A DNA stretch of 41,808 bases from a virus. Made by a program: the position numbers and the translations under genes. Below are positions 1 through 41,808 of the stretch, piece after piece. The notes beneath the pieces are model-generated. The model searched no databases. It worked only from the letters and a program-made list of their open reading frames with translations, and was not told the origin of the DNA. How positions within the stretch are numbered: position 1 is the stretch's first letter; each line of letters opens with the position of its first letter. The stretch is from positions 1 to 41,808 of IMG/VR virus record IMGVR_UViG_3300021477_000002; one strand, 5' to 3'.

Positions 1-31
1 AAACAAATGGAAGATCGAAGTAGACGAGCAA
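1..31. repeat. Terminal direct repeat (first copy): contig closes into a circle
   Basis: Bases 1-31 are identical to bases 41778-41808. A reading frame entering the right-hand copy leaves the left-hand copy in the same phase, so this is best read as an assembly overlap of a circular (or circularly permuted) 41,777-bp genome rather than two gene copies. Confidence 0.93.
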
Positions 32-1332
32 TTTATTCCGCTAATGCAAACGCAGGTTCATACGATGAAAACCGAAACGATGAATTTCAAGAATTCATGC
101 GCCTATTTGGCATTGAAGCGTTAAGAGTGCTAAAACCTGGTGGAATGATGGCTATGTTCGGCGCTCCTCGTAGGCATCATAGACAGATGTCGGGACTAGA
201 AGACGCAGGGTTTGAGATTAGAGACGTAATAGCTTGGATTTTTGGTCAAGGATTTCCGAAAAGCTTGGATGTCAGTAAAGCGATTGATAAGAAAAAACAT
301 TCTAAAGAAGATTCTTTAAAAGTTGTTGGATGGATAAAAGAAAGATGTAAGAATCTTAATATTGGTTTAAAAGAATTAAACGATATTTGTGAAACAAGTA
401 GAATGGCAGAACATTTTTTTCATCATAATTCTCAGTCACAAATTCCAACAAAAGAACAATGGGAAAAGTTAGAAAAAGTTTTAGGGGAACCTCCAGCTTG
501 CATGAAAGAATTAATACAACCAGCTTTTTCAGTAAATGAAAATTATTTAAAACGTGAAATAATCAAAACTACAGGTTCAATTCATTTAGGTTCAGGAAAT
601 ACGGTCGGATGTTTTACAGGAAATCAAAGAGAAAATAAACCTATCTCAGATCTCGCCAAAACATTTTCCGGCTATGGCACAGCTCTAAAACCAGCAGTAG
701 AAATAATAGTACTCGCAATGAAACCTCTAGACGGAACATTCGCACAGAACGCCGAAAAATGGGGTGTGGCGGGAATCAACGTTGATGAAAGCCGACTTGA
801 AACAAAAGGTGAACCGTGGGGGAATTCGACATGTGGATTTCATGATTCATTAGGACGTGAAAGAAAAGACACAAGTAAACATACAAATGCAAATCTTGTT
901 AAAGGCCGCTGGCCCTCCAATTTAATTCTCGACGAAGAAAGCGCCGCAGAGCTGGACCAGATGACGGGGAATAATGTTTCAAGATTTTTTTACTGCGCAA
1001 AAGCCTCGTCAAGTGAACGTAATAAAGGGCTTGAGGGGTTGCCTGATCAATCATCATCTTGCAATCTAAGACAACAAGGCGGTCTTCCAAAAGCCAATAA
1101 TGAGTTTAAAGTAAAAAATTCACATCCCACAGTTAAACCAATCGCCCTAATGAAATACATTCTAAAGCTTCTCGCCCCTCCTGGCAATCCCATCTGCCTT
1201 GACCCATTTTCTGGTAGTGGTTCCACTCTCTGCGCAGCTAAAGAGCTGGACATCTCTTGCATAGGCATCGAGAAAGAATCAGAGTACGTAGAGATAGCAC
1301 GCAAGCGCATTGAGGGGAATAATGTCATTTAA
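1..1332 (+). CDS. DNA methyltransferase (N6-adenine/N4-cytosine), C-terminal part of an 868-aa virion protein fusion
   Basis: This is the 3' part of the gene that begins at 40503; codon 426 of the whole protein sits at base 1. The catalytic DPPY is in the other part (residues 399-402). Here follow the SAM-binding half, with HPTVKP (800-805) and DPFSGSGST (from 826), and FYCAKAS before it. These are the standard elements of the beta-type N6/N4 methyltransferase family. Between the catalytic and SAM parts lies a helix-turn-helix-like insert (about residues 522-590) ending in a PTKEQWEKL motif, as often seen in phage methylases and likely linked to DNA recognition. The target base and site cannot be told from the sequence. 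The ATG at base 7 is internal, not the gene start. The 3' end overlaps the next gene by 11 bases. Confidence 0.93.
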   Translation, partial: KQMEDRSRRAIYSANANAGSYDENRNDEFQEFMRLFGIEALRVLKPGGMMAMFGAPRRHHRQMSGLEDAGFEIRDVIAWIFGQGFPKSLDVSKAIDKKKHSKEDSLKVVGWIKERCKNLNIGLKELNDICETSRMAEHFFHHNSQSQIPTKEQWEKLEKVLGEPPACMKELIQPAFSVNENYLKREIIKTTGSIHLGSGNTVGCFTGNQRENKPISDLAKTFSGYGTALKPAVEIIVLAMKPLDGTFAQNAEKWGVAGINVDESRLETKGEPWGNSTCGFHDSLGRERKDTSKHTNANLVKGRWPSNLILDEESAAELDQMTGNNVSRFFYCAKASSSERNKGLEGLPDQSSSCNLRQQGGLPKANNEFKVKNSHPTVKPIALMKYILKLLAPPGNPICLDPFSGSGSTLCAAKELDISCIGIEKESEYVEIARKRIEGNNVI

Positions 1333-1903
1333 CGCAACCATCCCGATCGTCACAAATGCAATGCTACAGTCTCAAGGGCAATGCAGGGCTAACTTTCAGG
1401 CTATCAATGCTGTATTCTCTGAGAATCATGTTCCTATGAATACGACTGGAAATAGCGTTCAGGGCATGCATAGCTTGCTTTTATTTAGAGAGCAAACTGT
1501 TGATCCCACAACTTCATCAACTCAGATTTCATTGTATACAAAGGCTATAAATAGTATTTCAGCATTGTTTTTTGCTCCTAACAGCAGTCAAACTCCTATT
1601 CAGCTCACATACCCATCAATCTCAACTGGCCTACAGTCTACAAATCCCGATGTTTATCTTCCACAACAATATAGCTTCGTAGCAGGGCCTTTCGTGATTT
1701 ATGGAGGTTTATTAAAAAATGTATTAAGTGGAAATTCGTTTCCGCTTACTCCTACTTCTACGCTTATTTATGCAGGATTGATATGTCAATCACCTACTAG
1801 CGGTACTAAATATGCAATTCCAGTGATAAGTGGAAGTGGTTTTACTGTGCAGTTTTCAGGCGCTACAGCACAAAATATCTATTACTTAGCAATAGGACAA
1901 TAA
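1322..1903 (+). CDS. Putative tail/fibre structural protein, NHV-motif family (copy 1)
   Basis: A 193-aa protein. I place the start at the ATG at 1322 because GAGGGG lies 5 bases upstream; a TTG four codons earlier is less likely. The N-terminal third carries the pattern NHVPMN-(8)-HSLLLFREQT-(9)-ISLYTKA, shared with the next two genes and common in phage tail tip, fibre or capsid-decoration proteins (family knowledge from memory). The rest is Ser/Thr/Pro-rich beta-type sequence ending in YYLAIGQ. There is no signal peptide or membrane segment. The gene overlaps the methyltransferase stop and runs into copy 2 with a 2-base gap, so the three copies probably form one translational unit. The exact place in the virion is unknown. 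Confidence 0.75.
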   Translation: MSFNATIPIVTNAMLQSQGQCRANFQAINAVFSENHVPMNTTGNSVQGMHSLLLFREQTVDPTTSSTQISLYTKAINSISALFFAPNSSQTPIQLTYPSISTGLQSTNPDVYLPQQYSFVAGPFVIYGGLLKNVLSGNSFPLTPTSTLIYAGLICQSPTSGTKYAIPVISGSGFTVQFSGATAQNIYYLAIGQ

Positions 1904-1905
1904 GA

Positions 1906-2508
1906 GTGCTAAATTATAATCCTAATGTACCTAGAATAACAGATAGTTTTGCAGAATGGCAGCCTGAATTCTTAATGAATTTTAAACAGCTATTTAGAGC
2001 TTTTTTTCAAAATCATGTTTCGCTCAGTTCCACTTCAAATGCAGGAAATCATACTTATATCCAGCTTTTCGAGCAAACTAGCCCACAGCAAACAAATGTA
2101 GGAGAGTTTGCAATCTACACCAAAGAAGATGACACCACTACAGATCAAATTTTCATGCGTTACCAGGGAAATGGGACTGAATTTCAATTTAGTTGCTACC
2201 AGATCTATCCTTTAACACCAACGGACTCCCAGACCCCTTTCTTTGCATTTTTGCCTGGTAAGGTAATTTGCTATTTCGGTTTGTTCAATCAAACCGTTTC
2301 TGTGCCGATCCAAAACCAGATTTTGTTAAATCCTCCGATAGCAAGAAATATCATAAGTGTGAACCTTACAGGTGTAAATAATACAAATCCTGCATCTTCA
2401 GTTACTTTGGTTACAAATAACAAAATCACGACAGCATTAACGTTGTCTACGGCAGTAGCAAGTGTAGCCCCAGCAACTCAATACTATGTTATTTTGGCAA
2501 ACATATGA
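1906..2508 (+). CDS. Putative tail/fibre structural protein, NHV-motif family (copy 2)
   Basis: A 200-aa paralogue of its two neighbours: NHVSLSSTSNAGNHTYIQLFEQT followed by EFAIYTKED lines up with the motif in copies 1 and 3, and the C-terminus (YYVILANI) matches too. The start is GTG, 2 bases after the previous stop; no better-placed ATG exists before residue 20. Residues 90-200 are beta-rich. The stop overlaps the ATG of copy 3 (ATGA), indicating coupled translation. The divergence between copies suggests old duplication, perhaps giving a heteromeric tail or fibre structure. Confidence 0.72.
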   Translation: MLNYNPNVPRITDSFAEWQPEFLMNFKQLFRAFFQNHVSLSSTSNAGNHTYIQLFEQTSPQQTNVGEFAIYTKEDDTTTDQIFMRYQGNGTEFQFSCYQIYPLTPTDSQTPFFAFLPGKVICYFGLFNQTVSVPIQNQILLNPPIARNIISVNLTGVNNTNPASSVTLVTNNKITTALTLSTAVASVAPATQYYVILANI

Positions 2509-3149
2509 CATATAGCCCAAATATCCCTGAACCTTCATCTTCTCCTAAGTCATCTGTATCCAGCATTCAGACCAATTACTCCCAATTTGCAAGCATTTTT
2601 TCCAGTACATCCGGAGGAGTGATATATAATCATGTGCCTTTTAATGATTTCAATCAAGGCAAACATGCCGCTGTTTTGATACAGAATCAAAGCGGTGATA
2701 TAGGTATTGGTGACACACAATCTTTAGCAATTCTTTATTCTAAAAATGCTACTGCTGCTACTGGAGGCCCACAACCGCAATTGTTTGTACAGATCCCTAG
2801 ATTTCTGCCCACTGATTTGGATACGACAAAGTTTCTGAATCCTGGAATGCAGCTCACATATAATACTGTTAATATTTCAGGACCGATATATCAAAGTTTT
2901 ATTGTGGGGGGATATATTCTCTATTTTGGAAGCACAACGACAATTGGCACTCCGATAGTTCTTTCGCCAACTCCAACTAAGATTTTATGCGTTCAGGCAA
3001 TTTCTCAAGGAACTTCTACAGTTGGAGGACAAACAAACGTTCCGTATGATGTGGGAGTGGTTGTAACGCAACCTAAAACAATTAATATCAATTCTACAAT
3101 GGCGCCAGGAGGAGCTAAATTTCTATGGATGGCAATAGCTCAAGCTTAG
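2505..3149 (+). CDS. Putative tail/fibre structural protein, NHV-motif family (copy 3)
   Basis: A 214-aa paralogue with NHVPFNDFNQGKHAAVLIQNQ and SLAILYSKN near residues 47-85, closest to the GKH-type consensus common in phage tail proteins. The C-terminus ends FLWMAIAQA, like the other copies. The ATG overlaps the stop of copy 2. The gene ends one base from the end of a convergent minus-strand gene. Confidence 0.75.
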   Translation: MTYSPNIPEPSSSPKSSVSSIQTNYSQFASIFSSTSGGVIYNHVPFNDFNQGKHAAVLIQNQSGDIGIGDTQSLAILYSKNATAATGGPQPQLFVQIPRFLPTDLDTTKFLNPGMQLTYNTVNISGPIYQSFIVGGYILYFGSTTTIGTPIVLSPTPTKILCVQAISQGTSTVGGQTNVPYDVGVVVTQPKTININSTMAPGGAKFLWMAIAQA

Positions 3150-3150
3150 A

Positions 3151-3345
3151 CTATTTTTGTCTTTCTAATAGGCTGCAAAACATTTTGTATAGTTGGTCTA
3201 TACGTGCTGCGTGGCTATCCATTCTTGATGTATGGCTATCCATTCTTTTAGACAGTCCATCAATGTCTTTTTCGATACGTTGCAGCATGAAAAACATGAA
3301 CCCACCTAAAGACGCTATGATAGTGATTACCTGTATCCAGTCCAT
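3151..3345 (-). CDS. Small membrane protein with C-terminal coiled coil
   Basis: A 64-aa protein: a hydrophobic segment at residues 4-20 (VITIIASLGGFMFFML) and a heptad-type coiled coil with the repeated unit RMDSHTS/RMDSHAA, ending RIDQLYKMFCSLLERQK. A good ribosome site (AAAGGA) precedes the ATG. It is transcribed against the structural genes on both sides and belongs to a group of five such proteins in this genome. The type (one helix in the membrane, coiled coil in solution) could fit a lysis-helper or a membrane sensor; the sequence does not decide. Confidence 0.7.
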   Translation of the reverse strand: MDWIQVITIIASLGGFMFFMLQRIEKDIDGLSKRMDSHTSRMDSHAARIDQLYKMFCSLLERQK

Positions 3346-3386
3346 ATTTAAATCCTTTGTTGCAAATAATATAACATAGAAAAAAG

Positions 3387-5903
3387 ATGACTACAAGCAA
3401 TTTTCTGATAGCACCTATCAATGATGGTTTAAGGAAGGACATTAAACCTTTCGCTACTCCAGAGGATTCTTTTCAATCGCTTTTGAATGCTTATCAGTAT
3501 CGTGGCAGGATTGTAAGAAGACAAGGATATAAATTACTTGGCAATCTTTCGAATCAACTGCCAGTAATGGGATTGAGAACGCAAGAGCTTTTTGAATTAG
3601 GTTTACAGGCTCTTATTGCTTTCGATACCACGAATGCCTATCTTTACAATACTACAACAGAACTATTCGAATTTCTACCTTCTACCGTTCCTGTGGTATG
3701 GAGCGGTACAAATTATCAATTTTTTTGGACTATAAATTATGCGGGAGCATTTTGGGCGACAAATTCTAAGCCGGGAATTAATGGCTGGGCAGTACAAACT
3801 TTTGCAAATGAATCGGGAACTGGAACTTCTGCAACAGTTCAAGTAACCGCAGCAGGAAATACAGTGGCAGTGGGAGACTATGTTTATTTTGTCAATATGA
3901 CAGGATCTTCAACTAAAGCAAATAATTTAATTTTTGCAATAGTGACAGTCATAAACACTCCTGGGAGCATTTTCACAGTTCAGGCTTTATCATATCCTAA
4001 AGGAGTCAATGCTTTTACAAATGGAGCAGAAGCCACGGGATATGTAATGGATTCCATGCAAGCTATTACAGGGCAAGATGGAATCAAATATTATGCTGAT
4101 ACAAATATCGGCACGACCTGGGTCAATTATCAACCTCCTCTCGATCCAAATACTGTCCTGGCTGGATGTCTTCTGATGTTTTCGTATCGCGGATATCTTG
4201 TTTTTCTAAACACTTGGGAAGGAAATAATCCCAATTCTCTCTTCAATTATGAAAATAGAGCACGTTGGACACAAGAGGGAACCCCTTATTACTCTCAACC
4301 TGCACCTATCACGCCTAATATCCAGTCTGTAGATCCTTTAGCTGCAAGACGAGACTTGTTTGGCAGGGGATCATCCGTAGATGCCCCTACTCAAGAAGCG
4401 ATTATAGGTGCGGCTTTTATTCGTGACATTCTAGTTGTATATTTCGAACGCAGCACTTGGCGACTTAGATTCGTTAATAATAGCGAAAATCCTTTTGTAT
4501 GGGAGCGTGTAAACGTTGAGTTAGGCGCAAGTTCTACATTCTCTACCATACCTTTCGATAAGGGTTTGATGGCGATTGGAAATCGAGGAATTGTAATTTC
4601 TGATTCGAATGATACGAGTCGATTCGATGAGAAAATTCCTGATGATATATTTGCTATTCGACAGGCAAACGAAGGTCTTCAGCGTGTCTATGGAATAAGG
4701 ACTTTTAGAACTCGTTTGAATTACTGGACAATACCTAGCGATTTAAATCCAAATGGCACTTTCCCTGATCTAGTGCTAGTTTTCAACTATGACACAAAGA
4801 ATTGGGGCTATTTCGACGATTGTTTCACTTGTTTTGGTTATTTTTATGCTAATGAAGTGGGCTACACTTGGAATGATCTAGATCAACCCTGGACTTCTTA
4901 CACGGTTCAAGGTGCTACGACTGGAGTCAGTGAAGAGGGTACCGAAACGATTATCGCAGGCAATCAGCAGGGTTTTGTATTTCTTCTAGAGCAGACAAGC
5001 GGTACTAACGATCCTAGCCTTTATATTAGCGCAATTTCTGGACAAACAATAAGCAGTCCTAATAATAACCTTCCTGATGGTACTTGGATCACATTAAGCG
5101 GAATAACAGGTACGACTGGAACAGATGGGGTTTCATTGAATGGAAGAAATTTCAAAATCTCAAATCCTACTTTAGATCCTACGAATTTCACTTTGAATGA
5201 ATTTGCTTCCATAGATGGCGGTGCAGCTGATGGTTCACTCTATGTATTTCAGATTGATTATGTGCCTATTATTCCTGGATCGGTGCAAATCAATGTAGGA
5301 ACACTTGTATTTCAAGATACCGATTTGGATGGATCTTTAATCAGTTCTGGAGGTTTCGGAACGATTGATTATAATACAGGAACTATTGTGTTGAATTTCG
5401 TGCCTCCTATATCATCTACAGAGGTTTACATCAGAGTCGTTTCATATAACAATGAGCAAGAGTTAGAGCCTGTCGCTACTATAGGAGCGTATACAGGAGA
5501 AGGGTTGATAGCAAAAATATCAAACTTTGATATCCAGACTAAAGTCTTCAATTTCATGAAAAACGATATGCGTGCTAGATTAAGCAAAATTGATTTTTAC
5601 ACGGATGCAACCGCCAATGGACAGTTTACATGCGACATTTGGGCAGATAGTAGCAATATACCTGTTAACACGCCTCTTTCTGACAATCCACAAAGCAATG
5701 TGGTACTAACTTCTCCTAATCCTTATCAAGTAGGAAATGGATCTGAAACTATTTTTAGGCTATTTTGCGATGCGATAGCTCAGACTCTTCAATTCAGATT
5801 CTATATGTCAGATCGTCAGATGGCGGTAACTGTAATTAATACGGAAGACGTCGAGATTCTAGGAATGATGGTCAGCATGAGAAAAGGAGGACGCTTGGTA
5901 TGA
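3387..5903 (+). CDS. Large tail protein (nozzle/tail-tube-like), 838 aa
   Basis: The N-terminus has NDGLRKDIKPFATPEDSFQ and LLNAYQYRGRIVRRQGYKLLG. The pattern 'ApeDsF..l.NaY.yRG.i.kR.Gy.lLG' is typical of a long tail protein of P22-like and gut podoviruses, placed just after the head-completion genes. The rest is beta-rich (about residues 80-700) without enzyme motifs. The central part holds phrases found in such proteins (DILVVYFERSTWRLRF; ELGASSTFSTIPFDKGLMAIGNRG, around residues 345-400), suggesting a beta-propeller-like body as in podovirus nozzles. The ribosome site before ATG 3387 is weak. The stop overlaps the next start. The role is inferred from family and position. Confidence 0.72.
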   Translation: MTTSNFLIAPINDGLRKDIKPFATPEDSFQSLLNAYQYRGRIVRRQGYKLLGNLSNQLPVMGLRTQELFELGLQALIAFDTTNAYLYNTTTELFEFLPSTVPVVWSGTNYQFFWTINYAGAFWATNSKPGINGWAVQTFANESGTGTSATVQVTAAGNTVAVGDYVYFVNMTGSSTKANNLIFAIVTVINTPGSIFTVQALSYPKGVNAFTNGAEATGYVMDSMQAITGQDGIKYYADTNIGTTWVNYQPPLDPNTVLAGCLLMFSYRGYLVFLNTWEGNNPNSLFNYENRARWTQEGTPYYSQPAPITPNIQSVDPLAARRDLFGRGSSVDAPTQEAIIGAAFIRDILVVYFERSTWRLRFVNNSENPFVWERVNVELGASSTFSTIPFDKGLMAIGNRGIVISDSNDTSRFDEKIPDDIFAIRQANEGLQRVYGIRTFRTRLNYWTIPSDLNPNGTFPDLVLVFNYDTKNWGYFDDCFTCFGYFYANEVGYTWNDLDQPWTSYTVQGATTGVSEEGTETIIAGNQQGFVFLLEQTSGTNDPSLYISAISGQTISSPNNNLPDGTWITLSGITGTTGTDGVSLNGRNFKISNPTLDPTNFTLNEFASIDGGAADGSLYVFQIDYVPIIPGSVQINVGTLVFQDTDLDGSLISSGGFGTIDYNTGTIVLNFVPPISSTEVYIRVVSYNNEQELEPVATIGAYTGEGLIAKISNFDIQTKVFNFMKNDMRARLSKIDFYTDATANGQFTCDIWADSSNIPVNTPLSDNPQSNVVLTSPNPYQVGNGSETIFRLFCDAIAQTLQFRFYMSDRQMAVTVINTEDVEILGMMVSMRKGGRLV

Positions 5904-6460
5904 CGACTCCTATTGATATGGGGAATCCCTCAGATTCTTTCACGCCTTTTTTACCGACTACTTATAATATTCCAGAAGAACAAGACCGAATTCCTTCGTT
6001 CATAGAAGAGCAGTTTGCCAATTTCTCTAATGTCATAAACGACAAGAAAATAGGATCAGTTGTCGATCAGTCTTCTGTATTCAATGGGGAGCTGTGGCAA
6101 TATATCACGCCTGGCGTGTTTCGCAACGGCTACACTGTGATTGCATACATACCAAGTTATCCCAACACCAATACATTAACTTTAACGCTTCCTAGCACTC
6201 CTGCAAGCCCTGGAAGCGTTCAGAATTATCCGATTCCTAATGTTAATCCCGAATTTGTGATTACAGACCTGTATGGGATAGCCTCTAAGCCTCCTAGTGT
6301 TACTGGTGCAGGAGACGGAGATTTCTTCAAGTTCAACAACGAGGGAGACTCTCGGATATCATTTACGATGAGCGATACTGTGATAGTGATAACTACGACC
6401 GGAGACTACACAGCGTATTCAGGGTTCATTTTCATTTCGTATCTGAGGAATGGAATTTAA
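5900..6460 (+). CDS. Hypothetical tail-associated protein
   Basis: A 186-aa protein coupled to the 838-aa tail protein by an ATGA overlap. The first 60 residues are polar (MGNPSDSFTPFLPTTYNIPEEQD, then FIEEQFANFSNVINDKKIG), a pattern seen in small tail adaptor or plug proteins of the same cluster. The remainder is beta-rich (YTVIAYIPSYPNTNTLTLTL) and ends in a hydrophobic strand pair. I do not recognise the family. Position and coupling suggest it assembles with its upstream partner. Confidence 0.65.
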   Translation: MTTPIDMGNPSDSFTPFLPTTYNIPEEQDRIPSFIEEQFANFSNVINDKKIGSVVDQSSVFNGELWQYITPGVFRNGYTVIAYIPSYPNTNTLTLTLPSTPASPGSVQNYPIPNVNPEFVITDLYGIASKPPSVTGAGDGDFFKFNNEGDSRISFTMSDTVIVITTTGDYTAYSGFIFISYLRNGI

Positions 6461-6467
6461 ATTAAAA

Positions 6468-6668
6468 CTATCTATTGAATAAATGTTGTCTGAAAAGTAT
6501 TATTGCTGTGCATCGACATGAATCTTTGTCATCCATTGCAAAATAATCAATTTGTTGAACATAAAATTCTTTTTCATTAAAAATAATTTCTTTACGTATT
6601 TTCCTCACTAAATCTTCATAATCCTCACCTTGTATAATTTCTATGTCTTGCTTATTTTTTTCATCCAT
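6468..6668 (-). CDS. Small hypothetical protein
   Basis: A 66-aa acidic/basic mixed protein; the middle reads KEFYVQQIDYFAMDDKD followed by CRCTAIILF, a strand-rich pattern like several short phage proteins of unknown function. It overlaps the end of the upstream minus-strand gene by 8 bases, so the two are co-translated. No function is assigned. Confidence 0.55.
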   Translation of the reverse strand: MDEKNKQDIEIIQGEDYEDLVRKIRKEIIFNEKEFYVQQIDYFAMDDKDSCRCTAIILFRQHLFNR

Positions 6669-6909
6669 TCTGTCTTTTCTCTTTAGTTATGAAATCAATA
6701 TGAAGTTGTTTCATTTCTTTTCTAGATTCATTAATTTCTCTTTGAGTTTCTGCATATTTTGCATAAAGATCATCAGCTCTAGCAGACTGGACTTGATTTT
6801 GATAAAATAGAAAAACGAAACAAATTACAAAAGTTCCTATAATTGAAACCCATTCGGCAAAAAACCATCCGCTAGGTCTTGTTTGTTTGTATATTTCTTG
6901 TTCGTCCAT
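6661..6909 (-). CDS. Small membrane protein with coiled coil
   Basis: An 82-aa protein with a GGAGG ribosome site 6 bases upstream of ATG. A membrane helix (about residues 20-38, VSIIGTFVICFVFLFY) is followed by a charged helix with RADDLYAKYAETQREI. This is the same arrangement and a similar motif as the plus-strand gene at 34787 (RTDSLYAKFMESQEEH), so the two are paralogues on opposite strands. The N-terminal side is short and probably cytoplasmic or periplasmic; orientation cannot be told. Confidence 0.68.
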   Translation of the reverse strand: MDEQEIYKQTRPSGWFFAEWVSIIGTFVICFVFLFYQNQVQSARADDLYAKYAETQREINESRKEMKQLHIDFITKEKRQNG

Positions 6910-7004
6910 TTTTCCTCCAAATTTTCGTATATTTTACCGCATCTACATTAAGATTACACCTAAAATGAATTCTATGATATTTTAAAGAAAAAATGAGGTG
7001 TTTT

Positions 7005-7715
7005 ATGGGCATGGAAATAAGTGCACTGATGGCTGTACTTCCTATGTTGATGAAGATGACACAGGGTACAGAATTAGGAGGTCAGAACGCGCAGACTGGA
7101 TCTACCTACAACAAGGGGCAACTTGGCCTTATAGATCAGATTACACAATCTTTGAAAGGTGGAGCGCCGAATATAGAGCAAAACAAAAACTTTCAGACTG
7201 GTCAAAATTGGCTGCAAAGCATGTTCAATGATCCACAGTTTTTTAATCAGTTTGAAGCTCCATTGCAACGGCAGTTTGAGGAGCAGACAATACCACAGTT
7301 AGCTAACCGATTTGGAGCTATGGGATCAGGAGGAGCGTTAGAATCAGATGCTTTTAGAAGGCAATTAGGTAGAGAAGGTAGCAATCTTCAGACTAACCTA
7401 GGTGCGCTTAGAGGCGGAATGCAGCAACAAGCGATTCCACAGCTACTAGGATATGCTCAGCAACCCTTTAGTAACTACATGAGTATGCTTAATCAGGCTT
7501 TGACTCCTACACAAAACACATTCCAGGGTGCTACTCCAGGACTATTCGGAAACCTATTTTCCTCATTGAGTGGGGGAGCGGCACAGGGATTAGGGAATAT
7601 GTGGGGTCAAGGTATGGCTGGCGGAGGATTGAAGACAAATATTTCTCCAGATACGGGAATTGGTGCGGGATGGGATCAATTATTTAGACAACCAGGAGCT
7701 TTAGGATATGGTTAG
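7005..7715 (+). CDS. Internal virion (ejection) protein, Gly/Gln-rich, P22 gp7-like
   Basis: A 236-aa protein rich in Gly, Gln, Ala and Met, with a short hydrophobic N-terminal helix (ISALMAVLPMLMKM). The sequence ANRFGAMGSGGALESDAFRRQLG resembles segments of podovirus ejection proteins carried inside the head and released into the cell envelope during DNA entry. I chose ATG 7005 because GAGGTG lies 4 bases before it; ATG 6993 lacks a site and contains it. The stop overlaps the start of the next gene by 8 bases. The three genes from 7005 to 10460 most likely encode the set of ejected proteins (inference from order and composition). Confidence 0.72.
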   Translation: MGMEISALMAVLPMLMKMTQGTELGGQNAQTGSTYNKGQLGLIDQITQSLKGGAPNIEQNKNFQTGQNWLQSMFNDPQFFNQFEAPLQRQFEEQTIPQLANRFGAMGSGGALESDAFRRQLGREGSNLQTNLGALRGGMQQQAIPQLLGYAQQPFSNYMSMLNQALTPTQNTFQGATPGLFGNLFSSLSGGAAQGLGNMWGQGMAGGGLKTNISPDTGIGAGWDQLFRQPGALGYG

Positions 7716-9057
7716 TATTTTACCGGCCGAAAGAGGCCCTTGGGACGTTATAGGGGCGGCTATTAATAAAAACGTCTCTCAAAACCTACCTGGAGCTGTA
7801 CAGCAAGGTTATCAAAGACAGATTGGTCATAATGCCATTGATAGATTACAGCAGGATTTGTCACAATCTGGAGGCGATATAAGTAAAATGCTTCCGGCTA
7901 TTGCTAGGGCATATACTGACAATCCTGCATTAGAACGTTCAGGGATAGCAGAACATGCGCTTAGGCAAGCAAAAGTCGGTCAGGCTTTTGGAGGACAAGG
8001 CGCAGGTGGGACGCAAAATCCAGCTATTACTTCTAATCCTTCACAGAATACACAAAACAATGATCAACAATCTCAAATCCCCGGAACCTCTCCATTGGCA
8101 AACATTACAGAAACGAATGGAATAATTCCTACTTTAGATACACAACAAGACATAGATTCAAAAGCTAAGCAATGGGCAATAGATCTTAATGATCCCGCGG
8201 AATATTCAAGAGCTTTAGATAGATTAAATTTACAAAATCAAGAAAAACAGAAACAGATTTCTAAACTTGAAGATTTAGCCGCAGAGCAGGGTGTAAGCAG
8301 ACAGGATATGCCAGAATTTATGCAATTAGGAAGAAATCATAATTATATGAGAGATCCTAACAAGTGGGTTCAAGCCACAAATAAGGATTGGGGGCCATAT
8401 AAGAATGCGAAAGAACAGCTTTCAAATGCATTTGTCCCGGGATTTTTTAGAGGTTTGATCTCTTCACCAAAAGAAAGAGAAGCATCTTTGAAGCGTCTAG
8501 AAAAACCAATCCAAGAAATCCTTAAACTTAATCCTGCTCTTGAACCTAAAATACGAGCTGATTTGCAAGGGGAATATTTAAGTCCTACTGAGGTAGAATT
8601 AGCCATTCATCCTTTATCGAATAAGACTAACAGTAACTTAGAAAAACTTCCTAAAGGTATTTTTCCTAAAGAAGAATTCGGCGAGGGCATGGAATTTACA
8701 AGTGGAATTCCTAAAAAAAAACAAGGCCCTTTTGTTTCTTATAATGAAGCATTAAAAAAAGATCCTCGTGGAATCGAAGTGATGAATAAAAGGCTTGTAG
8801 ATTTTTTCAAGAAAAACATAGATCCAGATACAACATTGCTAGGATTAAGAGATAAAATATGGAATGAAAAAGATTATGACTGGAGACAAATTGCCGATGC
8901 TATGCAAGAAGCCACTACGGGTGAAAACGCAGTAAAATTATCACCTAATCAAAGAGCCGAGATCACACAACTACAAACTCAAGCTCCTTTACAATCTCTT
9001 TCGGATGTTTTTTCAGACTGGAAAAGATGGATGCAATATATTAGAGGAAATAAATAA
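7708..9057 (+). CDS. Putative internal virion protein
   Basis: A 449-aa protein. It starts with an amphipathic Gly-rich stretch (about 1-95), passes through a Gln/Asn/Thr-rich linker (about 96-150) and continues as a charged, largely helical protein. No enzyme motif is visible. The order is as expected for a second ejection protein. It overlaps both neighbours (8 bases upstream, TAATG downstream), so expression is tightly coupled. Confidence 0.68.
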   Translation: MVSILPAERGPWDVIGAAINKNVSQNLPGAVQQGYQRQIGHNAIDRLQQDLSQSGGDISKMLPAIARAYTDNPALERSGIAEHALRQAKVGQAFGGQGAGGTQNPAITSNPSQNTQNNDQQSQIPGTSPLANITETNGIIPTLDTQQDIDSKAKQWAIDLNDPAEYSRALDRLNLQNQEKQKQISKLEDLAAEQGVSRQDMPEFMQLGRNHNYMRDPNKWVQATNKDWGPYKNAKEQLSNAFVPGFFRGLISSPKEREASLKRLEKPIQEILKLNPALEPKIRADLQGEYLSPTEVELAIHPLSNKTNSNLEKLPKGIFPKEEFGEGMEFTSGIPKKKQGPFVSYNEALKKDPRGIEVMNKRLVDFFKKNIDPDTTLLGLRDKIWNEKDYDWRQIADAMQEATTGENAVKLSPNQRAEITQLQTQAPLQSLSDVFSDWKRWMQYIRGNK

Positions 9058-10460
9058 TGAATCCAATTGCTCAAGGGTTAGCTCTAGGATATTCTGCACA
9101 AAAATTAATAGGGTTTCTATCAAAAGCCTTTCCTTCTCTAACTCCAAAAATAAGACAAGCCCAAAGAAATGGTCATACGGCAGAGCAAGTTTTAGGTTTT
9201 CTTTCTAAAACAATGGATAATGAAGTTCCGAAAGGTGTTTCTCAGCAGGAAGTCCTTAAGGCCACAGATAGAAACCAAGAGATGTTAACAAAGCATGGTC
9301 TAGCAGCATTAGGGGGTTCAGCTGCTACTTATGCGTTATCAAGGGCAATACCGCGCATAGCACAAGGATTGTTGCCAGGAGCAGGGCAGCCCCCACCCGC
9401 AGCGCCGAATCCAAATCCCGTTCATGGGCAGCCTGGCGCAGCGCCACAAACCCAACAAATGCCAGGGGTGCAAAACAACCAACCAAATGCATTACCACAA
9501 CAACCTCCAGTTAATCAAGTTGCAGGAAATATACCACAAGCCCCACAACCGCAGCAACCTAAAACAAACATTACCCAGTTATTTAACAAGCATAACGCGA
9601 TAGAAAAGATAGATGATCTAATTAAGTCCGGTAATGGAGCGGAGACGGTAGCAGCATACTTTAAGAAGTTTTTTCCGCAAATGGTTAAAGATATCGAGAA
9701 GGAAACGGGCGGCACTGTAGAGGATGCGATAGGACGTTATGCCGAAGAAAAGCAAGCAGCGCCACAAGAACAAAAGATGTTGGAATCCGAAGGCAAAAAA
9801 CTGGATGTACCCAAAGAAACGGGTGAAGTAAAACAGGAAACCAAGCCAATCTCCAAAAACGAAATTGTAGCCTCTCCGCAGGGCGTTGGTGAAGTCAGAG
9901 AGATCCGGGGCGACAAAGCCCTGGTTGAGGTCGATGGCAAGCTCCATAAGGTCGATATTGAGGATTTGGAGGGAGAGCCGGAAGAAGTCAAGAATTCCAA
10001 ATTTGACTTCGATCTAGCAGATGTTCCAGAAGACTTAAGAAGCGCGCCTCTTAATGAAGTTTACACGCCTTCTGATCGTCGTCATGTTACTGTGAAATAT
10101 AATGCTGGCCTGAAACCTGTCCGATATTTATACTATCGCAAGGATGGTCGGCCTCTTTCTGAGGACTATGTAAATAAAATCAAAGAAGGTACACAACTTC
10201 CGGTTTCATCAGGAATGAGCTTCTGGGGCGTATGGAATGCTGATAAATCAGATTCAAGAGGTGCTGCAAACTATGAAGAATTGGTAAAAAATTCCCAAGA
10301 AGAAGGCACACAAGACGATCCAAATAAGGAATACTGGTTCGTAAAAGAAGAAGCTGTCTACGAGCATCCTTATATGGAATTGAAAGGTAAAAAAGAACTC
10401 AGAGAACTAGAGAAAAAATTCAATGAAGAAAGAAAAAAGCGAAAAAAGAAAGCAACTTGA
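9057..10460 (+). CDS. Putative internal virion protein with membrane-active segment and Pro/Gln-rich linker
   Basis: A 467-aa protein with a short N-terminal helical part, an amphipathic Ala/Gly-rich helix (about 79-112, AALGGSAATYALSRAIPRIA) that could insert in a membrane, and a Pro/Gln-rich linker (113-170). A helical acidic domain follows, then a short beta unit (about 270-305, GVGEVREIRGDKALVEVDGK) resembling an SH3/KOW-type barrel, and a Lys/Glu-rich tail. The segment 9600-9980 uses more G/C-ending codons than its surroundings, a possible sign of a transferred domain. It is placed third in the ejection-protein set by order; no direct homologue is recognised. Confidence 0.66.
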   Translation: MNPIAQGLALGYSAQKLIGFLSKAFPSLTPKIRQAQRNGHTAEQVLGFLSKTMDNEVPKGVSQQEVLKATDRNQEMLTKHGLAALGGSAATYALSRAIPRIAQGLLPGAGQPPPAAPNPNPVHGQPGAAPQTQQMPGVQNNQPNALPQQPPVNQVAGNIPQAPQPQQPKTNITQLFNKHNAIEKIDDLIKSGNGAETVAAYFKKFFPQMVKDIEKETGGTVEDAIGRYAEEKQAAPQEQKMLESEGKKLDVPKETGEVKQETKPISKNEIVASPQGVGEVREIRGDKALVEVDGKLHKVDIEDLEGEPEEVKNSKFDFDLADVPEDLRSAPLNEVYTPSDRRHVTVKYNAGLKPVRYLYYRKDGRPLSEDYVNKIKEGTQLPVSSGMSFWGVWNADKSDSRGAANYEELVKNSQEEGTQDDPNKEYWFVKEEAVYEHPYMELKGKKELRELEKKFNEERKKRKKKAT

Positions 10461-10527
10461 GAAAGATGCTAAGTTGATGAGTTTCTACGAAGCTAAGACA
10501 AAGAAAGCTATCAAGAAAAAGAAGTGA
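10423..10527 (+). CDS. Possible small basic protein overlapping the ejection gene
   Basis: A 34-codon frame beginning inside the 3' end of the preceding gene and ending at TGA 10525-10527, one base from the convergent gene. It encodes a very Lys-rich peptide (MKKEKSEKRKQLEKDAK, then SFYEAKTKKAIKKKK). A similar Lys/Glu-rich 44-aa frame closes the next plus-strand operon (18360-18494), which is the only support. It may be spurious, since the region is simply A-rich. Confidence 0.3.
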   Translation: MKKEKSEKRKQLEKDAKLMSFYEAKTKKAIKKKK

Positions 10528-10779
10528 TTAAACATCATCTATATGACTTTTATTATAAATTTCTAAAACTTCTTCTGGAGTATTTTTCATTAAATTTTCT
10601 GATAATACTGAAATGAAATTGCTAATTATAGATTTATCAAAAATATTTTTTTCTTCTAAAAAACGTTTTCTCCACATTATTATTTCTGGAGAAAAATAAT
10701 TATATTGTTCGATCTCAAGTTCTTTTTGTTCTATTTCTAATAGATTTTTTATTATATTTATCAAGTCTAGTTTTTTCAT
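10528..10779 (-). CDS. Small hypothetical protein
   Basis: An 83-aa Ile/Lys/Glu-rich, mostly helical protein (starts MKKLDLINIIKNLLEIEQKE). ATG 10779 is preferred over a TTG 12 bases upstream, although neither has a clear ribosome site; its start lies inside the end of the zinc-ribbon gene, so it may depend on translation of that gene. Function unknown. Confidence 0.5.
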   Translation of the reverse strand: MKKLDLINIIKNLLEIEQKELEIEQYNYFSPEIIMWRKRFLEEKNIFDKSIISNFISVLSENLMKNTPEEVLEIYNKSHIDDV

Positions 10780-10885
10780 GATATTTTTCAATTTTTAAAT
10801 AATTTCCATCACAAATAGGACAATCTATATCTTTTAAATTTGTATGATTAAAATAAAATCCACATTTTTTACAAGTAAAATTCAT
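10715..10885 (-). CDS. Small zinc-ribbon protein
   Basis: A 56-aa protein with two CxxC knuckles (CKKC at 5-8 and CPIC at 22-25), the usual zinc-ribbon spacing, then a basic tail. Its ATG overlaps the stop of the cytosine methyltransferase (ATGA), so it is translated as part of that operon. It probably binds nucleic acid or protein; the coupling suggests a link with the methyltransferase, but this is inference. Its last 65 bases overlap the downstream gene. Confidence 0.6.
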   Translation of the reverse strand: MNFTCKKCGFYFNHTNLKDIDCPICDGNYLKIEKYHEKTRLDKYNKKSIRNRTKRT

Positions 10886-11622
10886 TTTAATCCCATTAAC
10901 ACTTTAAAAGCTTCTCTTGCTTGCTGAGGACAAACTGAATTGCCCAATGCTCTAGCTCTGTCCAATTCAAACTGTAACCCATCATCCATTCCAAAAGGTG
11001 GACATTTATTTTCTTTCCAATGCTTTCCGAATCCATCTCTCCAATTCGATCTTGAATGTCGTAACCATGAAGCTTGTTCTCTCGACTGGGTGAAGGTTTT
11101 CTTATTGGTTTCCCCGCTTGACTTGCTGTTGGAGTGGGCAAGCAAAAACCATCTTTCCCTTTTATGCGGCGCCATAAGTCCTTCAGCGGATATAACACAC
11201 CATCGACAATCATACCCCATCTCGGTAATGATTCGGGCAATGGAAGGTCCACCTCTCCTTGTAATGGCACAGACATTTTCAAGGAATAGAAACGCGGGCT
11301 TGATTTCTTTGGCCAAGCGCATGATCTCGAAAAATAATCCGCTTCGCTCTCCCGCCAAGCCTTTTCCATTTCCAAGAGTAGAGATATCCTGACAGGGGAA
11401 TCCTCCATATATGATGTGAATGTTTCCCGAGAAGTCCAATCCTGTAATGCTACGTATGTCTTCAGAGATAGGAGCCTTGGGTAATCTTCCTTCGGCCATC
11501 CGTGATAAAAGAACACCTTGGCAATAGGGGTCGATTTCACAATAGGCAACTGGTCGCACCCATTCTTTAAGTGCGACTGAAATTCCTCCGATTCCGCTAA
11601 AAAGATCCAAACCATTTAACAT
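10882..11622 (-). CDS. DNA (cytosine-5) methyltransferase
   Basis: A 246-aa complete but compact enzyme that transfers a methyl group from SAM to cytosine C5. Motifs in order: DLFSGIGG (6-13, SAM site), GGFPCQDIS (73-81, catalytic Cys77), ENV (115-117), KRERWF (154-159) and RALGNSVCPQQA (224-235). The target-recognition region between the last two motifs is short (about 60 residues), as in small phage enzymes. No partner restriction nuclease is nearby, so a role in shielding phage DNA from host restriction is the likely use. The gene heads a minus-strand island (12051 to 10528) set between structural operons. Confidence 0.95.
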   Translation of the reverse strand: MLNGLDLFSGIGGISVALKEWVRPVAYCEIDPYCQGVLLSRMAEGRLPKAPISEDIRSITGLDFSGNIHIIYGGFPCQDISTLGNGKGLAGERSGLFFEIMRLAKEIKPAFLFLENVCAITRRGGPSIARIITEMGYDCRWCVISAEGLMAPHKRERWFLLAHSNSKSSGETNKKTFTQSREQASWLRHSRSNWRDGFGKHWKENKCPPFGMDDGLQFELDRARALGNSVCPQQAREAFKVLMGLK

Positions 11623-11630
11623 ATTCCTTA

Positions 11631-11846
11631 CTACTTCTTATTCCTTTCCTCTATAGCGCAGAGTCTTCCATGAAAGTCTTTCATTTCTTCTCTAATAGCA
11701 ATAAGATTATATTCCATTGCTTCGTGCATAGCATCTATTTTCGTGTCTGTATGCATGTATAAAGGAATTGTAGAACCTAGAATTGTAACCAAAACTATCA
11801 ACATCTCAATCATTGGTTGCCATTGGATTCTTCTGTCATTTTCCAT
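11631..11846 (-). CDS. Small membrane protein with coiled coil (MKDFH family)
   Basis: A 71-aa protein: polar start, one membrane helix (about 13-30, MIEMLIVLVTILGSTIPLY), then a coiled coil ending EEMKDFHGRLCAIEERNKK. The tail is nearly the same as that of the plus-strand gene at 34593 (EMKDFHNRLCKIESEKNK). It overlaps the upstream regulator gene by 11 bases and lies 8 bases ahead of the methyltransferase, so all belong to one operon. Confidence 0.68.
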   Translation of the reverse strand: MENDRRIQWQPMIEMLIVLVTILGSTIPLYMHTDTKIDAMHEAMEYNLIAIREEMKDFHGRLCAIEERNKK

Positions 11847-12051
11847 CTTTTTTCACCTTGCTTGCTAGATCTTTGATGATACTAGAATGAATTGCACTGA
11901 TCTGCATCTTTGATATCCTATAAGGGCTTTTTTGTCCATCACCAACGCGTATCCCAATCAAAAAACCCTTTTTCAGAGCTTTCCGGATCGTATTTTCGTG
12001 GACTCCGAAAATCACCGCTGTCTCTTTTATCGAGTAAAACTCCTTATCCAT
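11836..12051 (-). CDS. Helix-turn-helix DNA-binding protein (excisionase/MerR-like)
   Basis: A 71-aa protein starting MDKEFYSIKETAVIFGVHEN, the classic 'y.i.e.A..lgvs..Tir..i' winged helix pattern of excisionase-type helix-turn-helix proteins, followed by KALKKGFLIGIRVG. ATG 12051 has AAAGGTGAG just upstream; a GTG two codons earlier is also possible. As first gene of the minus-strand island with the methyltransferase, it may regulate that operon or the divergent tail-fibre promoter next to it. Confidence 0.75.
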   Translation of the reverse strand: MDKEFYSIKETAVIFGVHENTIRKALKKGFLIGIRVGDGQKSPYRISKMQISAIHSSIIKDLASKVKKDGK

Positions 12052-12072
12052 GCTCACCTTTGTAGAAAATTG

Positions 12073-12101
12073 TTGAACATTGTCAATCGAAAGTATATAG
12101 A
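12073..12101 (+). promoter_or_regulatory. Candidate sigma70 promoter for the tail-fibre operon, with palindromic site
   Basis: TTGAAC (12073-12078), 17-base spacer and TATAGA (12096-12101), about 50 bases before the fibre ATG. The -35 box lies in an imperfect palindrome, ttgaacattgtcaa (12073-12086), which on the other strand supplies TTGACA facing the regulator gene. A regulator bound here could affect both directions. Confidence 0.45.
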
Positions 12102-12150
12102 TTTAAATTTGATATTGTCATATTGCGGTCAACTTAACAAGAGGTTTTAT

Positions 12151-14358
12151 ATGACAAGTCCATTTATCCCTAGCAGCTTTACCTATGGAGATGCTCCCCA
12201 GGGGGGAACTGTTGTACCTATGATTATTGCAGGTAGAAATCCAAGCAATACAACAGATTCAAATTATGCTGCTGGTTACTTTTGGTTATCGGCTCTAGAT
12301 CAGAGTGTAAACGGTGTTGCTGGAAGCGGAAATCTTTATATTCAATCTGGTAACCAATCAGGGATTCCAAATTGGGTTGCTTTAAGTGCTGGTTCTGCTG
12401 GTGGAGTGGCCAGTTTGTCAGATGGGCCTAATACTGTTTTTCCTGGGGCAGGTGGAAATATTAGACTTCTAGGAACTTCCGGACAAATCGTTGTAACTGG
12501 AGATGCTGCTACTCACTCTCTTGCTTTTAGTCTAGCTTCAAACATTACTTTCCCAGGAGCGGTTACGGTTGATGGTTTATTGACAGCTGCTGATGGGCTT
12601 TCTGTTTCAGCAGGAAATGTTGATATTGCGTCAGGAAATTTAACTTTAGATGATGGTGACTTATCAGTCACAGGAACTACTGATCTTGAAGGTACAACTA
12701 CTATCAATACAGGCACCGCAGATACAACTCAGATTGGAACGGGTGGAAGCGGTGCAGTTGAGATTGGTAACACAACTGGAGGCGTTACAATCACAGGACT
12801 TGCAACTCTCGGAGCTTTGACAGTTTTAGGTAACGTTTCAATAAATGCTTCTGGTGCAGGAACAACGACTATTGGAGGTTCTGGCGCGTCAGGAGCTATT
12901 ATAATTGATGCTGGTACAAGTGCAAGTGGATTGCAAATTCTTGGTAATGCTAACACTACAGGTATATTAATTGGTAACGATACAAATGCAAACGTAATTG
13001 TTATTGGTAATAAAACTTCAACAACAAATATGCAGCTGCTAGTCGGAACAGGTGGATCACCTGATTTTCTAGCGGATGGTGTGACAAGCTCTAAATTCCA
13101 GGTTGGTAATAGTATTACGACTGGAACAATAGTAATCGGCGGTACTTCTCAGACAGGTGCAATAACCATTGGTCAAGCATCTGGCGGCGTAGTGGATATC
13201 GCTTTAGCAGCCTCAATCGCGGCGACTACTACAGTTAACGTCCTTACAGGTGTGACCCCGGCAGCTGCTACCATCATGAATATCATGACAGGGGCACAAT
13301 CGGCTGGTGTATCGCAGTTCAATCTTTTCACAGGAAATATATCGGGGGGAAGTCAAACCTTTAACCTGGCCACTGGAACAGGCATGGCAACTCTAAATAT
13401 AGGAACAGGAACAACAGGAGTTAAAACGATTGCTATAGGAGGCACGGCAGCAAATATAATTACCATTGGCAACACTCAAACCACTGGATCAGTTACAGTT
13501 GGTAACGCCATGACAAGTGGAACTATTACACTTGGAGGAGCTATAGGAACTGGGAATATTACCATTGGTAGATCTACAAGCGCTTCAGGTCAAACTGTAT
13601 TAATTAATAGTGCTGCTTCAATTGCGGGCACGAATATTGTTGATATCCTCGCTGGTGCAACTCCTGGAGCATCTCAAACACTCAATATTATGACTGGCGT
13701 AGGAACGGCCGGAACATACGCGGTTAATATTTTAACAGGAGCCTCAACAGGTACAACTCAAACGGTTAATATAGCATCTGGGGCTGCTGCCACTAGTACA
13801 GTAATCGGAAATATTACTGGGGCTTCAAATCTTCAATTGTTGACGGGTACGGGCGGCTCACCAGATATGTTGTTAGACGGTGTCACATCATCTATAATCA
13901 ACATAGGGACAAGCATTACCACGGGATCGATGACTATCGGTGGAGCATTAACAACCGGATCAGTGACTATCGGTCACGTTGCATCAAGTTCAGCGGTTAA
14001 TTTGCGCGCAGGAACAGGAAACGTAAACGTCACAGGAAACCTCAACTTTGTCACAGCTGGAAATAAGATTTTAAGCGCTAACGTTGGTACTACTACAGCG
14101 GCCGGAGCAAATTCATTCGGTTCCGTAACACTTGTTTCCGGAACAGCTACAGTAGATACGTCAGCAGTAACAGCAAATTCTCTTATCTTCCTTTCTAGAC
14201 AGTCAATAGGGTCTACGGGCGCTGCTCCTGTAGGTATGTTATCTGTTGGCACAATTACTGCCGGAGTGTCATTCGTTATAAATGCTGTTACTACAGCGGT
14301 TGCAAATACAAACGTGGCTACTGATGTTAGCGTAGTTTCGTGGATGATTATAAATTAA
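12151..14358 (+). CDS. Tail fibre with long beta-solenoid repeats
   Basis: A 735-aa protein. The start at ATG 12151 has AAGAGG 6 bases upstream; the open frame extends further back but without a ribosome site. Residues 1-110 form an attachment domain (MTSPFIPSSFTYGD.., AAGYFWLSALDQSVNGVAGS, WVALSAGSAGGV) common to gut-phage fibres. Residues about 130-640 are runs of short units such as TGSVTIG, GTITIGG and INIGTSITTG, almost free of charged residues, typical of a triple beta-solenoid shaft. The last 80 residues differ and may form the tip or trimerisation part. It should be the main host-contacting fibre or its shaft. Confidence 0.85.
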   Translation: MTSPFIPSSFTYGDAPQGGTVVPMIIAGRNPSNTTDSNYAAGYFWLSALDQSVNGVAGSGNLYIQSGNQSGIPNWVALSAGSAGGVASLSDGPNTVFPGAGGNIRLLGTSGQIVVTGDAATHSLAFSLASNITFPGAVTVDGLLTAADGLSVSAGNVDIASGNLTLDDGDLSVTGTTDLEGTTTINTGTADTTQIGTGGSGAVEIGNTTGGVTITGLATLGALTVLGNVSINASGAGTTTIGGSGASGAIIIDAGTSASGLQILGNANTTGILIGNDTNANVIVIGNKTSTTNMQLLVGTGGSPDFLADGVTSSKFQVGNSITTGTIVIGGTSQTGAITIGQASGGVVDIALAASIAATTTVNVLTGVTPAAATIMNIMTGAQSAGVSQFNLFTGNISGGSQTFNLATGTGMATLNIGTGTTGVKTIAIGGTAANIITIGNTQTTGSVTVGNAMTSGTITLGGAIGTGNITIGRSTSASGQTVLINSAASIAGTNIVDILAGATPGASQTLNIMTGVGTAGTYAVNILTGASTGTTQTVNIASGAAATSTVIGNITGASNLQLLTGTGGSPDMLLDGVTSSIINIGTSITTGSMTIGGALTTGSVTIGHVASSSAVNLRAGTGNVNVTGNLNFVTAGNKILSANVGTTTAAGANSFGSVTLVSGTATVDTSAVTANSLIFLSRQSIGSTGAAPVGMLSVGTITAGVSFVINAVTTAVANTNVATDVSVVSWMIIN

Positions 14359-14382
14359 AGAAAACGAAAAAGGAGATTTATT

Positions 14383-14616
14383 ATGTTAAAACAACAAGGA
14401 CTTTTAGAAGTAACGAAAGGCGAAAATACTTATCAATTGCATTTGCCTGCCGGGGCTTCGTGTCCACTAGGTGAAGTACACGATGTGCTGCATGAAATGA
14501 AATCTTTTATCGTGAATATGATCGTTCAATCAAATCAGCCTCCTCAGCCAGCTCAATCTGTGCCTGAAGGAGTAAAACCAGAGGAACAAAATGGCCAGCA
14601 ATATAGTCAGGTTTGA
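14383..14616 (+). CDS. Small hypothetical protein of the fibre operon
   Basis: A 77-aa protein with a strong ribosome site (AAGGAG). The first half is a small mixed fold (LEVTKGENTYQLHLPAGASC, then LGEVHDVLHEMKSFI) and the last 25 residues are a Pro/Gln-rich tail. It is possibly a fibre chaperone or connector, by position only. The 3' end overlaps the next gene by 26 bases. Confidence 0.6.
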   Translation: MLKQQGLLEVTKGENTYQLHLPAGASCPLGEVHDVLHEMKSFIVNMIVQSNQPPQPAQSVPEGVKPEEQNGQQYSQV

Positions 14617-14944
14617 TGCTGTAAGATCTCTTCCTATAGCGAGCACTTCGGGATCATATGTAAAATTTGGATCTAAGTTTGGACACGCGATGCGTGTCCT
14701 TCATTTTATAAATGATTCGAATGGCACGTATATGTTTTCATTCGATGGTGTTACGGATAATTTCCCTCTTCTTGCCGAAACTTTTACATTATATGATCTC
14801 ACAAGCGATGAAGATTCAAACGAAATGTTCCGTTACGAAGTGGGTTCCCAACTATGGATAAAACAATTGATAGCTCCCACATCAACGTCAGGAATGTTAT
14901 CTGATACCATATATGCTGTAGCTATCTACGGTAAAGGAGAGTGA
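14591..14944 (+). CDS. Putative fibre-associated beta-sandwich protein
   Basis: A 117-aa protein. The sequence alternates strands ([44 protein letters not shown]), giving a compact all-beta fold of the kind found in small virion proteins that sit beside fibres. GAGGAAC precedes the ATG. No enzyme motif. Confidence 0.62.
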
Positions 14945-14945
14945 T

Positions 14946-15404
14946 ATGAGTCAGTCAGGGATGCTCCGAGTTTCTCAGGGAATTTTACCTCCTGTAGTTC
15001 CTACAAGTTTCGTGACCAATTCCGGAACGGCTGTTCCGGTGACAAATGTATTAAACGTGTTAGGATCAGGTAATGTTTTTACAAGTGGATCAGGAAATAC
15101 AATTACCATTACCACTACAGGAGACACATATAGAAAAGTTACATCTTCCTCTTCAAATGTTCTTACAACAGATTTTATTATAGGAGTTAATTTTTCAGGA
15201 GGAGTGACTTTGACGATGCCAAATTCTGCATTAGTAATCGGGCAACAGTGGCGTATAAAAGATGAGTCGGGAAATGCAGCAGCAAATAACATTACCCTAA
15301 ATGGCAATGGTGTAAATATAGATGGAATGTCGACTTACGTTATAAATAATAACTACGGTTCAGTAGATATTTATTATAATGGAACACAATTTTACTTGGT
15401 ATAA
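14946..15404 (+). CDS. Short tail-fibre-like protein
   Basis: A 152-aa protein: an N-terminal '[20 protein letters not shown]' segment followed by GSGNTITI-type strands and a terminal head with [20 protein letters not shown], then ITLNGNG and [16 protein letters not shown]. The C-terminal pattern ([15 protein letters not shown]..gsv.i.ngt.wyl) recurs at the ends of many phage fibres as a receptor or trimer domain. It starts 1 base after the previous stop, preceded by AAAGGAGA. Confidence 0.72.
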
Positions 15405-15406
15405 AT

Positions 15407-17311
15407 ATGGCTTATAATGATGTTGATTCTGTTCCTATTGGCGGTTTGATGTATTTTGCAAATGCTACTGGAGGAGCATATTTATCTCAGAACTGGCTAC
15501 TCTGCAATGGCGCAACATACTCTCAAGTAACATATCCCACATTATATTCTAGACTTGGTTTACTAGATCCTGGGGGGACTTTCTGGACTCTGCAGAATAG
15601 CGGAATCTCAGCTACTATTTTTTCATTGACATACGGGAGTTCTTTTATTGCCGCAGGAAATGGAGGTGTTCTTTTAACAAGTACAAATTCGGTAAGTTGG
15701 GTTTCTCAAACTAGTGGAACATCGAGCAATATCCTTTCTCTTACTTATGGAAATTCTTTATATGTTTATGGTGGTAACGGAGGAGCCTTAGCTACTTCCA
15801 CAAATGGAATTACATGGACGGCCAGAACTTCAAATACGATTTCGAATATAACAGGATTGACCTACGGAACAGTATATTCATATTGCACATCAAGTGGAGG
15901 ATTAGCTAGTTCTACGGATGCTATCACATGGACGGTGAGGCTAAGCCCAACGACTAATAACTTAAATTGCTTAGCCTATGGAAACGGAGTTTATGTAGCA
16001 GCTGGAATTGGAGGAGTTGTTTGTACTTCAACAGACGCTACCACTTGGTTTACAAGAACTCCTTTTATTGGAGGAAGTGGAGGGAATCCTATAAGTTTTG
16101 GAAATGGATTATTTGTAGGTGTGTCCAGTTCTGGATATATTGCTACATCAACGGATGGATTAAGTTGGCAAGCGCAAGCGAGTGGGTCAACCAGCAATTT
16201 ACTAGGAAGTGTTTACGGGACTGCTTATGTTGTGGGGGGGACTGGTGGATTAATAGAATCTTCAACTAATGCCGTTACGTGGACAGCTAGAACCTCAAAC
16301 ACAACATCTCAAGTAAATTCTTTAACCTATGGTACAGTGCATGTATATGGAACAAGTGGAGGCGGCCTAGGAACCAGTACAGACGGGACCACATGGACAG
16401 CTCGCACCTCAAATACCTCTTCAAACATTTTATCATTAACTTATGGTACTGTCTATGTATATGCAGGAGCTGGGGGTGTAGTTGGAAGTAGCACTGATGC
16501 GATAACGTGGACAGCTAGAACCTCTCATACAACTTCAAATTTAGATGCTTTAACTTATGGTACTGTTTATGTAGCAGCAGGAGTAGCAGGCGCTCTCATC
16601 ACAAGTACTGATGGTACGACTTGGACGACTGCTACAAGTAACACTGTAAGCAACATTTCAGCTCTTACTTATGGTACTGTTTATGTTTATGGAACAGTAA
16701 ACGGTGGAATGGGATATTCTACAGATGCGATTACCTGGACTGCTGTCAGCTCTGGAACTGGGACATCAATTTCAGGACTTATATATGAAAATTCTACTTA
16801 CTATGCAGTAGGAAGTAGTTTTGTTTTAACTAGCACAAATGCTATTTCGTGGGTACAAAATCAAGGTTCAAATACAGCGTCTCAAATACTTTCAATTATT
16901 TATGGATCGGAATTCATATATGCTGGACAAAATGGAATTGTAGGAACTAGCACAGATGGAAAAATATTTACAGCACAAAATAGTACAACGAAAACTACTC
17001 TTAATGCTTTGACATACGGAAATTCAATATATGTCGCCGGAGGACTAGCTGGAATTATCTTGACCTCAACTAACGGCACATTATGGAATTCAGCTCCTGG
17101 AGCTACTACATCAACAATTCAAGCATTGACTCAGGGGTCGACAATTTTTGTTGCCGGGACGCAAGGAGGCGCAATAGAAACGTCAAATACAAACTATGCA
17201 TATAATCCTGCTACTCAGTTTGTTGTTCCGACAGATGCTGCCATTAACGGACAGTTGACGCTAGAATATACTTCCAATTTTCAACGATCTCTTTATATAA
17301 AGGCGCTTTAA
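15407..17311 (+). CDS. Tail collar fibre with inserted BNR-type beta-propeller
   Basis: A 634-aa protein. Residues 9-51 match the phage tail-collar domain (PIGGLMYFA..., NWLLCNGATYSQVTYPTLYSRLG). The closing half of a collar domain (ATQFVVPTDAAING) comes only at about residue 607. Between them lie about a dozen repeats of roughly 45 residues of the form 'LTYG..YVYAG.GG.l.tSTDG.TWTaRTSNT.SNI', i.e. BNR/Ycf48-type propeller blades. The propeller therefore appears to be inserted in a collar loop, probably as a glycan- or protein-binding head. Repeats are similar at the DNA level (TATGGTACTGT.TATGT recurs), so blade number could change by recombination. Confidence 0.82.
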   Translation: MAYNDVDSVPIGGLMYFANATGGAYLSQNWLLCNGATYSQVTYPTLYSRLGLLDPGGTFWTLQNSGISATIFSLTYGSSFIAAGNGGVLLTSTNSVSWVSQTSGTSSNILSLTYGNSLYVYGGNGGALATSTNGITWTARTSNTISNITGLTYGTVYSYCTSSGGLASSTDAITWTVRLSPTTNNLNCLAYGNGVYVAAGIGGVVCTSTDATTWFTRTPFIGGSGGNPISFGNGLFVGVSSSGYIATSTDGLSWQAQASGSTSNLLGSVYGTAYVVGGTGGLIESSTNAVTWTARTSNTTSQVNSLTYGTVHVYGTSGGGLGTSTDGTTWTARTSNTSSNILSLTYGTVYVYAGAGGVVGSSTDAITWTARTSHTTSNLDALTYGTVYVAAGVAGALITSTDGTTWTTATSNTVSNISALTYGTVYVYGTVNGGMGYSTDAITWTAVSSGTGTSISGLIYENSTYYAVGSSFVLTSTNAISWVQNQGSNTASQILSIIYGSEFIYAGQNGIVGTSTDGKIFTAQNSTTKTTLNALTYGNSIYVAGGLAGIILTSTNGTLWNSAPGATTSTIQALTQGSTIFVAGTQGGAIETSNTNYAYNPATQFVVPTDAAINGQLTLEYTSNFQRSLYIKAL

Positions 17312-17325
17312 CAAGGAGGTTTTTG

Positions 17326-18039
17326 ATGAAAGTATTTATTGCTACGCCAGCGTTTGACGGTCGTGTCCATGTCCAGTATGCAATTGCATTGGCCGATACC
17401 TGTTCCCTTCTCAGAAGTCAGGGAATCGATGTCCAGATCAATATGAATTCCAGCGGTTCTCTACTTGTAGCCGAGAGAAATCGACTAAACAAGCAATTCT
17501 TAGCTTCAGATTGTACGCATATGCTTTGCATAGACTCGGATTTAGGATGGCCTCCCGTAGCTGTTAAAGCAATGTTAGACCACGATGTCGATTTTGTAGC
17601 TGGACTGTATCCAGCCAGAGGGGAGACTACATTTCTTTTCAGGCCCGTATATTCAGAAGATAAGGCAATCGTAAAACATGAAAGCAAAAATCTTTTGAAA
17701 ATGAATTATGTTCCAGCGGGATTCATGTTAATGAAAAGAATTGTTTTGGAACGAATGACAGCACATTTTTCACATCTTTATTTTGAACCCAAAAGCCCTA
17801 CTCATAAAAATGAAAATGGCACATGTCTTTTCAATACTGAAATCATAGATGGGGAATTTTGGGGAGAGGACTATATTTTTTGTAAGCGCGCCAGAGAATC
17901 GAGTTTTGAACTCTGGGTGGATCCGCTTATTCAATTCGATCACTCCGGAACCAAGGGATGTGTAAGTAGCATTTTAACAAACGAAAAGCCCAAGGAAGAA
18001 AATGAAAAGATTATTTCTGATAAGTCTAGTATTTCTTAG
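17326..18039 (+). CDS. Glycosyltransferase, GT-A fold (GT2-like)
   Basis: A 237-aa protein with an AAGGAGG site before ATG 17326. It opens with MKVFIATPAFDGRV, a usual phage GT-A start, followed by the metal-binding DSD (70-72, in MLCIDSDLGWPP), GLYPARG (93-99), and a late acidic pair ED (181-182) in FWGEDYIFCKRA followed by FDHSG (204-208). These match phage glycosyltransferase-like proteins that modify DNA, capsid or host surface sugars. Lying in the fibre operon it may decorate fibre proteins or alter the host receptor; the sugar and acceptor are unknown. The 3' end overlaps the lipoprotein gene by 38 bases. Confidence 0.85.
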   Translation: MKVFIATPAFDGRVHVQYAIALADTCSLLRSQGIDVQINMNSSGSLLVAERNRLNKQFLASDCTHMLCIDSDLGWPPVAVKAMLDHDVDFVAGLYPARGETTFLFRPVYSEDKAIVKHESKNLLKMNYVPAGFMLMKRIVLERMTAHFSHLYFEPKSPTHKNENGTCLFNTEIIDGEFWGEDYIFCKRARESSFELWVDPLIQFDHSGTKGCVSSILTNEKPKEENEKIISDKSSIS

Positions 18040-18187
18040 TTCATGCACGACACTTCCACAACTATATCAGAGCGTAGATGATATGGCCACAAACAATTCT
18101 ATTGACGTATCGATTTCAAAAGAAGTAATTGACAGTGGAAAGAATCTATCGATGTCAATCGATCTAAACGAAATGGAGAAAAAATAA
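18002..18187 (+). CDS. Small lipoprotein
   Basis: A 61-aa protein with a bacterial lipoprotein signal: basic start MKRLF, hydrophobic LISLVFL, and lipobox LSSC, so the mature chain begins at Cys15. The mature 47 residues are polar. ATG 18002 overlaps the end of the glycosyltransferase, with AAGGAAG before it. It could act in lysis (Rz1-like outer spanin) or in blocking superinfection; there is no proline-rich Rz1 signature, so this stays open. Confidence 0.72.
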   Translation: MKRLFLISLVFLSSCTTLPQLYQSVDDMATNNSIDVSISKEVIDSGKNLSMSIDLNEMEKK

Positions 18188-18360
18188 TGTCCAAAGAGAA
18201 ACATGGAAAAGGAAAAAAGAAGGTGAGGAAGGTGATGGGGGAATATTCAGAGGGAAAGCTTCATAGTGGTTCTAAAAAGGGCCCTGTGGTCCAGGACAGA
18301 AAACAAGCGCAAGCAATCGCGATGAGTGAGGCTGGAATGTCTCGCAAAGGTAAAAGATAA
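18187..18360 (+). CDS. DUF6496-type small basic protein
   Basis: A 57-aa protein. Its core KVMGEYSEGKLHSGSKKGP followed by RKQAQAIAMSEAG fits the DUF6496 pattern 'kvM.e...G.LrSGs.kGp.v..rkQAiAIAlSEag', a widespread phage and bacterial family of unknown function. ATG overlaps the preceding stop (TAATG). A basic N-terminus suggests nucleic-acid contact. Confidence 0.8.
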   Translation: MSKEKHGKGKKKVRKVMGEYSEGKLHSGSKKGPVVQDRKQAQAIAMSEAGMSRKGKR

Positions 18361-18494
18361 TGGACAAGGCTTACAAAAAATTAATCAAAAAAGAAAAATC
18401 TCTTGAGAAAGACACTAAAAAAGTCCTTGCAAAAGATGAAAAGCGCGATAAGTACGTAGAGAAAGGCAAGAAAGCCATGCGCGGAAAGTGCTAG
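18360..18494 (+). CDS. Small Lys-rich protein
   Basis: A 44-aa protein (starts MDKAYKKLIKKEKSLEKDTK) overlapping the DUF6496 stop by one base (TAATG). One third of residues are Lys. It is the last gene before the operon terminator. No family recognised; a nucleic-acid binding role is a guess from charge. Confidence 0.5.
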   Translation: MDKAYKKLIKKEKSLEKDTKKVLAKDEKRDKYVEKGKKAMRGKC

Positions 18495-18517
18495 ATTCAA
18501 TGTCCTCCTTGCATTGA

Positions 18518-18560
18518 CCGAAGACCTCTTCAGCTTTTATGCTGAAGAGATCGACTTCGG
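18518..18560 (+). terminator. Hairpin at the end of the fibre operon
   Basis: Two nested stems: ccgaag/cttcgg outside and ctcttcagc/gctgaagag (9 bp, loop ttttat) inside, followed by AATTTTTGT. It stands 24 bases after the last plus-strand stop, consistent with transcription termination or RNA 3' end protection. Confidence 0.65.
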
Positions 18561-18625
18561 AATTTTTGTATTGGAAAAAATATGTGTCAATGATATGACT
18601 CGAAATGCATAGTTTCTTCATATTT

Positions 18626-18913
18626 TTATTGTTTATCTGGACCGAGAGGCTCTAATCTCTCGGTCCTTTTTTTTATCCAATTTTCCACAATTTCCATGCT
18701 TCCATGACATCCTAGAGGACATTCATTATAAATATAACTTACATAAACAGGAAGTAAGAAAGTGTTTTGTTCATCTGCCCTTCCAAAAGATTTAAAAAGA
18801 TCGTTTGAAAATACAGCAGTTAAAAAGTGTCCCATAGGGCATCCATTTTTAACATATTCGTTGATTGACTCCATCATATAATCAGGAATTTGAGTATAAT
18901 CGTGTATGTTCAT
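18626..18913 (-). CDS. Conserved small phage protein
   Basis: A 95-aa protein with the pattern IPDYMMESINEYVKNG, then HFLTAVFSNDLFKSFGRAD and NECPLGCHGS. I recall this 'ipdyl.....Yv..G.p.G.FL.avL.NDL..a.grAD' type from many phages in replication/recombination regions, without known function. It is the last gene of the minus-strand recombination operon and touches the nuclease gene (shared base 18913). Its C-terminal codons contain the left arm of the convergent terminator. Confidence 0.72.
   Translation of the reverse strand: MNIHDYTQIPDYMMESINEYVKNGCPMGHFLTAVFSNDLFKSFGRADEQNTFLLPVYVSYIYNECPLGCHGSMEIVENWIKKRTERLEPLGPDKQ
18639..18674 (+). terminator. Strong intrinsic terminator facing the minus-strand operon
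   Basis: A perfect 10-bp stem ggaccgagag / ctctcggtcc with an 8-base loop and eight T's (18667-18674) on the plus strand. It backs up the hairpin at 18518 and keeps plus-strand transcripts out of the recombination operon. It lies inside the 3' coding end of the minus-strand gene at 18626. Confidence 0.85.
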
Positions 18914-19794
18914 TATTCATCTCCATTTATTGAAATTTTCCAGTACGATGACACAGGCTTACGATACTTTTCAAGATCAATTTGTCTAAGTTCTGGTATC
19001 TGAGAATAGTCTAGATTGCCCTTACGAGCTACTTTTGTAAGAGAGATTGAATTTCCCTTGCAATTTTGATTTTTCGATAGATCGATCAAATTATTTTTAG
19101 CTTTTTCTATTCTTCCCTCTAATTCTTTTTGATATCGAATCAAATCCTTGTATAGATCTGATGCATAGTGCCAGTCAAAATCCTCACGAACCTCAATGTC
19201 TCTTTCCGTCATAGGAGGGGGATCGAAAGTGCGCACGCGCTTGATGAACTTAGTCTCCTTATCCATCAGTTGGTCGATGTATGATTGGTCTCTTGGTACA
19301 TTCAAATTAATTTGAGAAATATTGATTTCATCAATAAAATAATTACTTGAGTAGTAAATTTTATTTAAAGATTTCACATTCATTTGATGTTGCAGTTGTG
19401 GATAATAACACTCAGGAACTTTTCCATTACATGCAAGATCGTGAAATTCTTTTTTTGTCCATTTTATTTCTACTGCAATTTCTCCATTCTCCGATAATCC
19501 ATCAAAAGAGGCAAACAACCAATCTACAGCATCATGCTCATATACGGCATCCGATACAGAAATACCCGTTTCTATCTCGAAAAGATTTCTGGCTCTTTGT
19601 TCAAGATCAAGGCCGCGTCTCATGGCTGCATTCTGTGCTTTAGGCGGTCGGATCTCTAGCATCTCCTCCCATAGTTGATATGGAGTCTGCCAAGGCGATA
19701 CATTCATGATGACAGGGGCTAATGAAGCCCCTATCTTTCCCTTCCTGTATGCGGACCATTCAGGCGTATTTTGTCTCAGGTTAAGCAACGGCAT
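18913..19794 (-). CDS. YqaJ-family recombination nuclease (lambda exonuclease-like)
   Basis: A 293-aa 5'-3' exonuclease predicted to resect double-stranded ends so that the annealing protein can load. Visible motifs: RQNTPEWSAYRKGKIGAS (7-24), MRRGLDLEQRARNLFE (58-73), the PD-(D/E)xK core with D98 (FASFDG) and EIK (109-111), and YYPQLQHQMNV (130-140), where the QLQHQ motif is typical of YqaJ. The C-terminal 100 residues form a coiled region. It overlaps the RecT-like gene by 14 bases, the usual pairing in phage recombination operons. Confidence 0.9.
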   Translation of the reverse strand: MPLLNLRQNTPEWSAYRKGKIGASLAPVIMNVSPWQTPYQLWEEMLEIRPPKAQNAAMRRGLDLEQRARNLFEIETGISVSDAVYEHDAVDWLFASFDGLSENGEIAVEIKWTKKEFHDLACNGKVPECYYPQLQHQMNVKSLNKIYYSSNYFIDEINISQINLNVPRDQSYIDQLMDKETKFIKRVRTFDPPPMTERDIEVREDFDWHYASDLYKDLIRYQKELEGRIEKAKNNLIDLSKNQNCKGNSISLTKVARKGNLDYSQIPELRQIDLEKYRKPVSSYWKISINGDE

Positions 19795-20608
19795 TCTCTA
19801 CCTCCTCATCTTTCTTGTTTTCTTCACGATTCTTCAAGGCCCAGCTAAGATAACGATCGTAATATTCGATAGGAAGATTTTGAATTGCTTCAATATTTAT
19901 GCTTTTCAGGTATTTGACAAGTCTATCTTCAAACCCTTTATCTGTTCCTATAGTGTTTTTTAGAAATAAAAATTGCTCATGCGAGATTTTTTCTCCTGAA
20001 AGTTCAATTTTCTCTTGTTTTTTCTCTGTTTTTTCTTCATTAACTTGAATTTCTTCAACTTTCACATCAATTTCATTTTTATACTCCCCTGTCCTTGTGA
20101 TCTCTTTAAGCTCATCCTCTACGTACCCAGCTCCCAAGCTAAGATCAGAAAAAAGTTGTCGAAATAGCATAGACATAGCGCGATTATATAGCATCACGCC
20201 AGGATACTTCTTCCATGTCGCAGCGCCCCACAGTCCGGCAGCTATGGCGTCTTCTTTGTCAAATTTTACAGTCATTTGATCACCATTATCCGCGCGTTTG
20301 CCATGAAGTATGCAGATCTCATTATTCGATTTCGCGTCTTTCTGTACAGAATGGCCCTTCTTTCTCACAAGCGCCGACATCATTTCTGTACTCATACCAA
20401 CTTTGCCATTGATGCAGTGAAATCCGCCGTTTAAAGCCTCAAATGGATGAATCCCCAAGGCCTTGGCCCTGGCCATTATCGCATGTATGCCCACTTCTCC
20501 CAAGGCCATATAATGTTTTGTCTGCAAGAGCTTCTTGCAAGTTTCCTGGATTTTGTCCAGCTCTGCAAGTTGGCTCTGAAAATCTGCTATTACTAAGTCT
20601 TTACTCAT
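19781..20608 (-). CDS. recT: RecT-like single-strand annealing protein
   Basis: A 275-aa protein. The conserved middle reads ALGIHPFEALNGGFHCINGK, MSTEMMSALVRKKGH, TVKFDKEDAIAAGL and MLYNRAMSMLFRQLFSDL, then GAGYVEDELKE, matching the RecT superfamily branch common in phages of Gram-negative intracellular bacteria. The last 90 residues are a Glu/Lys-rich linker and a small helical domain (HEQFLFLKNTIGTDKGFEDR) that probably contacts SSB or partner proteins. Predicted to anneal complementary strands after resection by the YqaJ nuclease just downstream. Confidence 0.85.
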   Translation of the reverse strand: MSKDLVIADFQSQLAELDKIQETCKKLLQTKHYMALGEVGIHAIMARAKALGIHPFEALNGGFHCINGKVGMSTEMMSALVRKKGHSVQKDAKSNNEICILHGKRADNGDQMTVKFDKEDAIAAGLWGAATWKKYPGVMLYNRAMSMLFRQLFSDLSLGAGYVEDELKEITRTGEYKNEIDVKVEEIQVNEEKTEKKQEKIELSGEKISHEQFLFLKNTIGTDKGFEDRLVKYLKSINIEAIQNLPIEYYDRYLSWALKNREENKKDEEVENAVA

Positions 20609-20623
20609 GTTTCATCCCCTATA

Positions 20624-20797
20624 TTAAAAATATTCTTTTATTTGTGTAATTTCACTGCACATTCTGCTTAAATCGTAACTCATTTTTTCAAGATTAATCG
20701 ATATCGAATTGTTAAAATTTTTGTCAGAAATGGAGAAAGACATAAGTCTTTCCCCTAAATTTTTTATTTGCTCTTTTATTTTTTCTAGTTCGTCCAT
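20624..20797 (-). CDS. Small coiled-coil protein
   Basis: A 57-aa protein, MDELEKIKEQIKNLGERLMS at the start, almost fully helical with heptad spacing. ATG 20797 has GGAGAG 6 bases upstream; the longer frame starting at 20869 lies inside the upstream gene and is unlikely. Position just upstream of recT suggests an accessory of recombination, without further evidence. Confidence 0.6.
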   Translation of the reverse strand: MDELEKIKEQIKNLGERLMSFSISDKNFNNSISINLEKMSYDLSRMCSEITQIKEYF

Positions 20798-20805
20798 AAT
20801 CTCTC

Positions 20806-20982
20806 CTATATTTTGTGATACAATCTGCAAATGCCACGTAAGATAGCGTTCAGAGTGGGCATGTTCCATTTATATTGTCTCGCATCTAAGCGCGCGTTTG
20901 TATAATGAATGTAGATATCATCTTGTAGGTCTAAAGATGCAAGAAAATTTTCTACTGCTATTTGATTGATCAATTTTTTCAT
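20806..20982 (-). CDS. Small hypothetical protein
   Basis: A 58-aa protein (MKKLINQIAVENFLASLDLQ...) ending in NAILRGICRLYHKI. AAAGGA precedes the ATG by 6 bases and the frame fits exactly between its two operon neighbours, which is the main evidence. No family recognised. Confidence 0.62.
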   Translation of the reverse strand: MKKLINQIAVENFLASLDLQDDIYIHYTNARLDARQYKWNMPTLNAILRGICRLYHKI

Positions 20983-20995
20983 GATTTTTCCTTTG

Positions 20996-21244
20996 TTAGT
21001 GAGTTAACCCTGTTTCCCAACATTGAGTTCCTGCGCAAACTCGGTCGCCACAATCATCGCATTCAAAATAGTGACTGAAATTTTTTAACTTAGTTTTGCT
21101 GTTATTTTGTTGTGAGCATAATTTTTCAAGTTCTTCATAAACATCGTCTGGAACCATCCAAGAGCAAGAATTTGCATTCCATTTTCCGCCCTTTTGTTTT
21201 ATTACTTCTTTATGTGGATAAGTATTTCCTATTAAGCTTTTCAT
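20996..21244 (-). CDS. Small protein with GGKW domain and zinc knuckles
   Basis: An 82-aa protein. Residues 1-43 carry YPHKEVIKQKGGKWNANSCS followed by WMVPDDVYEELEKL, the 'k.lGgkWd...k.W.vp' module found alone or fused to DNA-processing proteins (DUF5710-like). Cys pairs (CDDCGDRVCAGTQC) at the C-terminus make a zinc-binding site. ATG 21244 has AAGGAG upstream. It is the first gene of the minus-strand early operon. Confidence 0.68.
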   Translation of the reverse strand: MKSLIGNTYPHKEVIKQKGGKWNANSCSWMVPDDVYEELEKLCSQQNNSKTKLKNFSHYFECDDCGDRVCAGTQCWETGLTH

Positions 21245-21286
21245 TTTTTTCTCCTTGCCTTTGGGCGTTTTTGCTTTTGTACCATC

Positions 21287-21316
21287 ACTATACAAAAAGA
21301 GTATATTTTCACGCAA
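21287..21316 (-). promoter_or_regulatory. Early promoter of the recombination operon
   Basis: On the minus strand: TTGCGT (21316-21311), 18-base spacer, TATAGT (21292-21287). It is about 43 bases upstream of the first minus-strand ATG and diverges from the plus-strand promoter at 21351. Confidence 0.6.
21289..21305. promoter_or_regulatory. Operator-like palindrome between early promoters
   Basis: tatac-N7-gtata (21289-21293 and 21301-21305), lying over the spacer and -10 box of the leftward promoter. A site of this size suits a dimer of the Cro-like protein encoded next door. The pairing of site and protein is inference. Confidence 0.4.
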
Positions 21317-21350
21317 GCGTTTTTTTTCTCTTTTGTGTTTTTTTTATCGC

Positions 21351-21379
21351 TTGAGAAAAAATCGACTGTGTGCTAGGGT
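21351..21379 (+). promoter_or_regulatory. Rightward early promoter
   Basis: TTGAGA (21351-21356), 17-base spacer, TAGGGT (21374-21379) preceded by TGTGC resembling an extended -10. It lies 21 bases upstream of the regulator ATG, which has AAAGGAG as ribosome site. Confidence 0.55.
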
Positions 21380-21400
21380 CTTAAAAAAAAGGAGACTAAA

Positions 21401-21607
21401 ATGGATTTGCGTGAATATCTTTTTAGGAAAAACATGAAAATTTCCAGATTTGCACGGGAAATTGGATACTCTAGGGAACACATTGAGAAGTTGATACGAG
21501 GACAATCCTACGCATCTGTAAGACTGGCTAGAACTATTCAAGAAGCTACAGCGGGAGAGGTAACAGTTTTAGAGCTGACGAATCCCAAGAAAACAGAAAT
21601 AAATTGA
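21401..21607 (+). CDS. Xre/Cro-like transcriptional regulator
   Basis: A 68-aa single-domain helix-turn-helix protein: residues 14-36 (ISRFAREIGYSREHIEKLIRG) are the two recognition helices, followed by SVRLARTIQEATAGEVTVLEL, usual for this family. It is the first gene to the right of a divergent promoter pair with an operator-like palindrome, so it is the likely switch protein for both early operons. At this size it is more Cro-like than a full CI repressor; no cleavage domain or integrase is present, so lysogeny is not shown. Confidence 0.85.
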   Translation: MDLREYLFRKNMKISRFAREIGYSREHIEKLIRGQSYASVRLARTIQEATAGEVTVLELTNPKKTEIN

Positions 21608-21632
21608 TAAAAAATTAAAATTTAGAATAAAA

Positions 21633-21703
21633 GGAGCCGATATACGCTAGAATATCGACTCCAAGGGATGGACACTAGAAAAGACGAGTGTAGCATACCC
21701 TTG
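21633..21703 (+). ncRNA. Structured RNA segment: two adjacent strong hairpins
   Basis: Hairpin 1 (21633-21662): ggag/ctcc and cgatat/atatcg around an 8-base loop with one mismatch. Hairpin 2 (21662-21703): caaggg/cccttg, atg/cat and acact/agtgt stacked around a 10-base loop. Both lie in the 121-base gap between the regulator and the next gene, where no frame is open. It could be a leader or terminator/antiterminator element, or a small RNA. Drawn by eye, not folded by program. Confidence 0.5.
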
Positions 21704-21728
21704 TCTAACATTTTAAACAAGGTAAAAT

Positions 21729-22028
21729 ATGCATTCGTATGAAGATTTTCCTCCTTACCCTTATTTCATTTCTGTGCTCAGACAATGCCCAAGAGCTGCT
21801 TGGACTTATATTTTGCTCTGGCAAGCACGAGAAGAAGATCAAGAAATTAGAGTAAATCGCTCGGAAATAATGGATTCATTTTTCATGTCTCCGACTGTAT
21901 TCAAAAATAACTTGATGTTTCTTGTATCTCTAGGCATTTTATCCGTCAAAGAAAAAAAAGGTCAAATTTATGATATAGAATTAGTTGATTTCGATGAGGA
22001 GGAATTTGACTCGATAGAAGCTTCGTAG
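21729..22028 (+). CDS. Winged-helix early protein
   Basis: A 99-aa protein. PYPYFISVLRQCPRAAWTYI followed by LWQAREEDQEIRVNRSEI and SPTVFKNNLMFLVSLGILS form a winged-helix pattern ('a.yl.L.........i.v.k..i.......s...f.n.l..L...GlLs') seen in early phage proteins and replication N-domains. The C-terminal tail is strongly acidic. A regulatory or replication-linked DNA-binding role is likely. The gene starts TAAAAT-ATG without a strong ribosome site. Confidence 0.62.
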   Translation: MHSYEDFPPYPYFISVLRQCPRAAWTYILLWQAREEDQEIRVNRSEIMDSFFMSPTVFKNNLMFLVSLGILSVKEKKGQIYDIELVDFDEEEFDSIEAS

Positions 22029-22084
22029 CATATCTATGAATTTTTATGGAGTAGAATCCTGCTTTTTTGATATATTAGAAAACG

Positions 22085-22115
22085 AAACAACCTCGACAGC
22101 AAATCGAGGTTGTTT
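22085..22115 (+). promoter_or_regulatory. Perfect 12-bp hairpin before the initiator gene
   Basis: aaacaacctcga / tcgaggttgttt with a 7-base loop (22097-22103), no mismatch. A second small hairpin, gagatc/gatctc, follows within 40 bases. There is no long T run, so this may be a rho-independent-like attenuator, a processing site or a site tied to the nearby origin. The 182-base gap 22029-22210 holds no convincing gene. Confidence 0.55.
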
Positions 22116-22210
22116 AACTGAAGAGATCTGGGAGGATCTCCATTGGGAGCGTGATACCCCCATTCTACTATTTCCCGGATTTCTTCGCAATACCTTTGCG
22201 GAGAAAATTA

Positions 22211-23023
22211 ATGGCTGAACGATTTTTACAACTCAATCTAGATAATGAAGCTGCAGAATCTGATGATTTAGCCATCAAACATCCAAATGCATTTATTCTT
22301 CTATATTTTATAGCCCGTAGAGCTAGACGATTTTTAGGTCATTCCGATGGATTAGAGCCAGGTATGGCAAAGATAGGTGATTGGGAAAACATGGGATTAA
22401 GCAGGCAAAATTATCGTACAGCTTTGAAGGTTTTAGTTGTAAAAAGATTTCTTCAAATTATCGAAACTAACAGAAATCGCAAAAAATCAACCACTGGATC
22501 AACCACTGAAGGTACATTAGTAAAACTATTAGATTCAAGGGTTTGGGATATAAATATCGAAACACATAACCACCGAAACAACCACTGCCTAACCACTGCC
22601 CAACCACTGCCTAACCACGAACAAGAAGGAATAAGAAAGAATAAGAAGGAAAAAGAAGAACAAAATATTGCTCAGCCGGCTACGCCGCTTCGCAAAAATG
22701 ATGTTATTTTTTTCTCTTTTGAAAACCGTCGATTCGAAAACATTTCTTTCTCCGATCTTTCTACATGGAAAGAACTTTACCCCGCCATTTCCATCGAAAC
22801 AGAAATCCTGCGAATGACAGAGTGGTGTCTTTCGAACGAACAAAAATCTAGATCTAAAAAACTTTGGCGAAAATTTATAACAAATTGGCTCTCAAGAGCT
22901 AATGAGAGTGCTATTAACAAATCGGCATCAAAAACAATTCCATTTCAAAATTTCTCTATCGATAGACGAACAAAAGATGCAAACGGAAACGCTGTAAGTA
23001 GCATTCATGAAGGGAGGTTTTAA
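22211..23023 (+). CDS. Replication initiator (lambda O / DnaT-like), contains the origin
   Basis: A 270-aa protein. ATG 22211 follows GGAG by 8 bases; the longer open frame lacks a site. Residues 20-120 form a winged helix (FILLYFIARRARRFLGHSDG, LSRQNYRTALKVLVVKRFLQ), as in phage initiators. Residues 120-165 are coded by tandem repeats (STTGSTT.., NNHCLTTAQPLPNHEQ) that are the origin iterons. After a charged linker the C-terminus carries WKELYPAISIETEILRMTEW and WRKFITNWLSR, the pattern of the helicase/loader-contacting domain of DnaT- and O-type proteins. Directly coupled to the DnaC-like gene (shared base 23023). Confidence 0.8.
   Translation: MAERFLQLNLDNEAAESDDLAIKHPNAFILLYFIARRARRFLGHSDGLEPGMAKIGDWENMGLSRQNYRTALKVLVVKRFLQIIETNRNRKKSTTGSTTEGTLVKLLDSRVWDINIETHNHRNNHCLTTAQPLPNHEQEGIRKNKKEKEEQNIAQPATPLRKNDVIFFSFENRRFENISFSDLSTWKELYPAISIETEILRMTEWCLSNEQKSRSKKLWRKFITNWLSRANESAINKSASKTIPFQNFSIDRRTKDANGNAVSSIHEGRF
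22489..22672. other. Predicted replication origin: AACCACTG iterons plus purine-rich AT tract
   Basis: Units matching aaccactg start at 22489, 22501, 22580, 22591 and 22602; variants aaccaccg and aaccacga start at 22568 and 22613. Spacing is 11-12 bases (one helical turn) within two clusters. A strand-asymmetric purine tract (22619-22665, G/A with few T) follows at once. Iterons inside the initiator gene beside an easily melted tract are the layout of the lambda origin. The initiator is expected to bind the iterons; this is not shown. Confidence 0.65.
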
Positions 23024-23535
23024 TGCATCCATCCTTCGATCATATGAATCAATCGGAAGATGATAAAAAAGAATTACTTGAGTATGCAAACAATCCAAAA
23101 GGTTTTATTATTTTTTCTGGGACAAATGGCTCTGGAAAATCATATGCAGCAGAAGCGATTTTTAACCTGAATACCCATTTGCGATTGCCTTATTATGACT
23201 CTGATAAAGCTATATTCATAAACCAAGCTGACTTAAATATAAAAATTAATTCTAATCCTGACGATAAAGCATACTTTACTGACACATATAAAAATGTTAA
23301 ATTACTGATAATAGATGATTTAGGAACAAGAAAGCCGACAGATGCTTTTTTGGATTTTCTTTATTCTTTGATTGATTATCGTTGGAGAAATAAAGAAAAA
23401 CTTGGAACAATTGTCACTACAAATAGAAACGCAAAAGAGATTCGTGAAATGTTTGGAGATGCTTTTTTAAGTAGAGTTGCTTCTGGAATTGTGAAAAAAT
23501 GGAGCCATCCAGATAGAAGGGTAATTGATTTCTAA
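23023..23535 (+). CDS. DnaC-like helicase loader (AAA+ ATPase)
   Basis: A 170-aa ATPase with Walker A GTNGSGKS (33-40), Walker B LLIIDDLG (94-101), sensor I VTTN (131-134) and an arginine-finger region FLSRVASG (148-155). These are DnaC/IstB-type features. It is shorter than usual loaders (about 240 aa) because the N-terminal helicase-binding domain is nearly absent; the initiator's C-terminus upstream could supply that contact. Predicted to load the host DnaB helicase at the origin. Start GAGG before ATG. Confidence 0.88.
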   Translation: MHPSFDHMNQSEDDKKELLEYANNPKGFIIFSGTNGSGKSYAAEAIFNLNTHLRLPYYDSDKAIFINQADLNIKINSNPDDKAYFTDTYKNVKLLIIDDLGTRKPTDAFLDFLYSLIDYRWRNKEKLGTIVTTNRNAKEIREMFGDAFLSRVASGIVKKWSHPDRRVIDF

Positions 23536-23646
23536 GAATGGCTTAATTTCTAACAGAGACATGGCGCCAATCGATCAACGCATATAGGGTAGTGTGTAGC
23601 CCTTGATAGGTGAAAAAAATCAACCAATTCAAAATTAGGAGGCTTT

Positions 23647-24141
23647 GTGCCATTCAACATAAAAAAGCCAGTCAAACTCAAAAAGCCTAAGAAAATCCGC
23701 AAATACATGCCCTACTTCAACCAGGAAATTTTCGGCGGCATCTATCTCATCCTCCCGGTTTACCTAGCCTCAGAAGCAAATACGCGCGAACACTGGACAG
23801 AATCGAAGAAACGTCATGATAATCAAAAAGCGTGGATCCGCACAGCCTTACTTTCTTACAAGATTTCTCTTCCATGCGAAGTAAAGCTTACACGCCTCGC
23901 TCCTGGGCTACTCGACCCCGATGATAATCTGCCTATGTCTTTTAAATATTTGAAAGATTATATCGCAGCAGAAATCACTGGAGACTTTCGCCCAGGACGT
24001 GCAGACTCTAATAAAAAAATAAAGTGGTACTACAATCAACAAAAAAGTTCACTATATGGAGCCAAAATTCTCATTTTATTTGAACAAGCTGGATTTCAGC
24101 TTGACGTTGATGCAAATAATCAATTTGATCTTGTAGTTTAA
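23647..24141 (+). CDS. RusA-like Holliday-junction resolvase
   Basis: A 164-aa protein beginning at GTG with AGGAGG 7 bases upstream. The Lys-rich first 20 residues are followed by NTREHW (45-50) and the RusA signature: D90, D92, D93, N94 (LLDPDDNLPMSFKYLKDYIA), D104, then GRAD (117-120) and IKWYYNQQK. Acidic residues here bind the metal for cleavage of four-way junctions made by recombination and replication. It lies in the replication block as expected. Confidence 0.82.
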   Translation: MPFNIKKPVKLKKPKKIRKYMPYFNQEIFGGIYLILPVYLASEANTREHWTESKKRHDNQKAWIRTALLSYKISLPCEVKLTRLAPGLLDPDDNLPMSFKYLKDYIAAEITGDFRPGRADSNKKIKWYYNQQKSSLYGAKILILFEQAGFQLDVDANNQFDLVV

Positions 24142-24274
24142 CGAGTATTTTGTCATGATCATTCATCTGAGCGAAAAAACTCTTACGGAGCTTATGAGTC
24201 ATATCAATCAATTCTTTAACTTGCGAGGAATAGTGCTTGTACTCTGATACCTCTTCCAAAAAATCTAATTGCAT
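24071..24274 (-). CDS. Small helical protein on the opposite strand
   Basis: A 67-aa, fully helical protein (EYKHYSSQVKELIDMTHKLR ...) with AAAGGT ahead of its ATG and an extended -10 promoter upstream at 24304-24312. It overlaps the end of the resolvase gene by 71 bases on the other strand. Its own promoter and ribosome site make it credible; function unknown. Confidence 0.5.
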   Translation of the reverse strand: MQLDFLEEVSEYKHYSSQVKELIDMTHKLRKSFFAQMNDHDKILVKLQDQIDYLHQRQAEIQLVQIK

Positions 24275-24294
24275 AAATAATACCTTTTTTAAAA

Positions 24295-24312
24295 TGCTAT
24301 TATATTATAGCA
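24295..24312 (-). promoter_or_regulatory. Extended -10 promoter within a palindrome
   Basis: On the minus strand TGC-TATAAT (24312-24304), a perfect extended -10 element, about 30 bases before the minus-strand ATG at 24274. It is part of the palindrome tgctat-N6-atagca (24295-24312), which may be an operator. Confidence 0.45.
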
Positions 24313-24374
24313 ATAAAAAATTAAACAAAAGTAAATTAAAGTCTTGATAAGAATTCAAATTCAATGGGTTAATT

Positions 24375-24626
24375 ATGAATACACTAGAAATAGAAGAAAG
24401 AATTAGTTATTTAAAATCAATTCTGAATAAAGTATTTTATACACCAAAACAGTTAGTCTCTCTAGGAATATATGGATCAAAATCTACAATATATCGAGAG
24501 GCTGAACAGGGTCTTTTGCAAAGTGCTTTCATTACAGAAAGACGCATGATCATTTTTACGGATAGTCTGCTAGAGCGTATAGAATTAGCAATGGTAGAAA
24601 AAGGAGGATCAAATGAGACAGTGTGA
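24375..24626 (+). CDS. Excisionase-like helix-turn-helix protein
   Basis: An 83-aa protein: after a short helix, YTPKQLVSLGIYGSKSTIYR followed by EAEQGLLQSAF reads as an excisionase-type DNA-binding fold ('yt.keva.lgi..s.tIyr....g.l'). With no integrase present, a regulatory role at the start of the small-gene array is more likely than excision. The stop overlaps the next gene by 14 bases. Confidence 0.65.
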   Translation: MNTLEIEERISYLKSILNKVFYTPKQLVSLGIYGSKSTIYREAEQGLLQSAFITERRMIIFTDSLLERIELAMVEKGGSNETV

Positions 24627-24837
24627 ATTAGAACGAGTCGAGCGCAAGAAAGGTATACCAAATCTAGTCAGGACAGGCGAGAAGCTCGTAACCTTCATAG
24701 ACGGAGTGACTGACGATATGGAAGGAGACATCATAGATCTAAAGAAGAAAGAGGGGCTTTGGGTAATAGATAAGATTCACGATCAAGAAATACAGCATCA
24801 CATGATAAAACGAAACTGGAACGTGGGTGGTTTATGA
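24613..24837 (+). CDS. Small hypothetical protein
   Basis: A 74-aa protein with GGAGG before the ATG. Sequence alternates basic and beta-type stretches (GEKLVTFIDGVTDDMEGDII, KKKEGLWVIDKIHDQEIQ), suggesting a small beta-barrel. Stop overlaps the next ATG (ATGA). No family recognised. Confidence 0.6.
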   Translation: MRQCELERVERKKGIPNLVRTGEKLVTFIDGVTDDMEGDIIDLKKKEGLWVIDKIHDQEIQHHMIKRNWNVGGL

Positions 24838-25025
24838 AAATCGAGCTGACTTATGCAGAAAAATGCTTTATGGAAGGATATATTCTAAAAGGTGACAAAA
24901 TTCTCAGTATTCCAGAATGGTATCTTTCTATCGTCGAAGAGCAGGGCGAAGGGGTTGCAAATTCTGCTTTATGTCTATTGATTGATTCTTATAAAGACTC
25001 GATGAGAAAAGTATATGAAAATTGA
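24834..25025 (+). CDS. Small MKIEL-family protein, copy 1
   Basis: A 63-aa protein starting MKIELTYAEKCFMEGYIL. The first 18 bases (ATGAAAATCGAGCTGACT) are nearly repeated at the starts of the two following genes. Acidic and helical. Coupled to its neighbours by overlaps of 4 and 11 bases. Confidence 0.62.
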   Translation: MKIELTYAEKCFMEGYILKGDKILSIPEWYLSIVEEQGEGVANSALCLLIDSYKDSMRKVYEN

Positions 25026-25194
25026 GCTGACTGAAGAAGAGATTAAAGATCTTTTAAGCAACCTTGATCAATGTGAATCTGAAGGATATCTGAATTATGG
25101 TGATCCTGCCTATTCAGCAATGGTAAAATTACAAGTCGCCTTGCGATGTTATATTGAATATGGAGAAAAATGCGATGAAAATAGAGCTGAATGA
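25015..25194 (+). CDS. Small MKIEL-family protein, copy 2
   Basis: A 59-aa protein starting MKIELTEEEIKDLLSNLDQC, overlapping copy 1 by 11 bases and copy 3 by 20. The LTEEEI start is a helix-capping motif seen in many short phage proteins. Mixed charge, helical. Function unknown. Confidence 0.6.
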   Translation: MKIELTEEEIKDLLSNLDQCESEGYLNYGDPAYSAMVKLQVALRCYIEYGEKCDENRAE

Positions 25195-25357
25195 AGAAGA
25201 GACGGAAATATGTATAAGGTTATGTAAGAGAGCACAAATACTAGCAAAGGGAGGTGTATTTCGAATAGATGAACTGCCTCCAGATATATACGATAGCACT
25301 ATAGAAAAACTGGACGTGTTAATAAATAAATTGAGTGATAAAAAGTGCGATTTTTAG
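25175..25357 (+). CDS. Small MKIEL-family protein, copy 3
   Basis: A 60-aa protein starting MKIELNEEETEICIRLCKRA. ATG 25175 has GGAG 9 bases before it and matches the starts of copies 1 and 2; a TTG seven codons upstream is less likely. The three copies share only the N-terminal block and differ after it, as if a start cassette had been joined to different small genes. Confidence 0.62.
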   Translation: MKIELNEEETEICIRLCKRAQILAKGGVFRIDELPPDIYDSTIEKLDVLINKLSDKKCDF

Positions 25358-25503
25358 AGCTTCCTATACGGTTCATGCTTATAGGTGAGGGCATCGGTGC
25401 CTTTATAACTATGCTAGCGGGCAAAATGCGTTGCTGGTATATTCTGGGGATCACTGCATGTTTATACGTAGGTTTGAACTGGGGTACAATGCAACATAAT
25501 TGA
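25345..25503 (+). CDS. Possible small membrane protein
   Basis: A 52-codon frame from GTG 25345 (or ATG 25375). It has two hydrophobic runs (RFMLIGEGIGAFITMLA and WYILGITACLYVGLNW), compatible with a two-helix hairpin like small holins. No clear ribosome site, and G+C is higher than its neighbours. Worth checking as a holin candidate since none is otherwise evident. Confidence 0.4.
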   Translation: MRFLELPIRFMLIGEGIGAFITMLAGKMRCWYILGITACLYVGLNWGTMQHN

Positions 25504-25549
25504 AGTTATCAGACCAAAGTTATTTGTTTAAATTCGGAGATTGTGTCAA

Positions 25550-25828
25550 ATGGAAAATGAAATGAATGAATTTATGAATGGAATCGCTGAAAAAGTTTGG
25601 GATCACCTAAAGTCAGATGCTCAACAAAATATTGATGTTTCTGGACTAACTTATGAAAACATCCAAGAGACCCTAGTGTTGATCGATGAATCTATGAAGT
25701 ATATAGATCTGCTTTTAGAAAAAACCAGGTCATTAAGAGGTTTTGGTTCATTTTATCCAATGGAATGCAGAAAGAAACTCATGACTATGAAAGCAATATT
25801 AGACCTGGAACTTACAAGATTTGGATAA
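25550..25828 (+). CDS. Small helical hypothetical protein
   Basis: A 92-aa protein starting MENEMNEFMNGIAEKVWDHL. ATG 25550 is preferred to TTG 25541, which lies only 2 bases from the GGAG site. Acidic N-terminal helix, then a second helical half (LVLIDESMKYIDLLLEKTRS). No recognised family. Confidence 0.58.
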   Translation: MENEMNEFMNGIAEKVWDHLKSDAQQNIDVSGLTYENIQETLVLIDESMKYIDLLLEKTRSLRGFGSFYPMECRKKLMTMKAILDLELTRFG

Positions 25829-25831
25829 AGT

Positions 25832-26107
25832 ATGACTGAAGAAAAACAACCACAATTTGCATTCGGAAAGAAAATAGGAATAGCAGAATCAATTTATGGA
25901 AACATACCGGAACTATCGAAAATGATCGAAAGATTGCTATATTGTATGAAAGAGACTAACCAAATTCATAAAGTAGAGTGTGAGTTTTTTAGATTGGACT
26001 TTAGACAGGCTTATTTTGATGAAACATTTCAATTTCCTTTAGGTTTTTTTATTTTGGATATGAAATGGGGATCGAAAAAAGAATTGAAAGACAGAGAAGG
26101 AAAATGA
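25832..26107 (+). CDS. Small hypothetical protein ending in the KDREGK cassette
   Basis: A 91-aa protein (MTEEKQPQFAFGKKIGIAES ... FPLGFFILDMKWGSKKEL). Its last codons, AAA GAC AGA GAA GGA AAA TGA, are the first copy of a repeated junction that also provides the ribosome site and ATG of the next gene. Function unknown. Confidence 0.6.
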   Translation: MTEEKQPQFAFGKKIGIAESIYGNIPELSKMIERLLYCMKETNQIHKVECEFFRLDFRQAYFDETFQFPLGFFILDMKWGSKKELKDREGK

Positions 26108-26289
26108 GTCGCAAAGCAGGATATTGCGAAAATTGCAATAAATCAAAACTTTTGTATCACATAAAAAAAATTGATTTGACTACAGGAGAATTAAAAGAGA
26201 CTATGCATTGGTGGTGCGAAGAATGCTATCAAGCAAAGGTAGATGATTTTACATTTAAAGGTATACAAAAAGACCAAGAGGGAAAATGA
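26104..26289 (+). CDS. Small zinc-ribbon protein
   Basis: A 61-aa protein starting at the ATGA overlap (26104). CENC (8-11) and CEEC (39-42) form a zinc ribbon around a beta hairpin (KKIDLTTGELKETMHWW). Ends KDQEGK, the repeated cassette. Likely a nucleic-acid or protein adaptor. Confidence 0.68.
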   Translation: MSRKAGYCENCNKSKLLYHIKKIDLTTGELKETMHWWCEECYQAKVDDFTFKGIQKDQEGK

Positions 26290-26540
26290 CGTGGAAATTC
26301 TGCAAGGATGAACTGCCAAAAAAACAGGGTCCTTATCTTGTTTATGTATTTATTTCTGAAGATGCTGAATTTGAGCAAAGGATCGAATGGTTTGATTATC
26401 AGGAAGAATATATACGTTCAAATGATACAGATACCATAATACGAAAATCGAAAGATCTATCATTTGATGAAAGATGGCATCGAGTTTATGCGTGGAGAAA
26501 TTTACCTGATCCTCCTGACAAATCGAAAATATGGAAATAA
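26286..26540 (+). CDS. DUF551-like small protein
   Basis: An 84-aa protein: MTWKFCKDELPKKQGPYLVY followed later by FDERWHRVYAWRNLPDPP. The form 'W....delP...g.YLv.............W..lP.PP' matches DUF551-type proteins, common and uncharacterised in phages. The ATG overlaps the preceding stop in the repeated junction. Confidence 0.72.
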   Translation: MTWKFCKDELPKKQGPYLVYVFISEDAEFEQRIEWFDYQEEYIRSNDTDTIIRKSKDLSFDERWHRVYAWRNLPDPPDKSKIWK

Positions 26541-26585
26541 ATTAAAAATTATCAGACCAAACCAAAAACTTTAAAATAAAACATT

Positions 26586-26762
26586 ATGTCAATAGTTATT
26601 GATAGACAATCCAATGAGATTGATATGAAAAATTGGGAGATATTGGGAAAACTCCCTTACAAAAAAAATGTTTCCGTTTTATATCTCAGAAATAGATGGA
26701 GGAGACCAGATGAAGAACAAATATTCCTAGTAGGATATCAAAAAGACAAAGAGGGAAAATGA
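26586..26762 (+). CDS. Small hypothetical protein (KDKEGK end)
   Basis: A 58-aa protein starting MSIVIDRQSNEIDMKNWEIL and ending YQKDKEGK. The codons for the C-terminal residues repeat those of the gene at 26104 almost base for base. No ribosome site stands out before ATG 26586; the leader has the motif ttatcagaccaaa also found before the gene at 25550. Confidence 0.5.
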   Translation: MSIVIDRQSNEIDMKNWEILGKLPYKKNVSVLYLRNRWRRPDEEQIFLVGYQKDKEGK

Positions 26763-26765
26763 TAC

Positions 26766-26972
26766 ATGTGGTGTAACTACTGCGATCCAAAATTCTTTGT
26801 GATTTATGGTTTCTGCAGAAATTGCAATAGAAGATGCGAACCTCCTCCATTCGATCCTATAGGAGATGTGAGCCTAAAGGATTGGTTAGAGATGCGTATA
26901 AATTGGAATGCTGAAAGAGCTGATTTAATATTAGACGCTATGCGAAGAACAGAAGACCAAGAGGACCAATGA
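26766..26972 (+). CDS. Small Cys-rich protein
   Basis: A 68-aa protein with CNYC (3-6) and CRNCNRRC (17-24), a zinc-knuckle arrangement, then an acidic helix (NAERADLILDAMRRTEDQED). Starts 3 bases after the preceding stop behind GAGGGAAAA and ends in the junction cassette (EDQEDQ). Confidence 0.6.
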   Translation: MWCNYCDPKFFVIYGFCRNCNRRCEPPPFDPIGDVSLKDWLEMRINWNAERADLILDAMRRTEDQEDQ

Positions 26973-27136
26973 CTGGAAAAGAAATGTGCGAGCTTATTTC
27001 CGAGCATTGGAAATCAAAAGGCATTCATAAAACCTGGGAAGAAATTTGGAACTATCATCCTAAAGGTGAATTGTATTTCATCTTTCTTTGGTGGGAAGAT
27101 GCTAAGAAATGGAAAAAAGACCAAGAGGCAAAATGA
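26969..27136 (+). CDS. Small hypothetical protein (KDQEAK end)
   Basis: A 55-aa protein, Trp-rich (WEEIWNYHPKGELYFIFLWW), starting at an ATGA overlap and ending KWKKDQEAK in the fifth junction copy. The frame fits exactly between its neighbours. Confidence 0.6.
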   Translation: MTGKEMCELISEHWKSKGIHKTWEEIWNYHPKGELYFIFLWWEDAKKWKKDQEAK

Positions 27137-27342
27137 CAGATAGATACTATGCATTAACGGTGATCTTAGAAAAAGATATGAGAGATGATGACGCACAAAG
27201 TGTTATAGATGCTATTCTCATGATGAAACATGTTCTTAGTGTGAAAGGGAACATATCCAACCCTGAAACTTGGATGGCGGAAGAAAGGGCTAAAAGAGAG
27301 TTGGGTGAAAAGATTTTGGGTATTTTATACACAAAAAAATAA
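27133..27342 (+). CDS. Conserved small phage protein (YYALTVILEKD family)
   Basis: A 69-aa protein: RYYALTVILEKDMRDDDAQS, then AILMMKHVLSVKGNISNPET and ERAKRELGEKI. I recall this pattern ('alTV.Le.d.r.dDae..i.AI..ikgV..V') from many unrelated phages, sometimes beside terminase genes, function unknown. The start uses the fifth junction copy. The following 117 bases to the terminase gene hold no gene. Confidence 0.78.
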   Translation: MTDRYYALTVILEKDMRDDDAQSVIDAILMMKHVLSVKGNISNPETWMAEERAKRELGEKILGILYTKK

Positions 27343-27459
27343 GTTAGACGGAACGCTTGCAGACTGCAGCATATAAGACATTAATTGTAATCAATCTGGA
27401 AAAGAGTTTTGATTGCATATATAGTGAAAATTATTGTAGAAAAAAGAAAAAGGTAAAAC

Positions 27460-27924
27460 ATGGCTCCTCCAAAAGGTCACGAACCGTATCCAGGCTGCGA
27501 AACCGGCGGTCGTCCTATTATCTGGACAGATGAAAAAATTGAAGAAGAAGCAACTCTTCTAATTCAATACGCAAAAAATCCTGAATCTCTTGTTCTTGGT
27601 AAACATTACGGAGAAAGGGGGTATCACTCATGGCACGCAATGTATTGGTCGAAGAGAAACTCAGTCTTTGATGATGCTAAAAAGCTTGCTCTCACAATAG
27701 TCGGAGCTCGTAGAGAAGAACTCGCGATCAAAGGTCTCATACACGATGCAATGGTCCGTAAATATGCCGGCGTATACGATCCAGAAATCAAGCAGTACGA
27801 ACTTGATTTGAAGCAAAAAGAGACTGAAACACGAAATTCTGATTCAATGGAAATATTGAATAAAATATTTGATAACGTCGAAAGCAAAAAAAACTCTATA
27901 AAGAAAAATGAAGATATTATATGA
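27460..27924 (+). CDS. Terminase small subunit
   Basis: A 154-aa protein. MAPPKGHEPYPGCETGGRP followed by WTDEKIEEEATLLIQYAK and later VFDDAKKLALTIVGARREEL resembles small terminases of P22-like phages, with a helical core that binds the packaging start site and a charged C-terminal tail (SIKKNEDII) to contact the large subunit. Position just upstream of the large terminase supports this. AAAGGTAAAAC precedes the ATG. Confidence 0.8.
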   Translation: MAPPKGHEPYPGCETGGRPIIWTDEKIEEEATLLIQYAKNPESLVLGKHYGERGYHSWHAMYWSKRNSVFDDAKKLALTIVGARREELAIKGLIHDAMVRKYAGVYDPEIKQYELDLKQKETETRNSDSMEILNKIFDNVESKKNSIKKNEDII

Positions 27925-27995
27925 CATATTTTTTTCTTGTGTTCTTGTTTGTTTGGGCATTGATGATTTCGTCTTATTTGATTTTCTTAAGTTGA
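27921..27995 (+). CDS. Possible 24-aa hydrophobic peptide
   Basis: ATGA overlap with the small terminase stop, then MTYFFLVFLFVWALMISSYL plus IFLS, a single membrane helix. The AAGGAG of the next gene follows the stop closely. Could be a real membrane peptide or chance in a T-rich gap. Confidence 0.3.
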   Translation: MTYFFLVFLFVWALMISSYLIFLS

Positions 27996-28008
27996 TTAAG
28001 GAGTGGAT

Positions 28009-28290
28009 ATGGAAGAGATAATTGAAAAAGAAATACCTCTTATTTCTCATGAAATGGAAGAAATGAATAAAGAAATTATGTTTCTTAGAAATGAATTAGC
28101 AGAATCATGGTGGTCACAAAATGGATGGAAATTCAAAGACAAAGACAAATTTTCATCTTTCAGATTTTCTAAAGAATGTTTTTTAAATATGACAATTTCA
28201 TCTAGGAAAGGTTCAACAAGTGCGGAAATTTTAACGGAATATTTTATTGGATACAGAAATTCTCGTGAAAGATCAAATTCCAACGCTTGA
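28009..28290 (+). CDS. Small hypothetical protein between terminase genes
   Basis: A 93-aa protein with AAGGAG before ATG 28009 (GTG 28003 is an alternative). N-terminal coiled coil (EEIIEKEIPLISHEMEEMNK), then a short beta part (FRFSKECFLNMTISSRKG). It overlaps the large terminase by 44 bases in another frame. No family recognised. Confidence 0.55.
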   Translation: MEEIIEKEIPLISHEMEEMNKEIMFLRNELAESWWSQNGWKFKDKDKFSSFRFSKECFLNMTISSRKGSTSAEILTEYFIGYRNSRERSNSNA

Positions 28291-29776
28291 ACAGCTCTCA
28301 GATAAGAAATGGAGACTTCAAAACCTATATTACATCACAGATAAAAACGGACAGCAGGTAAAATTTAACCTAAATTGGGCACAATCTGAGCTATTTGATG
28401 GTTTTTGGTATCAAATGCTAATCTTAAAAGCCCGTCAGCTAGGTTGTACAACATTCTTTGCGATGTATTTTCTTGATGATTGCTTTTGGTACAAAAATAC
28501 GTTCGCAGGAATCATCGCACATCGCAAAGAAGACGCTGAAGACATATTCAAAAAAAAGGTTAAATTCGCATATGACAGAATGCCAGAATGGACAAGAGTA
28601 TTTAACTCTGCAACAAACGACAGAGTTGGCGAACTCACTTTTAAAAATGGAAGCAGCTATCGAGTCTCTACTGGATTCCGTTCCGGAACTTACCAGAGAC
28701 TCCTTATTTCTGAGTTTGGAAAGATCTGCGCAAAATCTCCAGATGTTGCAAAGGAGATCGTTACAGGTTCTCTCAACACAGTTAGTAGAGATCAGATCTC
28801 TATTGTCGAATCTACTGCGGAAGGTAGAGAAGGATACTTTTACGATTTCTCCAAAGAAGCCGAACGATTAGCCCTTGAAAAGAAAAAGCTTTCCCAAATG
28901 CAAATGAAGTTTTTTTTCTTGACTTGGTGGCGTGAGCCTACATATGCAGAACCTGACGAATCGATTGTAATTACTCAAGAAATCAATGATTACCTTGATG
29001 GAGTCGAAAAGGAGTGCAATACTGTGATAAATTTCGATCAACGCCGCTGGTACGAGCTAATGAGCCGAAAGAACGGCGATTCAATGAAACAAGAATATCC
29101 TAGCACTCCTGCCGAGGCATTTGAAACTTCTAATGATGGATTGTATTATGGCAAACAAATCTCTAAATTGCGTGCAGACGGTCACATCACAAAAGTTCCC
29201 TATCAAGAATGCTCTCAGGTTCACACAAGTTTCGATATTGGCTTTGATGATCATACGGCGATTTGGTTTTTTCAACTTGGCACTGGAGGACAAATTCAGA
29301 TCATAGATTATTACGAAAATTGTAATGAGGGTGCAAAATTCTATGTTGACATACTGAAAAGTAAATCTTATACATACGGTACACACATATTGCCGCATGA
29401 TGCAGAAAACGCGAATGCTGCTACAGTTACATCTTGGAAAGACATATTTCAAAGTTTGATGTCTGGTAAAATACATGTCCTTACACATAAGGAATCAGAC
29501 ATATTCAATGGCATTCAAAGCGTGCGTTCTATGCTGGGCCGTTGCTATTTTGATGAATCAAAATGCTCAAAAGGAGTAAAACATCTTGAAGCCTACAAAA
29601 AAGAATGGAATGAGCGAATTGGTTCCTATCGCAATTGTCCTCTCCACGACTCTGCTAGCCATGCTGCTGATAGCTTTCGCTATTTGGCGACTGCTCTTGA
29701 TCTTGGATACGTGGGAGGCAAGTATTTGACACCCGACAAAGTAAAGGAAATGAGAAATCGTCATGGTTATAAATGA
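28247..29776 (+). CDS. Terminase large subunit
   Basis: A 509-aa packaging motor. The ATPase half has an adenine-binding start (NLYYITDKNG, NLNWAQSEL), a Walker-A-like KARQLGCTT (61-69), Walker B and catalytic Glu in LLISEFGKI (152-160) and ESTAEGREGYFYDF. The nuclease half has FDIGFDDHTA (329-338), LPHDAE (382-387) and HDSASHAADSFRYL (467-480), the acidic residues of the RNase H-like centre. It closely follows the P22-like, headful-packaging type. The first codon is uncertain: TTG 28247 or GTG 28265, neither with a ribosome site, so translation may depend on the overlapping upstream gene. Confidence 0.95.
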   Translation: MDTEILVKDQIPTLEQLSDKKWRLQNLYYITDKNGQQVKFNLNWAQSELFDGFWYQMLILKARQLGCTTFFAMYFLDDCFWYKNTFAGIIAHRKEDAEDIFKKKVKFAYDRMPEWTRVFNSATNDRVGELTFKNGSSYRVSTGFRSGTYQRLLISEFGKICAKSPDVAKEIVTGSLNTVSRDQISIVESTAEGREGYFYDFSKEAERLALEKKKLSQMQMKFFFLTWWREPTYAEPDESIVITQEINDYLDGVEKECNTVINFDQRRWYELMSRKNGDSMKQEYPSTPAEAFETSNDGLYYGKQISKLRADGHITKVPYQECSQVHTSFDIGFDDHTAIWFFQLGTGGQIQIIDYYENCNEGAKFYVDILKSKSYTYGTHILPHDAENANAATVTSWKDIFQSLMSGKIHVLTHKESDIFNGIQSVRSMLGRCYFDESKCSKGVKHLEAYKKEWNERIGSYRNCPLHDSASHAADSFRYLATALDLGYVGGKYLTPDKVKEMRNRHGYK

Positions 29777-30029
29777 AAATTTAGATGAAGAATACAACAA
29801 GAAAATCATGGATTTATCAGATAAAACTATTAATTATCTATATAACTCTAAAATCCATGACTGCAAATATTCACAAACAAACATTGTATTAAATATATTG
29901 TTAATTTCACTAGCAAAGATGTTATATGTATGTTTTCCTGATGAACTTAGGGAATTATGTATTGAAAAAGCTATATTTCAAATAAAAGAGAATGTAAAAT
30001 TATTTGAATCAAAGGGGGCGCCTAAATAG
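29763..30029 (+). CDS. Small hypothetical protein
   Basis: An 88-aa protein overlapping the terminase stop by 14 bases. Helical, acidic N-terminus (VINENLDEEYNKKIMDLSDK) and a hydrophobic middle (NIVLNILLISLAKMLYVCF). Similar fillers between terminase and portal exist in many phages; no function recognised. Confidence 0.55.
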   Translation: MVINENLDEEYNKKIMDLSDKTINYLYNSKIHDCKYSQTNIVLNILLISLAKMLYVCFPDELRELCIEKAIFQIKENVKLFESKGAPK

Positions 30030-30053
30030 GATAAACAGCACCTTTAATTAATC

Positions 30054-30095
30054 TTGCAAACCTCATAAAAATAGTATAAAGATATTTTTATGAGG
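30054..30095 (+). promoter_or_regulatory. Promoter-like boxes and 13-bp hairpin covering the portal ribosome site
   Basis: TTGCAA (30054-30059) and TATAAA (30075-30080), 15-base spacer. Around the -10 lies a perfect 13-bp inverted repeat cctcataaaaata / tatttttatgagg (30061-30073 and 30083-30095). Its right arm contains the GAGG of the portal ribosome site (ATG at 30102). Transcripts reading through would fold and hide the site, whereas transcripts started inside would not. Confidence 0.55.
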
Positions 30096-30101
30096 TGATC
30101 C

Positions 30102-32120
30102 ATGACCAGCGGCATGCTTGAGCGTTCCCAAACGCTTCCAAATTTGTACCAAACCCACTATGTAGACAATGATCGCGACATAGTCGCAGAAGCCGATGAA
30201 AGATACCAGATGAATCTTTCGGCATGGCAGCTATATTTCTGGGAACAGCTCATTGATCGAAAGATCTATCTCGGAGATCAGCGATATTTAAACCTATATT
30301 CCGGTTTGAATTATGATCACCAAAAATACATTTTTAACGTGTCAATGCCCGTTGTTAACATGGTTTGCGGTAGACAAAGACAACATCGAAAAGCTACTCA
30401 AATGGTTCCTGTGCATGGTAGCAGTGATCTGACTGCAAGCCAGGCGACTAAGGCAGTCCAATCAGCCTATTATAATGATGACACATATAACAAGATAAGC
30501 TGGTGCTTCAAAGAGGCGGCTGGAATAACGGGATTGTCTTTGCTTCATTCCTGGATTGACTATAGAAGAGATCCAATTTGCGGAGACCTGCGTACAGAGG
30601 GATTCAGTGCCGACATGGTGATGATGGATGCGTTTTGGAGAGAAATGTCATTGGATGACTGCCAGTTTATACGCACTAGAAAATATCTTCATAAAGCACA
30701 AGTTAAAGAGTTATTGCCTGGGCGTGAGAAAGAAATTGACATGCTCAACGATCAAGCTTATTTCGACACGAAATTTACATTTATGCCTCAACAATACAAT
30801 ATAAGGCGTAAAGGTTTCCTAGCCTATGATGAATATTGGTATCAATCAGAAAGAATGGGTACATTCTTAGTCGATCCTGAGACATACGAGAGCATAGAAT
30901 TTGAAGGATCTAAGGAAGAACTTTCAGAGCTTAAATTCAAATTTCCTCAAATAGTTATTGTCAAAGAAAAGGTTCCTACTGTACACCTAGCGATCATCGT
31001 TAACAATGTGTGTTTCTATAATGGTCCTAACCCCCTTTCAGTGGATTTCTACCCGTTCACCCCGTTCGTGGGATACCACGATTTGTCAAATAATAACTAT
31101 AGCTACCGCTATCAAGGAATTATTAGAAATATTAAAGATTCCCAATACCTTTATAATTACCGGAAGCAATTAGAATTAGATTTATTAGCTGCTCAATTTA
31201 GTGGAGTAGATGTCGAGGAAGACGCTTTAATAAGTGACGACGATGCTTTTAAAGTTGGACCAGGTAAGGTTAGATTCTTAAAGAAAGGAAGAATTAATGC
31301 GGTCGTTGACAAGCCAGGAGCTCACATTGATCCTGCGAATTATCAGGCTACCCAATTTCTTAAGGAGGACATACAAACAAACGCTGGCGTCACACCTGAG
31401 CTTTTGGGCCAAGCGGAAGATTCAGATGTTGGTATCACCGAACAGTTACGTCAAGGAGCTGCGCTTACAACCTTACAAGAGCTTTTTGATAATCTTGATC
31501 TATCCCAAAGAAATGCAGGCCGTCTACATTGGGCGCTTATTCAGAAGAACTATACTCTTGGCAAGATACGCAAGATGATTCAGGAAGAGCCAACAAATGA
31601 ATTTAGAGATAAGTCCTTTCAGAAATACGATGCTGTAGTAACAGATGCTCCTCTCACATCTACCACAAAACAACTCGCCTTCCTGCAGAAATATACCATG
31701 TGGAAAGATGGTCTACCCATACCTGTGGATATGCTTATATCTGATCTTACTATTCAAGATAAGGACAAGATGGTTAAGGCGATGCAGGAACAGCAGCAGC
31801 AGCAAGCCAAGCAGCAAGAACAGATGGCACAGCTTCAGATGGAGAATCAGAAGATCGTTAATGAATCCCTACAATCAAAAGCTATGAGTGATAGAGCGCT
31901 TGCTGAAGAAAGAATACAGAAAGGACACCTTGAACAATTCCAAATTATGACAGCTCACAATAAAGCCGAACACGAGAAAGCATCTGCTACACTTGACACT
32001 GTAAAAGCTGCCAAAGAATTAGAGACGGTAGATGTTGACAATTTTGAGAAAATAGTTAGATTGATTCATGATATACAGACTGAACAAAAAAAACCCGCTG
32101 AAACAGCGGCCACAAAGTGA
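30102..32120 (+). CDS. Portal protein (P22 gp1-like)
   Basis: A 672-aa protein, the ring at the capsid vertex through which DNA enters and leaves. Near residues 55-120 it has YLNLYSGLNYDHQKYIFNVS and GRQRQHRKATQMVPVHGSSD, and later DEYWYQ, FTPFVGYHD, YRYQGIIRNIKDSQYLYNYR and ELLGQAEDSDVGITEQLRQG, all characteristic of P22-type portals. The last 110 residues are a Gln/Glu-rich helix (KAMQEQQQQQAKQQEQMAQ) like the barrel extension in P22. GAGGTG precedes the ATG but lies in a hairpin. It is preceded by a 72-base gap. Confidence 0.93.
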   Translation: MTSGMLERSQTLPNLYQTHYVDNDRDIVAEADERYQMNLSAWQLYFWEQLIDRKIYLGDQRYLNLYSGLNYDHQKYIFNVSMPVVNMVCGRQRQHRKATQMVPVHGSSDLTASQATKAVQSAYYNDDTYNKISWCFKEAAGITGLSLLHSWIDYRRDPICGDLRTEGFSADMVMMDAFWREMSLDDCQFIRTRKYLHKAQVKELLPGREKEIDMLNDQAYFDTKFTFMPQQYNIRRKGFLAYDEYWYQSERMGTFLVDPETYESIEFEGSKEELSELKFKFPQIVIVKEKVPTVHLAIIVNNVCFYNGPNPLSVDFYPFTPFVGYHDLSNNNYSYRYQGIIRNIKDSQYLYNYRKQLELDLLAAQFSGVDVEEDALISDDDAFKVGPGKVRFLKKGRINAVVDKPGAHIDPANYQATQFLKEDIQTNAGVTPELLGQAEDSDVGITEQLRQGAALTTLQELFDNLDLSQRNAGRLHWALIQKNYTLGKIRKMIQEEPTNEFRDKSFQKYDAVVTDAPLTSTTKQLAFLQKYTMWKDGLPIPVDMLISDLTIQDKDKMVKAMQEQQQQQAKQQEQMAQLQMENQKIVNESLQSKAMSDRALAEERIQKGHLEQFQIMTAHNKAEHEKASATLDTVKAAKELETVDVDNFEKIVRLIHDIQTEQKKPAETAATK

Positions 32121-32127
32121 GGATGTC

Positions 32128-32316
32128 ATGAGAAAATGGAAAGAAATGAAAGATGATGAGATTTATTCGATTTGGAAAGGTTATACTAATTCATGTTGTG
32201 GATCAGGTTTTTCAATGTACGATCATCCAAGACCTACAAGATTAACATACATAGAGATTCATAATCTTGTAGAAGAACTTTTAGACAGGTTAGAAATTAA
32301 AGAATCAAAAAAATAA
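32128..32316 (+). CDS. Small hypothetical protein (paralogue of the gene at 33793)
   Basis: A 62-aa protein (MRKWKEMKDDEIYSIWKGYT) that shares the frame 'W..m..dEi..IW.G........ R lT..Ei..LV..LL..l' with the gene at 33793. GAGG precedes ATG 32128. Helical ends, Gly/Cys loop between. Function unknown. Confidence 0.65.
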   Translation: MRKWKEMKDDEIYSIWKGYTNSCCGSGFSMYDHPRPTRLTYIEIHNLVEELLDRLEIKESKK

Positions 32317-32324
32317 GAGGATAT

Positions 32325-32534
32325 ATGGGACATAGCCACAAAAATACGTCAATGGGCGGTGAAGGCAAAGGAAATAAAGGCAATGACTTCATCAAGATTA
32401 AAGAAAATGTTGACCCAAAGCCTCCTGCTGGGGCATCTAATTCTTATGAGAAAGTAAGAGAAAAGATTGATCGTCATGATGATTCTTCTCTTGCAAAGCG
32501 TCCATATACGCGCGAAAAGATGATGAATAAATAA
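32325..32534 (+). CDS. Small Gly/Lys-rich protein
   Basis: A 69-aa hydrophilic protein, likely disordered: MGHSHKNTSMGGEGKGNKGN and a basic C-terminus. AAGAGG precedes the ATG by 7 bases. It could be a DNA-associated virion component. No family recognised. Confidence 0.6.
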   Translation: MGHSHKNTSMGGEGKGNKGNDFIKIKENVDPKPPAGASNSYEKVREKIDRHDDSSLAKRPYTREKMMNK

Positions 32535-32600
32535 TTTTGAATGGTAGTAGGGATAAACCATAATGGGTGTAACCTGATCGCCATTCATTTAAATAGAGTT

Positions 32601-32709
32601 AGAATCGGCAGGCGCATCACAGCGCTGCGGATGAAGACAAAACGATACCGGAAGCTCCTCGAAAGGGAGAAGTGCATAGGGCGACAAAACTTCACAGAAA
32701 GCCGATTCT
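32601..32709 (+). ncRNA. Candidate structured RNA closed by a 9-bp stem
   Basis: agaatcggc (32601-32609) pairs perfectly with gccgattct (32701-32709), 91 bases apart, followed by TTTTT. Inside are gcgc/gcgc (32612-32625 region), ctcc/ggag (about 32655-32669) and gaagt/acttc hairpins, giving a multi-branched fold. G+C is clearly above the surrounding genes, as expected of functional RNA in an AT-rich genome. The 258-base gap 32535-32792 has an open frame but no protein-like composition. Not a tRNA; no known RNA family recognised. Confidence 0.55.
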
Positions 32710-32721
32710 TTTTAAGTAAGT

Positions 32722-32777
32722 CCAAGGCCTCCCTTGGCTGCATCGCGCCCAGGCAAAGCCTTAAAAAAGCAGGGCGC
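32722..32777 (+). promoter_or_regulatory. Two leader hairpins before the zinc-protein gene
   Basis: ccaagg/ccttgg (32722-32737) and gcgccc/gggcgc (32745-32777), the latter enclosing aggc/gcct. The second ends in ATTTT just before the AAGGAGG of the next gene, so it could act as a terminator or regulate translation. Confidence 0.5.
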
Positions 32778-32792
32778 ATTTTAAGGAGGAAT

Positions 32793-33026
32793 ATGTCAGA
32801 TGATAAATTTGGAATTGATACAGGTTTTGTTTATAGACCTTTAGGATTACAGGAGGAATGGGGAACTTCTCATCCAGTGAGATTTGCTGGGCCAGGCATG
32901 GTAACTTTAAATGACTCAGAAGGAAATGAGATTGAGATTCCTAAATGTGAAAAGTGTGATAATTACAAGAATCAAATAATCGGCAAAGAATGCTTTAAGT
33001 GGTATTGCCCATATTGCGAGGTTTAA
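32793..33026 (+). CDS. Small zinc-ribbon protein
   Basis: A 77-aa protein (MSDDKFGIDTGFVYRPLGLQ). ATG 32793 has AAGGAGG 4 bases upstream. Strands GPGMVTLNDSEGNEIEIPK lead into CEKC (53-56) and CPYC (73-76), a zinc ribbon. The open frame extends 84 codons further upstream through the structured-RNA region, but the ribosome site fixes this start. Probably an adaptor or nucleic-acid binding protein. Confidence 0.7.
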   Translation: MSDDKFGIDTGFVYRPLGLQEEWGTSHPVRFAGPGMVTLNDSEGNEIEIPKCEKCDNYKNQIIGKECFKWYCPYCEV

Positions 33027-33027
33027 T

Positions 33028-33261
33028 ATGAATGATAAATTTATAGAAAAAATATTTACTTACCACAATCCAAAAGAGATAGATCCAAAGAGATTCGAAA
33101 TAATCAGAGAATCTGCAAAAAATTTAGGTAGAGTCATTTTAGAGAATGGAGGATCTATAGAAGATGTTGAAAGATCCATATTAAAATTAAGGGAATGCGT
33201 TTTTTATGCCATTGCTTCAATCGCTATTCCCTTTGATGAAAAAGGAAACAATCATGCCTAA
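33028..33261 (+). CDS. Acb2/Tad1-type cyclic-nucleotide sponge (anti-CBASS / anti-Thoeris)
   Basis: A 77-aa helical protein: FTYHNPKEIDPKRFEIIRES, AKNLGRVILENGG, and KLRECVFYAIASIAIP. This is the 'FtYHpP..dq..Ry..IR..Ak.La..I.en.p.s.e...A...lrEaVm.AnA.IA' pattern of the Acb2/Tad1 hairpin family. Characterised members bind cyclic di-/trinucleotides or gcADPR made by host CBASS or Thoeris systems and so block the immune signal. Which ligand this copy binds cannot be told. It starts 1 base after the zinc gene and overlaps the next gene by 8 bases. Confidence 0.82.
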   Translation: MNDKFIEKIFTYHNPKEIDPKRFEIIRESAKNLGRVILENGGSIEDVERSILKLRECVFYAIASIAIPFDEKGNNHA

Positions 33262-33412
33262 GATAAAAATAATCCCATCGGCCGCAAAGCCTCTGGTTCC
33301 AAACGCTAAACAGCTAAGTACGGAGCAGCCACGTTACAAAAACACTGGCAAGCCTCCGCTAGCTATAGACAAATCATTTAGCCCGCAGGCTAAGAAACAG
33401 AGGGAGAATTAA
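33254..33412 (+). CDS. Small basic Pro-rich protein
   Basis: A 52-aa protein (MPKIKIIPSAAKPLVPNAKQ...). AAAGGA precedes ATG 33254. Lys- and Pro-rich, probably extended; comparable in type to the genes at 33414 and 34404. No family recognised. Confidence 0.55.
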   Translation: MPKIKIIPSAAKPLVPNAKQLSTEQPRYKNTGKPPLAIDKSFSPQAKKQREN

Positions 33413-33413
33413 G

Positions 33414-33581
33414 ATGGCTGCTACGCCTAAACCAATTAGAACTAGAATGAAAAAAATGTCTACTGAGTCAAGGAGTTCAGGTAAAATGCAACAACCTGGA
33501 GTAAAAAAAGAATATGAAAAAATGTCTATCAAAAACGCCAAAACCAGTAAAGGAAAAAAATTTGCAAAATCACAATATTGA
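33414..33581 (+). CDS. Small Lys-rich protein
   Basis: A 55-aa protein starting MAATPKPIRTRMKKMSTESR, with a repeated short block (KKMST.. / EKMSI..). AGGGAG precedes the ATG. Strongly basic, so it may bind DNA or RNA; possibly virion-packaged. Function unknown. Confidence 0.52.
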   Translation: MAATPKPIRTRMKKMSTESRSSGKMQQPGVKKEYEKMSIKNAKTSKGKKFAKSQY

Positions 33582-33750
33582 TAAAGAAAAAGAACACGAC
33601 ATTGAATACCAAATTTATTTGAAAGAAAGGTATAAAAATCTTTTTTTAGCCTATAAAGAAATAAGTGAATATCAAAGAGAATTGTGTAATAATTATAAGG
33701 TAGTATTTGATAAATATAAAATATCAGGTGCTTTAGATCATTTAAAATGA
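33514..33750 (+). CDS. Small hypothetical helical protein, start uncertain
   Basis: A 78-codon frame. Its second half (EKEHDIEYQIYLKERYKNLF ... EYQRELCNNYKVVFDKYKI) looks like a real helical protein, but the first 22 codons overlap the preceding gene in another frame and no ribosome site marks ATG 33514. Confidence 0.42.
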   Translation: MKKCLSKTPKPVKEKNLQNHNIDKEKEHDIEYQIYLKERYKNLFLAYKEISEYQRELCNNYKVVFDKYKISGALDHLK

Positions 33751-33792
33751 TAATTATACCAAACAAGCATATGAAAGAACATGGTGGTTAAT

Positions 33793-34005
33793 ATGGCACG
33801 AGATTGGCGTAAATTTGATTTCGACGAATTAGTTTACATTTGGAATGGTCATAAACAAAAAAATCCAAATATCGATCCTTTGAGACTTGGGATGAAAGCA
33901 GATCATAAAATGATCCAGTTGACACATGAAGAAATTGAGGATCTAGTAGATTGTCTTTTACTTAAAATAATTTGTGCTAGAGATATTATGGAGGGAAATA
34001 GATAG
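33793..34005 (+). CDS. Small hypothetical protein (paralogue of the gene at 32128)
   Basis: A 70-aa protein: MARDWRKFDFDELVYIWNGH, then NPNIDPLRLGMKADHKMIQL and THEEIEDLVDCLLLKI. Shares layout with the gene at 32128 but keeps the longer central loop. A GTTAAT-ATG start at 33793 is preferred to ATG 33781, which lacks a site. Stop abuts the next ATG (TAGATG). Confidence 0.66.
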   Translation: MARDWRKFDFDELVYIWNGHKQKNPNIDPLRLGMKADHKMIQLTHEEIEDLVDCLLLKIICARDIMEGNR

Positions 34006-34194
34006 ATGGAAAACGAAATTTTCGAAGACTGGAGCACTTTCAAGACGGGAGCGCGAAAAGAGTTTATTCAAGCAAAGAGAGATCTTGAATACAACGTGAA
34101 GCAGAATTTTGTATTATTAGAGCGCAGAGCATACTTACAGTCTCTATGCGAGTGGATCGACGAGGAAGACAAGAAATTAGCGATAGGTAAATAG
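34006..34194 (+). CDS. Small acidic helical protein
   Basis: A 62-aa protein (MENEIFEDWSTFKTGARKEF ...) with a single long helix. GGAGGGA lies 10 bases before the ATG. Directly abuts the next gene (TAGATG). No family recognised. Confidence 0.6.
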   Translation: MENEIFEDWSTFKTGARKEFIQAKRDLEYNVKQNFVLLERRAYLQSLCEWIDEEDKKLAIGK

Positions 34195-34356
34195 ATGAAA
34201 TGGATTAGTGATTCTGAATTGGTCATTGATAATAAAGTCTATCACATAACAAATCCCGAATGGATCAAGAATTTATTTTCTATAATGGATAAAGAAAATG
34301 ACAAAGACAAAAACGATAATAAATTCTTACATCCCAAAAATACCAATGCCGATTGA
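34195..34356 (+). CDS. Small hypothetical protein
   Basis: A 53-aa protein (MKWISDSELVIDNKVYHITN, then PEWIKNLFSIMDKE) with a polar Asn/Asp/Lys tail. The start follows the previous stop directly (TAGATG), indicating re-initiation. No family recognised. Confidence 0.52.
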   Translation: MKWISDSELVIDNKVYHITNPEWIKNLFSIMDKENDKDKNDNKFLHPKNTNAD

Positions 34357-34403
34357 TCCAGATATTCTTACCAAATATAAATTCCCTTCACTTGAGGTTA
34401 AAC

Positions 34404-34538
34404 ATGACAATGATACCCCCAAAGATCAAAAAGCTTCCAAACCTGCACAAGCCTAAAGGCTACGTAAAGCAGCCTGAGCAGGGATCTACCCATAGCAATC
34501 GTGGCCTTTACATGGGAGGTGCAAAGATGGTTCGATAA
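34404..34538 (+). CDS. Small basic protein
   Basis: A 44-aa protein (MTMIPPKIKKLPNLHKPKGY..). Pro/Lys/Gly-rich with C-terminal GLYMGGAKMVR. GAGG lies 7 bases before ATG 34404. Similar in type to the gene at 33254 (xPxKIKxxP). Last gene before a hairpin. Confidence 0.5.
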   Translation: MTMIPPKIKKLPNLHKPKGYVKQPEQGSTHSNRGLYMGGAKMVR

Positions 34539-34572
34539 TTATACCCATTTATTCCTGATTTCAGGTATAATT
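34537..34572 (+). terminator. Compound hairpin after the small-gene run
   Basis: aattatacc/ggtataatt (9 bp) outside, cctga/tcagg inside. There is no T run, so termination is only one option; the right arm also contains TATAAT, a possible -10 box for the membrane-protein pair downstream. Confidence 0.4.
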
Positions 34573-34592
34573 CATGGAAAATGGAGGCTAAT

Positions 34593-34790
34593 ATGGAATG
34601 GACACAATTTATTATATTTTTTCTAGGAGTTTTTGGGCTTTTTATCTGGAACAGGACTGAATCTAGAGCAGACATTAGGCACATGGATAATAAAATTGAC
34701 GCTATTCGAGAGTTAATGCATGCGATTCATATTGAAATGAAAGACTTTCATAATAGACTTTGCAAGATTGAATCAGAGAAAAATAAATGA
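34593..34790 (+). CDS. Small membrane protein with coiled coil (MKDFH family)
   Basis: A 65-aa protein. ATG 34593 has GGAGG 6 bases before it. Membrane helix (about 5-18, FIIFFLGVFGLFIW), coiled coil (DNKIDAIRELMHAIHIE), and the tail MKDFHNRLCKIE, nearly identical to the minus-strand gene at 11631. Coupled to the next gene by ATGA. Confidence 0.7.
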   Translation: MEWTQFIIFFLGVFGLFIWNRTESRADIRHMDNKIDAIRELMHAIHIEMKDFHNRLCKIESEKNK

Positions 34791-35050
34791 AAATTGAAGA
34801 AATCATGAGTGAAAAACCAAGTTTCCTTAAAAATCATATAGATACACTGGCTATTATAGGCGTCAACATAGCTATTGCAGCAATTCTTGTTTCTCTTTGG
34901 ATCTCAAATTCACACAGGATTGATGCAGCTAATACGAGAACTGATTCTCTTTATGCTAAATTCATGGAATCTCAAGAAGAACATAACAGAAAATGGAATG
35001 AAACTAACGAAAAGTTTTATGCTTTATTGAGAGAAAAGAATCAGAATTAA
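34787..35050 (+). CDS. Small membrane protein with coiled coil (DSLYAKF family)
   Basis: An 87-aa protein: polar start, membrane helix (about 20-40, LAIIGVNIAIAAILVSLWI), then RIDAANTRTDSLYAKFMESQ and a Glu-rich helix. Paralogue of the minus-strand gene at 6661. The pairing of one MKDFH-type and one DSLYAKF-type gene by overlap suggests they act together, perhaps as a two-part membrane complex; a spanin- or holin-like role is possible but unproven. Confidence 0.68.
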   Translation: MKIEEIMSEKPSFLKNHIDTLAIIGVNIAIAAILVSLWISNSHRIDAANTRTDSLYAKFMESQEEHNRKWNETNEKFYALLREKNQN

Positions 35051-35508
35051 ATAACTTTCCCATCAACCAAATAGTCCTCAATCTTCTCTAGCTTATCACC
35101 AACATATTTTTTTAGCATCCTGACATAATTTATATCAAATTCACTTGGATGACTCAAAATATACGCCAAAGCCTCTTTCTTAGGTATGCACCACTCGAAT
35201 TTAACAAGACCTCCATCCTCTACACTCCATAGATAATGATCATGGCCCTGATATGGGCTAGGTCTTGTTCTTCTGCATTGCGGATAGATATGAAGGGTAT
35301 TATGTGCATACGGCTCTTTCTGTAACCATATGTGAATGTAATACTTTCCTTTCACTCCATTTTCATAATTCTTCTGAACAGCCTCTTCAATTATCTCCTT
35401 AAATTTAGCCATACATGGCTCTACAGTCTCCCCAACCTCTTGCCGATCATTCTTTGACCTGGCTTCTAACATCAATTCGCCATAAGTCTTATCGCTTCCC
35501 TTGACCAT
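35047..35508 (-). CDS. Conserved hypothetical phage protein
   Basis: A 153-aa protein with GKYYIHIWLQKEPYAHNTLH, then RRTRPSP, DHYLWSVEDGGLVKFEWCIP and INYVRMLKKYV. Proteins with 'kyyIhi..kkepya.n......RqtRPsP....hylysve...g.l.l.W.iP' occur in several phage structural regions, function unknown. AAGGAGA stands before the ATG. Convergent with the membrane gene (4-base overlap) and divergent from the scaffold gene. Confidence 0.7.
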   Translation of the reverse strand: MVKGSDKTYGELMLEARSKNDRQEVGETVEPCMAKFKEIIEEAVQKNYENGVKGKYYIHIWLQKEPYAHNTLHIYPQCRRTRPSPYQGHDHYLWSVEDGGLVKFEWCIPKKEALAYILSHPSEFDINYVRMLKKYVGDKLEKIEDYLVDGKVI

Positions 35509-35598
35509 AAAATCTCCTTTTTAAAATTTCCTTTTACACAACACTTGCGTTAAATTAAAACTTTAAATTAACGTACGGTAGAAATCTAAAAGGCGCAA

Positions 35599-36336
35599 AT
35601 GAGACTCGCCAACTCAAAGGAAAACATGGAAACAACAGATCAAGCCCAAAATCCTGACGTGGCTGACCAGGCTGTAGATAACCATGAATCGAAGACTCCA
35701 AAAGAAAGTTTTGCGGAGCTTCGAAAAGCTAAAGAAGACCTCGAACGTCAACTCTGGCAAGAGAAGAAAGAGCGTGAGTTAGAGAAGCAGATGCAATTGC
35801 AAGCGCAGCAGATGCAAAAGCAACAACAACCACCAGAAGAAGATTTTGATTTCAGACAGCTAGAAAACGAAGAGTTTCCCGATGGGAAAAAACTTGTTAA
35901 AGCTTTCAATCAGGTAAACAAGAAACTATCTGGTTATGAGCAAGAGCTGGCTAAAAAGAATCAAGATATCATGATTCTTCAAACTGCCACTGAGTTTAAA
36001 GACTTTCACGAGGTCGTCACAGCTGAAAATATTGAAAAATATATCAAAAGTGACGAAGACAACAGAGAAGCTGTTGAGAAAGCCGCGAATCCTTTGAGAA
36101 AAGTGTATAACCTCATTAAAAAAAGCGCAGCATATCAAAATGATCGCTCAATTAAAGAGAAACCTATTTCTCAAGAGCAAAAGCGTGTGGATGAAAAAGA
36201 ATCCGCACCAAAGACTGGTAGCCTAGGAGTTCGCTCCGCAGCTATCACAACCGCTGCTCAAGTGTCTAATTCAAAAATGACACGTGAACAGCGCAACGCT
36301 CTTTGGAAAGAAACTCAAGCAGCCGCTCGTCGTTAG
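35599..36336 (+). CDS. Capsid scaffolding protein
   Basis: A 245-aa protein directly upstream of the major capsid gene. Coiled coil (about 40-85, Gln-rich QMQLQAQQMQKQQQPPEED), a helical middle and a basic C-terminal end (MTREQRNALWKETQAAARR), the part that binds coat protein in known scaffolds. Two starts have equal ribosome sites: ATG 35599 and ATG 35626; the shorter form (236 aa) begins METTDQ. The 90-base gap before it (35509-35598) is AT-rich with short inverted repeats (gttaaatt/..taaattaac) and may hold its promoter. Confidence 0.78.
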   Translation: MRLANSKENMETTDQAQNPDVADQAVDNHESKTPKESFAELRKAKEDLERQLWQEKKERELEKQMQLQAQQMQKQQQPPEEDFDFRQLENEEFPDGKKLVKAFNQVNKKLSGYEQELAKKNQDIMILQTATEFKDFHEVVTAENIEKYIKSDEDNREAVEKAANPLRKVYNLIKKSAAYQNDRSIKEKPISQEQKRVDEKESAPKTGSLGVRSAAITTAAQVSNSKMTREQRNALWKETQAAARR

Positions 36337-36341
36337 CCTTC

Positions 36342-36362
36342 GTCTTAACATGAGGTTAAGAC
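36342..36362 (+). promoter_or_regulatory. Hairpin presenting the capsid gene ribosome site
   Basis: gtcttaac (36342-36349) and gttaagac (36355-36362) pair perfectly around atgag; the GAGG ribosome site spans loop and stem. The capsid ATG is at 36366. This may stabilise the very abundant capsid mRNA or tune its translation. Confidence 0.5.
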
Positions 36363-36365
36363 AAA

Positions 36366-38071
36366 ATGTCAGGTCCCACTACGACATCGATATTACCTCC
36401 AGCAGTACAGCAACAGCTTTCAATGAAGCTGCTTGCTCGTCCAATGCCTGATCTGATCCATACAACTATGGGATATCCGATCACAATGGACCAACAAGCT
36501 GGAGACATTCTGAGACGTCGCCGTTATCAGAACCTACAGACAGCACCAGTGCCATTAGGCAATGGTATTGTAGACCCACCAGCGCAGCAGTTAACCGCTC
36601 TGGATATTGATGCTAGAATAGATTGGTTCGACCGTGCCAATCTTCTTGCAGCATAGGTAAATGACGGTACCTATATTATTCTGCAAGAGCAGGTTTTTTG
36701 AACATGGCCTGCTATAAATCCGCTCTGATTGACTTGGACCGCCGAGAGGCAAACAAGGGGCAAGATTATGGAAATTAAAAAGGAGAATGGAAAAATTATA
36801 ACTACGATGACATTTTCAGAATGTTTTTTTGGTTATGATGATCCAGAATTATCAAAAGCGATTATAGATCGATTTGATGAAACCATTTTATATCCTAGTC
36901 AGCCTGACAGACTAAGGCGAGTGGACACTGGAGACAGTGAAGCGATAGTCGGATCTGCAAATATAGAAGAAATTGCAGAAACTAGCAGAAATGACTAGTT
37001 CAAGTGTTAGTTGAAAATAGTAACACTTAGTAACAAAATGAATGCTCATAAACGAAGATCCCGTATTAAATTCTTCCATTAGTGTATTAGGTCAGAGTTT
37101 AAGAGAAACTGAGGATCAACTAGCTAGATCGATGATGGAAGGGGGTAAAATGTGTGCCCCCTATAAATCTTCTCTGATTGACTTGGAACTCCTAGCGGCA
37201 TAAGGTCGAGGGACAACAAGGGGCAAGATATGAACTTTCAAATGAAAATGAGTTATAAGACTGAAAAGCAAATGAAAAAATTATATGGCAAAAATCTAGG
37301 AAGAGATATTGCTTTTGGTAGAATTTTAACAAAAATATTGAAAGAAGAATTTCAGCCTGAACGACTAAGTGAGAAGACACCGAAAGGTGATGCGATAGTC
37401 TGAACTCTATGGAAACATAGAGAGGGAGATTCGAAGAAGTTTCCCCGCCTGAATGTGTCACACATAGTGTGAGAAATAAAATCAGGTCATAAAAGTAACA
37501 GAAATTGGCACCTCCGATTAATTGTACTAGTGGTACAAACGGAGACAATCCTACGAACGTCTCGCCGTTAGATTGCTCCAAAGCAGTCAGATTGCTAAGA
37601 ACTGCCAACGCTCAGTTCATCCAGGACATGATTGAAGGCGAGAACAAGTTCGGTACAGCTCCCGTACGTACCGCCTTCTTTGGTTTGGCTCATACTAATT
37701 TGAGCGCAGACCTAGACCAGATGGTCGGCTTTATCAACGTTGCTAATTATGCGAATAACAGCAACTTGCTTATGGCCGAATGGGGTTCGATTAGAAATAT
37801 TCGATTCCTGTTATCGTCTGTAGGCTCAATTATTCCTGGTGCTTCTGCAAACGGTTCAGATGTCTATAATATTTTCCTGCCTGGCCAGGAATCGTATGAC
37901 ATGGTTGACCTGGACGGTTATTCCGCTCAGTTCATCTATGCACCACCTGAGATTGCATCTCCTCGTCTGAGACTTTATCAGACTGCTGGTTGGAAGATGG
38001 CGCAAGTATTCAATATTACCAACACATCTTGGATCGTAGCATTACGTTGCACGCTTCAAGTGGCACTATAG
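36366..38071 (+). CDS. Major capsid protein, N4-gp56 family; gene split by two group I introns
   Basis: Proposed exons: 36366-36694, 37041-37146, 37508-38071 (999 bases, 333 codons with stop). Exon 1 gives the family N-terminus (LPPAVQQQLSMKLLARPMPD; LDIDARIDWF ... GTYIILQEQ), exon 2 VMLINEDPVLNSSISVLGQS and RETEDQLARSMMEGG, exon 3 APPINCTSGTNGDNPT to FVARGLHTL-type end (WIVALRCTLQVAL). Joined, these read through as one N4-gp56 capsid protein, the phases agreeing at both joints. One problem remains: codon 97 (36654-36656) is TAG, inside codons 89-100 that the family lacks. Full-length protein therefore needs readthrough, ribosome bypass or another event. Confidence 0.85.
36695..37040 (+). ncRNA. 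Group I intron 1 in the capsid gene (346 nt)
   Basis: P1: gcaggT of the exon pairs with Gcctgc (U.G at the splice site, cut after 36694). P7: gacta (36910 region) with tagtc in gcgatagtc; P8: cact/agtg between them. Then 3' hairpins tctgcaa/ttgcaga, actag/ctagt and aagtgtta/taacactt. The intron ends in G (37040). Splicing joins GT|A to a Val codon and restores the capsid frame. Confidence 0.85.
36768..36998 (+). CDS. Small ORF inside intron 1
   Basis: A 76-codon frame (MEIKKENGKIITTMTFSECF..) looped out between P6-type and P7 parts, with AAGGGGCAAG 4-9 bases before ATG. It has no LAGLIDADG, GIY-YIG or HNH motif; at this size it is unlikely to be a working homing endonuclease. Its 3' part overlaps the P7 core, so its sequence is partly set by RNA structure. 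Confidence 0.35.
   Translation: MEIKKENGKIITTMTFSECFFGYDDPELSKAIIDRFDETILYPSQPDRLRRVDTGDSEAIVGSANIEEIAETSRND
37147..37507 (+). ncRNA. Group I intron 2 in the capsid gene (361 nt)
   Basis: P1: agggggT pairs with Gccccct (U.G, cut after 37146). P10: exon 3 gcac pairs with gtgt just 5' of the guide. P7: gacta (about 37360) with tagtc (37396-37400); P8: cacc-gaaa-ggtg; P9: ctctatg-gaaa-catagag, a GNRA-type hairpin. Ends in G (37507). Core blocks ctataaatc..ctctgattgacttgga and caaggggcaagat are shared with intron 1. Confidence 0.88.
37230..37403 (+). CDS. Small ORF inside intron 2
   Basis: A 57-codon Lys-rich frame (MNFQMKMSYKTEKQMKKLYG..) beginning at the same place relative to the core (after aaggggcaagat) as the ORF of intron 1. 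The two proteins are not alike. No homing-nuclease motif. It may be a leftover of a former intron gene or simply open by chance. Confidence 0.3.
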   Translation: MNFQMKMSYKTEKQMKKLYGKNLGRDIAFGRILTKILKEEFQPERLSEKTPKGDAIV

Positions 38072-38081
38072 GAGGTAATAT

Positions 38082-39209
38082 ATGAGTACACAAGTTTGCA
38101 CAGGGATGTTTACGAATGTGGCTTCAACACCATATTTCATTCCATTACAACAATATGTGAGTGAGTTTCGTTTAAAAAACTTAACTCGTTCAGGTGTAAC
38201 TGTAGGGTCCGTAGCTGGTGCTTTGACTGCTACTAGAATTGTCGAAGCTTTCTTTAATCAAGCTTATCAAAATCCAGGGACAGCACAAATTATCGAAACA
38301 ACTACTGTTTCTGGTAACCATGCACTCATGAATATTGGTAACTTGAAGCAGAATGGTATTACAATTTTTAATTCAAGCAATCCTCCCACATATCCTGTAG
38401 TCGCGATACAATCGTTTACTCCAGGAACCACAACCGTTTGGGGGGCTACTGGCCATGGTTATCAGGTGGGGGATACAGTACGTGTTTATGGTCTTACAAG
38501 TGCACCTCAATTTAGTGGACTTGCAATGACCGTTACAGCCGTAACAACAAACACATTCACTACATTGTTGAATAGTACTGGAGCTACTACCTCAGTAGGT
38601 TCAGTCATAAAAACAGGTAACTTTCTGATTCCAACAAGATCGGGGACTTATCCTGAAAACAGAGTGATTGCTGCTATGACAAATGCTAATCCTATGGTTA
38701 TCACTACATTGGTTCAACAGAACTATTATGTCGGTGATGTCGTAACCTTTAGCATGCCGACAGTTTTTGGTGTTCCTCAGCTTTCAGCACAAACGACAGG
38801 GTTGCCAGTTCAAGCGACTGTTATTTCTGCTAATAATGCTGTAGGTACTCAGACCGTCACTCTTGCAGTAAATAGCACTAATTATGGTGTATTTGGAGGT
38901 GCTAATGGATGGCCAGCTTCTTCAAGCTATCCATTTACCTTCCCAACTATGGTTCCACAAGGAGAGGGAAATATTAATAATTTCCAAGCCTTTGGAGTCA
39001 ATCCAAGTCCATTACCATATGCAAACCAAGACGTGCTCAGCTTTGCAAAACAAGGCAATGGCGCTAATGGTGTGTATGTAGGTGCTGGAGATGGAACAGA
39101 TGCCGATATAACTGGCGGCATTATAGGAAGCACGGGTGATGTATGGGAATGGAGGGCAATAACAAGCCTTCAAGAGTTCCCAGCTAACATAAACGCTAAT
39201 TACGTTTAG
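38082..39209 (+). CDS. Putative head decoration or capsid-associated beta protein
   Basis: A 375-aa protein with GGAGGT before the ATG, 10 bases after the capsid stop. Residues 95-165 hold a beta-barrel unit (TTVWGATGHGYQVGDTVRVY) and residues 205-290 a second (TNANPMVITTLVQQNYYVGD..). The latter is repeated in the gene at 40070. Followed by a strong terminator, so capsid and this protein share an abundant transcript. A decoration or minor head role is inferred. Confidence 0.68.
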   Translation: MSTQVCTGMFTNVASTPYFIPLQQYVSEFRLKNLTRSGVTVGSVAGALTATRIVEAFFNQAYQNPGTAQIIETTTVSGNHALMNIGNLKQNGITIFNSSNPPTYPVVAIQSFTPGTTTVWGATGHGYQVGDTVRVYGLTSAPQFSGLAMTVTAVTTNTFTTLLNSTGATTSVGSVIKTGNFLIPTRSGTYPENRVIAAMTNANPMVITTLVQQNYYVGDVVTFSMPTVFGVPQLSAQTTGLPVQATVISANNAVGTQTVTLAVNSTNYGVFGGANGWPASSSYPFTFPTMVPQGEGNINNFQAFGVNPSPLPYANQDVLSFAKQGNGANGVYVGAGDGTDADITGGIIGSTGDVWEWRAITSLQEFPANINANYV

Positions 39210-39214
39210 TCTAT

Positions 39215-39244
39215 AGGAGGGGAGAAATCCCCTCCTTTTTTTTT
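39215..39244 (+). terminator. Intrinsic terminator after the capsid operon
   Basis: aggagggg / cccctcct (8 bp) around agaaat, with a run of nine or more T's from 39235. It is 6 bases past the stop at 39209. Confidence 0.9.
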
Positions 39245-39298
39245 CTTGCTGACAATTTAAATTTTAAAGTTTATTGATAAGAAAAAAAGGAGTCATTT

Positions 39299-39868
39299 AT
39301 GACCGAGAATACCGTTTTGGAAGATGTGCAAGTTGAATCTAAAGAAAACGATTTGGATGCTCTACAAACTGAAATTGATGAAGCTAGATTAGAACTAGAA
39401 AAAACCAAGAAAGAACTTGAAGAAAAGAAACAGGAATTGAAAGCGGTTCCGGCAAGAGAAATTTCACAAGATGAGAAAGAATTATCTGAAAGGCAAGTTT
39501 CAAATAGAAGCAAGAAAAGCGAACTTTCATTAAAGATTGAAAGGCAAAAAGACTATGACAATGTGAAAGTTACAGGAAAATTCATGAATATTAGAAATCC
39601 TGGCCAGAGTAAAAAACTTCCATACATTAAATACAATGACGACCCAGTCAAATGGCATAATTTCAATCATAATCAAGTCTATACGATTCTTAGAGGGTTT
39701 GTTGATCAAATAAACGGAGGAAAAAAAGAAGATCCTCATTATTACACTCCTAGATTTACGCAGAAGCAAGGCAATCAAGTTTTGAGTGAAACTCCTGGGG
39801 AAAACTCTGCGATTGCTTCTGTTGATAGTAGCCAAAAGATGTATGCCTTTGTTCCGGTGAATTTCTAA
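39299..39868 (+). CDS. Hypothetical structural-region protein with coiled coil
   Basis: A 189-aa protein with GGAG 6 bases before the ATG. Residues 18-50 are a Glu/Lys coiled coil (EIDEARLELEKTKKELEEKK). Residues 85-189 form a distinct domain (VTGKFMNIRNPGQSKKLPYI, WHNFNHNQVYTILRGFVDQI), a pattern I associate with small proteins near the head genes of related phages. Stop shares a base with the next ATG. Confidence 0.64.
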   Translation: MTENTVLEDVQVESKENDLDALQTEIDEARLELEKTKKELEEKKQELKAVPAREISQDEKELSERQVSNRSKKSELSLKIERQKDYDNVKVTGKFMNIRNPGQSKKLPYIKYNDDPVKWHNFNHNQVYTILRGFVDQINGGKKEDPHYYTPRFTQKQGNQVLSETPGENSAIASVDSSQKMYAFVPVNF

Positions 39869-40077
39869 TGGAAAAAGAAACTTACGCATCTTACTTGGAA
39901 TGTTTTTTTCGTCAATTCATGGCTTTTTGTGAGTTCATGAATGATAGCGAAGGAAAGATCGAAACTGAGAAATATGCAAATCATTTTCTATATAGCTATC
40001 AAAAGAGATTAGAAGTCCAGATGGATGAAAAAGGGATCAAGTATGTAAAGCAGCTTTACACGGAGTCAGATGTCTAG
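39868..40077 (+). CDS. Small hypothetical protein of head-completion operon
   Basis: A 69-aa helical protein (MEKETYASYLECFFRQFMAF..). Overlaps the upstream stop by one base (TAATG) and the next gene by 8 bases, so it is fully embedded in the operon. No family recognised. Confidence 0.62.
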   Translation: MEKETYASYLECFFRQFMAFCEFMNDSEGKIETEKYANHFLYSYQKRLEVQMDEKGIKYVKQLYTESDV

Positions 40078-40501
40078 CATTGTCTATTACCCAGGTTACT
40101 CACAAGTTGTCGTGACTCAGAATCTAGTCACTAAGCAGATTGCTTCGATCACTAATGCAAATCCTATGGTCGTCACTACAACTAACGATCATAATTACGT
40201 GGCTGGCATGGATGTGACTTTCTTGATTCCTTCACAATTCGGAATGACTCAGCTTAATGGATTAATCGGACAAGTCTTGTCTTTGACTGCTAATACATTG
40301 ACGATAGGGATCGACTCTATGCATTTCAGTGCGTTTGCCTATCCTAGTCCCCTTCCTTCTGCTTACACGCCTCCTTCGGTAATCCCTAACAACTCTGGCC
40401 CTTATTTGCCTCCGCAGCCATTGCCTTATGGCAATCAGGAATCTTTTGAGGGTGTTATTTACAATAATGGGCCGCCAGGCGACCCCGTAAACGGGATGTA
40501 A
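40070..40501 (+). CDS. Putative head/tail beta protein (shares a domain with the gene at 38082)
   Basis: A 143-aa protein. Residues 26-100 (ITNANPMVVTTTNDHNYVAG .. LTANTLTIGIDSMHFSAFAY) line up with residues 205-290 of the protein from 38082 (MTNANPMVITTLVQQNYYVG ...). Both end in a Pro-rich run with PLPY.NQ. The single domain here and the longer version upstream suggest duplication in the head module. Confidence 0.66.
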   Translation: MSSIVYYPGYSQVVVTQNLVTKQIASITNANPMVVTTTNDHNYVAGMDVTFLIPSQFGMTQLNGLIGQVLSLTANTLTIGIDSMHFSAFAYPSPLPSAYTPPSVIPNNSGPYLPPQPLPYGNQESFEGVIYNNGPPGDPVNGM

Positions 40502-40502
40502 T

Positions 40503-41808
40503 ATGACAGCTTTTACTCAATTAGTTAGTTTGCAGCAGATGGAGAATACTGTCAGGCGTATGACTGCGCGTTATACCGAGCAGCAGATGCCTACCACTCA
40601 AATCGATTATTATATTAATTTAGCTTATATAATTCATTTTCCAGAACAATTTAAAAATCTTAAATTAACTAAACCTTATGTTTTTACTACAATTCCTAAT
40701 GTGGATACTTATGACTTTGTTTATGAGGCTGGGCTTGTAGACGATCCGACTCTGCCACCAGGAAATAAGGCAGTTCCAGGAAACATCCAAATAACCCCTC
40801 CAGTGTATTGTCAGGGATATATTTTAAGATACTTTCAGGATAAAACGACTTTTTATAATCGATGGCCTAATCTGAGCGTGAATCAGCAAATAAATACAGG
40901 AAATGGAGTAATTGGAAAGACATATTCTGGAATAATACCACCTACACCATTCTACAGAGCTCAATTAGACATTTTCGGAAATGTGACAGAACCCGGAGTG
41001 GTTATCTCCTCTTTCGATAACACAGGTTATAATTACACACTTACAGATGTTCCATCTCCTAATAGCAACACAGGCGCCCTATATGACGCCCAGGGAAATG
41101 ATGTCGGTACCGTGAATTATGTGACAGGTGCATATACTTTTACCGTAAATGGTTCCAGCGTTATTCCTAAGGGAGATCCGATCTATGCTGCCGTTGTGCC
41201 TTATCAATCTTCTAGGCCGACAGATGTTCTCTTCTATAACCAACAGATCATATTCAGGCCATGTCCTCAACAAGTCTACCTTGTCGAGTTCCAGATAAGT
41301 CAGCAGCCGACACAATTGATTGCTACCAATCAGGCTCCCGAGCTTGACGAATGGTATCTTTTCATCTGTGCTATCGCTGCAAAACTTATCTATACAGATT
41401 TTCCAGATCCTGAAGGGATGGCACAGCTCATGCCGATATATCAGGATCAATTGCAGATGGCGCAGAGGCGTTCATTGAGACAGATGAGCAGCCAGAGGGC
41501 TTCGACAATATTTAGTCAGCCTGAAGGCCACTCGCGTCTTGGTTTTGGGGAACTGAGTACAGTGGGAGTTCAGGATAAAATGATTAATCCACAATTAGAA
41601 TTATTCCCTAATACATCTAAGCAAGAGATCATCCAGGGTGATTGCCTAGAAGTCATGCGAAGCATGGCAGAGAGTAGCATTGATTTTATTTGTACCGATC
41701 CTCCTTACGGACTACATTTTATGGGGAAAGATTGGGATAAGTTTAAAAAGAGTAATTTTGACGAATCAAATGATTATAAACAAATGGAAGATCGAAGTAG
41801 ACGAGCAA
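40503..41808 (+). CDS. Head-tail structural protein fused in frame to a DNA methyltransferase (N-terminal 425 codons and beyond)
   Basis: I read codon by codon from ATG 40503 to the end of the window without a stop; the frame continues at base 1 to TAA 1332, giving 868 aa. Residues 1-355 resemble the podovirus head-completion/tail adaptor protein (SLQQMENTVRRMTARYTEQQ; INLAYIIHFPEQFK; YDFVYEAG; FRPCPQQVYLVEFQISQQPT; then LDEWYLFICAIAAKLIY and a Gln/Arg-rich tail). Residue 360 (ATG 41580) begins a complete N6/N4 methyltransferase with DPPY at 399-402. GGGAG lies 11 bases before ATG 41580, so a separate methyltransferase could also be made from inside the gene. Starts 1 base after the preceding stop. 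Confidence 0.85.
   Translation, partial: MTAFTQLVSLQQMENTVRRMTARYTEQQMPTTQIDYYINLAYIIHFPEQFKNLKLTKPYVFTTIPNVDTYDFVYEAGLVDDPTLPPGNKAVPGNIQITPPVYCQGYILRYFQDKTTFYNRWPNLSVNQQINTGNGVIGKTYSGIIPPTPFYRAQLDIFGNVTEPGVVISSFDNTGYNYTLTDVPSPNSNTGALYDAQGNDVGTVNYVTGAYTFTVNGSSVIPKGDPIYAAVVPYQSSRPTDVLFYNQQIIFRPCPQQVYLVEFQISQQPTQLIATNQAPELDEWYLFICAIAAKLIYTDFPDPEGMAQLMPIYQDQLQMAQRRSLRQMSSQRASTIFSQPEGHSRLGFGELSTVGVQDKMINPQLELFPNTSKQEIIQGDCLEVMRSMAESSIDFICTDPPYGLHFMGKDWDKFKKSNFDESNDYKQMEDRSRRA
41778..41808. repeat. Terminal direct repeat (second copy)
   Basis: Identical to bases 1-31; see the first copy. Coding phase is preserved across the join. Confidence 0.93.

Follow-up and report, generated by a model that had tools for sequence, protein, structure and literature searches.

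How can a major capsid gene be read through when, with both of its group I introns removed, a stop codon still stands in its frame? This is the question raised by the soil phage record IMGVR_UViG_3300021477_000002 of IMG/VR, of which positions 1-41,808 were analysed (the window, 41,808 nt at its full length). The capsid gene (36366-38071, + strand) contains three inserts, i.e. two group I introns and a 36-nt mini-insert (Table 1). In the preliminary description of this DNA, joining 36694 to 37041 and 37146 to 37508 was taken to give a continuous reading, which is not so: an in-frame TAG at 36654-36656, inside the mini-insert, stays in the product, and this third, core-less insert with its stop codon had been overlooked. 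Intron-free relatives from IMG/VR, 13 of which were the reference for spliced alignment, read DARIDW-YGTYLILQEQ across the site without interruption, and the window therefore holds one extra insert at 36628-36663. Both introns lie exactly where they had been described. With all three inserts out, a frame of 321 codons is open, and its 320 aa product shows 94.4% identity with zero gaps to the intact capsid protein of relative L002. Membership in the N4-gp56 capsid family was borne out, as the last exon alone (37508-38068) scored 78.5 bits and L002 152 bits to NCBIfam TIGR04387 (cut-off 60). An intact separate capsid gene, named earlier as evidence against an interrupted one, was not found in the window by tblastn, which returned these exons only (next best E-value 0.99).

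Table 1. Exons, inserts and RNA helices of the capsid gene, in positions of the window.
Feature	Position	Strand	Details and evidence
Capsid exon 1, 262 nt, ends GATTGGT	36366-36627	+	13 intron-free relatives aligned; spliced product open
P1a, 5' strand AGATTGGT	36620-36627	+	Pairs with 36636-36643 GCCAATCT; U.G at splice site; MFE fold
Mini-insert, core-less, 36 nt	36628-36663	+	Intron-free relatives without insert; core profile 0/69 minis
P10a guide ACCGT	36631-36635	+	Pairs with next-exon ACGGT 36664-36668; co-varies across loci
Helix A, 5' strand TCTTGCAG	36644-36651	+	Pairs with exon 36681-36688 CTGCAAGA, which borders the partner P1 on its 5' side; fold z -4.39; co-variation
Inner helix	36653-36659/36668-36674		Within the hairpin of helix A, same fold
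Capsid micro-exon 2, 31 nt, YGTYIILQEQ	36664-36694	+	Spliced alignment to relatives
Full group I intron, site 293, partner ribozyme (putative)	36695-37040	+	Core model match 36903-36982; family-core covariation
Helices of intron 36695-37040	P1 36688-36694/36707-36713; P3 36719-36725/36919-36925; P7 36910-36914/36946-36950
Capsid exon 3, 106 nt	37041-37146	+	Spliced alignment to relatives
Full group I intron, site 399, without mini attached	37147-37507	+	Core model match 37356-37426; RF00028 23.1 bits
Helices of intron 37147-37507	P1 37140-37146/37156-37162; P3 37168-37174/37371-37377; P7 37363-37367/37396-37400
Capsid exon 4 including stop	37508-38071	+	TIGR04387 78.5 bits; PHROG 1357 E 3.9e-16

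Both full-size inserts are ordinary group I introns, predicted to be self-splicing. As previously described, each has a P1 with U.G at the 5' splice site (strands AGCAGGU/GCCUGCU in intron 36695-37040 and AGGGGGU/GCCCCCU in intron 37147-37507), P7 GACTA/TAGTC, P8 and P9 hairpins and a last G, and a core with the P3/P7 pseudoknot, P4-P6 and P8 was found in both. A covariance model for P7-P9, trained on 17 introns from relatives, detected exactly these two cores in the whole window, with 45.5 bits (E 3e-10) for the first and 92.4 bits (E 1e-22) for the second. The core of these 17 related introns had 90.6% of cells paired versus 67.3% when shuffled, and 45 of its 55 pairs showed changes on both sides, the P3/P7 pseudoknot included. 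The Rfam RF00028 search suggested earlier gave a sub-threshold match for the second intron (gathering score 50), and no match for the first intron or in 14 relatives; the gathering score is a library threshold and not a defining trait, and the model is too weak or uninformative for these introns. Each intron also contains a short reading frame that matched no known family (36768-36998 and 37230-37403). The same intron regions in relatives hold LAGLIDADG-like frames or nothing, and the frames of the window may therefore be remnants.

Two introns in one capsid gene had been called unusual, which does not hold within this group: among the 58 clade-1 genes readable from near end to end, 31 hold at least two inserts. 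Multiple introns are common in the capsid gene of these phages, and the surprise is the apparently dependent mini-intron. The gene is an intron hot spot with more than 10 full-intron sites in each of three clades (L001-L322), and the maximum found was five inserts, in L145. When the core model was run on 95 loci and the output read by eye, nearly all strong matches were in or near the capsid gene.

The mini-insert carries P1 with U.G, P10 and a terminal G, the P10a guide being the five bases just ahead of the P1a guide. In the MFE fold of 36614-36720 (-35.3 kcal/mol, z -4.39), P1a, a long hairpin and the partner P1 follow consecutively, and the long hairpin, composed of helix A and the inner helix, is the mini-insert tail paired with the micro-exon. 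With the core profile, an own catalytic core P3-P9 was detected in none of 69 minis. On the basis of this, and of a length of 28-65 nt, which is too short, the mini is not a group I intron proper, though it has group I splice signals. An assembly or sequencing error was rejected as the source of the TAG, since the insert, at differing lengths, recurs in 20 loci of clade 1, the window among them. A recoded TAG and an in-frame peptide insertion were rejected as well, because the insert is frame-shifting in many units and missing from intron-free relatives.

Three protein-based surveys together with the window comprised 238 loci, 219 of which cover the region and 19 do not; among the 219, L080 and L119 are one and the same contig, and some other contigs are nearly identical to each other, such as L109/L111/L112, L050/L060 and L270/L271. 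A mini of 28-65 nt was present in 47 of the 219, and a complete group I intron followed 26-86 nt downstream in 47/47. Among loci without any insert at the mini site (262/264), a full intron was located downstream in 36/170, at 312/315 or 350/353, and introns at these sites were usually without mini. Introns at sites 290/293/314 were found in 40 loci, with the mini in 40/40, and in 0/172 loci lacking it (Fisher 5.5e-37, loci treated as independent, with relatedness and co-conversion ignored). Two DNA-pattern scans raised the distinct units of mini and partner to 69, some of them found by a pattern that requires P1 together with the two initial P10 bases. Two other pattern scans, aimed at 290/293-type introns without their mini, returned 0. 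The partner was at site 290 in 32 units, 293 in 21, 314 in 10, 350 in five and 312 in one, and it matched the core profile in 69/69 (66 at E<=1e-3). The mini site is GATTGGT/AC in clade 1; in clades 2 and 3 it is TACGGT/AC, which lies 5 nt further on. All three frame classes are represented among the mini lengths (27/20/22), and in all 69 units a stop is met if the mini is retained and the frame is open if it is removed. The spliced aligner was biased to T/..G/ ends, which left clade 1 unaffected (no shift possible, 21/21) and clade 2 with a 1-nt ambiguity (48/48).

Chance matches of the mini pattern outside capsid genes were dropped, i.e. 2/20 (L088, L091) and 5/67 (L190, L197, L203, L222, L239), and L188, L189, L194, L195, L202, L208, L213 and L242 were left uncounted, as contig or alignment ends before the partner region. 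Clade 3 is represented in the 69 units by L192 only (same contig as L270); its minis in L259, L275, L299 and L301 were read by eye, outside the 69 units. The host search in bacterial genomes gave 23 pattern stretches and zero relatives, and cultured phages contributed five distant records only, each below 60% identity.

Across the units, the guides and helix A appear co-adapted. The U.G pair and the first three P10 pairs were present in 69/69, which is partly by construction for the pattern-found loci. P10 pairs co-vary, with CG in 13 and TA in 8 units of clade 1, and CG 34, TA 5, AT 6 and GC 3 in clade 2; equally good shuffles numbered 0/20000. Whatever the partner site, the mini tail pairs with the stretch of exon that borders the partner P1 on its 5' side, and in 47/48 clade-2 units (sites 290, 312, 314, 350) the 3' end of helix A is 7-9 nt from the partner 5' splice site, the sole exception being L236, without helix A at the usual place. 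The strands, tail and exon respectively, are CTGATTCTGTAA and TTACAGAATCAG in L110, CTGATTTTGTAA and TTACAAAATCAG in L118 and CTGGTTTTGTAA and TTACAAAACCAG in L139 for site 314, GTTTATCTG and CAGATAAAC in L145 for site 290, and ACCGAGATGTG and CACGTCTTGGT in L102 for site 350. Own tail and exon paired better than in 20000/20000 within-group shuffles at sites 293 (n = 21), 290 (n = 32) and 314 (n = 10), with kinship ignored; at site 350 (n = 5) no specificity was seen, 6053/20000 shuffles being equally good. An uninterrupted helix A of only 5 bp occurs in the 290 units L108, L125, L143, L177, L187, L215 and L230, and in L023, L032 and L061 the inner helix, instead of helix A, was the longest pairing found. 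The clade-3 minis of L259, L299 and L301 had the same tail/exon pairing by eye, and that of L275 was shorter. MFE folds of four units gave P1a, helix A and P1b, with z from -3.5 to -4.8.

The insert boundaries, the restoration of the frame, the conserved guide and helix A, the obligate partner and the absence of a core together suggest that the mini is probably a non-autonomous group I intron, excised by the core of the neighbouring intron. Removal would take place on the RNA. The mini retains P1a with U.G and P10a, the guide by which both of its own splice sites are defined, as well as the terminal G, and lacks a P3-P9 core; the core of intron 36695-37040, 31 nt downstream, would excise the mini 36628-36663. 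Helix A, formed by the mini tail and the exon 5' of the partner P1, would fold the micro-exon away and put P1a at the base of P1b and J1/2, where P1a could dock in the position of P1b. The mini would be excised first, because the core would be lost if the partner were gone first, and self-removal of the partner would come second. A P1 hairpin can be cleaved by a core not normally joined to it, as known from early ribozyme work. The same holds for engineered spliceozymes, which remove introns of 100 nt (PMC4094466, PMC4509937). A side effect would be addiction, as loss of the partner would mean loss of the capsid protein for the phage. With less assurance, we lean towards the wider reading of a natural spliceozyme, i.e. 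a group I ribozyme that would routinely splice a core-less cis intron before itself, the minis being descendants of full introns of these very sites, with the catalyst lost and dependence on a neighbour acquired through a newly evolved docking helix.

The least unlikely alternative takes the mini for a regulatory poison insert, retained in some of the transcripts so that the protein is truncated or ribosomes are kept off the partner fold, and removed by the partner only when needed. The stop in 69/69 units would suit such a role, but stops are expected in many untranslated inserts, and the regulated form is not visible from DNA; as the explanation of the mini it is unlikely, and it is compatible with excision by the neighbouring core as an added function.

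Removal in trans, by another group I ribozyme of the gene or the phage, draws on the other introns present in most of these genes and on the excision of introns in trans by engineered ribozymes (PMC4094466, PMC4509937). We consider it very unlikely: helix A fits the exon beside whichever neighbour is present, zero neighbour-less minis were found among those with a readable downstream gene, and in some clade-1 genes (e.g. L004, L014, L023) the neighbour is the sole full intron.

Translational bypass is known from T4 gene 60 and from the yeast mitochondrial byps. Here the ribosome would hop over a mini kept in the mRNA, and the full introns alone would be spliced. The minis resemble these inserts (about 30-60 nt) in their size range, in the stop within, in the surrounding hairpins and in the link to mobile elements, for which the T4-type mobile cassette is a precedent. 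Bypass is nevertheless barely probable, as matched take-off and landing codons occur in 0/48 clade-2 and 0/21 clade-1 units: in clade 2 the take-off codon is GGT and the last mini triplet is GGN in 0/48, and in clade 1 the next codon is TTA, TTT, TTC, TGC, TCT or TCA against the landing codon GAC or GAT in 21/21. Moreover, bypass gives no role to a P1 and P10 splice guide with U.G wobble or to an obligate adjacent group I intron. Least probable is the use of the outer sites only, with the mini 5' site joined to the neighbour 3' site as in the Twort/Coxiella-like skipping documented for tandem group I introns (PMC10136302), since the micro-exon codes for a segment retained in intron-free relatives (YGTYLILQEQ / FYGTYVQLNEQ...), P10a pairs with the micro-exon start and co-varies, and about 9-28 conserved residues would be lost, out of frame in some units.

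Concerning the origin of the minis as dependent introns, two loci have a mini site occupied by a full-size intron, L058 at site 262 (intron of 689 nt) and L320 at site 264 (706 nt). Their P1 guides, GCCAATC and GCCGTA, are those of the minis, and the L320 intron also shares the P10 part ATAGGT. The minis may therefore be derived from full introns by core deletion, or may instead have preceded them. Many partner introns contain LAGIIDGEGS-type reading frames, often antisense, and the single such frame tested scored 20.3 bits to LAGLIDADG_1, just below the cut-off of 23.1. The unit is scattered over the clade-1 capsid tree, which has 63 rows (20 of them mini-bearing) and was built after removal of the sequence surrounding the insert. 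It requires 17 changes there, at least 13 of them forced by starred branches, and despite this distribution mini and partner are always together. The two thus seem to spread or vanish jointly, as homing with co-conversion would give.

Group I introns of phage structural genes are described for the LittleE capsid gene (PMC3706429), Twort orf142 (PMC10136302) and Bastillevirinae (PMC11878797), sometimes several per gene and with very short exons, as here, and some with LAGLIDADG-type frames. Every intron reported in the available text of these sources has its own ribozyme, whereas in the window one insert lacks it. Engineered spliceozymes (PMC4094466, PMC4509937) likewise excise an intron without its own core by a group I ribozyme, but are man-made, act in trans and hold the guide in the ribozyme; the system of the window, as judged from sequence, would be natural and in cis, with the guide in the mini and a ribozyme that also self-splices. 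Tandem exon skipping (PMC10136302) similarly uses two neighbouring sets of splice sites in one reaction; there the middle exon is lost and both introns have cores, whereas here the exon is needed and one intron is core-less. A natural core-less group I intron served by its neighbour was not found in the accessible portions of the open-access literature (PMC3984707 included).

Models of how the spliceosome evolved give a central place to introns whose catalyst is encoded elsewhere. The group III introns of Euglena plastids are degenerate, with the core of the autonomous ancestor lost; unlike the minis they are of group II descent, and their helper is thought to be trans-acting. If the proposed dependence is true, the minis would offer an observable group I parallel to the loss of intron autonomy towards a shared splicing machine; they would also act as an addiction device, locking the partner into an essential gene. 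The dependence is testable on RNAs a few hundred nucleotides long, such as the L177 unit with its 28-nt mini, 26-nt exon and 199-nt partner. For annotation, masking of group I introns is insufficient for a correct reading of these capsid genes.

Elsewhere in the window, two long overlapping same-strand frames at 10882-11622 (-) are both DNA methyltransferase-like, possibly a dual-coding gene pair: the frame of 246 aa matched Pfam DNA_methylase (E 1.3e-35), and that of 239 aa PHROG 1008 (E 4.6e-9) and 21 phage records by tblastn. Three consecutive genes at 1310-3149 have the look of tandem paralogues, with similar openings and lengths. Small proteins of a recurring family, each with a single membrane-like segment and an MD/RID coiled tail, are encoded at 3151-3345 (-), 11631-11846 (-) and 34581-34790 (+), and a 63-aa frame in the group I intron at site 293 of L019 is similar to these MD/RID-tail proteins. 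The ends of the window form a direct terminal repeat of 31 nt (1-31 = 41778-41808), and the record is therefore probably a complete circular assembly.
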